This document shows positions 1 through 43,593 of a DNA stretch of 43,593 nt, in pieces. The stretch is taken from the NCBI GenBank assembly GCA_024639005.1, contig JAHEJD010000011.1:17837-61429 (forward strand). The letters are read 5' to 3'. The number at the start of each line of letters is the position of its first letter. Within the stretch, counting starts at the first letter, position 1. The position numbers were made by a program, and so were the translations under genes. This stretch comes from Chromatiaceae bacterium (GTDB lineage Bacteria > Pseudomonadota > Gammaproteobacteria > Chromatiales > Chromatiaceae). The notes beneath the pieces are model-generated. The model had not been told where the DNA came from. It searched no databases and worked only from the letters and a program-made list of their open reading frames with translations.

Positions 1-34
1 CCCGGTTCACCGCCCGAGTAACGCGTCCGGATAC

Positions 35-670
35 TCAGCGTGCGGCCAGCTTGTCGCCGCCAGCGGCATGGTAGAACTGGATCACCTTGCGCACGTAACC
101 CTGGGTCTCTTGGAACGGCGGTATCGTGCGGCCGTAACGAATCACGGCATTCTCACCGGCATTATAGGCGGCCAGCGCCAATTGCAGATCATTGTCGAAC
201 ATCACCAGCAGATCGCGCAGGTACTGTGTGCCACCACGCAGGTTCTGCGCCGGATCACGACGATCATCCACGCCGTAGCGTTCGGCGGTCGCCGGCATCA
301 GCTGCATCAGACCGACCGCGCCTTTCGACGACACGGCATCCGTGCGGTACGCAGATTCGGCGCGCACCACCGCATGGATCAACGCCGGACGCAGCTGGCT
401 CTCTGCGGCCGCGTGCCGGATCAGCGGTTGCAGTTCGTCACGTCGCTTGAACATCTGGCGCATCGCCGCCCCCGCGGTCACCGGCGACCGGGTGCTGCGA
501 CCGGTAGCGATCTTATAGCGCTTCAACAGCTGCATGCCATTCATCGGCCTGTCCGTCAGATGAATGCGGCCGCGGGCATCGCGATACTTGTAGACGTCCG
601 CCAGTGCGATGGACGACAACGCCACTGCGCAGGTCAGGCAGACTAGGAGGGTCTTGATCACGATATGCAT
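35..670 (-). CDS. Lytic transglycosylase, DUF4124 plus SLT domain
   Basis: Predicted periplasmic murein lytic transglycosylase of 211 residues. Residues 1-24 form a signal peptide (basic start, hydrophobic core, cleavage near ALA-D). A DUF4124-type segment follows (DVYKYRDARGRIHLTDRP, about 25-42), often found in front of gammaproteobacterial SLT domains. The SLT domain covers about 85-200: the catalytic glutamate is E105 in VVRAESAYR, followed by GLMQLMPATA and ALAAYNAGENAV, all family hallmarks. The ATG at 670 is chosen because it gives a complete signal peptide. It is the last of the minus-strand genes at the left edge and stands about 180 bp from the next gene, so it probably has its own promoter. 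Family assignment is firm; the exact murein role is unknown. Confidence 0.9.
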   Translation of the reverse strand: MHIVIKTLLVCLTCAVALSSIALADVYKYRDARGRIHLTDRPMNGMQLLKRYKIATGRSTRSPVTAGAAMRQMFKRRDELQPLIRHAAAESQLRPALIHAVVRAESAYRTDAVSSKGAVGLMQLMPATAERYGVDDRRDPAQNLRGGTQYLRDLLVMFDNDLQLALAAYNAGENAVIRYGRTIPPFQETQGYVRKVIQFYHAAGGDKLAAR

Positions 671-850
671 AGCGGGGTCTCGCGGCAGAGTTTAGCACCG
701 CATTCGAAAAAACGTGACTTAGCGACGCAAAAGCGATCGATCAGGCATCGCACCCTCTTGTTAGCGGCCCGTCGCCCGTCTCACTTTAGCCGCTTGCCGC
801 TTTCCGGCGTGCAGATTCTTGTGATCGGACCAACGTCCGGACTCAATCCG

Positions 851-1444
851 TCAGGTCTTCTGCCAAATCAGCAGGCGATTGTTCACCGGCATCTCGACAT
901 CCTCTGCGAGTGACATCGCGCCGGCCGCGGCCAGCTCCGTCAGCCAGGCGACGTCACGCACCCCCATCGCCGGATCGTACTCGCGCAAGCGGGCGTCGAA
1001 CTCCTGGTTGCTGGGCGACGTAAAACGGCCGTCATAATTGAAGGGTCCGTAGAGCAGAAAGTAGGCACCCGAACGCAGCACGCGCCCGACGCCGCTGAAC
1101 ATCGCCTCGACCGCCGTCGTGGACATGATGTGCGCGGTATTGGCACTGAATACCGCATCAAAGGGCCGCTCGGGCCAGGGGTCCTGCAACACATCCAGCG
1201 CAATCGGCGCTTCGATATTCGGCAGATGGGCATCCCGCAGCCAGGCCATGATCCCGGGATGATTCTCGGCGCAATCGCTGGTATGCCAGGTAAGGTGCGG
1301 GAGCTCGGCCGCAAAGTAGACTGCGTGCTGGCCGGTTCCGCTACCGATCTCGAGCAGGTGCTCGCAGTCGCTGAGGCGCGGCTGCAGCACCGCGAAGATC
1401 GGCGCACGGTTCTGGACGCAGGATTCGGAGAAAGGCTTGCTCAT
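851..1444 (-). CDS. DUF938 family SAM-dependent methyltransferase
   Basis: A 197-residue class I methyltransferase-like protein of the DUF938 family. The N-terminus (MSKPFSESCVQNRAPI) and the SAM-binding glycine motif (LLEIGSGTGQHAVYFA, about 30-45) are typical, as are FSANTAHIMS and LYGPFNYDGRFTSPSN. The substrate is unknown; proteins of this family are conserved in proteobacteria without a well-defined reaction. The reading frame stays open upstream to 1837, antisense-frame to ychJ, but the family start is the ATG at 1444; an ATG at 1465 adding seven residues is possible. It lies 31 bp downstream of ychJ on the same strand and is probably cotranscribed with it. Confidence 0.82.
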   Translation of the reverse strand: MSKPFSESCVQNRAPIFAVLQPRLSDCEHLLEIGSGTGQHAVYFAAELPHLTWHTSDCAENHPGIMAWLRDAHLPNIEAPIALDVLQDPWPERPFDAVFSANTAHIMSTTAVEAMFSGVGRVLRSGAYFLLYGPFNYDGRFTSPSNQEFDARLREYDPAMGVRDVAWLTELAAAGAMSLAEDVEMPVNNRLLIWQKT

Positions 1445-1475
1445 TGCCACGGCATCGACGCGCATATCACGACCA

Positions 1476-1964
1476 TCAGGCGCCGCAGCACTTCTTAAAT
1501 TTCTTCCCACTCCCACAGGGACAGGGGTCGTTTCGCCCCACCTTGGGGGTAACATGTCGCTGTGTCTGCGGCTTCGGTATCTCTCCGTCGACGTAATACC
1601 AACGCCCGGCGTGGCGCTGAAAACGGCTGCGCTCCTGGTGCCGCTTGAATTCGCCGCGTTCTTTGAAGGTCGCGATGAATTCCACCCAACCCTGCTCGTC
1701 GCCCGTTTCACCGGCCTCGGTTGCCACGATCTCCAACCCCAGCCATTCGGCCGTATCAGACCAGCGCCGGGTCGCGTCACGATCCCAATCGCTGCGGTGG
1801 TCCGGGTGCAGGGTGTCGCCGAGGTAGTCGATGGCATGCTCAGCGTAGGCGCTATAGCGCGAGCGCATCAAGGCCTCTGCGGTCTGGGGGGTGGCATCAC
1901 CGTGGATATAGGGGGCACAACAAGCACTATATGGCCGCCCGGAGCCACAATGACATGACTGCAT
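1476..1964 (-). CDS. ychJ: YchJ family protein with two SEC-C motifs
   Basis: A 162-residue UPF0225/YchJ protein. It has a SEC-C zinc-binding motif at each end: [13 protein letters not shown] at about residues 4-16 and [13 protein letters not shown] near the C-terminus. The NTF2-like middle contains [18 protein letters not shown] and [14 protein letters not shown], as in E. coli YchJ. SEC-C motifs bind Zn and resemble the C-terminus of SecA; the cellular role of YchJ is not established. The length fits the family. It probably forms a two-gene unit with the downstream methyltransferase. Confidence 0.9.
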
Positions 1965-2024
1965 CTGATGAACGTCCGTCGGAAATCTGCTCGACGGGAT
2001 TTTAGCGCATCACCGGCTGAGTGA

Positions 2025-2147
2025 TCAGACTAACCAGGTCAGGGCTATCGCAAGCGCGCCCAAGATCAACAATTCAGACACCACGTCCGTCAGCGAGAGC
2101 TTGGGCGGCGGGGATTGTAATTCCATTTTCGCTGCTTCGTACTGCAT
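2025..2147 (-). CDS. Small putative single-span membrane peptide
   Basis: A 40-residue open reading frame starting at the ATG at 2147 (an internal ATG at residue 8 is possible). The first half is polar with a proline run (LQSPPPKL) and the last about 20 residues are hydrophobic (ELLILGALAIALTWLV), consistent with a tail-anchored single transmembrane helix. A weak purine-rich stretch (ACGGAAC) lies about 8 bases upstream. It is divergent from the ribbon-helix-helix gene at 2216 and shares its 68-bp AT-rich control region. I recognise no family. Product reality is uncertain; the arrangement resembles a regulator/membrane-peptide pair. Confidence 0.4.
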   Translation of the reverse strand: MQYEAAKMELQSPPPKLSLTDVVSELLILGALAIALTWLV

Positions 2148-2158
2148 GACACTGTTCC

Positions 2159-2197
2159 GTATGTTATACTTTACGTTGTACATACAATTTATATACG
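2159..2197. promoter_or_regulatory. Divergent AT-rich control region with inverted repeat
   Basis: GTATGT at 2159-2164 and ACATAC at 2180-2185 form a perfect 6-bp inverted repeat, 10 bp from the ribbon-helix-helix gene's presumed promoter elements (TTTACG at 2170-2175, TATACG at 2192-2197, 16-bp spacer). The region is unusually AT-rich for this chromosome. Small ribbon-helix-helix proteins commonly bind such palindromes and repress their own promoters, so autoregulation is a reasonable inference. Confidence 0.4.
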
Positions 2198-2215
2198 CCA
2201 ATTGCGCAGATTGCA

Positions 2216-2365
2216 ATGACGAAAGAGAAAATAATCAACTTTCGCATCGACAACGAACTCAAGAATCGGGCGAGAAAGCTGGCCGAATCGGACGGTCGGA
2301 GCCTGTCTAACTGGATCACGCTACTGATCGAGAAAGAGGTCAGGAAGGCAAAGCGAAAGGAATGA
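2216..2365 (+). CDS. Small ribbon-helix-helix (CopG/Arc-type) DNA-binding protein
   Basis: A 49-residue protein starting at the ATG at 2216. It has the ribbon-helix-helix layout: a short beta strand (KIINFRID, residues 5-12), helix A (NELKNRARKLAESDG, 13-27), the turn RSLSNW, then helix B (ITLLIEKEVRKAKRKE). These proteins act as dimeric repressors, often as antitoxins or plasmid copy regulators. No toxin of a known family follows; the next gene is convergent hrpA, 24 bp away. The divergent 40-residue membrane peptide is the only candidate partner. Fold assignment is good, role unknown. Confidence 0.7.
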   Translation: MTKEKIINFRIDNELKNRARKLAESDGRSLSNWITLLIEKEVRKAKRKE

Positions 2366-2389
2366 CAGACGGCGCCGCGCAACGGCAGA

Positions 2390-5300
2390 TCACAACCCCA
2401 GCGCCTCCCAGCGTTTCCGGATTCGTCTCGCTGAAACCGGCTGCGCCGTCTTGAGTTCCTGGGCGAATAACGACACCCGCAATTCTTCGAGCAGCCAGCG
2501 AATCTCATCCAGACGCGGATCGAACGCGCCCTGCCTCTGTGCCTGCTGCTGGCGAGCAAGCCAGTCGTCCTGCACGCTGGACATCTCCTGCAGACGTTTT
2601 TGATCACGCGCCGCAGCACTGGTCAGCTTTTCCAGTCGCAGCATCATGGCCTTGAGAAAGCGCGGATAATGCGCCAGCTGCGCCGGATCGGTCGCCTCCA
2701 GAAAACCGCGGTAGACCAGCCGATCGAGCTGCGCCTGCATGTCCTTGACCGAGACGCGCCAGTTTGGCTGTGTGGTCGTCGCCAGCGCCGAACGCAAGCG
2801 ATGCGCCGCGGCGAGGATCTCCCCGGCCAGCCGACTGATCTCCAGCAATGCCGGTCCGAGGTGCGGCCGCCCCTTTTCAAGGCAGCGCGCGAATGCCGTC
2901 GCGTCGCGCACGGCCCAAGCATCGTCGAGAAAGGCGCGGTCGAACGCGAGTTCGAGCAGATCATCCAACAGGTCGGCATCTGCTGCCGCGTTGCCATCGG
3001 GATTCGGCGCCACCTTGGCATAGTGCAGCCGCATGGTCTGCAGGTCGCGAACGCTCTTGCGCAGACCTCGCGCGGTCTTCGCCTCTCGCAGCATCAGCAG
3101 GCGGCGCAGACCCGCCCTATGGGCGCGCTGTGCGGCCGGCAGGCTGTCGAGCACCCGACGTTGCACGTGATCACTGCGATCGACCAGCGCCGGATAACCC
3201 TTGATCCGCAGGCGACCGGCCGTCTGAGTGACCTCCCTCGGCAGCTCGCCGCAAGTCCAGTCGACCAACCTTTCCTCGCGGTCGCCTTGCGGGTCAATCG
3301 GCAGGGCCCGCGCACTGCCCGAAAACTCCCGCTGGAGCGCGGCCAAGTCGCGCGATATTGCCAGCTCTCTACGGCCTTGTTCATCCATCAACCGGATGCG
3401 CAGCTTGAGATGTTCGGGCAGCTGCTCGAGTTGCCAAGCGTCCTCGGGGATATGCAAACCTGTCAGCCGCTTGAGTGTCGCCCCGAGGGTCTGCACCAGC
3501 GGGGCATCCGAGACCGGCATTGCGGCCAGACAGCGCTCGGCGTACTCAGGGACGGGAACCAGCTGGCGGCGCAGCGCCTTGGGCAGACTCTTCAGCAGCA
3601 GGGTCACCTTCTCGCGCAGCAGACCCGGCACGAGGCGGTCGACCAGGCCCGGCGAGAGCTGGCCCAGCACGCTGACCGGGACCTGCAGGGTCACGCCGTC
3701 ATTCGCCTCGCCGGGCGCGAAGTGATAACGCAGGGGCAGGCGCGTGCCGTTCAGATCAAGGCGGTCGGGAAATGCGGCGACCCAGTCGGCATCGATATCG
3801 GCACGCTGCAGGTCATCCATCCGCATGTGCAAGATCTTGGCGCGCTCGCGCGGCAGACTGCGCAGCCAAGACTCCAGCTGGGCGACGCTGTACACGCCGT
3901 CGGGGACACGGTTGGCGTAGAAGCCGTATATCACCTCTTCATCGACCAGGATGTCACGCCGCCGTGACTTGGCCTCGATGTCGCGCAGCATATTGATCAG
4001 ATCGCGATTGTGGCGCCAGAATGGCGCGCGCGTGTTCATATCGCCCTCGGTCAGGCCGAAGCGGAGAAAAATCGCGCGCGCCTCTTCGGGCGCGATCGGC
4101 CCATAGTTGACCCGCCGGCGCGGCACGATCGGCAGGCCATATAGCGTGACCTTCTCGTCGGCCCCCACCTGACCCCGTCGGCCCTGCCAGCGTGGGGACG
4201 AGTAGCTGTGCTTAACCAGGTGTTTGGCCAACGGCTCCACCCAGTCCGGCTCGATCGCTGCCACGCCGCGCGCATACAGTCTGGTGGTCTCGACCAGTTC
4301 CGCGGCCATCACCCACTTCGGCTGTCGAGCGAATAGTCCGGAACCGGGGAAGATGAAGAAATGGCGGTTGCGTGCGCCCAGGTAGTCGCGTTTATCACCC
4401 TGCGTGCGCACGCCGATGTGGCTGAGCAGACCGCTGAGCAAGGCGCGATGCAGCGTGGCAAAGTCGGCCTCCTGCTCGTTGTCATGGTAGCCGAGCTCGT
4501 GCATCTGTACGCGGATCTGCACCTGTACGTCATGCCACTCGCGCACCCGGCTCGCCGACAGGAAATGCAGTCGGCACAGGCGCTCAAATTTGCGCCGGGT
4601 GAGGTGCCGACGGTTGTCTTCGAGGAATGTCCAGAGCTTCAGCCAGGCGAGGAAATCCGAACGTTCGTCGGCGAACTGGGCGTGCGCCTCATCGGCCTCT
4701 GCACGCCCGTCGGCGGGGCGCTCGCGCGGGTCCTGCACCGAGAGCGCGGCGGCGATCACGACCGTCTCTCGCAGGCAGCCCGTCTCGGCAGCAGCGATCA
4801 GCATGCGCCCGATCCGCGGATCGACAGGCAGGCGCGCCAGGCGCTGGCCGAGCCGGGTCACCTTGTGCCTGCGGTCGACCGCCGCCAGTTCCTCCAGCAG
4901 CTTGTAGCCGTCACGGACCAGACGCGAATCCGGCGGATCGACAAACGGGAACGCTGCGATATCGCCGAAGCCGAGGGTCGCCATCTGCAGGATTACCGCA
5001 GCCAGATTTGTGCGCTGGATCTCCGGCTCGGTGAAGGCCACGCGGGCCGTAAAGTCGTCCTCGTCGTACAGGCGGATACAGACACCCTCGGCGACCCGAC
5101 CGCAGCGCCCCTTGCGCTGTTCGGCACTGGCCTGCGAGATGCGCTCGACCGGCAGGCGCTGGATCTTGCTGCGCGCACTGTAGCGGCTGATACGGGCGAA
5201 CCCGGCATCGATCACATAGCGAATGCCCGGCACGGTCAGCGACGTCTCGGCGACATTGGTCGCCAGCACGATGTGACGACGCCCGCTCGGCGCGAATACC

Positions 5301-6298
5301 CGCCCCTGCTCGCTCGGACTCAGGCGGGCATAAAGCGGGATGACTTCGCTGTGCAACATCTTGTGCTTACGCAGCGTCTCGGCGGTCTCGCGGATCTCGC
5401 GCTCGCCTGACAGGAACACCAGGATGTCGCCCTTACCCTCGAGTGACAATTCGCCGATCGCGTCCACGATCACCTGCTGCATCGCTTCGTCGCGTTCGCC
5501 GGCGCCGGGCTCCTCCGGTGGGCGATAGCGCACCTCGACTGGAAAGGTACGGCCCGAGACCTCGATCACCGGGGCGCCGTTAAAGTGGCGCGAGAAACGC
5601 GCTGGATCGATGGTCGCCGAGGTGATGATCAGCTTAAGATCAGGCCGTCTGGGCAACAGCTTGTGCAGATAGCCCAGCAGAAAGTCGACGTTGAGGCTGC
5701 GCTCATGCGCCTCATCGATGATCAGGGTGTCGTACCCGGTCAGGTCACGGTCGTGACGGATCTCGGCGAGCAGGATCCCATCGGTCATCAGCTTGACCTG
5801 CGTCTCGTCGCCGACACGATCGCGAAAGCGCACCTTATAGCCAATGCTCTGGCCGACCTCCTGACCGAGCTCGCTGGCGATGCGTGTGGCCAGACTGCGC
5901 GCGGCGATACGGCGCGGCTGGGTATGGCCGATGCGGCCGAACACCCCGCGACCCAGGCTGAGGCAGATCTTCGGCAGTTGGGTCGACTTGCCAGAGCCTG
6001 TCTCGCCGCACAGCACGATTACCTGGTTATGACGAATCAGGTCACGGATCTCGTCCAGTCGTTCGACAATCGGCAGGTCCGACGGGAAATCCGGCTGAGA
6101 CGATGTCTCGCCACGCCGCAGCGCGATCGCGGCCGAGCGCTGGATTGCCTGGTCGAGTTCGAGCCAGGCCGCCGCGTCGGCCGCGGTCTGCTCGAGCCGG
6201 ACTGCCCAACGGCGCAGACGCCGCCGATCGCGCAGCAGGCAGCTGTCGATCCGGTCGGTCAGCGACGAAGGGCGTTGGGCGGGTACACGGCTCGACAT
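2390..6298 (-). CDS. hrpA: ATP-dependent RNA helicase HrpA (DEAH box)
   Basis: A DEAH-box helicase of about 1302 residues, matching E. coli HrpA (about 1300). Walker A GETGSGKST and the DEAH box (IIDEAHERSLN) lie in the first third, followed by SATIDPARF (motif III), ATNVAETSLTVPGI and QRKGRCGRVAEG (motifs V-VI), then the winged-helix/HA2 region and the long C-terminal DUF3418-type domain. HrpA unwinds RNA and acts on stalled or colliding ribosomes. The ATG at 6298 gives MSSRVPAQ, which lines up with the E. coli N-terminus; ATGs at 6310 and 6346 are alternatives. The large open frames on the opposite strand are codon-bias shadows. Confidence 0.95.
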   Translation of the reverse strand: MSSRVPAQRPSSLTDRIDSCLLRDRRRLRRWAVRLEQTAADAAAWLELDQAIQRSAAIALRRGETSSQPDFPSDLPIVERLDEIRDLIRHNQVIVLCGETGSGKSTQLPKICLSLGRGVFGRIGHTQPRRIAARSLATRIASELGQEVGQSIGYKVRFRDRVGDETQVKLMTDGILLAEIRHDRDLTGYDTLIIDEAHERSLNVDFLLGYLHKLLPRRPDLKLIITSATIDPARFSRHFNGAPVIEVSGRTFPVEVRYRPPEEPGAGERDEAMQQVIVDAIGELSLEGKGDILVFLSGEREIRETAETLRKHKMLHSEVIPLYARLSPSEQGRVFAPSGRRHIVLATNVAETSLTVPGIRYVIDAGFARISRYSARSKIQRLPVERISQASAEQRKGRCGRVAEGVCIRLYDEDDFTARVAFTEPEIQRTNLAAVILQMATLGFGDIAAFPFVDPPDSRLVRDGYKLLEELAAVDRRHKVTRLGQRLARLPVDPRIGRMLIAAAETGCLRETVVIAAALSVQDPRERPADGRAEADEAHAQFADERSDFLAWLKLWTFLEDNRRHLTRRKFERLCRLHFLSASRVREWHDVQVQIRVQMHELGYHDNEQEADFATLHRALLSGLLSHIGVRTQGDKRDYLGARNRHFFIFPGSGLFARQPKWVMAAELVETTRLYARGVAAIEPDWVEPLAKHLVKHSYSSPRWQGRRGQVGADEKVTLYGLPIVPRRRVNYGPIAPEEARAIFLRFGLTEGDMNTRAPFWRHNRDLINMLRDIEAKSRRRDILVDEEVIYGFYANRVPDGVYSVAQLESWLRSLPRERAKILHMRMDDLQRADIDADWVAAFPDRLDLNGTRLPLRYHFAPGEANDGVTLQVPVSVLGQLSPGLVDRLVPGLLREKVTLLLKSLPKALRRQLVPVPEYAERCLAAMPVSDAPLVQTLGATLKRLTGLHIPEDAWQLEQLPEHLKLRIRLMDEQGRRELAISRDLAALQREFSGSARALPIDPQGDREERLVDWTCGELPREVTQTAGRLRIKGYPALVDRSDHVQRRVLDSLPAAQRAHRAGLRRLLMLREAKTARGLRKSVRDLQTMRLHYAKVAPNPDGNAAADADLLDDLLELAFDRAFLDDAWAVRDATAFARCLEKGRPHLGPALLEISRLAGEILAAAHRLRSALATTTQPNWRVSVKDMQAQLDRLVYRGFLEATDPAQLAHYPRFLKAMMLRLEKLTSAAARDQKRLQEMSSVQDDWLARQQQAQRQGAFDPRLDEIRWLLEELRVSLFAQELKTAQPVSARRIRKRWEALGL

Positions 6299-6339
6299 TG
6301 CACCGACCATTGTCGACAGCCAAGGCCCACCCGACAAGC

Positions 6340-6486
6340 GCAACACCGGAGCGCAGCCTCGTCGGCATCCCGTTCCACGCCCAGACCCAGTTCATACATC
6401 AGTGCCAGCTCGTATTGCGCCTCCGGCCGACCCTGCTCGGCCGCCTGACGGTACCACTGCGCCGCGAAGGCTCCACAGCAGACCAC
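6340..6486 (-). pseudogene. Fragment of a Sel1-like repeat (SLR) gene
   Basis: Read on the minus strand, this stretch encodes AAQWYRQAAEQG, then RPEAQYELALMYELGLGV and ERDADEA, a textbook Sel1-like repeat. The frame has a stop just upstream (6508-6510), only a GTG as possible start (6486), and after one repeat it turns into unrelated residues and runs into the start of hrpA. SLR proteins normally carry several tandem repeats, so this looks like a decayed remnant. A tiny expressed single-repeat protein of 75 residues ending at 6259 is the less likely alternative. Confidence 0.45.
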
Positions 6487-6619
6487 CTCATGGACTCTAT
6501 CGAGCGTTTATGGCCGATTTTAAAGATTTCTGGCCAAGCGCCACTAAATTCAATGAAAAGACGGGATCGCGCATTTTTACCGCGGTATCGGCAACGCCGA
6601 TCAGAGAGCGCAGAAAGAC

Positions 6620-8659
6620 GTGCAAGAATCAGCCCAGCAAACGGCCTACAATCCGCTGACCCGGCGCTACGATGTCAAGGCAATCACATCGCTGGGCTTC
6701 GCTCTGGTCATTTTCCTGCTGCTGCTGTCGATAATCGGCGGCTATCACACCACGAGCACCCATAAGACAGAACTCTCTCGGCTGGTCATTGCGGCCGGGA
6801 ACAAGATTACCCTGGCCAATACGCTGCGCGAGGCCGTGCGCGAACGCATCGACAGCCTGCAGCGCATGTTGACGCATACCGATGTTTTCGAACGCGACGC
6901 CGAAAAGCTGCGCTACTTCGACCATGCGGCAGACTACAGCCGGGCGCGGCGACAGCTGATCGAGAAACTCAGCTCCGACGAAGAGCGCAGGGTCCTCGAG
7001 GAACTCGATACCACCGTCAAACAGGTCGCCGTGCCGAACGCCCGCGCGCTGCGGCTGCTGTCCAACGAGGGAGCGCCGCTCAGCGAGGTTCAGGCCGCGG
7101 TGCAGGCCGCCATCGACGGCCAACTGCGTCTACTGGGCCGTCTCGACGGACTCGTCCGCATCATCAATTCAGTGACCCAGGCACGCGTCCAGGAGGTCAG
7201 CGAGACCTTCCATGAGGCCGTATTGACGACTGCCCTGCTGGGCATGGTGGCCTTTGCGATCGCGGTGTTCACAGCGGCCTATGTCGTCACGAATGCCGGT
7301 GCGCGCAACAGAAAGCTGTCGCATCAGGCCGCGCACGATGTGCTGACCGGGCTTCTCAATCGCCAGGCGTTCGAGGCCTCGCTGCGACTTACGCTGGAGC
7401 AGGCCAACGTGGCTCCCACCCAGCACGCACTCATGCTCCTCGACCTCGACCGTTTCAAAATGGTCAATGACAGCTGTGGCCATCCGGCCGGTGATGCGCT
7501 GCTCAGGCAGCTCTCGGCCCGGCTGACGAGCAGCCTGCGCCAATCCGACGTCCTCGCGCGCCTTGGCGGCGACGAGTTTGGTGTGCTATTGCGCTTCACC
7601 GAACCGAGCGACGCGGAGGCAGTCGCAGAAAAGATCCGCCGCACCGTCGAAGACTTCACCTTCGTCTGGGAAGGTCAGAGGTTCAAGGTGGGCGCCAGTA
7701 TCGGCATGGTGCCGTTTGGTGCCGAGCCCATTACGATAGCGGAGCTCATGAGTGCCGCGGACGCCTGCTGCTACTCCGCCAAGGAAGAAGGACGCAACCG
7801 GGTGCACCATGCCGGCACGAATACCGAGACCATGCGCCGCCGCTCCGGCGAGATGCGCTGGGTGAACCGCATATCCGATGCGGTTCAACATGACCGCTTG
7901 ATCCTTTTCGGGCAGATGATCACGCCGATGCACCCCGAACTCGATGACGGCCGGCTGGCACTGGAGGTACTGCTACGCATGCAGGACGATGGCGGTCTCG
8001 GGCTGATCGCGCCCGGTCAGTTCCTGCCCGCCGCCGAGCGCTATGGGATCGTGCCGGATATCGATCGCTGGGTCGTGCGCAACAGCCTCGAATGGCTGGC
8101 CGGGCTAGGCCGCACCGCCGAGGAACTGCGCATCAATATCAATATCTGCGGACCCGCTGCCTCCGACCCACAGTTTCACGCCTTCGTCCGCAGCTGTATC
8201 GCCGAGACCGGGGTGCCACCGCGTTCGCTGTGCTTCGAGATCACCGAATCGACGGCAATCCGCAGCCTGGCGAATGCCGCCGCGCTGATCGACGCCCTCG
8301 GCGACCTCGGCTGTCGGTTCGCGCTGGACGACTTCGGCAGCGGGCTGTCGTCGTTCAACCAGCTGCGTCATCTCAAGGTCGACTATCTGAAGATCGACGG
8401 CGGCTTTGTCCACAATATCGACCGCGACCCAGTGAATCGGGCCATGGTCGAGTCCATCAACACCATCGGTAAAAAGCTGGGCAAGCGCACCGTCGCCGAG
8501 TTCGTCGAGAACCAACGTATCCTGGAGATCATCAAAGAGATCGATGTCGACTTCGCACAGGGCTTTGGCCTACACCGACCGGAGCCATTGGGCAGCATCG
8601 AGGCCCAGATCCGTCAGGCGCAGGATGACCACGCAAGGATTCGGCTGCACTCGGCCTGA
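6620..8659 (+). CDS. Membrane GGDEF-EAL (EVL) c-di-GMP protein
   Basis: A 679-residue dual-domain protein with a GTG start. Transmembrane helix 1 is at about 23-42 and helix 2 at about 201-223, enclosing a mostly helical periplasmic sensor. The GGDEF domain (about 238-395) has an intact active site at 316-320 and an inhibitory RxxD site at 307-310, so cyclase activity is plausible. The EAL domain (about 420-670) has EVL at 449-451 instead of EAL, but keeps the glutamate, FEITES, DDFGSG, KIDG and the later AEFVEN glutamate, so phosphodiesterase activity is also plausible. It is convergent with pntB. Which activity dominates cannot be told from sequence. Confidence 0.9.
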   Translation: MQESAQQTAYNPLTRRYDVKAITSLGFALVIFLLLLSIIGGYHTTSTHKTELSRLVIAAGNKITLANTLREAVRERIDSLQRMLTHTDVFERDAEKLRYFDHAADYSRARRQLIEKLSSDEERRVLEELDTTVKQVAVPNARALRLLSNEGAPLSEVQAAVQAAIDGQLRLLGRLDGLVRIINSVTQARVQEVSETFHEAVLTTALLGMVAFAIAVFTAAYVVTNAGARNRKLSHQAAHDVLTGLLNRQAFEASLRLTLEQANVAPTQHALMLLDLDRFKMVNDSCGHPAGDALLRQLSARLTSSLRQSDVLARLGGDEFGVLLRFTEPSDAEAVAEKIRRTVEDFTFVWEGQRFKVGASIGMVPFGAEPITIAELMSAADACCYSAKEEGRNRVHHAGTNTETMRRRSGEMRWVNRISDAVQHDRLILFGQMITPMHPELDDGRLALEVLLRMQDDGGLGLIAPGQFLPAAERYGIVPDIDRWVVRNSLEWLAGLGRTAEELRININICGPAASDPQFHAFVRSCIAETGVPPRSLCFEITESTAIRSLANAAALIDALGDLGCRFALDDFGSGLSSFNQLRHLKVDYLKIDGGFVHNIDRDPVNRAMVESINTIGKKLGKRTVAEFVENQRILEIIKEIDVDFAQGFGLHRPEPLGSIEAQIRQAQDDHARIRLHSA

Positions 8660-8713
8660 TGCAGGATCTCGCCTGAAACTCTCACCCCTGATCTGCAGCG
8701 ACCCAGATCCGGC

Positions 8714-10114
8714 TCAGTGCGCGCTGCCCTTCAACGCCGACACCATGCCCTCGATGGTGTCTTTGGCATCGCCGAAGATCAGCGATGTGTTTTCCTTGTA
8801 GAACAACAGATTGTCGACACCGGAATAACCCGGGTTCATCGAGCGCTTGAGGAAGTACACCTGCTTCGAGCGGCCCGCCTCGAGGATCGGCATGCCGTAG
8901 ATCGGGCTGGAGGCATCGTCCTTGGCGGCCGGGTTGACGACGTCGTTGGCGCCGACCACCAGGGTCACGTCGGTCGAGGGAAAATCCGGGTTGATCTCGT
9001 CCATCTCGAGCACCCGGTCGTAGGGGATATCGGCCTCGGCGAGCAGCACGTTCATGTGCCCCGGCATGCGGCCCGCGACCGGGTGCACCCCGAACCTCAC
9101 CTCAACGCCGCGCGCCTCGAGCAACTCCATCAATTCTTTCAGCGCATGCTGCGCCTGGGCCACCGCCATCCCATAACCGGGCACGACGATCACGCGGTTG
9201 GCGTCTTCCATCCAATACACCGCATCCTCGACCGAGGCCGACTTGATGCCCTTCTCCATCGCTGCCGCACCGGCGCTCGGCGCACCGGTGCTTTCGCTGC
9301 CGAAGCCACCGAACACCACGTTGATGATCGAGCGGTTCATCGCCCTGCACATGATGTAGGACAGAATCGCACCCGAGAACCCCACCAGCGCACCGACGAT
9401 GATCAGCAGGTTGTTTTGCAGTGTGAAGCCGGTGGCCGCCGCGGCCCAGCCCGAGTAGCTGTTCAGCATCGAGATAATCACCGGCATGTCGGCGCCGCCG
9501 ATCGGGATAATCAGGGTCACGCCGAGTATCAATGCCAGCAGGGTCATCAGGGTCAGCGATACCACACTGCCGGTCATCGCAAAGTGCACGCCGAGCGCGA
9601 TGGTGGCCAACGCGATCGCCGCATTCAGCGGATGCTGCATGGCGAACTTGACCGGCTTGCCCGATATCAGGCCCTGCAGCTTGCCAAACGCAATCACCGA
9701 GCCGGTAAAGGTGATGGCGCCGATGATCGCACCGGCCGACAGCTCACCCATCAGCACCGCGTTGAGCAGTCCGGCATCGCGCTTGTTCAGGAAGGTGCCG
9801 ATCGCGACCAGCACCGCGGCCAGGCCGACGAAGCTGTGCAGCGCCGCGACCAGCTGCGGCATCGCCGTCATCTGGATGCGCTGCGCGACCACAATGCCGA
9901 TCAGGCCACCTACCAGCACGCCCGCGATGATGAAGCCGTACGACTGCACCTCGCCGCCGAGCAGCGTGGCAACGATCGCCAGGGCCATGCCGGCCATGCC
10001 GAGGAAATTGCCGCGCCGTGCGGTCGCCGGATGGGTCAGGCCCTTCAACGCGAGGATGAACAGGATCGCCGAGATCAGATAGACGACGGCCTGGGTGTTG
10101 GCGGAGAGCTGCAT
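8714..10114 (-). CDS. pntB: NAD(P) transhydrogenase subunit beta
   Basis: The 466-residue beta subunit of the proton-translocating transhydrogenase, which couples hydride transfer between NADH and NADP to proton movement across the inner membrane. The first about 270 residues are a multi-span membrane domain (domain II). The C-terminal NADP-binding domain III has VVPGYGMAVAQAQHAL, HPVAGRMPGHMNVLLAEA, VGANDVVNPAA and KRSMNPGYSGVDN, all standard. It starts 11 bp after pntAB and is the last gene of the operon. Length and motifs fit PntB throughout. Confidence 0.97.
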   Translation of the reverse strand: MQLSANTQAVVYLISAILFILALKGLTHPATARRGNFLGMAGMALAIVATLLGGEVQSYGFIIAGVLVGGLIGIVVAQRIQMTAMPQLVAALHSFVGLAAVLVAIGTFLNKRDAGLLNAVLMGELSAGAIIGAITFTGSVIAFGKLQGLISGKPVKFAMQHPLNAAIALATIALGVHFAMTGSVVSLTLMTLLALILGVTLIIPIGGADMPVIISMLNSYSGWAAAATGFTLQNNLLIIVGALVGFSGAILSYIMCRAMNRSIINVVFGGFGSESTGAPSAGAAAMEKGIKSASVEDAVYWMEDANRVIVVPGYGMAVAQAQHALKELMELLEARGVEVRFGVHPVAGRMPGHMNVLLAEADIPYDRVLEMDEINPDFPSTDVTLVVGANDVVNPAAKDDASSPIYGMPILEAGRSKQVYFLKRSMNPGYSGVDNLLFYKENTSLIFGDAKDTIEGMVSALKGSAH

Positions 10115-10125
10115 ACCTCAGGGCC

Positions 10126-10413
10126 TCATTTGTCTTTCTTTTTGAACATCGCAAGCATCCGGTTGGTCACCAAAAAGCCGCCGAAGACGTTGATCGAGGC
10201 GAGCAGCACGGCAAGGAAGCCGGTGATTTCGGCGAAGCTGCCGACCGAGTCCAGCCCGGTCACCAGGAGCGCGCCGACGATCACGATCCCCGAGATTGCA
10301 TTGGTCAGCGCCACCAACGGGGTATGCAGCGAGGGCGTGACCCCCCAGATGACGTAGTAGCCGATGAAGCAGGCGAGTACGAAGACGTAGAGTCCAATCA
10401 GTGTGTCCGGCAT
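10126..10413 (-). CDS. pntAB: NAD(P) transhydrogenase alpha, membrane part
   Basis: A 95-residue membrane protein corresponding to the C-terminal transmembrane part of PntA, here a separate gene. Three hydrophobic helices are visible: LIGLYVFVLACFIGYYVIW, a stretch with ALTNAISGIVIVGALL, and AVLLASINVFGGFLV. The conserved TPSLHTPLVALTNAISG segment is present and the C-terminus is basic (MFKKKDK). A split alpha subunit (PntAA/PntAB) is known, for example, from Rhodospirillum rubrum. It sits between pntAA (39 bp upstream) and pntB (11 bp downstream). Confidence 0.95.
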   Translation of the reverse strand: MPDTLIGLYVFVLACFIGYYVIWGVTPSLHTPLVALTNAISGIVIVGALLVTGLDSVGSFAEITGFLAVLLASINVFGGFLVTNRMLAMFKKKDK

Positions 10414-10452
10414 TGCCGTTACCTCAGCATCGAGCGTTTATCAGGGGCGGCC

Positions 10453-11553
10453 TCAGGCCGTCGGGCGCAGCTGCGCGGCCTGGGTGATCTCATCGGCGTC
10501 CAGGTCCTTCAGGCTGACGCCGTCAACAGACTTGTCGAGCATGATGTCGAGCAAATTGACGATGTTCTTCGCATAGAAGGCGCTGGCGTCCGAGGGCATC
10601 ATGGCCGGAAAGTTGGTGTGGCCGACCAAGATCACACCATGTCGGGTCACCACCTGGTCGGCCTCGGTCAACGGACAGTTGCCCCCGTTGGCGGCCGCCA
10701 GATCGACGATCACCGAGCCCTCGCGCATGCGCTCGACCACCGCCTCGGTGATCAACACCGGCGCCGGCCGGCACGGGATCAGCGCCGTGGTAATGATGAT
10801 ATGCGCCTTGGCAAGTTCGTCGGCCAGCAGCGCCTGCTGCTTCGCCTTACCCTCCTCAGACAGCTCCTTGGCATAGCCACCCTCGCCCGCGGCGGCCTCA
10901 CCGATGTCGAGCTCGATCGGTTTCGCGCCCAGCGAGGCAATCTGCTCGCGGGTCTCGGGGCGCACATCGTAGCCATAGACGTCACCGCCCAATCGGCGCG
11001 CAGTCGCGATCGCCTGCAGCCCGGCGACACCGGCACCCAGTATCACCACGCGCGCCGGCTTGGCCGAACCGGCCGAGGTCATCATCAGCGGCATAAAGCG
11101 GCCGAAATGGCTGGCCGCCTCGATCACGGCGCGATAGCCGGCGATGTTGCTCTGCGACGATAGCGCGTCCATGGACTGGGCCCGCGAGATACGCGGGATG
11201 CGCTCCACGGCGATTACCTTGATATCGCGCTGCTGCATCGCCGCGATCACCGGATCGGCGTCGTCGCAGGTCTCGGCATGACTTACCAGCACCGAACCAT
11301 CGCGCATCGCGGCCACCTCGTCGGCCGAGGGCTTGCGCACCTTGGCGACGATATTGCAGCCTAGTGCACCGGCCGTATCGGTCAGCTTTACCCCTGCCTC
11401 TTCATAGGCGGCGTCGCCGTAGTGTGCGGCCTCGCCGGCAGCGCGCTCGAGCAGCACTTCGAGGCCACCGGCAATGAGCTTCTTTGCGATCTCGGGCGTC
11501 ATCGCCACCCGTGCCTCGCCAGCGACCCGCTCTTTCGGAATCCCGAGTTTCAT
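10453..11553 (-). CDS. pntAA: NAD(P) transhydrogenase alpha, soluble NAD-binding part
   Basis: A 366-residue soluble subunit holding domain I, which binds NAD(H). It starts with MKLGIPKERVAGEARVAM, the alanine-dehydrogenase/PNT N-terminal signature. SRAQSMDALSSQSNIAGYRA and the Rossmann motif VVILGAGVAGLQAIATARRL, followed by YDVRP, are typical. It is the first gene of the three-gene pnt operon. The start at 11553 fits the family. A long intergenic region with nested inverted repeats lies upstream, so regulation through the leader is possible but unproven. Confidence 0.96.
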   Translation of the reverse strand: MKLGIPKERVAGEARVAMTPEIAKKLIAGGLEVLLERAAGEAAHYGDAAYEEAGVKLTDTAGALGCNIVAKVRKPSADEVAAMRDGSVLVSHAETCDDADPVIAAMQQRDIKVIAVERIPRISRAQSMDALSSQSNIAGYRAVIEAASHFGRFMPLMMTSAGSAKPARVVILGAGVAGLQAIATARRLGGDVYGYDVRPETREQIASLGAKPIELDIGEAAAGEGGYAKELSEEGKAKQQALLADELAKAHIIITTALIPCRPAPVLITEAVVERMREGSVIVDLAAANGGNCPLTEADQVVTRHGVILVGHTNFPAMMPSDASAFYAKNIVNLLDIMLDKSVDGVSLKDLDADEITQAAQLRPTA

Positions 11554-11667
11554 GGTGACTTTGTGCGATCCAGAGGGAGGAAGATTAGAGGCGGATTCGA
11601 TTATCTGCCGAATGACTCACGCAGGTCAAAGCCGTAAAGGTGCGCGAGATGCTGGCAGCCTGTCCAG

Positions 11668-11883
11668 GGCATCCGCCGACCGAAACCTAGCCTGCAAATT
11701 TCACCGTTTTTCGTCGCGAGGGTGTCGAGACGCCGCCATGGCGGGGCGCACGCAGTGAAAGACGGTGGAGGCGCAGCGGACACTGCGTCGAACAGGCTGC
11801 AGCAAGTGCGCCCCGTCAGGACGAGTGTATCGCCGCCCGCGGCCTGCAATCGGTGAGATTTGTAGGCTAGAGCCTCGGATGCC
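11668..11883. repeat. Nested imperfect inverted repeats (large hairpin or MITE-like)
   Basis: Arms pair in order from outside in: GGCATCCG (11668-11675) with CGGATGCC (11876-11883); a 20-bp arm at 11687-11706 with 11851-11870, 18 matches and two positions that become G-U pairs in RNA; CGGGGCGCAC (11742-11751) with GTGCGCCCCG (11806-11815); CGCAGTG (11751-11757) with CACTGCG (11781-11787). The two G-U-compatible mismatches suggest a folded RNA, but a miniature transposable element with decayed ends is equally possible. It lies about 115 bp upstream of pntAA. Confidence 0.6.
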
Positions 11884-12035
11884 GAAAGGCGCAAACCTTG
11901 TTACACGAAAAGCGCTGGGCAAGCCGCAGTGACCCGGGACAAGCGCGCCAGAATGTCAGATCCTTTTACACCTAACTTAATCTGTTATCTACATATAATA
12001 CTTTAAGCCTCTGTTTTAATTAATTACTGATAACT

Positions 12036-12051
12036 TGGCCCAATACCTGCT
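12036..12051 (+). promoter_or_regulatory. Sigma-54 (-24/-12) promoter for the candidate sRNA
   Basis: TGGCCCAATACCTGCT matches the -24/-12 consensus, with GG (12037-12038) and GC (12049-12050) exactly 12 bp apart. The predicted start is about 12062, the first base of the CA-rich stretch. No TTGCA-N3-TGCAA palindrome lies upstream, so its activator is probably not the LuxO-like protein of this window. Confidence 0.55.
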
Positions 12052-12061
12052 TCGGTAATGA

Positions 12062-12143
12062 AAACAACAAAAAGTAACAATAACAAGAACACTCGGGACC
12101 CCGTAACACGGGTACTTCAAGAGCCGGCTCACGCCGGCTTTTT
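12062..12143 (+). ncRNA. Candidate CA-rich Hfq/Crc-titrating small RNA
   Basis: A predicted transcript of about 82 nt begins at the sigma-54 start and ends at a strong intrinsic terminator. Its 5' part is almost only A and C with two runs of A-R-N triplets: AACAACAAAAAG and AACAATAACAAGAAC. Such (ARN)n runs bind the distal face of Hfq and match the AAnAAnAA motif of Crc targets. A short hairpin CCCGT-AAC-ACGGG follows, then the terminator. Pseudomonas CrcZ/CrcY RNAs share both features: a sigma-54 promoter and repeated CA motifs. Whether this organism has Crc is not visible here. No protein frame explains the stretch. Confidence 0.5.
12122..12143 (+). terminator. Rho-independent terminator of the candidate sRNA
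   Basis: AGCCGGC (12122-12128), loop TCAC, GCCGGCT (12133-12139), followed by a T run to 12143. A 7-bp GC-rich stem directly followed by T residues is a textbook intrinsic terminator. Confidence 0.85.
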
Positions 12144-12318
12144 ATTGTCCTCTGGCTGCGCTCCCATACCGGCGGTCCGCCGCGACACCCCGTCGCGTCA
12201 TAGCCGTTTCAAACGACAGCGGGCGCGAATCCCCGATGAACACTGGCCGCGTCCCTGTAGCCAACGCACGGGAGCCGGCCGGCGATTTCCGATTGCTGCC
12301 GAATCTTGGGTAAAATTG

Positions 12319-12334
12319 CAGGCTGCGCAGCCTG
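12319..12334. promoter_or_regulatory. Perfect 16-bp palindrome upstream of rfbB
   Basis: CAGGCTGCGCAGCCTG is a perfect inverted repeat, placed 16 bp before the rfbB start and directly after a -10-like TAAAAT (12311-12316). It could be an operator or, in the mRNA, a hairpin near the ribosome binding site. No binding protein is recognised. Confidence 0.4.
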
Positions 12335-12350
12335 AGAATCCCCAGAGGCC

Positions 12351-13460
12351 ATGGAATCGACCCAACACGTCAACGAACTGCCCTCTCGCGTGCTCGTGAC
12401 CGGTGGCGCCGGTTTCATTGGCGGCAACTTTATCTACCACCTGCTGGCCGAGACCCACGCCGAGGTCGCCAATCTCGATCTGCTGACCTATGCCGGCAAC
12501 CGCGAGACCCTGGCCGGCGTCGAGGACCATCCGCGCTATCGCTTCGTACAGGGCGATATCGCCGACACGGCGGTGGTGCAGGCGATGATCGAGGCGTTCC
12601 GACCGACCTGCATCGTGAACTTCGCCGCCGAGAGCCATGTCGACCGCTCGATCGACGGCCCAGCCGCGTTTATCCATACCAATATCGTAGGCACCTATAA
12701 CCTGCTGGATCGCGCGCTGGCGTTTTGGCGCACGCTCGATGCGGCGGACAAGACGGCGTTCCGCTTCCTGCATGTCTCGACCGATGAAGTCTACGGCTCG
12801 CTGGGCGAGAGCGGGGCCTTTACCGAACAGACGCCCTATGCACCGAGTTCACCCTACTCGGCCTCCAAGGCCGCCTCGGACCACCTGGTGCAGGCCTGGC
12901 ACCACACCTATGGCCTGCCGACCCTGACCACCAACTGCTCCAACAACTACGGCCCCTATCAGTATCCCGAGAAACTCATCCCGTTGATGATCCTCAATGC
13001 CCTGGAGGGCAAGCCGCTGCCGATCTACGGCAACGGCGGCAATGTACGCGACTGGCTGTTCGTGGAGGACCACTGCCGCGCGATCTGGCACGTGGTCAAC
13101 CACGGCCAGCCCGGCGAGATGTACAACGTTGGCGGCAACAGCGAGAAGACCAACCTTGAGGTGGTCGACACCCTGTGTGCCCTGCTCGACGAACTGGTGC
13201 CCGACTCGCCCCACCGCCCGCATGCCCAGCTCAAGACCTTCGTCGCCGACCGCCCCGGCCACGACTGGCGCTATGCGATCGACGCCAGCAAGCTGCGCGA
13301 TCAGCTCGGCTGGCAGCCGCGCGAGACCTTTGAGAGCGGCATGCGCCGCACCGTGCAGTGGTATCTGGGCCATCGCGCCTGGTGCGCGGCCGTCAAGGCC
13401 GATGCCTATGCGGGCCAGCGCCTGGGCCTGGCGCCGAACGCCTCCGAGGAGACCGCATGA
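12351..13460 (+). CDS. rfbB: dTDP-glucose 4,6-dehydratase
   Basis: RmlB, 369 residues, a short-chain dehydrogenase/reductase that converts dTDP-D-glucose to dTDP-4-keto-6-deoxyglucose, step two of dTDP-L-rhamnose synthesis. The N-terminal Rossmann motif [11 protein letters not shown] (about 18-28), STDEVYGS, and the catalytic [10 protein letters not shown] (YxxxK) are intact, with [17 protein letters not shown] and [11 protein letters not shown] typical of RmlB. It is first in a tight rmlBACD operon: its stop overlaps the rfbA start (ATGA at 13457-13460). Confidence 0.97.
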
Positions 13461-14335
13461 AGGGCATCATCCTGGCCGGCGGTGCCGGCACCCGGCTGCA
13501 CCCAATCACGCTGTCGATCAGCAAGCAACTGCTGCCGGTGTACGACAAGCCGATGATCTACTACCCACTGGCGACGCTGATGATGGCCGGCATCCGCGAA
13601 ATGCTGATCATCACCACGCCGCGCGACAACCCGCTGTTCCGCGAGCTGCTGGGTGACGGCAGTCAGTGGGGCCTGGCAATCGAGTATGCGATCCAGGAAC
13701 ACCCCGGGGGACTGGCCCAGGCCTTCCTGATCGGGCGGGCGTTCATCGGCGGCGCGCCCTGCTGCCTGGTGTTGGGCGACAACATCTTCTTCGGCCAGGG
13801 CCTGGGCAGGCTGCTGCAGCAGGCCGCGCGCAAGACGACCGGGGCGACGGTGTTCGGCTACTGGGTGCGCGATCCCGAGCGCTACGGGGTAGCCGAGTTC
13901 GATGCCGACGGCCAGGTGATCAGCCTGGAGGAGAAGCCGTCGGCCCCGAAGTCGAACTATGCGGTGACCGGGCTGTATTTCTATGACGAGCGCGTCTGTG
14001 ACCTGGCGGCGGGGCTAAAGCCCTCGGCGCGCGGCGAACTGGAAATCACGGATCTCAACAGATGCTATCTGCAGCAGGGTGCGCTCGAGCTGGTCCAGCT
14101 CGGCCGCGGCATGGCCTGGCTGGATACCGGCACGCACGACTCGCTGATGGAGGCAGCCGGCTTTGTCGAGACCATCGAGAAGCGCCAGGGGCTCAAGGTC
14201 TGCTGCCCCGAGGAGATCGCCTGGCGCAATCGCTGGATCGACGATGCCCAGGTGCGCGCACTGGCCGAGCCACTGGGCAAGAACGGCTATGGGCAATACC
14301 TGTTCGAGCTGCTCGAGCATGGCTCACCGTTATGA
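13457..14335 (+). CDS. rfbA: Glucose-1-phosphate thymidylyltransferase
   Basis: RmlA, 292 residues, joins glucose-1-phosphate and dTTP to give dTDP-glucose. The nucleotidyltransferase signature [16 protein letters not shown] is at the N-terminus, followed by [17 protein letters not shown] and VLGDNIFFG. The ATG at 13457 is chosen because it begins exactly at the signature and overlaps the rfbB stop; the open frame upstream is only rfbB in another frame. Its own stop overlaps the rfbC start, so translation of the operon is probably coupled. Confidence 0.97.
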
Positions 14336-14886
14336 AGGTCACCGAATTCGACCTGCCGGGCCTGAAGCTGATCGAGCCCAGACGCGTCGGCGATGCGCGC
14401 GGCTGGTTCGCCGAGGTCTGGCAGGCGGATCGCTACCGCGAGGCCGGTATCGCCGAGACCTTCGTGCAGGACAACCTGGCCTACTCGGCCAAGGGCGTAT
14501 TGCGCGGCCTGCATGCCCAGGAGCCGCACGCCCAGGGCAAGCTGGTGCAGGTGTTCAGCGGCCAGGTATTCGATGTCGCGGTCGACCTTCGGGTCGGCTC
14601 ACCGACCTTCGGCCGCTGGCACGGCGTGATGCTGGATGGTGATTCCGGTCTGCAATTTTATGTGCCGCCGGGCTTGCTGCACGGCTATTATGTAATTAGC
14701 GAGCAGGCGCTTTTCGGCTACAAGACCACCGACATCTATAGCCCGAGCAGTGAATTCGCGGTGCGCTGGAACGATCCCTCGATCGCTATCGCGTGGCCGC
14801 TGCGGGGCGAGCCGGTGCTGTCTGACAAGGACCGCAGTGCGCCCTTGCTGGCCGAGGTACCCGAATCCAGACTGAGCAGATTTTAG
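14332..14886 (+). CDS. rfbC: dTDP-4-dehydrorhamnose 3,5-epimerase
   Basis: RmlC, 184 residues, a cupin epimerase for the third step of dTDP-L-rhamnose synthesis. Characteristic stretches are [28 protein letters not shown] (with the catalytic histidine), [20 protein letters not shown] and the PPGLLHGY region, ending with [12 protein letters not shown]. The start ATG overlaps the rfbA stop (ATGA at 14332-14335). Length is normal for the family. It is followed three bases later by rfbD. Confidence 0.96.
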
Positions 14887-14889
14887 GCT

Positions 14890-15771
14890 ATGCGTATCCT
14901 GTTACTCGGCGCCACTGGACAAGTCGGCTGGGAACTCGAACGGACCCTGTCGGTGCTGGGTGAGTTGATCACCTCCTCGCGCAGCGCAAACAGCGGCCTG
15001 CAGCTGGATATCAGCGATCTGCAACAGCTGCGTGCCGCGCTGGATTCCATCGCACCGGACGTGATCGTCAATGCCACCGCCTACACCGCGGTCGACAAGG
15101 CCGAGAGCGAGCCCGAGCGGGCGATGCGACTGAACGGCGAGGTACCGGCCGAGATCGGCGCCTGGGCCGCCGCGCACGATGCCCTGGCGGTGCACTACTC
15201 GACCGACTATGTGTTCGACGGCGGCAAAGACGGGCCCTATGACGAGACCGACGCCACGAATCCGGTCAGCGTCTACGGACGCACCAAGCTCGCCGGTGAC
15301 CAGGCCCTGCTCGCCAGCGGCTGTGCGACCATCATCCTGCGCGTGAGCTGGGTATACGGGCTGCGCGGGCAGAACTTCCTGTTGACCATGCGGCGCCTGA
15401 TGACGCAGCGCGGCGCGCTGCGCATCGTCAACGACCAGTTCGGCGCGCCTACCTGGTGCCGTTCGATCTCACAGGCGACCGCGAGTGTGTTGGCGAAGGT
15501 GCCCGATGATCTGGCGTCGCGGCGTGATTTGAGCGGCGTCTATCACCTCTCGCCCGGTGGCGGCACCAGCTGGTTCGGTTTCGCCACCGCGGTGCGCGAT
15601 CTGCTGAATCTGCAGTGCGACCTTCAGCCGATCTCAACGAGTGAATACCCGACGCCGGCAAAAAGGCCGAAAAACTCCCGCCTGGATTCCACAAAGCTGC
15701 TCGAGACGTTCGGCCTGGCGATACCGGCCTGGGATCGCGACCTGCAGCTCTGCGTCGACGGCCTGCGATAG
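14890..15771 (+). CDS. rfbD: dTDP-4-dehydrorhamnose reductase
   Basis: RmlD, 293 residues, reduces the 4-keto sugar to dTDP-L-rhamnose using NAD(P)H. It has the N-terminal motif LLLGATGQVGWEL, ATAYTAVDKAESEP, YSTDYVFDGGKDGPYDE and the catalytic YGRTK. It is the last gene of the rml operon, three bases after rfbC. With RmlB, A and C the pathway is complete. The likely user is a rhamnose-containing lipopolysaccharide or the EPS cluster 14 kb downstream; sequence cannot decide. Confidence 0.96.
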   Translation: MRILLLGATGQVGWELERTLSVLGELITSSRSANSGLQLDISDLQQLRAALDSIAPDVIVNATAYTAVDKAESEPERAMRLNGEVPAEIGAWAAAHDALAVHYSTDYVFDGGKDGPYDETDATNPVSVYGRTKLAGDQALLASGCATIILRVSWVYGLRGQNFLLTMRRLMTQRGALRIVNDQFGAPTWCRSISQATASVLAKVPDDLASRRDLSGVYHLSPGGGTSWFGFATAVRDLLNLQCDLQPISTSEYPTPAKRPKNSRLDSTKLLETFGLAIPAWDRDLQLCVDGLR

Positions 15772-15805
15772 CGCGGCGTGTCGCGCCGAAATAAATCGCA
15801 TCCGA

Positions 15806-15887
15806 TGCGTTACGGCTGGCGCCTAACGCACCACCCTGAGGGAGATTGCCCATTGGAGGACCGACAGGCTATCAGCAAGCCTGTCGG
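15806..15887. repeat. REP-like palindrome and 10-bp hairpin
   Basis: Two inverted repeats lie in the gap after rfbD. TGCGTTA (15806-15812) pairs with TAACGCA (15824-15830), a form often seen in dispersed intergenic repeats of gammaproteobacteria. CCGACAGGCT (15861-15870) pairs perfectly with AGCCTGTCGG (15878-15887) around a 7-base loop; no T run follows, so it is a weak candidate for an intrinsic terminator of the rml operon. Confidence 0.5.
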
Positions 15888-16040
15888 ACTTGACCGTTTG
15901 GGGCGAAAATTACTGGGAGCAAATCAAATCAGGTTATCGTCTGGGGGAATAGCCCGGCTATCTGACGAAGAGGATAAGTGGAGTTGATCGCTATCCAGAG
16001 ATTTGCAGTCAAACAGCGTTAAGTCCGCCATGCTGGCAAC

Positions 16041-16700
16041 TCAGGATAACCGGTTGGACTCCACCGTCGCATGGATCTGCTGGACCAGGCCGGTCTCCAG
16101 TTTCAACGCGCCCGCCAGCGTGTCCAGATAGATCTTTTCCGGCGCCGAGGGTGGCTCGAGCATCAACACCGAGGCGGCGTATACCTCGGCGGCATGCTCG
16201 GGCGAATCGACGTCTCCCGCCAGCGCCGCGATATCCAGGGGCCGAGAATATTCTTCGAACAGAAAGGCCTTGTCGTCCGCGGGGAGACCCAGCCCGTTGA
16301 TCTGGTTAAGGATAGTCTGACTCTCCTGGGTATCAATCTGACCATCGGCCTTGGCCGCCGAGATCATCGCCCGGGCCAGCAGCATGCTCAGCGCGTTGGT
16401 GCCGGCGGCATCGCTTTCTCGCGGTAGGAATACCCCATCGGCCGGCGGCGTTTCGATGTCGCCTGCTGCCCCCTGGCCCGACGACAACTGCCCTGCCCCG
16501 CCCTGATAGCTCTGCCAGGCCTTGTAGGCCACACCGCCGACCAGCGCGAGCCCACCCAGTTTCAGCGCAGACCCTGCCATCTTCCGGCCCTTTTTCCCAC
16601 TAAGCATGCTGGCCAGTGCACCGCCCGCAAGACCGCCGGCAAAGCCCCCGGCGGCGCCGCTCCCAACCAACTGGTCGAGCAGGCGTTTTGCATCGATCAT
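16041..16700 (-). CDS. DUF533 (YebE-like, TerB-fold) inner membrane protein
   Basis: A 219-residue protein of the DUF533 family. The N-terminus (MIDAKRLLDQLVGSG) is followed by a glycine-rich amphipathic/hydrophobic segment (about 15-62, with ALKLGGLALVGGVAYKAW). A TerB-like all-helical domain fills the C-terminal half (ALSMLLARAMISAAKADGQID, then EYSRPLDIAALA). E. coli YebE has the same layout; the function is unknown. It is last in a probable operon after telA (57 bp), the pairing suggesting an envelope-stress or toxic-anion role by association only. Confidence 0.85.
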   Translation of the reverse strand: MIDAKRLLDQLVGSGAAGGFAGGLAGGALASMLSGKKGRKMAGSALKLGGLALVGGVAYKAWQSYQGGAGQLSSGQGAAGDIETPPADGVFLPRESDAAGTNALSMLLARAMISAAKADGQIDTQESQTILNQINGLGLPADDKAFLFEEYSRPLDIAALAGDVDSPEHAAEVYAASVLMLEPPSAPEKIYLDTLAGALKLETGLVQQIHATVESNRLS

Positions 16701-16757
16701 CTCTCTATCTCCAAGGGTTGACTGCCTGATGGACCATCGGGACGCCGTAGGGTTCCG

Positions 16758-17894
16758 TCAGGAAGGCCCCGGCATCGCCTGTTCGCGCGCGCTCGCCGCG
16801 GCGAGGGAATCCCGCAGCTGCTTCTCCAGTGCCTCGAGCTCGGCGTTGGCCTTGGCCCGGGCGGCACGTCCCGCGTCGGCGATCTGCAGGCTGTCTTCGA
16901 TGGTCGCGATCAGGGCCGCGTTCGCCGCACTGACTGCCTCGATATCGAACACGCCACGCTCGATCTGGCGACGGGTCTCGGCATTCGCCTGGCGCAGGTT
17001 GTCGGCGTTGGCGCGCAGCAGGTCATTGGTCAGATCCGAGGCCGCGGCCACCGCCTCGGCAGCATCGCGCGAGCGATGGATGGTCAGCGCCTGAGCGAGT
17101 TGCTGGCGCCAGAGCGGTACGGTGTTCACCAGCGTCGAGTTGATCTTGCCCACCAGCGCCTTGTCGTTCTCCTGCACCAGCCGGATGCTGGGCAGACTCT
17201 GCATGCTGACCTGCCGGGTCAGGCGCAGGTCGTGCACCCGCCGCTCCAGGTCGTCGCGGACCGCGCGCAGGTCGCGCAAGTGCTGCGCGGCCAACGTATC
17301 GTCACCGTCGGCCACGACACCAGCCTGCGGCGGAATGACCTCCTCGTCCAATTCCTTCAACTTTTGCTCCCCCGCCGCGACGTAGTCCTCCAGAGTGCGG
17401 AAGTAATCGAGATTGGCTGCGTAAAGCCGGTCGAGCGATTCGATATCGACCAGCAGACCGGTCTTGTGCTGTTCCAGGCGCCCGGTGATATCTTCGATCT
17501 GGTCGCGGACGTGTTCGTAGCGTTGCAGCACCTTGGCCGCGTCGCGGCCCTTGCCGAGCAGACGGCTGAACCACCCCCCCTTGCCATTCGGGTCGAGACC
17601 GCTGAGATCGAAGCCGCGCAAGGTCAGTACCATGTCGTTGAGGGCCTCGCCGGCGGGCCCGACGTCCTTGGTGCGCACCCGCTCGAGCATGCTGTCCGAC
17701 ACGGTGGTCAGCTGTTCCTGCGCGGCGCTGCCGAAGAAAAGCACCGAGTGGCTGTCGTTCAGGTCGAGGTCGGCCAGCAGGGCGGCGACCCTGGCCGTTT
17801 CCAGCGATCCAGATGTCGCCGTCGGATCGGACAGGGAGGTCGGTTGCTCGCCGGGCCCAAGGGAATCGGTCTTTGGTTCGCTGGGTGTTTGCAT
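16758..17894 (-). CDS. telA: Toxic anion resistance protein, TelA/KlaA family
   Basis: A 378-residue TelA-family protein, largely alpha-helical and charged. Recognisable family stretches are LGKGRDAAKVLQRYEHVRDQ, DIESLDRLYAANLDYFR, LDEEVIPPQ and VPLWRQQLAQAL. Named after plasmid tellurite resistance; its biochemical role is unclear. The ATG at 17894 is preferred over the GTG at 17900 because the GGAGG at 17904-17908 is 9 bases from the ATG but only 3 from the GTG. It follows xpaC by 35 bp, a common pairing in bacteria. Confidence 0.88.
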   Translation of the reverse strand: MQTPSEPKTDSLGPGEQPTSLSDPTATSGSLETARVAALLADLDLNDSHSVLFFGSAAQEQLTTVSDSMLERVRTKDVGPAGEALNDMVLTLRGFDLSGLDPNGKGGWFSRLLGKGRDAAKVLQRYEHVRDQIEDITGRLEQHKTGLLVDIESLDRLYAANLDYFRTLEDYVAAGEQKLKELDEEVIPPQAGVVADGDDTLAAQHLRDLRAVRDDLERRVHDLRLTRQVSMQSLPSIRLVQENDKALVGKINSTLVNTVPLWRQQLAQALTIHRSRDAAEAVAAASDLTNDLLRANADNLRQANAETRRQIERGVFDIEAVSAANAALIATIEDSLQIADAGRAARAKANAELEALEKQLRDSLAAASAREQAMPGPS

Positions 17895-17929
17895 GGTCAC
17901 GGACCTCCGGGTCGCTGTGTGCCGTCTGT

Positions 17930-18832
17930 TCAGGTTATGCCTTCGCGTTCGAGCTGCTTGCGCAGCACCTCGATCTCCACATCCAAGTCGAACACATCGT
18001 GCTCGGCCAGTCGATTGAGCTGTCGCCCGAAGACGGTCTCGATCTCGGTCAATACGTTGCGGAAATTTTGCTCGAGTTCCTGGCCACGTGCCAGGCGGTG
18101 TGTCTGCGCATACCGGCTCGCCACCCGTTCGGCGCCTTCGAGGTACACGTTGAGGAACTTGCGCGCGCGAAAACGCTCTTCCGGCCGCGCAACGATCTGT
18201 TCGAGGACGGCCCGCCCCTGCACGGCGATGCGATGCAGCCGCTGCTCGAGTTCCAGGTTGCCGATACGCAGGGCCGCCTTTTCGATCGCCAGGATGCGCA
18301 GTTCGGCCTGGGCCAGCGCCTTCTGCAGGGTCTTGTCGCGGACCGCTGTACGCGGCGCACCAAATACCGCCCGCGGCCGCGGCAGTCTATAGGCCAGGTG
18401 AAAACCTGCAATAGCCAGCAGCCCAAAGGCCGCGCTGACCAATGCGTCCTGACCCACCGCGCCAAAGGCCGCCAACGCGGTGCCGGCGGCCACCCCCAGC
18501 GCCGCCAGGTACTTGTACGGCAGACCCCAGGAGCGCGTGAAGCGGCGCTCCGGCGCGACGAGTTCCTCGAGGATGCCGCGACGATTGAGTACCCCACCGA
18601 CCACGATCAGTCCGAACGCCGTCGCCGCCGAGAGCGCCGCCGCGAGTTGACCGCTGGCCAGCGAGACCAGGGTCGCAAAGGCCAGCGGCGCAGCGAGCAC
18701 ATAGAGGAGCGCGCCGCGCAGCCCCAGGCGCGCACGCCGCCAGGCCGAAAAATTGTCGCGTACGTCGCGCGCAGCCTTGAGCAGGGCGTCAATGCGCGGG
18801 TCTATCTGCTGGCTCTGCCGGTCAGAAGGCAT
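17930..18832 (-). CDS. XpaC-like (5-bromo-4-chloroindolyl phosphate hydrolysis) protein
   Basis: A 300-residue XpaC-family membrane protein. After a polar N-terminus there are two hydrophobic blocks (about residues 38-82 and 108-150), each able to hold two helices, then a long charged helical C-terminus ending in VEIEVLRKQLEREGIT. The family name comes from a Bacillus phenotype and does not describe a known enzyme activity. The ATG at 18832 is preferred to the GTG/other starts upstream because the upstream residues are cysteine/tryptophan-rich and out of family character. XpaC plus TelA is a frequent gene pair. Confidence 0.8.
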   Translation of the reverse strand: MPSDRQSQQIDPRIDALLKAARDVRDNFSAWRRARLGLRGALLYVLAAPLAFATLVSLASGQLAAALSAATAFGLIVVGGVLNRRGILEELVAPERRFTRSWGLPYKYLAALGVAAGTALAAFGAVGQDALVSAAFGLLAIAGFHLAYRLPRPRAVFGAPRTAVRDKTLQKALAQAELRILAIEKAALRIGNLELEQRLHRIAVQGRAVLEQIVARPEERFRARKFLNVYLEGAERVASRYAQTHRLARGQELEQNFRNVLTEIETVFGRQLNRLAEHDVFDLDVEIEVLRKQLEREGIT

Positions 18833-18905
18833 GGATGAAGGCCTGACACGACACCAGGCCCACGCTGGCCAACAGAACAAGCGCTCCCAAAACTCTGACC
18901 CACAT
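18822..18905 (-). CDS. 27-residue hydrophobic, lipoprotein-like peptide
   Basis: A short frame, MWVRVLGALVLLASVGLV followed by SCQAFIHAF, ends inside the first codons of the XpaC-like gene (the two overlap by 11 bases in different frames). It looks like a signal peptide with a lipobox-type cysteine (LVSC). It could be a leader peptide coupling translation of the operon, a tiny membrane protein or chance. The upstream ribosome binding site is poor. Confidence 0.3.
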   Translation of the reverse strand: MWVRVLGALVLLASVGLVSCQAFIHAF

Positions 18906-19086
18906 CGTGTACAACGGCTCCCAAAATGGCCTTAGGGTCTCACTCTACCGGAGGCCAAGGCCTACCTAAAGACATAGGGGCATCGCTGGGGTTTTCCATG
19001 GTGAGCAACCCCGGGGCGCTCAGGGTTCGTGCATGCATACGGGAGATGGTCGGGTCTGAGGCGTTTTTTGCGCGACTTTCCGACGA

Positions 19087-19104
19087 CGCGGGCCATCGCC
19101 CGCG
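19087..19104. terminator. GC hairpin downstream of the REC-GGDEF-EAL gene
   Basis: CGCGGGC (19087-19093), loop CATC, GCCCGCG (19098-19104) forms a 7-bp GC stem 20 bp past the stop of the minus-strand gene. No T run follows on the minus strand, so it may only pause or protect the transcript end. Confidence 0.35.
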
Positions 19105-19123
19105 CACCCACCTTCGCCGCTAG

Positions 19124-21208
19124 CTAGGCGGCCTTTAACAGGCCCTGGATCACCTCACCCCGGGCTGGGCGGCCGGTCAGATAGCCTTGAATGAGGTCGC
19201 AGCGCTGTGAGCGCAGGTACTCGAGCTGGTGGTCCTCTTCTACCCCTTCAGCCACCACCTGCATGCCCAGCGCGTGGCTCATGTCGATAATGCCGCGGAT
19301 AATCGATCGTGCGCTGGGATTGTGGCCCAGATCGGCAACGAAGCTGCGATCTATCTTCAACGTGTGGAACTGGAACTGGCGCAGATTGTTCAGCGACGAA
19401 TAGCCGGTACCGAAATCATCGATGGCCGTTCGTATCCCGATTTCCTGCAAGTCCTGCAATATCAGGGCGATTCCGGCGCAGTGTTCCATCGCGACAGTCT
19501 CGGTCAGCTCGATCTCTATCTGGCCTTCAGCCGTGACGTGCTTGGCCAAGGTCGCCATCACGCCCTGCACCAGCCCCTTTTTACTAAACTGGTGGCCGGA
19601 AAAATTGACTGCGATGGGAACGGTCACGCGCCCTGCGGCGTTCCACTGCCGGCTCTGCCGGCAGGCCTCGTCCAACACGAATTCGCCGATCGACAGGATC
19701 AGGCCACTCTCTTCGGCCAGCGGGATGAACTCCGCGGGTGACACCGCTCCCCGCTCGGGGTGGACCCACCGCACCAGGGCCTCGACCCCGAACAGACTGC
19801 GATCGCCCGCGTCGACCTTGGGCTGGTATTCGAGATGCAGATCGCCGTTATTCACCGCCGATTGGAGCTGCTTTACGAGACGCGCACGCTTGCGGCGTTG
19901 GTCACGGATCTCGTTTGAGTAGAATGTTGCTGTCGAGCAAGACTGCGCCATCGCCATCTCGGCCTGGTCAAATAAGGTCAACGCATCCATGTCTGCGCCG
20001 CCGTCCCACACCGCAATGCCGAGCGGTGTAGTGACCTCGATCTCGTAGTCGCCCAGCGTGTAACTGCCGGCCATCTCTTCGCGCAGACGCTTGGCGAATG
20101 CCCGCACCGCTTCCCGCCCACCCAGATCACCCCGAACGACAGCGAATCCGCCATCACTGACCCGTCCCACCAGACTGGGCGACGGACTCGGCGCGTCACG
20201 AGGTCCGCCGGCCACGGCATTGAGGCGCTCTGAAAACAGACAAAGCAGTCGATTTGCCCGCTCGTTGCCGAGCAGGCAGCGGGTGTACTCCAGACCCTGC
20301 AGATCCAATCGCATCAACGCGAGTTGACTGGAAGTGCCAGCAAATGCGTTTAGCTTGTCAGCCGCGAATTGCTGAAGCATTTCCCGGTTCGGCATGCCGG
20401 TTAAGCGATCGAAGTAGGCCAGCGAGCGAATCTCCGCCTCGGCACGCCGGCGATCGGTAAAGTCACGCACCAGCGCAATCATATCGCCGCGCCCCCCGGC
20501 TGCCAGGTTGACCTCGTAGCAACGGGGACCCGCGCTGCTCTGAACATCAAACTCGAAGCTCGCCTGGCCGGTGCCCCGGTTGACTGCGGAGACCGCCTGA
20601 TCAGCGAGGCCGCCGGCACCTGCGGGCAGGGTCTCGGATAACAGGTAGCCGACCCGAAAGAGCGCTGCGGCGTCGCCCCAGCCCGAAGCGGGCAGCCGTC
20701 CCCCTGTGACCCGACCTTTGCCATCGAGACTGAAGACGGCATCGGGGATGGTCTGCATAAGCCCTTGGCGATGTGCATGACTCGCCGCCAATTCCTCCGC
20801 CATGACACGCGTGTTTATGGAGTAACGGATTCGGTATTTCAGCTGCGTCCAGTCTATGGGTTTGGCGATGAAGTCGGTTGCCCCCGCCTCGTAAGCCGCC
20901 TCGATAGCCTCTCGGTCATCCAGCCCGGTCGCGACGATGATCGGTAGAAAGTCGCCGCGGTACATCGATCGCATCTGCCGGCAGGTCTCGAAACCGTCCA
21001 TCCCAGGCATGCGCACATCCAGCAGGACTGCATCGACACGTTGACGTTTTAGGATATCGATGGCCTGCTCACCACTCCCGACCTCGACAACATCGATACC
21101 GCTGTTTTCTAAGATGATCCGCGCATGCAGCCGAATGGCACAATCATCATCCACCACCAAAACCCGGTGCTGGCCCCCGACCGACGCCGCTGTGGTATTC
21201 GTCAACAT
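19124..21208 (-). CDS. Response regulator with PAS, degenerate GGDEF and EAL domains
   Basis: A 694-residue cytoplasmic protein. The receiver domain (about 14-130) has the phospho-acceptor D64 in LLDVRMPGMDG. A PAS-like segment (about 150-260) follows. The GGDEF-like domain (about 270-430) has SDGGF in place of GGDEF, so cyclase activity is very unlikely; it may bind GTP and regulate. The EAL domain (about 440-690) is complete: EALVRW, NFSGHQF, IELTET, DDFGTGYSSL, KIDRSFV, AEGVE, IQGYL. Overall prediction: a phosphorylation-controlled c-di-GMP phosphodiesterase. The ATG at 21208 follows a strong AGGGGAGG-type site and a sigma-54 promoter 46 bp upstream. Confidence 0.9.
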   Translation of the reverse strand: MLTNTTAASVGGQHRVLVVDDDCAIRLHARIILENSGIDVVEVGSGEQAIDILKRQRVDAVLLDVRMPGMDGFETCRQMRSMYRGDFLPIIVATGLDDREAIEAAYEAGATDFIAKPIDWTQLKYRIRYSINTRVMAEELAASHAHRQGLMQTIPDAVFSLDGKGRVTGGRLPASGWGDAAALFRVGYLLSETLPAGAGGLADQAVSAVNRGTGQASFEFDVQSSAGPRCYEVNLAAGGRGDMIALVRDFTDRRRAEAEIRSLAYFDRLTGMPNREMLQQFAADKLNAFAGTSSQLALMRLDLQGLEYTRCLLGNERANRLLCLFSERLNAVAGGPRDAPSPSPSLVGRVSDGGFAVVRGDLGGREAVRAFAKRLREEMAGSYTLGDYEIEVTTPLGIAVWDGGADMDALTLFDQAEMAMAQSCSTATFYSNEIRDQRRKRARLVKQLQSAVNNGDLHLEYQPKVDAGDRSLFGVEALVRWVHPERGAVSPAEFIPLAEESGLILSIGEFVLDEACRQSRQWNAAGRVTVPIAVNFSGHQFSKKGLVQGVMATLAKHVTAEGQIEIELTETVAMEHCAGIALILQDLQEIGIRTAIDDFGTGYSSLNNLRQFQFHTLKIDRSFVADLGHNPSARSIIRGIIDMSHALGMQVVAEGVEEDHQLEYLRSQRCDLIQGYLTGRPARGEVIQGLLKAA

Positions 21209-21253
21209 GCTGCCTCCCCTTTTGTTTTCAACGCTTGTATGCGTTAACCCATG

Positions 21254-21270
21254 AGCAAGGCAGGGGCCAA
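21254..21270 (-). promoter_or_regulatory. Sigma-54 promoter of the REC-GGDEF-EAL gene
   Basis: Read on the minus strand: TTGGCCCCTGCCTTGCT. GG and GC are 12 bp apart and the -12 element TTGCT is perfect. The predicted start is about 21243, leaving a 35-nt leader. A 14-bp near-palindrome (TTCCGCTTGCGGAA, 21275-21288) sits just upstream of the -24 element. Confidence 0.8.
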
Positions 21271-21416
21271 TTCGTTCCGCTTGCGGAAACTCAAGAACGC
21301 AGTTCCTCATAAAGCCTCTTGTTCCGAAAATCTGGACGCCGCTACCCGTGCGGAGATGCAGCATATTTCTCGATGGAGGCGATTTGGCGATACAGCGGAT
21401 GCTGCAGGGAAAATGC

Positions 21417-21430
21417 GTTGCAAATTGCAC
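21417..21430. promoter_or_regulatory. LuxO-type enhancer site upstream of the REC-EAL gene
   Basis: GTTGCAAATTGCAC contains TTGCA-AAT-TGCAC, one mismatch from the TTGCA-N3-TGCAA operator. It lies about 180 bp upstream of the predicted sigma-54 start, a normal enhancer distance. Confidence 0.6.
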
Positions 21431-21521
21431 AAATCCTGACGCTGGCCGCGACGCTCGATAACGACGTCACGGCATCGGTCAGGGTCTCTGACAGAGTGCT
21501 GACAATCTACTCAGGTGGAAT

Positions 21522-22979
21522 CTACGCCTGGCCAGCGTCACTCGCCTGTGGATTCGCAGTCTTGTCCCACGCGGCACGTTTGCGGTAGATGGTCGAGGCG
21601 CTGATGTCCAGCAGCGCAGCGGCCTTTGGGATATTACCGGCGCAGGCCTCGATCGCCCGCTCGATGATGTCCTTTTCCTCCAGCCAAAGCGGTCTGATGC
21701 CCGACACGGCGATTGGCTCGGCCGGCGCGGTGGATGCCTGGCGTGCCAACCGCCCGGAATCCTCTCCGGCCTCATCGACCGGCCGTTCGAGAGCCTGCTG
21801 AAGCTGGACCGGAAGCATGTCGTAGCTCACCTGCTCTCCATCATTCAGCACCACGATGTTGCGGATGACATTCTCTAGTTCGCGGACATTGCCAGGCCAT
21901 AGATAGCCGCGCAGCGCATCGGCGACCGCAGCCGACAGACCGCGAAACTTTTTGCCTTCCTCGTCCACCATGCGGTGCAGCATGTCGATGGCGATCGCCA
22001 GGATATCGTCACCACGCTCGCGCAGCGGCGGCAGCTGTATTGGGATCACGTTCAGGCGGTAATACAGGTCTTCTCTGAACCGTCCGGCCCTGACTTCCCC
22101 GAGGGGTTCGCGATTTGTCGCGCAGACGATGCGGATATCGACCTGTTCTTCCTTAGAGTCACCGACGCGCTGAAACCTGCCCGTCTGGATGAACCGCAAG
22201 AGCTTGCTCTGCAGGTCCATGTCCATCTCACAGATCTCGTCTAAAAACAGGGTACCGCCGTCGGCTCTTGTCGCCGCACCGTCACGACGACCCGCTGCCC
22301 CGGTAAAGGCCCCCTTTACGTGGCCGAAGATCTCGCTTTCCATCAGGTCGCGCGGGATCGCGGCACAGTTGAGCGCGACGAACGCCTGCTCGCGTCGCGG
22401 GCTCTCGCGATGGACCGCATCGGCACACAACTCTTTGCCGGTGCCGCTCTCGCCGGTGATGAACACAGTGGCCCTGCTGGGTGCGGCACTCTCGATGATC
22501 CGGTACACGGCCTGCATCGGGATCGATGCCCCGACGAAGCCGTGAAATCGATCGCGCTCAAAGGTCTGCTGATAACAGCTGACCATGTTCGACAAACGGC
22601 GCTTGTCCAACACGTTGCCGACGGTGACACGCAGCCGCGTCGCATCGAACGGCTTGGCGATAAAGTCAGCCGCGCCATACCGCATCGCCTCGATCGCGGC
22701 GTCGATCGAGCCATGGGCGGTAATGATCACCACCGCGGTGTCGATGTCACACTCGTGAATGTGCTTGAGCACCTCCATGCCCGACATGTCCGGCAGGCGC
22801 AGATCCAGCAGCACGATATCCGGGGTGCGGGTTTCCAGGTGGGCCAGCGCGGCGGCGCCAGTGTCGACCGCCTCGGTGTTGTGGTCGTCGGCCGCCAGAT
22901 AGTTCTGGTACACGGCCGCCAGCGAGGGGCTGTCCTCGACCAGCAGTATCTGGGCTTTGCTAGGTGTGTTCTCTGACAT
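21522..22979 (-). CDS. LuxO-like sigma-54-dependent response regulator
   Basis: A 485-residue NtrC-class activator. Receiver domain about 10-125 with phospho-acceptor D59 (LLDLRLPDMSG); AAA+ domain about 145-380 with Walker A GESGTGKE, the sigma-54-contacting GAFTGA loop, GGTLFLDEICEMDMDLQSKL and the arginine-finger region; C-terminal helix-turn-helix (KAAALLDISASTIYRKRAAW). The receiver and AAA+ segments read very close to Vibrio LuxO (for example LRFIQTGRFQ, FREDLYYRL, RNIVVLN). The ATG at 22979 is chosen over a TTG at 22985. It is third in an operon with its presumed kinase, 30 bp downstream of it. It probably activates the sigma-54 promoters listed here, including its own operon's. Confidence 0.9.
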   Translation of the reverse strand: MSENTPSKAQILLVEDSPSLAAVYQNYLAADDHNTEAVDTGAAALAHLETRTPDIVLLDLRLPDMSGMEVLKHIHECDIDTAVVIITAHGSIDAAIEAMRYGAADFIAKPFDATRLRVTVGNVLDKRRLSNMVSCYQQTFERDRFHGFVGASIPMQAVYRIIESAAPSRATVFITGESGTGKELCADAVHRESPRREQAFVALNCAAIPRDLMESEIFGHVKGAFTGAAGRRDGAATRADGGTLFLDEICEMDMDLQSKLLRFIQTGRFQRVGDSKEEQVDIRIVCATNREPLGEVRAGRFREDLYYRLNVIPIQLPPLRERGDDILAIAIDMLHRMVDEEGKKFRGLSAAVADALRGYLWPGNVRELENVIRNIVVLNDGEQVSYDMLPVQLQQALERPVDEAGEDSGRLARQASTAPAEPIAVSGIRPLWLEEKDIIERAIEACAGNIPKAAALLDISASTIYRKRAAWDKTANPQASDAGQA

Positions 22980-23009
22980 GGCCAAACCTGGATTGTCTAC
23001 AGACTAATC

Positions 23010-26000
23010 TTACTCGTCGGTTTCCGAAAGGTACGCGAAGCGCGCGCGGTACGCCGCCAGCGTCTGCTGCAGGACCTCTGGCATCCGCCTACTCAGGGTT
23101 TCGGCCGTCTCCTGGTTTCCTTCACGACAGGCCGCCTCGATTTCACGGGCGAGTGTCTGCAGCCGGGTCGCGCCGAAAGTGCCGGCGCAACTTTTCAGTG
23201 TATGCGCCTCGTCCTCGAGGACATCCAGCGATGACCTGTCCAGTGCCAGACCAAGATTCTCTGCACGCTGGACAGTCTCTGTGACAAACATCTGCAGCAT
23301 CGCCGGGACGGCGCCGGGCGTGACGTCCTCGGCCAGTTTCCGCACCGCGTCTTCGTCGATTAACGGGGCGCCGCTGCCGGCAGGCTCGACCGCGATCTGC
23401 GGATCCTCAGTCCACTCTGCAACCGCGGCCGCAGACGGCAGCAGGCGTGCCAGGGTCTCGAACAGACGGCGCTTGTCCACGGGTTTCGGCACAAAGTCGT
23501 CCATGCCGGCTGCCAGGCAGCGCTCGACGTCCTGCTGCATCGCATTGGCGGTCATTGCAATGATCGGCACCTCGCCGCCGCCCGGCAGCGCACGGATCGC
23601 GGCAGTCGCGGTAAGGCCATCCACCTGCGGCATGCGCAGATCCATCAAGATCGCATCGTAGGCCTCGCTGCCGAACATATCGATGGCCTCGCGACCGTTG
23701 TTAGCGATGTCGACCGTGTAGCCTGCGTTATGCAGCATCGCCGATGCCACCACCTGGTTAGCGACACTGTCCTCTGCCAGCAGCAGCCGCGCGGATCGGC
23801 CAGGCGAGGCGGCGCGCATAGCATTCGGACGCGCCGACTGGGGAGTTTTCCCCGGCGGCTGAGGCGCCAGGCTATCGCGCAGATCGTCGATCACTAGCGG
23901 GGTTACTACCAAATCGTCGTACTGGCCGCCCTTTACCCGGCTTAACATCGCCGGGTTCTCCGCGGCGGCGATCAGCAGGAGCCGCTTCACGCCGATCCTG
24001 CGGGCGCTCCGGGCCAGCCCATCGAGCTGTGTACCTGCGAGCCTGCCGTCCACTAGCATTACCTCCAGCTCGGCGGACGCCGCATCCTCGGCGAAAATAT
24101 CGGCGGTATCGAGGGCACAGCCGGCACCCGCACAGATTCGCGTCAGGGCGTCGGCGATCAGCGGATCGAAGCCGACTGCCAGCGCGGAATGGAACGCCAG
24201 CGCCGGGCCGGGATCATGCCCGCGCCTGGGGGCTGCCAACTGCAGCGGCACGTCGACCCAGAAACGGCTACCCCGACCGGGAGTGCTGTCCAGCCCGATG
24301 TCGCCACCCATCAATTTCGCCAACCCCTGACAGATCGACAGGCCGAGTCCCGTGCCACCGAAGCGGGTCGAATCTGAACTGTCGACCTGCTGGAACTCAT
24401 CGAACAGTGCCGCCTGGGACTCTGCCGGGATACCGATGCCGCTGTCCTCGACCGTGAAACGCAGATCGACGCCGTCCGTGCGGGCACGCCGCTGCTCGAC
24501 TCTCAGCACCACGCCGCCCCGCTCGGTAAATTTAAGCGCATTGTCCAACAGGTTGTTCAGTATCTGGCGCAGACGGGGCATATCGCCCCGTACCCATGTG
24601 AAGACATCGGGGTCGACTATCGCGGCGGCGGGCAGCGCCTTGTCACGAGCCCTGAAGGCGACCATGTCCATCGCCTCGCCGACCAACGCGTGGATGTCGA
24701 AATCCGTCTCATCGAGCGTCAGATGTCCGGCCTCGATCTTGGAAAAGTCGAGGACGTCGTTGATCAGGCTCAGCAGGATCTTGCCCGAGGCCTCCGCAGT
24801 CTTGGCATAGAGTCGCTGGTCCTTGGTCAGTTCTGCATCCAGCAACAAGTTGAGCGAGCCCAGTACCGCATTCAGCGGCGAGCGGATCTCGTGACTCATG
24901 TGCGCGAGGAAGCGTGATTTGGCGGCTGACGCCACCTCGGCCTGTTGCTTGGCGTCGACCAGTGCCTGTTCCTCCGCCTTGCGCGCGCTGATGTCCCGCA
25001 CCGCGGCGGTAAAGAAGGTCTCGCCATCGACCTCGATCGGCAGCACCGTCAATTCCACTGGGAACTGCCCACCATCCGCACGCAGCGCCGGCACTTCGAT
25101 ACGTTTGCCCAGCACTGGGCCCTCGCCAGTCGCAAAATACCTTTGCATCCCCTGGCGGTGCATGTCGCGCATCTGGGACGGGATGATCAGGTCGGCCATG
25201 TTCTTGCCCAATACTGCGTCGCGTGCGTGGCCGAAGATCTCTTCCGCTACTGCACTGAACTCGATAATTCGGTCCTGGGCATCCACCGTCACCAGACCGT
25301 CCAGATTTGCGTCCACAATGGCCGCACGCATCGCCTCGCTCTTGCGTGCCGCCGCCTCGACCTGCAGCTGTTCGGTGATATCGCGTACCAGTCCGACGAA
25401 GAACCGCCGATCGTCGAGCCTCATTTCGGAGATCGCCAGATCCATCGGGAACGTGCTGCCGTCCTTGCGTTGACCGGTGACCTGCCGGCCGCGGCCGATG
25501 ACTTTGGCCTCCCCGGTCTCGAGGTAATGCTGGATATAGCCATCATGCCCATGGCGGTGTGGTTCCGGCATCAGGCAGCTGACGTTACGGCCGAGCAGCT
25601 CCTTCGCCTGGTAGCCGAAAAGACGCGCGCCGGACCCGTTTATGCTGTCGATAATGCCGCGGTGATCAATGGTGACGACACCGTCCACCGCCGTATCCAG
25701 AATGGTCGAAAGCCGCAGCTCCTTCTCGGCCAGCAGATCCGCGAGCGACTGGCTCTCAGCGATCGACTGGCGCATCACGCGTTGCGATTCGGCAAGACGC
25801 AGAGACATGGTATTGAATGCCTTGCCCGTCTCGGCGAGTTCATCACTGCCTTTGACGTCCACCTGGGCGCCCAGACCGCCATCGGTAATCAAGTGCGCAG
25901 CATGTCCCAGATTGGCGAGGCCTCGGGTAAGGTAGGCACCGAGGATATAAGAGAACAACGCAACCAACAGCATCTCGACCATGGCAATGCCGCTGAGGTG

Positions 26001-26453
26001 ACGTCTTGCCGCCGCGATCAGATCGCTGGCGCGCGCCACCGAGAGTCCGATCTCCACCCTGCCGATGGCGTAATCGCCCTCGGCCATGTCGACACCGACA
26101 TCGAATACGCCGTCCTCGACCGCATCGAGTCGGCTATCCGCCGTGAACGGACGCGCCAGGATCTGCGGGCTACCCGCCACGGTGAGGGTGCCTTCACTGT
26201 CCATAATGCGCACGTAGACGATATCGGGTGACGCCAGTGAGCGCTTGGCCACGCTGTCGAGACGGGCCAGATCAGTGGCCAGTACCGCATCACGCGTGAG
26301 ATTGGCCATCGATTCCGCGCTAACCTGCGCACGCAGCGCGAGCTCCTCCTCGCTGGACTGCGTCAGGTAGTGGACGCTGCTCAGGACCAGAATCAGCAGC
26401 AGGATGCCCTCGATCAGGGCGACCCCAATTATGGTTTTGAGTCGAAACGACAC
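23010..26453 (-). CDS. Hybrid sensor kinase, PAS-PAS-HisKA-HATPase-REC-Hpt
   Basis: A 1147-residue inner membrane kinase with a GTG start and a GGGAG site 8 bases upstream. Transmembrane helices at about 8-27 and 153-175 flank a periplasmic region of about 125 residues; HAMP about 176-230; PAS about 245-360 and 372-490; HisKA with H521 (HMSHEIRSP); HATPase about 620-740 with a DSGIGI box and GGTGLGLSI; a receiver-like domain without the normal acceptor site (about 755-865); a true receiver with D938; and a C-terminal Hpt with H1084 (AHTLKSCAGTFGA). This holds all steps needed to pass phosphate to the LuxO-like protein, combining LuxQ- and LuxU-type roles. The periplasmic binding protein encoded 12 bp upstream is its likely ligand partner. 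Confidence 0.92.
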   Translation of the reverse strand: MSFRLKTIIGVALIEGILLLILVLSSVHYLTQSSEEELALRAQVSAESMANLTRDAVLATDLARLDSVAKRSLASPDIVYVRIMDSEGTLTVAGSPQILARPFTADSRLDAVEDGVFDVGVDMAEGDYAIGRVEIGLSVARASDLIAAARRHLSGIAMVEMLLVALFSYILGAYLTRGLANLGHAAHLITDGGLGAQVDVKGSDELAETGKAFNTMSLRLAESQRVMRQSIAESQSLADLLAEKELRLSTILDTAVDGVVTIDHRGIIDSINGSGARLFGYQAKELLGRNVSCLMPEPHRHGHDGYIQHYLETGEAKVIGRGRQVTGQRKDGSTFPMDLAISEMRLDDRRFFVGLVRDITEQLQVEAAARKSEAMRAAIVDANLDGLVTVDAQDRIIEFSAVAEEIFGHARDAVLGKNMADLIIPSQMRDMHRQGMQRYFATGEGPVLGKRIEVPALRADGGQFPVELTVLPIEVDGETFFTAAVRDISARKAEEQALVDAKQQAEVASAAKSRFLAHMSHEIRSPLNAVLGSLNLLLDAELTKDQRLYAKTAEASGKILLSLINDVLDFSKIEAGHLTLDETDFDIHALVGEAMDMVAFRARDKALPAAAIVDPDVFTWVRGDMPRLRQILNNLLDNALKFTERGGVVLRVEQRRARTDGVDLRFTVEDSGIGIPAESQAALFDEFQQVDSSDSTRFGGTGLGLSICQGLAKLMGGDIGLDSTPGRGSRFWVDVPLQLAAPRRGHDPGPALAFHSALAVGFDPLIADALTRICAGAGCALDTADIFAEDAASAELEVMLVDGRLAGTQLDGLARSARRIGVKRLLLIAAAENPAMLSRVKGGQYDDLVVTPLVIDDLRDSLAPQPPGKTPQSARPNAMRAASPGRSARLLLAEDSVANQVVASAMLHNAGYTVDIANNGREAIDMFGSEAYDAILMDLRMPQVDGLTATAAIRALPGGGEVPIIAMTANAMQQDVERCLAAGMDDFVPKPVDKRRLFETLARLLPSAAAVAEWTEDPQIAVEPAGSGAPLIDEDAVRKLAEDVTPGAVPAMLQMFVTETVQRAENLGLALDRSSLDVLEDEAHTLKSCAGTFGATRLQTLAREIEAACREGNQETAETLSRRMPEVLQQTLAAYRARFAYLSETDE

Positions 26454-26465
26454 CGCCGATGCTCC

Positions 26466-27320
26466 CTAGTCTTTGCTGCCCAGCGAGGTGCGGATGTTCA
26501 GGCGACGCACATCATCCCAGTCCGAATTCGACGCCGCTACGAGTCCCTTCAGCTTGAGTCTCTGCAGCGCAGCGCGCCCTGCCTCGTCTTCACTCATCCC
26601 CACCAGTGCCTGCTGGACGGCGGCGACAATCTCGGTGGGGACCTTTGGATTGGCGGCAATTGCGTGTGGGGTATATCCGGGTGTCATCCACAGGACGCGA
26701 AGCCGTTCTTGCACCTCGGGGTCAGTGGCCTTCAGCGTCCTGACGACACCGCCGCCGGCCGGGTACAGACCGTTCGCCACTGCCCGATAGACCGAGTCAT
26801 GGGATGAAACATACTTTTGCGTAAACCGGATGCCCTCCGCGGTAAGGCTGGCGCGTGGTAATACGCTCGCGGCGAAGGCCGCCGGTGCGGGGAACGCCAG
26901 CTCCTGGCCCTCGAGGTCGCTGAGCGTCTCGATCGACGAGTCCTTTCGCACCACCAGAATGCCTTGAATCTGCTTGTCCCGGGCCTTGGCAACGGCCTGA
27001 AAACCCGCGTCGCCCTGATTGAACACCGTGAAGTGATAGGGGTTCATGTAGGCGAAGTCGTATTCGCCCCGGCGAATGCGATCCTCGAAGCTCGGGATGT
27101 CCGGCGCCGTCCGAAAAACAAAGCGGTAGCCGGTGCGTGCCTGCAGATACTGCAACATCGGTGCCCAGGATTTCAGGAGCTTGCTCGGTGCCTGCTGCGG
27201 CACGACCGCAAAACTGAAGACGCGCTGCGGCGTTTCCTTGGCGGCGACCGCGGTAATCTCAGCGAGCGCGACAATGCAAATCAGAACACCGACGACAATC
27301 CTCGATAACGGACCTTTCAT
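26466..27320 (-). CDS. PhnD-like periplasmic substrate-binding protein
   Basis: A 284-residue PhnD/SsuA/transferrin-type periplasmic binding protein. The signal peptide covers about 1-28 (core VVGVLICIVALAEITAV). The fold signature includes FAVVPQQAPSKLLKSWAPM, EYDFAYMNPYHFTVF and GILVVRKDSSIETLSDLEG. The frame stays open upstream, but the ATG at 27320 has a GAGGGG site at 6 bases and gives the signal peptide. No ABC transporter genes are nearby; it is first in an operon with the hybrid kinase, so a sensing role (as LuxP for LuxQ, though another fold family) is more likely than transport. The ligand is unknown; phosphonate-like or other anions are possible. Confidence 0.88.
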   Translation of the reverse strand: MKGPLSRIVVGVLICIVALAEITAVAAKETPQRVFSFAVVPQQAPSKLLKSWAPMLQYLQARTGYRFVFRTAPDIPSFEDRIRRGEYDFAYMNPYHFTVFNQGDAGFQAVAKARDKQIQGILVVRKDSSIETLSDLEGQELAFPAPAAFAASVLPRASLTAEGIRFTQKYVSSHDSVYRAVANGLYPAGGGVVRTLKATDPEVQERLRVLWMTPGYTPHAIAANPKVPTEIVAAVQQALVGMSEDEAGRAALQRLKLKGLVAASNSDWDDVRRLNIRTSLGSKD

Positions 27321-27363
27321 TCGAGACCCCTCGATCCAAATGCGAATTTGCTGCAGCCTTGTC

Positions 27364-27380
27364 TGCAAGGCCTGAGCCAA
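27364..27380 (-). promoter_or_regulatory. Sigma-54 promoter of the sensor operon
   Basis: Read on the minus strand: TTGGCTCAGGCCTTGCA, with GG and GC 12 bp apart and a perfect TTGCA -12 box. The predicted start is about 27353, giving a 33-nt leader before the PhnD-like gene. Together with the palindrome at 27455 it suggests that the LuxO-like regulator controls its own operon. Confidence 0.8.
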
Positions 27381-27454
27381 TCCGCAATACGGCAGCGATC
27401 TCGCGCGATATGCCGAAGCCGCTAGCGGCTCGAACGTGTTTTTTCGCAGATTCG

Positions 27455-27469
27455 TTCGCAAATTGCGAA
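27455..27469. promoter_or_regulatory. LuxO-type palindrome between divergent operons
   Basis: TTCGCAAATTGCGAA is a perfect inverted repeat around a central A. It is a symmetric variant of TTGCA-N3-TGCAA (TCGCA-AAT-TGCGA). It sits about 110 bp from the start of the minus-strand sensor operon and about 140 bp from that of the plus-strand phosphatase operon, so one site could serve both. Confidence 0.6.
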
Positions 27470-27578
27470 GCGTTATGGAATACCCCCATTCATACGGCCC
27501 GTAAAAGCACGGCGGGAGGGATTCAAAGGCGGCCTCTGGGTCCGCAGACCCAGGAGCCGGGGGCGATAGAGGCGAAGG

Positions 27579-27594
27579 TGGCACGATTCTCGCG
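27579..27594 (+). promoter_or_regulatory. Sigma-54 promoter of the phosphatase/kinase operon
   Basis: TGGCACGATTCTCGCG has the full TGGCACG -24 box and GC (27592-27593) 12 bp after GG. The predicted start is about 27605, with a leader of about 105 nt to the ATG at 27711. Confidence 0.7.
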
Positions 27595-27710
27595 ACGCTT
27601 AGCGCATAGAGCAACATTGGCGATCTGCACAGCCCCCGACATCAGGCGCAACCACTATGCAGATTGCAGCAGCCACGGCCCGGAGCCGTTCAACACTAAA
27701 GATATCGGCC

Positions 27711-28961
27711 ATGCAGACAGAAACCGTACTCGTCGTCGAGGACAGTCAGTCAGAACAGCTGCGCATGAGCGCCATGCTGCAGGGCTTCGGCTACCGCGTG
27801 GCGACCGCGGAAAACGGCCAGCAGGCGCTCGAGATACTGCGCCGCAAGGCGATTCGCCTAGTCGTCAGCGACTGGCGGATGCCGGCAATGACCGGCATCG
27901 ACCTGTGTCGTGCGCTGCGCGATGATCCGACTTTCGGTCAGCCCTACGTCATCCTGGTGACAGGACAGAACACCAAGACCGATCTGGTGGCCGGGATGGA
28001 TGCGGGCGCCGATGACTTTATCGCCAAACCCTTCAGCAGCGAGGAGTTGCGCGTCAGGCTGCAGGCAGGCATGCGGATTCTTGGTTTGCGACGTAAGTCG
28101 GAACAGCGCAGTCTGCAGCTCGCAGATGCACTGTCGCGCGAGGCTGAGGCCAACCGCATGATACGTCGCGACCTCGCGCTCGCGGCGCGCATGCAGCGCG
28201 AGTTCCTACCCGCCCCGGTCAGTCCCTTCCCGCAGATCGATATCGGCACGCTGTTTCATGCGGCCAGCATGGTGGCCGGTGACGGCTACAACTTTTTCCG
28301 GCTCGATGAACACCACCTCGGCTTCTTCCTGATCGACGTGGCCGGGCACGGGGTCGCCGCGGCCATGCTGTCGTTCGCCGTGTCGCGACTGCTGTCACCC
28401 GAGTACACCACCGGCCCGCTGCGCGGCCACGCGGATGACGCCCTGTCGCAGACATCCCGTCTGCTGCCCGAGCACATCGTACCGCCGGATCAGGTGCTGC
28501 ACTGGCTCAACCGACATTTCGTCGAGACCGACGATTGCACCCACTATCTGACCATGGTCTACGGCGTGCTTAATATCGAAACCGGCGCAGGAGAGTTGTG
28601 CCAAGCCGGCCACCCTCACCCGCTGATCGTCGAGAATCAACGCCGGGTAAAGAAGTTGGGCACGGGGGGATTCCCAGTCGGCATGCTCGCGGAGGCGACC
28701 TACGAGCCTGTCTTGTTCCACCTTGGCGAGGGTGAACGTCTGGTTCTCTATTCGGACGGTATCACCGAGAGTCGCGGCGAGGATGGCAGCCCTTTCGGTA
28801 CTCAGCGCCTGGCCAATCTGCTCGGGCAGATCCATGACCGTGAGCTCAGCGAGGGCATTACTCAGATCGGCATCCAACTGCTGCAGGGCTGGCTACGTGA
28901 CACACCGGGCGAGGACGACATATCTCTGCTCGCCATCGAACGGCGTACGGCGGCGCACTGA
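27711..28961 (+). CDS. Response regulator with PP2C (RsbU/SpoIIE-like) phosphatase domain
   Basis: A 416-residue protein. The N-terminal receiver (about 5-120) has phospho-acceptor D54 (VVSDWRMPAMTG). After a coiled linker (about 130-160), a PP2C/SpoIIE phosphatase domain (about 180-410) shows metal-binding aspartates in VAGDGYNFF, DVAGHGVAAAM, YSDGITESR and GEDDISLL. Such proteins dephosphorylate an anti-anti-sigma (STAS) protein; the STAS target is probably the one encoded at 29601. The layout matches the REC-PP2C part of HsbR or SypE. The ATG at 27711 begins right at the receiver; an ATG at 27657 would add 18 residues. The next gene starts two bases after the stop. Confidence 0.88.
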   Translation: MQTETVLVVEDSQSEQLRMSAMLQGFGYRVATAENGQQALEILRRKAIRLVVSDWRMPAMTGIDLCRALRDDPTFGQPYVILVTGQNTKTDLVAGMDAGADDFIAKPFSSEELRVRLQAGMRILGLRRKSEQRSLQLADALSREAEANRMIRRDLALAARMQREFLPAPVSPFPQIDIGTLFHAASMVAGDGYNFFRLDEHHLGFFLIDVAGHGVAAAMLSFAVSRLLSPEYTTGPLRGHADDALSQTSRLLPEHIVPPDQVLHWLNRHFVETDDCTHYLTMVYGVLNIETGAGELCQAGHPHPLIVENQRRVKKLGTGGFPVGMLAEATYEPVLFHLGEGERLVLYSDGITESRGEDGSPFGTQRLANLLGQIHDRELSEGITQIGIQLLQGWLRDTPGEDDISLLAIERRTAAH

Positions 28962-28962
28962 G

Positions 28963-29361
28963 ATGAGGGCCCTGTTCCTCAAGGTGGCTGCTCAGGCCAA
29001 GGCAATACCCGATGCCGCAGAGCGCATCGCCCGCTTCGCCGCGGTCGTCGGCCTCGACCTACAGGACTGCTTTGAGATCAAGGTCGTGATTGCCGAAGTC
29101 CTTAACAACGTCGCGGCCCATGGCAGCGTTGACGAGGCCCGGGGCGCAATCGAAGTCCACTGCCGGCACAGCGACACCTGCCTGCAGCTCATCGTGAACG
29201 ACCGCGGCAGGCCGCTCGACAGCCTGCCCAGCGGCAATATTCCACTCGCCGGTGCCGAAAGCGGTCGCGGTTGGCCGATCATCATCCACTGGACCGACAC
29301 GATCGACTATCGTCCCGGACCACCCTTCAACACCCTCACACTGACCAGGACGCTGTCCTGA
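28963..29361 (+). CDS. RsbW-like anti-sigma factor/STAS kinase (HATPase_c_2)
   Basis: A 132-residue GHKL ATPase of the RsbW type. The N box (IAEVLNNVAAHG), the G1 box (NDRGRP) and G2 (SGRGWPII) are all present, so it probably binds ATP and phosphorylates the STAS protein. The ATG at 28963 follows the phosphatase stop (TGA 28959-28961) almost directly; the longer open frame upstream is the phosphatase in another frame. Phosphatase and kinase are separate genes here, whereas HsbR and SypE carry them in one chain. Confidence 0.85.
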   Translation: MRALFLKVAAQAKAIPDAAERIARFAAVVGLDLQDCFEIKVVIAEVLNNVAAHGSVDEARGAIEVHCRHSDTCLQLIVNDRGRPLDSLPSGNIPLAGAESGRGWPIIIHWTDTIDYRPGPPFNTLTLTRTLS

Positions 29362-29430
29362 GCGCGGCGGGCCGGTCGAATCTCCTTCGCCAACCGATGG
29401 CGGCGGGCGACCGCCTGCACCAGCGCGCGC

Positions 29431-29489
29431 TTTGCATTTTGCAAGCGTCTTCCCAATTTGCCGTCGCCGTCCTTTGCAAATCGCAAGAG
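29431..29489. promoter_or_regulatory. Two LuxO-type enhancer sites upstream of the EPS operon
   Basis: TTGCATTTTGCAA (29432-29444) is an exact TTGCA-N3-TGCAA operator. A second site, TTTGCAAATCGCAAG (29473-29487), differs at one operator base. They lie about 135 and 95 bp before the predicted start at about 29575. Confidence 0.7.
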
Positions 29490-29548
29490 AATCTCAATAA
29501 TATTCTTCAAGTAATTGATTTTAATAACTTTTACTGACTTTCTTTTTT

Positions 29549-29564
29549 TGGCACGCAGCGTGAA
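29549..29564 (+). promoter_or_regulatory. Sigma-54-like promoter of the first EPS operon
   Basis: TGGCACGCAGCGTGAA has a perfect -24 box after a T run, but GA instead of GC at the -12 position. Placement (start about 29575, leader about 25 nt, two enhancer sites upstream) supports it despite the mismatch. Confidence 0.55.
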
Positions 29565-29600
29565 AGGGTACCTCTGAACAAACACGCATGAGGTACCACA

Positions 29601-29954
29601 ATGCAACTACACAGCGAATCCCATGGGCCGGTTGAACTGGTCGCCCTGCCGACACGGCTGGTCATGGCCAATGCACAGGAAGCGCGCGCAGCACTCAAAC
29701 GACTGGTCGAACAAGGACACCATCGTCTGGTATTCGATCTACGCAAGGTCGAGTTCGTCGATTCCAGTGGCCTGTCGGTATTGGTCTCTACCCTCAAAGC
29801 GGTCAAGCCGCACCGGGGCGAGGTGGTGCTGCTGAGCCCGTCGAACGGCGTGCGTTCACTGATCGAACTCACCCGCCTGCACCAGGTGTTTGCGATCTTC
29901 GAGGACAGAGCGGCGGCACTGCACGAACTGGGATCAGCCGAGGTCTCATCGTGA
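29601..29954 (+). CDS. STAS anti-anti-sigma factor (RsbV/SypA-like)
   Basis: A 117-residue STAS protein. The phosphorylation segment EFVDSSGLSVLVS is intact, with Ser56 the usual phosphoacceptor. In partner switching the unphosphorylated form binds a target or the RsbW-like kinase. It is the first gene of the EPS operon and its TGA overlaps the GTG start of the export gene (29951). The same position is held by sypA in the Vibrio fischeri syp cluster, where it switches biofilm formation; a similar gate on EPS production is a reasonable inference. Confidence 0.88.
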   Translation: MQLHSESHGPVELVALPTRLVMANAQEARAALKRLVEQGHHRLVFDLRKVEFVDSSGLSVLVSTLKAVKPHRGEVVLLSPSNGVRSLIELTRLHQVFAIFEDRAAALHELGSAEVSS

Positions 29955-31147
29955 TCCATCGCACGCCGCTGCTGCTCGCTCTTGCCGCTATGGTCTCAGG
30001 CCTGACGATCGGCTGCACTTCGCTCAATACCGGCACGCTGCGCGCCACGTCGCCGGAACTATCGGCCGACAGCGCATCGCTATCGTCCACCGACACGTCA
30101 TCGCGTGGCCATTCGCTCGCGGGGCGGTCCCTGGTGCCGCGACCTATCGATCCACCATCGCTGCCACGTTGGGCGGAGAACCCACCGCTGTCGCCGGGCG
30201 ACCGCCTTCAGGTCGAGGTCCAGGATGGTGAGGGCTTCAGCGGCCGTTACGAGGTGGGCATCGATGGTGCGCTGCAGCTGCCGTATCTGCCGGCGCTGCC
30301 GGTGGCCGGTAGCGACACACGCGCTGCCGAGGTACAGATTTCCGCGGCCCTGGTCACGGCGGAATTCTTCAAACCGGATCGGCTGCGCGTGAGCGTCCGC
30401 GTCCACGAATGGTCGCACGCACAGGTGCATGTCAGCGGGGCGGTATTCGATCCGGGGATGGTGTCGATCAACGCGCGCAATCCTGAAGAACGCGCGTTGA
30501 AACGCGACCTGGCTTCGGGTGATTTCCCGTCGCAACGCATGCTAACAGCGGCGCTGCGCGCGGCCGGCGGTGTGCGCCCCGACGCCGCGGTCGATGCAAT
30601 CCAGGTGATCCGGAGCGGCAGGACGCTAGTGGTCGATTATTCCGGGCTGATTCAGGGTCACGCCGTCGCGGCGGTGCCGCTGATGAGCGGCGACAGAGTC
30701 GTTGTATCCAGCAGCGGCAAATTCGATGCCGCGCTGGTCGCCCCCTCTGCAATCACACCGCCGGGGATTCGGATCTTCATGTCGAACCTGACCACACCGG
30801 CCACCGGCAATGCGGCCTCCGCGATCGGTAAGGTGGCATCGAGCCTGCCCTATGGCTCACGCCTGCTGACCGCCGCGGTCTCGGCCAACTGCGTTGGTGG
30901 GACCCAAAGCACGAGCGCGGGTCGCCTTGTGGTCTTGGTGCGCAGTGCCGCAGACCGGGACGCTGAACGCGTGATCGAACGCCCCATCGACGACCTGCTT
31001 CGGGAACCACAGCGCGATGACCTCAACCCCTTCGTGATGCCGAATGACAGCGTTGCCTGCTATGACTCCGGTGTCACCAATCTACGTGATATCGCGCGCG
31101 CCCTGGGCGAAATCCTGCTGCCGTTGTCGCTGCTGTCACTGTTGTAA
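29951..31147 (+). CDS. Polysaccharide export lipoprotein, OPX (Wza-like) family
   Basis: A 398-residue outer-membrane polysaccharide export protein with a GTG start overlapping the STAS stop. The signal peptide ends at a lipobox (GLTIGC, Cys22). The Poly_export domain is at about 75-160 (LSPGDRLQVEVQDGEGFSG, then VGIDGALQLPYLPALPVAG) and is followed by an SLBB-like region (HVSGAVFDPGMV). The C-terminus ends in a hydrophobic stretch (ALGEILLPLSLLSLL) in the place where Wza has its membrane-spanning helix. It should form the outer-membrane channel for the EPS. Confidence 0.9.
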   Translation: MIHRTPLLLALAAMVSGLTIGCTSLNTGTLRATSPELSADSASLSSTDTSSRGHSLAGRSLVPRPIDPPSLPRWAENPPLSPGDRLQVEVQDGEGFSGRYEVGIDGALQLPYLPALPVAGSDTRAAEVQISAALVTAEFFKPDRLRVSVRVHEWSHAQVHVSGAVFDPGMVSINARNPEERALKRDLASGDFPSQRMLTAALRAAGGVRPDAAVDAIQVIRSGRTLVVDYSGLIQGHAVAAVPLMSGDRVVVSSSGKFDAALVAPSAITPPGIRIFMSNLTTPATGNAASAIGKVASSLPYGSRLLTAAVSANCVGGTQSTSAGRLVVLVRSAADRDAERVIERPIDDLLREPQRDDLNPFVMPNDSVACYDSGVTNLRDIARALGEILLPLSLLSLL

Positions 31148-31165
31148 CTAAGGACACCCGCTGAA

Positions 31166-32596
31166 ATGGAACGCATCGTCGAACATACCGCGAACCGCCG
31201 GCCAACGCCGCGCCGCGCAGCATGGCTTACCGTGCTGCTCAGCCACGGCAGCAGCCTGCCACGATCCCGCCGACTGCCCCTGTATGCGGGGATTGCCCTC
31301 GCCATGCTGGCGGTCATTTGGACACCGACTGCACTGTTCCTTCTGCTGAAGCCCACGACCTACACCAGCACTTGGGCGCTGATTCTACCCGGCTCAGGCG
31401 CCGGTCATGCGGTGTCATTGGAGAACGTCGGTCAGGCCTCGGCGACGATGAGTTCGCCGTATACGAGCCGCTCGGTCGACCCCAAGGTCAACTACAAGGC
31501 GGTGGCCGAGAGCGATCCGGTCCTGGCGGCGGCTGCCGCCGCGATCGGCATGCGGGCCGAAGATTTCGACAAGCCGCGCATCAAACTGGTCGACCAGACG
31601 GCGCTGATGAACTTCCGCGTCTCCGGCGCGACACCCGAGCAGGCCCTGGCCAAGTCCAACGCCCTTTATGCGGCGCTGCAGGCGGAGCTGGAGCGACTGC
31701 GCAGCGACGAACTGCGCCGCCGCGAGGCCGGCATCAGCGACATGCTGAGCAGCTTCAGCGCCAAACTCCGCACTGCCCAGCAGCGCATCCTCGACTACCA
31801 GGCCGATGCCCAGATCGTCTCAATCGAACAGTTCAACGAGCTGATCCTAAACCTCGAGCGTCTGCGCACACAGGTGCGCGATCTCAAGGCACGCCGTGCC
31901 GGCCTGGCCGGTCAGCTGGAATCTCTTCGAGATGCGCTGCAGATCGACCCACAATCCGCTACCGCGCTGCTCGAACTGCAGCAGGACGCCCTGTTCGGCC
32001 GGCTCGCCGAAGACTGGGCCGCTGCATCGGCATTGTTGACCCGCAACCGCGCCCGTTGGGGCAAGAAGCATCAGCAGGTGGTCAGCGCGCAAGACGACGA
32101 GAGCGAGCTTCGCCGTGCGCTGGTTGGCCGCGCGCGCGCGCTGGCCCCGACGCTCGCGTTGAATAGCGAGCGCCTGATCGCGAAGGGGTCATCGGCGCCC
32201 GAATTGTATCGGCGCCTCATCGAACTCGACGCCGAGCGGCGTGGACTCGATGCACAGATTGCCAGCCTCGCACAGGACATTGACGAGCAGGACCGTCTGC
32301 TCGAACGCAACACCACCGACGCCAGCAATCTCGAAGACCTGAAGCGCCGGCATCAGGTCGCCACAGCGGTCTTCACGACCGCGCTCGCCAAGGCGGACAT
32401 CGGCAAATCAGATCGCTTCAGCTCCTACCCTCTGGTACAGCTGTTGGCGACACCGACCCGGCCGACCAAGGCCGACACCCTCGGCCGCAACCTCGCCGTG
32501 CTCGGCGCGGCAGCGGGTTCCCTATTCTCACTATTCGGCCTGTACCTGTTATGGATACGCAAACCCTTCTTCCAGAGACTCTTGAAGAACGCGTAG
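31166..32596 (+). CDS. Wzz/PCP chain-length regulator without kinase domain
   Basis: A 476-residue polysaccharide co-polymerase. Transmembrane helix 1 is at about 41-62 and helix 2 at about 448-468, with a long periplasmic coiled-coil between (for example the stretches around LERLRSDELRRREAG and LNLERLRTQVRDLKAR). The C-terminus ends soon after helix 2 (LLWIRKPFFQRLLKNA), so there is no BY-kinase domain and no tyrosine tail. It should set chain length and bridge to the OPX channel. It starts 18 bp after the export gene. Confidence 0.87.
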   Translation: MERIVEHTANRRPTPRRAAWLTVLLSHGSSLPRSRRLPLYAGIALAMLAVIWTPTALFLLLKPTTYTSTWALILPGSGAGHAVSLENVGQASATMSSPYTSRSVDPKVNYKAVAESDPVLAAAAAAIGMRAEDFDKPRIKLVDQTALMNFRVSGATPEQALAKSNALYAALQAELERLRSDELRRREAGISDMLSSFSAKLRTAQQRILDYQADAQIVSIEQFNELILNLERLRTQVRDLKARRAGLAGQLESLRDALQIDPQSATALLELQQDALFGRLAEDWAAASALLTRNRARWGKKHQQVVSAQDDESELRRALVGRARALAPTLALNSERLIAKGSSAPELYRRLIELDAERRGLDAQIASLAQDIDEQDRLLERNTTDASNLEDLKRRHQVATAVFTTALAKADIGKSDRFSSYPLVQLLATPTRPTKADTLGRNLAVLGAAAGSLFSLFGLYLLWIRKPFFQRLLKNA

Positions 32597-33867
32597 TGTG
32601 GCACAGCCTGCGTGCCACCTATCTGTTCTATGCGCTCGGTGCACTGTATGTCGTGGCGCCGTTGCTCGCCTGGGGACTGCTGCTGGTATTGCTCTGGCGC
32701 ACCTGGCGTCACGGGCGCTGCAATCCGGCGCTGCCGGACGCCAGACTGCCTGTGGCCGTATGGCTGTGGATAGTTGGCATGTTGGTGATGCTCTTGGCGC
32801 TGATCGTGGGCCATCTCGATTTTCTGCTCGGCATCGGCACAACCGTCAAGTCAACTATCGGTTGGGCCAAGGGCTGGGCGCTACTGGCGATCTTCCCGTT
32901 GCTCGGCTGTCTGCGCATTCGGCCTCAGATCGTCTACCGCGCCGCCATGCACGTCTGTCTGCACACCCTGGTGCTGCTGCCATTTTTCGTCGGCGCCTGG
33001 CTGACCGGTCTACCGCAGACGCCCTATGTGTCGCCGCTGCAGGCTATCGGCGGCCCGGGACCCGAGTTCTTTGCGTTCAATCTCTATGAGATCGACCCAG
33101 GCTCCGGCAGCCCTCGGTGGCGGCTGTTTACCCCGTGGGCGCCGGCATTGGGTTTCGTTGCCAACATCTTTTTCATCTTCGCACTGCAAGAGAAGGATCG
33201 CACCTGGCGACGTATCGGGACCGTCGGCAGCGTTGTGATGATCCTGATGTCCGGCTCGCGCCTTGCGCTGCTGTCGTTGCTGATCGTTTGGGCGGCGGTC
33301 TGGATATTAGGCCACTTGCGGGGCGCGCTCGGCCCATTCTTTGCAGCAGCGGCAGCGGCGCTCGGCGGCCTGATCGCCATGCCGCTGCTCGACGTCTTGG
33401 AGCGCCTCTGGCAGGCGTTTCGTGCCGCTCGCGCAGATTCGACGCGCGTGCGCGAGACGCTGGGCCGTATCGCGCTGGACCGCTGGGCCAACGAGGCCCC
33501 GGTATGGGGGCACGGCATCGTCGAGCGCGGTCCGCACCTGGTGGAATTCATGCCGATCGGATCGCACCACAGCTGGTACGGACTGTTATTCGTCAAGGGC
33601 ATGGTTGGGGCGCTGGCGTTGGCCGTCCCGCTGCTGTTCAGCCTGGCGCAGTTGATCCGATGGAGCGGTCGCCTGCCGCTGGCGCGTGTCGCCTTGGCGG
33701 TGGTGCTGCTGCTGTTCCTGTACACCTTCGGTGAGAACCTGGAGATCCTCGCCTATCTGATTTGGCCGGCGCTGCTGGTGATCGGCACCGCCCATCGCGA
33801 CATCCACATCGCCACGACCACTACTGTAGATCGTTTTTCAAACCTGGGAGTACCTAAACATGCCTAG
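32551..33867 (+). CDS. O-antigen ligase/polymerase (Wzy-like) membrane protein
   Basis: A 438-residue multi-span membrane protein, about ten to twelve hydrophobic helices. The C-terminal half has the Wzy_C/WaaL-like pattern: short helices MILMSGSRLALLSLLIVW, then a large periplasmic loop with RETLGRIALDRWANEAPVWGHGI and HHSWYGLLFVKGMVGAL. It probably polymerises the repeat units. The ATG at 32551 overlaps the previous gene by 46 bp; a GTG at 32596 that overlaps the preceding stop by one base is a good alternative. Confidence 0.82.
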   Translation: MDTQTLLPETLEERVVWHSLRATYLFYALGALYVVAPLLAWGLLLVLLWRTWRHGRCNPALPDARLPVAVWLWIVGMLVMLLALIVGHLDFLLGIGTTVKSTIGWAKGWALLAIFPLLGCLRIRPQIVYRAAMHVCLHTLVLLPFFVGAWLTGLPQTPYVSPLQAIGGPGPEFFAFNLYEIDPGSGSPRWRLFTPWAPALGFVANIFFIFALQEKDRTWRRIGTVGSVVMILMSGSRLALLSLLIVWAAVWILGHLRGALGPFFAAAAAALGGLIAMPLLDVLERLWQAFRAARADSTRVRETLGRIALDRWANEAPVWGHGIVERGPHLVEFMPIGSHHSWYGLLFVKGMVGALALAVPLLFSLAQLIRWSGRLPLARVALAVVLLLFLYTFGENLEILAYLIWPALLVIGTAHRDIHIATTTTVDRFSNLGVPKHA

Positions 33868-34882
33868 AGTCAGTGTGATAATGCCCGTGTACAACGTCGA
33901 ACGCTTTGTCGGCGACGCCGTGCGATCCGTTCTCGCCCAGAGCTTCGGTGATTTCGAACTGCTGATCATCGACGACCTCTCACCCGACCGCAGCTGCGCC
34001 GTCTGCGAGGCCTTCGACGACCCGCGTATACGTATCATCCGCCACCGCGAAAATCGCGGCCTGGCCGGTGCGCGCAACACCGGGATTCGTCATGCGTGCG
34101 GTGAGCTGCTCGCCTTCCTCGACTCGGACGACAGCTGGACGCCGGAGAAACTGGCACTGCACGTCCAGCATCTCAGCGCACGCCCGGAGGTGGGGGTCTC
34201 GTTTAGCCGATCGGCATTCATCAACGAAGACGGTTCGCCGAATCACTGCTATCAGATGCCGCGACTCAGCGCCATCGAACCCGGCTACTACCTATGCCGC
34301 AACCCGATCGGCAACGGGTCAGCGCCGGTGATCCGGCGCCAGGTCCTGGAGCAGATCCGTTTCCAAGACGACCTGCATGGCAGCGTCGAGGACTGCTATT
34401 TCGATGAGCATCTGCGTCGCTCAGAAGACATCGAGTGCTGGATCCGCATCGCCCTTACGACGAAATGGGTGATCGAGGGTATCCCGCAGGCCCTCACGCT
34501 GTATCGCCTCAACGGAGGCGGCCTGTCTGCCAGCCTGTGGCAGCAGTTTGCCTCCTGGGAGCAGGTGATCGAGAAGACCCGCGGCTATGCGCCGACCTTC
34601 ATCGCGGCATGGGAGCGTCCGGCGCGTGCATTCCAGCTGCGCTATCTCGCACGCCAGGCGATTCGCCTGCATGACGGACCGATGGCCATACAGATAGTGC
34701 ACCGCGCCCTCGCCACCGACCCGCAGATCTTGCTGCAAGAACCGGGGCGGACGCTGACCACGCTGTGTGCCGCCTATCTGTTGCGGCTGTCGCCACGGCG
34801 CCTGTATGTCGCCATGGCACAGATCGCGCAACGGCTTATCGGCCGCCTGCAGGCGCGGCGCATCGGCCGCGATGTGGCGTAA
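33860..34882 (+). CDS. Family 2 glycosyltransferase
   Basis: A 340-residue GT-A fold glycosyltransferase. The N-terminus has VSVIMPVYNVERFVGDAVRS, the nucleotide-binding DD in LLIIDDLSPD, and the DxD-type metal site in LAFLDSDDSWTPEKL. The ED of VEDCYFDE in mid-protein may be the base region. The start overlaps the preceding gene by 8 bp with a GGGAG site. It is the last gene of the first EPS operon. Sugar donor and acceptor are unknown. Confidence 0.88.
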   Translation: MPRVSVIMPVYNVERFVGDAVRSVLAQSFGDFELLIIDDLSPDRSCAVCEAFDDPRIRIIRHRENRGLAGARNTGIRHACGELLAFLDSDDSWTPEKLALHVQHLSARPEVGVSFSRSAFINEDGSPNHCYQMPRLSAIEPGYYLCRNPIGNGSAPVIRRQVLEQIRFQDDLHGSVEDCYFDEHLRRSEDIECWIRIALTTKWVIEGIPQALTLYRLNGGGLSASLWQQFASWEQVIEKTRGYAPTFIAAWERPARAFQLRYLARQAIRLHDGPMAIQIVHRALATDPQILLQEPGRTLTTLCAAYLLRLSPRRLYVAMAQIAQRLIGRLQARRIGRDVA

Positions 34883-34896
34883 GGCCCGGGGCTTTT
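34881..34896 (+). terminator. Weak candidate terminator after the GT2 gene
   Basis: AAGGCC-CGG-GGCTTT folds into a short stem (one G-U pair) overlapping a T run, directly after the stop. It could end or attenuate the first EPS transcript before the second sigma-54 promoter. Confidence 0.35.
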
Positions 34897-34921
34897 TGCA
34901 AAGACTCTTGCAGATTGCAAA
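34893..34921. promoter_or_regulatory. LuxO-type enhancer sites upstream of the second EPS operon
   Basis: TTGCAGATTGCAA (34908-34920) is an exact TTGCA-N3-TGCAA operator. A half-site, TTTTTGCAAAG (34893-34903), lies immediately before it. The distance to the predicted start (about 35033) is about 120 bp. Confidence 0.7.
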
Positions 34922-35006
34922 ACAGTCTGCGTGGGGGCCCAGGCGACGGACTGCCTGATCGTTTCTATAGCTTTTAATTTCAACTACTTAGATCTTTTCT
35001 CACAAT

Positions 35007-35022
35007 TGGCACGAAGGTCGCA
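35007..35022 (+). promoter_or_regulatory. Sigma-54 promoter of the second EPS operon
   Basis: TGGCACGAAGGTCGCA has a perfect -24 box and GC (35020-35021) 12 bp after GG. The predicted start is about 35033, leaving a leader of about 36 nt. Confidence 0.8.
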
Positions 35023-35068
35023 AACAGTCTGTGAAAGACAGCTTTCAACGCTTTAGGGAATGTCAACC

Positions 35069-36586
35069 ATGACACAGACTGACCGAGAGAACCTGGCCCG
35101 TTTAACAGCTGAGACGGTGCTGACAATGGACAACCACGTGCCCGAATCGACAACGCGACCAGCTCGAGATGCGTTGCAGCTGTTCGGCCTGGAGATCAGC
35201 AATACCAGCATGCCCCAGGCGGTTGACTGGATCGTGCGGCGGGTGCAGCGCAAACAACCGGCGCTGCTCAATTTCGTCAACGCGCATTGCCTGAACGTCG
35301 CCTGCCGCAATACGGCCTATCGCCGCGCCCTCGGGCGCTCCACCCGTCTGTTGCCGGATGGCAGCGGGGTGAAGCTGGCGCTGCGCCTCAAGGGTGAAAA
35401 CCTGATCGAGAACCTCAACGGCACCGACCTGTTCCCGCCCCTGTGCGCTGCGGCGCAACGCCATGGTCTGTCGCTTTATCTCCTCGGCGCGGCACCGGGT
35501 GTCGCCGCGCGCATGGCCGACAATATGCAGCGGCGCTATCCTGGACTGCGAATAGCCGGAACCCAGCATGGCTTTTTCGAGGCGGCACATGACGCCGCCG
35601 TCGTCGCCGATATCAACCGCTCCGGCGCCGATATCCTGCTGGTTGCGATGGGCGTGCCGCGCCAGGAACTGTGGCTTGTACAGCACCAGGACCGCCTGCA
35701 GACGACGGTGAACATGGGCGTCGGTGGCCTGTTCGATTTCTATTCAGGACGCATCCGCCGGGCGCCATGGTGGCTGCGGCGCCTGGGCATGGAGTGGACC
35801 TGGCGTCTGTTGCAGGAGCCAGCGCGGATGTGGCGCCGTTATCTCCTCGGCAACCCCGAGTTCGTGCTGCGCGCGCTGTTCCATGCAATGCGGACGCCAC
35901 ACCGACAGGCGCCACTCGACGGGCTGCGCCAGAGCTATCTCAAGGCGTCTGGCCGACGCCTGTGCTGGTGGCTTTCCAGACGGGCAACGCCATTTGGCAG
36001 ACGCACACTGGATGTTGTCGGGGCAGGGCTGGCGCTGCTGCTCGCCGGCCCGCTGATGGCGGCTGCGGCGCTCGCCATTCGCCTGGAATCACCAGGCCCA
36101 GTGTTCTTCCATCAGGATCGGGTGGGCCAGCGCGGCAAGACTTTCCGGCTATGGAAATTTCGTTCGATGTATCTCGATGCCGAGGCACGCAAGGCGGAAC
36201 TGACAAACGAGAACCAGATGGCCGGGGGCGTGCTGTTCAAGATCAAACGGGATCCGCGCATCACCCGTGTCGGCCGTATCCTGCGGCGCTTCTCTATCGA
36301 TGAGCTGCCGCAGTTGTGGAACGTCATGCGCGGCGACATGGCGTTGGTGGGTCCGCGTCCGGCATTGCCTGCCGAGGTGGCTCAGTACTCGCTCATGGAC
36401 CGGAACCGCCTGCTGACCCGGCCTGGAATCACCTGCATTTGGCAGGTCTCCGGGCGCTCCAACATCCCCTTCGAAGGTCAGGTGGCGATGGACCTGGAGT
36501 ATATCCACAAGGCGACGCTGAGCACCGATCTGAAGCTGCTGTTGAAAACCGTGCCCGCTGTGATCAGCGGGCATGGCGCCTATTGA
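35069..36586 (+). CDS. Fusion: WecG/TagA glycosyltransferase plus priming sugar-phosphate transferase
   Basis: A 505-residue two-domain protein. The first part (about 35-225) is a WecG/TagA/CpsF (GT26) glycosyltransferase, with NFVNAHCLNVACRN, LPDGSGVKLAL, NGTDLFPPL and GVPRQELWL. The second part (about 300-505) is a bacterial sugar transferase (WcaJ/PglC-type monotopic phosphoglycosyl transferase) with a re-entrant helix (LALLLAGPLMAAAALAI), WKFRSM, and the catalytic Asp-Glu in SIDELPQLWNV, then GDMALVGPRPALP. It could both prime undecaprenyl phosphate and add the second sugar. The ATG at 35069 is preferred over 35060 because the AGGGA site is 9 bases away. Confidence 0.9.
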   Translation: MTQTDRENLARLTAETVLTMDNHVPESTTRPARDALQLFGLEISNTSMPQAVDWIVRRVQRKQPALLNFVNAHCLNVACRNTAYRRALGRSTRLLPDGSGVKLALRLKGENLIENLNGTDLFPPLCAAAQRHGLSLYLLGAAPGVAARMADNMQRRYPGLRIAGTQHGFFEAAHDAAVVADINRSGADILLVAMGVPRQELWLVQHQDRLQTTVNMGVGGLFDFYSGRIRRAPWWLRRLGMEWTWRLLQEPARMWRRYLLGNPEFVLRALFHAMRTPHRQAPLDGLRQSYLKASGRRLCWWLSRRATPFGRRTLDVVGAGLALLLAGPLMAAAALAIRLESPGPVFFHQDRVGQRGKTFRLWKFRSMYLDAEARKAELTNENQMAGGVLFKIKRDPRITRVGRILRRFSIDELPQLWNVMRGDMALVGPRPALPAEVAQYSLMDRNRLLTRPGITCIWQVSGRSNIPFEGQVAMDLEYIHKATLSTDLKLLLKTVPAVISGHGAY

Positions 36587-36604
36587 TTGAGTCCGGAGAA
36601 AATC

Positions 36605-38074
36605 ATGCAAGCCGTAGTCTTTGCCGATCGTCATGGTGCCGAACTGGCCCCGCTGTGCGACAACCTGTGCCCGGCGCTATTGAGCCTCGCCAATCTCCCG
36701 GTGCTGCAATACACCATCGAGGATCTGGCGCGCGCCGGTGTGACCGAGATCCTGCTGGTGGTGTCCGACGACGCTGCGCGAGTCGAGTCCGTATTCGGCG
36801 ACGGCGCTATGTGGGGCGTTTGTATCCGCTATCTCTTGTCGCGCGGCGAAGAGTCGCCGACGCGCCTGCTGGCGCGCTTTGGCTCACTGCTGCGCACGCC
36901 ATTCGTCGCCGCGCGCGGTGATGTGTTCCGCAGCGCCGCCTGTAGCGAGCTTCTGGGCGTCGCCAACGACCAGCCGGGGCCGGTGGTGAGTGCCGCGCTG
37001 GACGGCTCGCCGATCGGACTGGGTCTGGTCCGCGAGTGGCCGACCGCCTTACCTGACCTCGACTGGCCGATGCGGAGCAAGCACTGCGCAGACCAGGCGC
37101 CAGTGCATCTCAAGCAGGCCTTGTTCTCCCCGCTGGATCATCTGGCATCCTTTCACCGGGCTGTCTTAGAGCTCGCCGTGCCGACCCAGTCCGCACTGGG
37201 GCGGCCCGGCGCGGAGCTGGCGCCCGGGCTGCGGGTCGGGCGACTCAGTAAGGTCGATCCCGGGAGTCTTGCATCCGGCAGCCTCGCCGTCGGCGAACAG
37301 AGCTGGGTGCACAAGACAGCACACATCAACGGCCCTTGCGTGATCGGCAGCGATTGCTACATCGATCGTGACGTGCGGATAGACAACAGCGTGGTGATGC
37401 CCGGCAGCTACATCGGTGAGAACCTCGAGGTGACGAATGCCATCGTTGCCGGCAGCACGCTGATCCGCGTCGACCTTGGCGCGCAGATTGTGGTCGATGA
37501 GAACCAGTTGCTGTCGAACAATGACAGCGAGTTCGCGGGCAGGTTTCGGCAGTGGCCGGCGCGCATGATCGGCGCGGCACTGTTGCTCCTAACGCTACCC
37601 TTGTGGCCGCTGGCGCTGCTTGCGTCGAGCATTCCATCGGCAAGAGCCCCGTTGAGCTCCAGGGAGATCCTCAGCAATCGCCGCCAGGCCGGTCACGGCT
37701 CACGGCGACGCCCGACGATCAAGGCCTGGCTTTTCAGTACACGCAGCCCGCTGTTGCGCCACCTGCCGATGTTGTGGCTGGTCGCCCGCGGTGATCTGCA
37801 GTTCTTCGGAACGCGGCCAATACCGCCGGCTCCTGGAGATCGAGACACTCAAACCCGCGGCTGGCTGGACGGTTCAGCCACCGGCGGCCTGCTCGGACCG
37901 GCTCAGCTGTTCCTGTCTGCAGACGCGCCTGAAGAGCAGATCCGACTTTGCGAACTCGAGTTCGTCGCCGACCGTGGTCTGCCTGCGCTGCGTCGACGGC
38001 TCGGTGCAGCTGCAAGCCTGCTGTTCCATCCCCGTGCCTGGTGGCCGGCGCACGACACCCTCGGAGGTTCCTGA
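36605..38074 (+). CDS. Degenerate nucleotidyltransferase/left-handed helix/sugar-transferase-like protein
   Basis: A 489-residue protein with three parts. Residues 1-210 look like a sugar-nucleotidyltransferase fold (LANLPVLQYTIEDLARAGVTEILLVV), but the GGxGTRL signature is missing. Residues about 225-305 show imperfect left-handed beta-helix hexapeptides (HINGPCVIGSDCYIDRDVRI). A hydrophobic helix (about 322-341) leads to a segment like the priming transferases: LRHLPMLWLVARGDLQFFGT then RPIP, with Arg385-His386 where the catalytic Asp-Glu would be. Both catalytic centres therefore appear lost, pointing to a scaffold or regulator of EPS assembly. The ATG at 36605 has a GGAGAAAA site; the next gene starts 1 bp after the stop. 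Confidence 0.75.
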   Translation: MQAVVFADRHGAELAPLCDNLCPALLSLANLPVLQYTIEDLARAGVTEILLVVSDDAARVESVFGDGAMWGVCIRYLLSRGEESPTRLLARFGSLLRTPFVAARGDVFRSAACSELLGVANDQPGPVVSAALDGSPIGLGLVREWPTALPDLDWPMRSKHCADQAPVHLKQALFSPLDHLASFHRAVLELAVPTQSALGRPGAELAPGLRVGRLSKVDPGSLASGSLAVGEQSWVHKTAHINGPCVIGSDCYIDRDVRIDNSVVMPGSYIGENLEVTNAIVAGSTLIRVDLGAQIVVDENQLLSNNDSEFAGRFRQWPARMIGAALLLLTLPLWPLALLASSIPSARAPLSSREILSNRRQAGHGSRRRPTIKAWLFSTRSPLLRHLPMLWLVARGDLQFFGTRPIPPAPGDRDTQTRGWLDGSATGGLLGPAQLFLSADAPEEQIRLCELEFVADRGLPALRRRLGAAASLLFHPRAWWPAHDTLGGS

Positions 38075-38075
38075 G

Positions 38076-39413
38076 ATGACCTCTGCATCCACGCTGACGG
38101 TCGCGGCGCCTGGGCAGAGCGGCCGACTGTTGTCAGCCCGCCGGCTGTCGACCAGCGCTATGCATGCAACGCTGGTCAGGATCCTCGGGCCGGCCAGCTC
38201 GTTTGCGATGGCAATGATCCTGGCGAGTGCACTCGGTGCCGCCGGATCGGGTGTCTTCTATGTGGCCCTGACCCTGGTCACTGCATTGGCGATTCTGGCC
38301 AAGTTCGGTCTCGAGACCGCACTGCAGCGCTTCGTAGGCGCAGAGCGAGGTAGTGACCGCATGCCCGCCGTCATCGGCATCTATCGGCAGGCGTTGAAGA
38401 TCAGCATCAGCCTGGCCGCATTGATCAGCGCTCTGTGCATTGTCGCGGCCGCGCCGATCGCGCGCAGCGTGCTGGACGACCCGAATCAGGCGGACCTTGT
38501 CCGCGTGCTGGGCCTGCTGATCCTGCCCTACACCCTGCTCGGCGTTCATTCGGCAATGCTGAAGGCCTTGGCCAGACCGGCCTGGGGCGGCTTCTTCGAG
38601 GCAGCAGCCTGGCCGTTGCTTACGCTGAGCCTGACGGCGCTGGGTCTGCTGCACGGCGCGCTATCGCCTTACGCGATTGCCGTCATCTATCTGCTGGCCT
38701 CACTGCTCGCCGCCGCGGGCTCCTATGCAATGGTCCGCAGCCGCCTGCCGCGCGGTATTCGAGCAGCGCCGATGCCGGCGAGCACCCTGTACAGCAGCTG
38801 TATATCGCTGACCGGCGTGGAGCTGATCAACTATGCCCTGCTGTGGTTACCCTTTATCCTGCTGCCCGCGCTCGCCGGCGCCGATGAGGCGGGCCTCTAC
38901 AACGTGAGCCACCGACTCGCGGCGCAACTCGGTCTGTTGATGCTGGTCGTCGCCTCTATCACCTCTGCCCGATTTGCCGACCACTATCGGCAGCGCCACC
39001 TTGTTGATCTGCGCAGACTGGCCGGACGCGCGACGCGTACGCTGCTCATGTTCGGGCTGCCGGCGACGATCGTCTTATTGCTCTGGGGTGAGCAGATTCT
39101 GCACATTTTTGGCGTCGAGTTCGTCGCTGCAGCCAGCGCGCTGCGCATCCTGGTGATTGGGCAGCTGATCAATCTCGCCACCGGTCCGGTCGGCTATCTC
39201 TTGGCGATGACGGGCCAAGAACGCCTGTTGCGCAATGTCCTGCTGGCGACCGTGAGTCTGCTGCTGCCGATGGCGTTGCTGCTGATCCCACCATTCGGTG
39301 CCACCGGCGCCGCCATCGCGGTGTCCGCTGCCATCGTCTTCCATAACCTCATATGCAGCCGCTTGGTCTCGCAGCGCCTGGGCCTGCCGTTTTTCCTCGC
39401 ATTCGCCCGTTGA
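38076..39413 (+). CDS. Wzx-like polysaccharide flippase
   Basis: A 445-residue membrane protein of the MOP/PST flippase type with about 12 helices. The pattern VRILGPASSFAMAMILASALGAAGSGVFYVALTL-like N-terminus (residues about 30-65), ARFADHYRQRH after helix 10 and FGVEFVAAASALRILVIGQL near the end are typical. It should move lipid-linked repeat units across the inner membrane for the polymerase. The ATG at 38076 follows GGAGG and starts right after the previous stop; longer upstream frame is the previous gene in another frame. Confidence 0.86.
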   Translation: MTSASTLTVAAPGQSGRLLSARRLSTSAMHATLVRILGPASSFAMAMILASALGAAGSGVFYVALTLVTALAILAKFGLETALQRFVGAERGSDRMPAVIGIYRQALKISISLAALISALCIVAAAPIARSVLDDPNQADLVRVLGLLILPYTLLGVHSAMLKALARPAWGGFFEAAAWPLLTLSLTALGLLHGALSPYAIAVIYLLASLLAAAGSYAMVRSRLPRGIRAAPMPASTLYSSCISLTGVELINYALLWLPFILLPALAGADEAGLYNVSHRLAAQLGLLMLVVASITSARFADHYRQRHLVDLRRLAGRATRTLLMFGLPATIVLLLWGEQILHIFGVEFVAAASALRILVIGQLINLATGPVGYLLAMTGQERLLRNVLLATVSLLLPMALLLIPPFGATGAAIAVSAAIVFHNLICSRLVSQRLGLPFFLAFAR

Positions 39414-39430
39414 TGGGCACAAGGAGTACC

Positions 39431-40429
39431 ATGCACTATCGTCCCGTCTTCGTCGCCGGCTGTGACCGCAGCGGCACTACACTGCTCGGCGACCTCCTCG
39501 GCAACAGCCGCTGGTCGATCACCACACCTGAGTCGCAGTTCCTTCACGATCTGCTTATCCAAATCGGCCTCGGCAGCTTCCGCAGCCCCGAGGTGGCCGC
39601 ATCCTGGCTGCAGAAACATTTTCGCTTCGTCGCCTGGGATATGCCGTTGACACTGCGTGAACTGGCTGGCCTGATCGACCTCAAGAGACCGCGCCTAACC
39701 ATAGAAAACCTGCTTGCCGAATATGTTCGGCATGTCCATCCGGACAAGATCGGCGCGGACGTCTGGATTGACCATACGCCTGATAATTTCAAGTATCAGA
39801 CAATGCTCAAGAATCTGTTTCCCGAGGCGCGTTTCATTCACATCGTGCGGGATGGCCGTGCCGTTTGTGCGTCGATCAAGCCGCTGGAATGGGGGCCGAA
39901 CAATGCCTATATGGCGTCGCGTCACTGGGCGACACGCCTAAGCGAGGCCATGGCGGTCGAGGTGGCCGAGGGTGCCAACTGTCTGCGGGTACGCTTCGAG
40001 GACCTGCTGCAGGATCCGGATGATGTCCTCCAGCGAATATGCCGCTTCATCGACCTACCGTTCGAAACCACGCTGCTGAGCGGGGGCGGCCTGATGTTGC
40101 CCGAGTTCACTCGCAGTCAGCATCGATTGGTCGGCAGGCCGCTCGACGGCTCGCGCGCCGAACGCTGGCGTCGCACGCTCCGCAAAGGTGAGATTCGCGA
40201 TTTCGAAAGCTATCCGCTGGCGCACACACTGCTCACCCAGTTGGGCTACCGGACCGAGTTTGCGGATCCTCCTCAGCTGTCATCGCTGCGCGTCTTCATG
40301 CGCTATTGTCACGAGTTCGTGCACAACATAGTGCACCGCAGCCGCCATCGCAGCATGGAGGCGCGTGCCCTCTCCGCGTATCGCAAGCTACTCAACCGGT
40401 CGTTGTCACAGTTGTCGATTCAAGACTGA
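39431..40429 (+). CDS. Sulfotransferase family protein
   Basis: A 332-residue PAPS-dependent sulfotransferase. The 5'-phosphosulfate loop FVAGCDRSGTTLLGDLLG is at about residues 6-23 and the 3'-phosphate motif IVRDGRAVCASIKPLEW in mid-protein; FEDLLQDPDDVLQRIC and FIDLPFE are also family-like. The ATG at 39431 with AAGGAG upstream begins just before the loop. As the last gene of the EPS operon, it probably sulfates the exopolysaccharide or its precursor; another acceptor cannot be excluded. Confidence 0.87.
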   Translation: MHYRPVFVAGCDRSGTTLLGDLLGNSRWSITTPESQFLHDLLIQIGLGSFRSPEVAASWLQKHFRFVAWDMPLTLRELAGLIDLKRPRLTIENLLAEYVRHVHPDKIGADVWIDHTPDNFKYQTMLKNLFPEARFIHIVRDGRAVCASIKPLEWGPNNAYMASRHWATRLSEAMAVEVAEGANCLRVRFEDLLQDPDDVLQRICRFIDLPFETTLLSGGGLMLPEFTRSQHRLVGRPLDGSRAERWRRTLRKGEIRDFESYPLAHTLLTQLGYRTEFADPPQLSSLRVFMRYCHEFVHNIVHRSRHRSMEARALSAYRKLLNRSLSQLSIQD

Positions 40430-40619
40430 TTTCGCCGAGGAGACTGCATGCAGGAAATCCCCTTCGTCGGTCCGACGGTACCTACTCGCTGTCGTTATGC
40501 ATTTCGGGCCTGCAGCCGAACCAGGGGGCACAGAGGGTTTGGGGAGTCGAGGGCAGACCGGCGGCAGACGCGCCCGGATTTGATGCTAAGGTGCGTCGAC
40601 CTACAGATTTACCGAAGCC

Positions 40620-42362
40620 ATGTTGCCAAACGCCAGACACCTCACCCTGCGCGCCGTGATCAGCGGCGTTCTGATCGGGGCCCTGCTGACGCCCTGCAAC
40701 ATCTACTCCGGACTGAAGATCGGTTGGTCGTTCAATATCTCCATCATTGCGCTGCTGCTCGCCACCGGTTTCTGGACCCTGCTCGCGCGCCTGCGCTTGA
40801 CCGACGGTCTCGGCGCCGGTGAGGCGAATATCACCCAGACCACCGCCTCGTCATCGGCCAATATCATCTCCGGCGGTCTGGTGGCCCCGATCCCGGCCCT
40901 GGCGATGCTCTCGGGCGGCAATCTGGCATCGACACAGCTGATCCCCTGGGTGTTCGCCGTCAGTTTTCTCGGTATCTGGGTGGCCTGGTATCTGCGGGCG
41001 TCGCTGATCCTGCGCACCGATCTGCCCTTTCCGACCGGTCGCGCCACCGCGGAGACGCTGCTCGAGATCTTCGACAGGGGTCGCGAGGCCGCGCTCAAGC
41101 TGCGCGTGCTGCTGAGCGCGACGCTGCTGGCCAGTATGCTGAAGTGGCTCGACAGTGGTCTGCTCAGCCTGCCGCGGCCGAGCCTCGGCTTTGTCCTGCC
41201 GGCCGCCGGCAAGCTGTCCGGTTTCGGCGGCATCAGCGCGAAGAACCTGACCTTCACCTTGGATCCCTCGCTGATGCTGGTCGGCTTCGGCGCCATCATT
41301 GGCTTCCGCGCCGGCATCTCACTGCTGCTCGGTGGAATCATCTCCTGGGGACTGCTGGGCCCCTGGGGGCTGACCCAGGGATTTATCGCACCCGGCGCCG
41401 ATGACCCAGACACCAGCTGGTTCGCCACCATGATCGAATGGCTGCTTTGGCCGGGCGTCTCGCTGATGGTGGGCGCCGCGTTGACGCGTTTTACATTGCA
41501 GGCGCTGAGCAACCGCAAGGCATCGCACACCACTATCGGCGACGTCGGCAACGATGGCGCGCGTCTCCCCAGGGTGATCGGGCTTGCAGTGGCCAGCGCG
41601 CTGGTGGTGATCGCGCAGGTCTGGATCTTCGGCATTCACTGGTTGATCGCGACACTGGCGATACCGATCGCGTTCCTGCTCGCCATGGTGGCATCGCGCG
41701 TCGTCGGCGAGACGGGTATCCCGCCGATCGGCGCCATCGGCAAGGTCTCACAACTGACGACCGGCGTCACCGCACCCGGCGAGACCACCGCCAATCTGAT
41801 CGGTGCCAACGTGGCCGGCGGCGCCGCGGGTCAGAGCGCCGATCTCCTCAACGATCTCAAGGTCGGCCACATGATCGGTGCACCCCCCCAGCCGCAGATC
41901 GTCGCGCAGTTCTTTGGCATCCTCACCGGCAGCCTGGTCGGCAGCATGGTCTACCTGCATCTGATTCCGGATCCGGCCGGAATGCTGATCACCGACGAAT
42001 GGCCGGCACCGGCCGTCGCGACATGGAAGGTGGTCGCCGAGAGCCTTGGCGGTGGACTGACGGCGATCCCGACCAGCGCCCTCTGGGCGATCGCGCTGGG
42101 TGGCGTCTGTGGTGCGGCCGGGGCCTGGCTGCAGCATTTCCGCGCCCCGCGCTGGCTGCCGAATATGCCTGCCTTGGGGTTGGCCATGGTGATTCCGGCC
42201 TCGATCGCCATCACCATGTTCCTGGGCAGTCTGATCGCCAGGCTGCTCGAACGCTTTCGACCCAACCTGGCACAGCGCTTCACCATTGCCGCGGCATCGG
42301 GATTGATCGCCGGCGAGAGCCTGAGCGGCGTGGCGCGGGCGCTGCTGGGGATCGTTGGATGA
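40620..42362 (+). CDS. OPT family (oligopeptide) transporter
   Basis: A 580-residue membrane protein with about 14-16 hydrophobic helices, of the OPT superfamily. Family stretches include GALLTPCNIYSGLKIGWSFN near the start, GAGEANITQTTASSSANII, LPFPTGRATAETL, GETGIPPIGAIGKVSQ and GAPPQPQIVAQFFGI. Members move oligopeptides or metal chelates; the substrate here is unknown. The 190 bp upstream hold no convincing gene. It is convergent with the PilZ gene, with 35 bp between the stops. Confidence 0.88.
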   Translation: MLPNARHLTLRAVISGVLIGALLTPCNIYSGLKIGWSFNISIIALLLATGFWTLLARLRLTDGLGAGEANITQTTASSSANIISGGLVAPIPALAMLSGGNLASTQLIPWVFAVSFLGIWVAWYLRASLILRTDLPFPTGRATAETLLEIFDRGREAALKLRVLLSATLLASMLKWLDSGLLSLPRPSLGFVLPAAGKLSGFGGISAKNLTFTLDPSLMLVGFGAIIGFRAGISLLLGGIISWGLLGPWGLTQGFIAPGADDPDTSWFATMIEWLLWPGVSLMVGAALTRFTLQALSNRKASHTTIGDVGNDGARLPRVIGLAVASALVVIAQVWIFGIHWLIATLAIPIAFLLAMVASRVVGETGIPPIGAIGKVSQLTTGVTAPGETTANLIGANVAGGAAGQSADLLNDLKVGHMIGAPPQPQIVAQFFGILTGSLVGSMVYLHLIPDPAGMLITDEWPAPAVATWKVVAESLGGGLTAIPTSALWAIALGGVCGAAGAWLQHFRAPRWLPNMPALGLAMVIPASIAITMFLGSLIARLLERFRPNLAQRFTIAAASGLIAGESLSGVARALLGIVG

Positions 42363-42397
42363 CCCGACGCCTGGCCGGCTGGTGGGAGATTTCCGGG

Positions 42398-42799
42398 TTA
42401 CGGCTTCAGGTGTGTCTGACTCGCCTGTTCCACCAGCTCGGCGATAGCACGCTGCTGCGCAGCATCCGGTGCGACAAACGCCACTGCGACGACATACTGG
42501 TCGAGTGCAAGGCGACGAACGTGTACCGCCTTGCAGTCCAGGCCTCGACCGGCGGCTACCGCAGGGACGTCATCCACCGCAGAATCAGGCACCCCTGGCA
42601 GGCTGACCCACAGGCGATCGCCCGGGGTCAGCACCGTACCGCCCTGCGCGAGTGCAGTGACCGCCGCGCGGCCCATCGTGAGACCGAGTCCCGAGACCGA
42701 GATCTCGCAGGATTGCACCGACGCTCGATAGCCATCCGGGCCGTGCACGCCGACCGGCTGCGTGAATTGATAACGCGGGAATAGGCGACGTTCTTGCAT
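42398..42799 (-). CDS. PilZ domain protein (c-di-GMP effector)
   Basis: A 133-residue single-domain PilZ protein. The RxxxR motif is in ERRLFPRYQF (residues 3-12) and the second motif reads EISVSG, where the usual first residue is Asp or Asn. Binding of c-di-GMP is likely but may be altered by that change. Further family-like parts are GDRLWVSLPGV and YVVAVAFVAP. It stands alone on the minus strand between the OPT gene and nrdJ. Partner unknown; with two EAL/GGDEF proteins in the window a c-di-GMP output is plausible. Confidence 0.82.
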   Translation of the reverse strand: MQERRLFPRYQFTQPVGVHGPDGYRASVQSCEISVSGLGLTMGRAAVTALAQGGTVLTPGDRLWVSLPGVPDSAVDDVPAVAAGRGLDCKAVHVRRLALDQYVVAVAFVAPDAAQQRAIAELVEQASQTHLKP

Positions 42800-42947
42800 T
42801 GGTAGAATAGTCTAGCCATGTGTCACGCGAATATCACCCGACCAAGGGTAGGTTACCGTTACGCATACTGGGTAATCATGGCGCGACATCTCCGGCGGGT
42901 CGCAAGGTACCCTATCGCGCGACCCACCCGCGGCCGGGTCCGCGCCG

Positions 42948-43593
42948 TCAATCGTTCTCCCGTTCAAGATCGCAACAGTGCGACCCGCTCGCCTGCTCGG
43001 CGGACCGCTCGAGGACGGCGCCGGTGACGGCATTGGGTCGATAGGTCGTGCAGCCCTTGAGCCCCTGCCGGTAGGCCTTCACGTAGATCGCGTGAAAGGC
43101 ATCGAAATTAAGACTCGCGGGGACATTGACGGTCTTGGAGATCGCATTGTCGACCCAAGGCTGCAGCGCGGCCTGCATCGCCAAATGGTCATCGGGGGAC
43201 AGGTGCTGGGCGTCGACAAAGCAGTCGGGCAGCGGCCGGCCGCCAAATCGCTCGCGCCAGTGGCGCAGCGCAAAGCCGGTCAGCTGGTGCCAGGCATTGG
43301 CGCCGTCCCTGCCGCGTACCCGACGGCGGTATTCGAAGTCGAACACCGGTTCGATGCCGCTCGAGACATTGTTGGCCAACAGGCTGATGGTGCCGGTCGG
43401 CGCGATCGCGGTGAGATGACTGTTGCGTAACCCCTGCTCGGCGATGCCCTGGCGAATGTCGGACGGCAGACGCTGAATAAAGGGTCGCCGCAGCAGGGCA
43501 TCACGTTCGAAGAAGGGGAAGCTGCCCTTTTCGCCGGCCAGTTCGATCGAGGCCCGATAGGCACTGTGGCAGACGGTCTGCATCGTGCGCGTC
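42948..43593 (-). CDS. nrdJ: B12-dependent (class II) ribonucleotide reductase, C-terminal part
   Basis: The C-terminal part, 214 residues, of an adenosylcobalamin-dependent ribonucleotide reductase; the gene runs off the right edge. Diagnostic stretches are TMQTVCHSAYRASIELA, the active-site loop LTAIAPTGTISLLANNVSSG followed by IEPVFDF, NVPASLNFDAFHAIYVKA and KGCTTYRPN. The tail has a cysteine pair (SHCCDLERE), expected to shuttle electrons to the active site. It reduces ribonucleotides to deoxyribonucleotides. Only family and subunit class can be judged because the first part is missing. Confidence 0.9.
   Translation of the reverse strand, partial: TRTMQTVCHSAYRASIELAGEKGSFPFFERDALLRRPFIQRLPSDIRQGIAEQGLRNSHLTAIAPTGTISLLANNVSSGIEPVFDFEYRRRVRGRDGANAWHQLTGFALRHWRERFGGRPLPDCFVDAQHLSPDDHLAMQAALQPWVDNAISKTVNVPASLNFDAFHAIYVKAYRQGLKGCTTYRPNAVTGAVLERSAEQASGSHCCDLEREND

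Follow-up and report, generated by a model that had tools for sequence, protein, structure and literature searches.

The intergenic region between pntA (10453-11553, minus strand) and rmlB (12351-13460, plus strand) is part of a 43,593-nucleotide stretch of DNA, referred to as the window. It belongs to the genome of an uncultured gammaproteobacterium (G000; 3.2 Mb, 155 contigs, 96% complete), and the name rmlB rests on the protein family together with the neighboring rml genes. The region hosts the parts of a candidate small RNA (sRNA) gene, all on the plus strand:

11954-11970, plus: PEP-CTERM box TGTCAGATCCTTTTACA, predicted PrsR enhancer; the only TGTC-N7-TTTACA in the window, with 0 in 100 shuffles
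12004-12015, plus: IHF-like site TAAGCCTCTGTT, lying downstream of the enhancer and upstream of the promoter and called with the IHF consensus
12036-12050, plus: sigma-54 -24/-12 promoter TGGCCCAATACCTGC (GG-N10-GC); TGGCCC-N6-TGC in eight out of eight genus copies
12062-12143, plus: candidate small RNA of ~82 nt, its start set by promoter geometry and its end by the terminator; homologues in eight of nine genus genomes
12063-12090, plus: ARN-rich part, predicted Hfq distal-face site; ARN-enriched over shuffles and unpaired in the fold
12091-12121, plus: small variable hairpin; all seven predicted folds form a stem here, with little common sequence
12122-12144, plus: intrinsic terminator, GCCGGC/GCCGGC stem and U-run; eight out of eight copies, with a compensatory pair in the stem of the G005 copy

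Parts of the candidate small RNA gene

The promoter, the A-R-N runs, and the terminator had been picked out by an earlier sequence-only reading, and our analysis agrees with it on each. The promoter places the start, counted as 12 nt past the C of the -12 element, at ~12062 within a CA-rich stretch; runs of four and five in-phase A-R-N triplets flank a single U (12063-12090), alternatively read as one run of seven (12070-12090); and the stem with its U-run closes the RNA at ~12143. The enhancer is an extra part that was absent from that description. Taken by itself, the -24/-12 match is weak evidence, since TGGC-N8-TGC was found 28 times in the window versus 13.5 expected. The combination of promoter and ARN runs is not chance: an ARN run of at least seven triplets and a promoter followed within 40 nt by at least five ARN triplets each occur once in the window, with 0.01 expected in either case.

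The candidate sRNA carries approximately nine ARN triplets in 82 nt. Its predicted fold (-23.4 kcal/mol versus -12.6 for shuffles) beats 200 out of 200 shuffled sequences (z ~ -4.2) and leaves the A-rich part unpaired. A simple terminator scan left the sRNA terminator unflagged; stem and U-run are nonetheless plain in sequence and fold. The locus is single-copy in its own genome (blastn, E 0.001), and blastn against plasmids returned two short matches that we attribute to chance. Scanning the window with Rfam gave zero matches at gathering score. Within 11560-12360 five weak matches appeared, the best with E 1.1 and all far under cut-off, the only fitting lead for the sRNA being CyaR (15.9 bits, E 7.4, versus a cut-off of 47 bits). 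Between pntA and the enhancer, the region additionally contains a MITE-like element of 184 bp (11687-11870), with ends of 20 bp (CTAGCCTGCAAATTTCACCG) in inverted order with two mismatches and an inner inverted repeat (11734-11751 and 11806-11823).

Conservation of the candidate small RNA within one genus

A first homologue search covering 56 related genomes yielded one clear homologue, in G001, which likewise lies divergent from pntA. We located pntA in eight of the nine genomes of the genus, and the same assembly of promoter, ARN stretch, hairpin, and terminator was found upstream of it in seven of these, the exception being G007. The seven pntA-side copies served to build a covariance model (R1), which then recovers them, so that G007 and the distant locus L166 are the only held-out cases. 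The model matches eight of the nine genus genomes with E 3.4e-11 or better; the copy in G007 lies elsewhere, after rmlCD, and scored E 3.4e-11, while G003 (89% complete) is without a match. Conservation in relatives, to which the sequence-only reading had looked for support, is thereby borne out with regard to both the promoter and the ARN pattern.

Beyond the genus, no strong model R1 match was obtained in the other 185 of the 194 family genomes, the best (E 0.00106) covering a terminator only. The 21 family rows from other genera, none with an E better than 0.001, were all judged by eye and mostly represent ordinary terminators or coding stretches, none of them with box and promoter. Extension of the model to 369 genomes of the class gave 10 weak matches, all of which were inspected, and L166 alone combined a box-like motif, promoter, ARN stretches, and terminator. 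A first pattern with AACAACAA matched 11 of the 194 family genomes (reversed control: 2). A strict pattern applied to genome_contigs (84,980 species) returned three loci in uncultured gammaproteobacterial MAGs, two of them apparently the G008 and G001 loci.

Within the genus, the parts differ in how strongly they are conserved. Mean pairwise identity exceeds the shuffled background by 0.21 in the box and by 0.25 in both promoter and terminator, versus 0.07 in the hairpin, 0.03 in the ARN stretch, and ~0.02 in spacer and flanks. Judged from the aligned copies, it is the triplet pattern of the ARN stretch that is conserved, not its letters. The ARN total was matched by at most eight of 500 shuffles in five of the seven copies (17 in G006, 41 in G001), and the longest run (4-7 triplets) by 0-3 of 300 shuffles in six of seven (47 in G004); the enrichment is therefore weak in two copies, G001 when the total is considered and G004 when the longest run is, and G006 has a single run, of four triplets. 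Centroid folds leave the ARN stretch unpaired in five of seven copies, including the one in the window; in G002 and G006 some of the stretch is paired to the U-run. The hairpins of four of the eight copies share GGGAC-N-CC, and the copies have no ATG frame in common.

The upstream box and the PEP-CTERM regulon

All eight sRNA copies have TGTC-N7-TTTAC(A/G), 17 nt in length, 63-66 nt before TGGC. The box ends in TTTACA in seven of them, window included, and in TTTACG in G005. Haft et al. (2006) described a 17-nt motif ending in TTTACA before proteobacterial PEP-CTERM genes, followed by a sigma-54 motif after a spacer of 62.8 nt (SD 10.6), and assigned this box system to PrsK/PrsR by phylogenetic profile (PMC1569441). 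Compared without the published logo, the sRNA promoter agrees with these promoters in length and 3' end of the box, spacing, and -24/-12 motif, and PrsK, PrsR, and EpsB_2 are likewise encoded in G000; it differs in that a non-coding RNA instead of a PEP-CTERM gene lies downstream. The passages of that paper dealing with the motif report a few extra sites before other genes and mention no RNA. For one PEP-CTERM gene, pepA of Aquincola, a start has been mapped behind TGGCAC/CTGCTT and found to be RpoN1-dependent (PMC9850573).

In G000, PrsK scored 820 bits (cut-off 300) and PrsR 639 bits (cut-off 502.6), the latter though the protein is cut by a contig end, and the genes for PrsK, PrsR, and EpsB_2 are found side by side. 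A search for GTCA-N6-TTTAC followed after 50-80 nt by TGGC-N8-TGC gave 31 matches in the nine genus genomes, with zero matches for the reversed pattern in the same genomes. Thirty box loci were examined: seven represent the sRNA, four a second RNA termed element B, and nine precede complete proteins whose C-termini look PEP-CTERM-like by eye; the remaining ten show frames running off the locus, unrelated frames, or positions inside genes. Eight of the nine proteins have NCBIfam matches of PEP-CTERM or related type, and five of these exceed a curated cut-off; the ninth (L080) has a PEP-CTERM-like end by eye while matching none. An IHF-like site 31-33 nt before TGGC, called with the same consensus, is present in seven of the 30 box promoters versus 0.31 expected; only two of these seven are sRNA copies (G000, G001).

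PrsR (TIGR02915) was detected over cut-off in 98 of the 194 family genomes and in six of the nine within the genus, G003 having a partial protein and G005 (80% complete) and G008 (99% complete) none. Despite being PrsR-negative, G008 has box promoters before L073 (PepA-like, under cut-off) and before L080. Since PrsR is found in 98 of 194 family genomes and the model R1 sRNA in one genus, the sRNA, as far as its distribution indicates, is not a core part of the PrsK/PrsR system. The leaders of 12 protein genes behind the same box reach longest ARN runs of only 1-4 triplets, compared with 4-7 in the seven sRNA copies; ARN runs are therefore not a side effect of this promoter class. ARN sites at the starts of PEP-CTERM mRNAs, considered as possible targets of a decoy, are not supported, since two of the 12 leaders stand out and 18 of 300 shuffles reach the sum. 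A further locus in G000 (L072:1501-1964; G000:C67:4514) places full box and sigma-54 promoter before a short DnaJ-like ORF (by eye), with no PEP-CTERM gene.

Element B is a predicted RNA of ~110 nt with a long, strongly covarying hairpin, located behind the same kind of box and sigma-54 promoter. It was found in eight places in seven of the nine genus genomes, four being seed copies and four recovered via a second model, R2 (E 1.4e-14 to 7e-6):

L064:1579-1708 (G000:C59:1735-1864): element B copy
L063:143-266: element B copy
L071:1579-1706: element B copy
L082:1579-1705: element B copy
L159:1501-1627: element B copy
L160:1501-1624: element B copy
L161:1501-1632, minus: element B copy
L162:1501-1627, minus: element B copy

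The copies share the inner motif CCUGUGCCGAG...GAGAACA. In six of the eight, TGTC-N7-TTTACA starts 79-81 nt before TGGC; of the other two boxes one reads TGTA...TTTACG and one is without the first T. Compensatory changes were counted in 11 of 22 pairs of a MAFFT alignment, and in 13 of 24 pairs of a model-fitted alignment versus 5.0 in shuffles, though the model-fitted alignment contains one spurious antisense row and is biased toward the model's own structure. Nothing convincing was found in the 185 other family genomes. Of two weak matches outside the genus (E 8.8e-4 and 0.005), one turned out to be an inverted repeat and the other had neither box nor promoter. The four seed loci gave a single Rfam match, to a microRNA family (E 0.19, far under cut-off).

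A looser pattern of box, promoter, and AACAA matched 26 of the 194 family genomes (reversed control: 5), and 24 of the 25 rows outside the genus were inspected. Most are chance matches within genes or close to them, and another five or six are box promoters ahead of secreted-protein-like frames of putative PEP-CTERM status; one, L092 (1595-1755; G106, same family, other genus), is a free-standing ARN-rich RNA candidate. There, an exact box TGTCGGGCTGATTTACA lies 62 nt before the TGGCAC promoter TGGCACACTGTATGC, and the predicted RNA of ~161 nt, with ARN runs and a GCGGG terminator, is flanked by a helicase-like gene on one side and a convergent gene on the other, with no long ORF in between; it contains a frame of ~21 codons (ATGAATAATAAC...). 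Its ARN total was reached by nine of 500 shuffles and its longest run by 43. Model R1 gave no sequence homology to the sRNA, and G106 has no PrsR over cut-off. Since L092 was found by a pattern that required AACAA, it left our probabilities unchanged. The match at L166 (1501-1672, minus strand; G501:C2:19588-19759; E 3.6e-4 with model R1) belongs to a different gammaproteobacterial family. It has CGTC-N7-TTTACA 75 nt before TGGC, a TGGCCC promoter, ARN stretches, and a terminator. Its intergenic position is flanked by a gene resembling a cytochrome gene and by a convergent one resembling a protease gene, both named by eye; the locus is likely a distant look-alike of the sRNA. Together, L092 and L166 hint at box-driven ARN RNAs beyond one genus. 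At L169 (1501-1583; G261, other family), GGCACGAATTTTGC (GG-N10-GC) directly precedes an ARN-rich stretch; the 110 nt examined contain no TTTACA box, and the locus may be another kind of sigma-54 RNA with a similar design.

Probable Hfq link, proposed mode of action, and rival explanations

ARN stretches of small RNAs bind the distal face of Hfq, and U-tails bind its proximal face or rim. Class II Hfq sRNAs such as ChiX, MgrR, and CyaR combine an ARN stretch, a hairpin, and a U-tailed terminator in about 85 nt. The candidate RNA follows the same layout at 82 nt and differs from them in being without a conserved seed and without an Rfam match at gathering score. Hfq was detected over cut-off in nine out of nine genus genomes, and the G000 protein has G29, I30, and K31, with F at the place of Y25 in E. 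coli, residues that we take to mark the distal face. By these features the sRNA probably binds Hfq. We consider it rather likely that the locus is a free-standing sRNA gene of the PEP-CTERM/exopolysaccharide regulon, switched by PrsK/PrsR and sigma-54 and encoding an Hfq-binding RNA.

What we observe directly comprises the DNA parts with their spacing and joint conservation, along with the presence of PrsK, PrsR, and Hfq; from these we infer a possible chain of events. PrsK would activate the response regulator PrsR, which, going by the box, would bind at 11954-11970. IHF-like bending of the DNA would carry box-bound PrsR to the sigma-54 polymerase at 12036-12050, the expected product being a terminated transcript of ~82 nt. 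Judging by its motifs, this RNA would engage the distal face of Hfq with its A-R-N stretch and the proximal face or rim with its U-tail. While the surface programme is on, the sRNA would alter Hfq-dependent control, most likely as a decoy and nearly as likely through base pairing of the ChiX/CyaR type.

Given an Hfq-binding RNA, we regard decoy action as an outcome with appreciable probability, short of an even chance. The pattern of the ARN stretch is kept whereas its sequence is lost, and no seed is common to all copies, which points to a protein-binding RNA; a decoy function is slightly favored over base pairing on the ground that letters drift within the kept A-R-N pattern. With room for approximately one Hfq hexamer, a decoy would need strong expression. 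A PrsR-switched, base-pairing class II sRNA, whose seed would lie in the hairpin or in the ARN stretch, is a serious alternative, to which we assign somewhat less than an even chance, other outcomes sharing the rest. The overall layout is the one of class II sRNAs, CyaR was the sole fitting Rfam lead, and GGGAC-N-CC, present in half of the hairpins, may serve for pairing. Against it stand the small excess of hairpin identity and the fact that the eight copies have no seed common to all.

Other readings of the locus fare considerably worse. One takes the locus as a leader or attenuator of rmlB, or as an mRNA for a small protein: rmlB does follow on the same strand at 12351, and an ATG ORF of 113 aa extends from 12058, but the next gene is a different and convergent one at L002, L041, and L127 (three other places with ORFs listed), and the ORF, which begins 4 nt upstream of the predicted +1, lacks a Pfam match and is absent from the other copies. 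We judge this reading very improbable. That box and promoter are real and the RNA itself is a chance product or a decayed, functionless remnant would fit the confinement of clear homologues to one genus and the fast divergence of the RNA body; against this, box, promoter, ARN pattern, hairpin, and terminator have been retained together in eight of nine species-level genomes, whereas spacers and flanks hardly rise above background, so that we consider a remnant very improbable.

The sequence-only reading had likened the RNA to CrcZ, and this comparison holds for the design and not for the identity. What stands is a free-standing sigma-54 RNA gene, conserved in its design, that has ARN runs and ends in a terminator; what does not is the equation with CrcZ, considering the PrsR-type box and the missing CbrB cluster. 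CrcZ is an Hfq decoy of 407 nt with several A-rich motifs (PMC8395346), and CrcZ/CrcY also occur in Azotobacter (PMC6292655). With CrcZ, CrcY, and CrcX of Pseudomonas, the sRNA would share a sigma-54 promoter, a two-component activator, IHF, A-rich Hfq motifs, and possibly decoy action, features described there (PMC8395346) and predicted here. A true CrcZ/CrcY homologue, that is, a CbrB-activated decoy of Hfq/Crc in carbon catabolite repression, would explain promoter, ARN runs, and terminator alike, yet is highly unlikely. CbrB sites consist of a forward TGTTAC and two reverse GTAACA subsites, and CbrAB has been reported as exclusive to Pseudomonadaceae (PMC6296734); the 200 nt upstream of the sRNA contain no such cluster, a single TGTTAC or GTAACA being present in two of eight copies and none in six, and the PEP-CTERM-type box stands in its place. 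The RNA is 82 nt long versus 407 nt for CrcZ (PMC8395346), and the window is without an Rfam match at gathering score.

Each genus genome encodes one or two ExoIII-family proteins. A search for crc in G000, the genome covered by this comparison, came up with two such proteins, neither of them Crc-like, hence no Crc partner among the ExoIII-family proteins of this 96% complete genome. The first scores 367 bits with E. coli ExoIII and 45.6 bits with Crc, the second 323 bits with a Neisseria AP endonuclease and 251 bits with Crc, E. coli and Neisseria presumably being the source organisms of the solved structures. Aligned with Crc of P. aeruginosa, the second protein has QELK, GDWN, WWSN, and SDH where Crc has QDTR, GSLY, WWPD, and SQH, positions that we take to be catalytic.

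An RNA of the PEP-CTERM/exosortase regulon was not described in the accessible parts of the literature combining PEP-CTERM or exosortase with small RNA or Hfq. A known parallel is Dv_sRNA2 of Desulfovibrio vulgaris, a target of the response regulator DVU0679 (PMC3333781) and likewise an sRNA under direct response-regulator control, which is predicted here; the relevant passages list it neither as a target of the PrsR-like DVUA0057 nor as an ARN RNA. Our data suggest that the PEP-CTERM surface programme also has an RNA arm. More tentatively, and with the balance of probability against it, PrsK/PrsR may control non-coding RNAs in addition to sorted surface proteins: an Hfq decoy freeing Hfq-repressed mRNAs during surface-layer building, and element B. 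If true, a CrcZ-like circuit would have arisen independently and been wired to biofilm matrix production rather than carbon limitation, and other lineages may hold similar circuits (L092, L166). A PrsR-switched Hfq-binding RNA would link matrix assembly to global post-transcriptional control and directly test whether Hfq decoys arose more than once.

Farther downstream, the window contains polysaccharide genes (33860-39413), encoding a glycosyltransferase, a weakly flippase-like protein, and a WecG/sugar-phosphate transferase fusion (35060-36586), whose score falls short of the cut-off set for the XrtA-system model.
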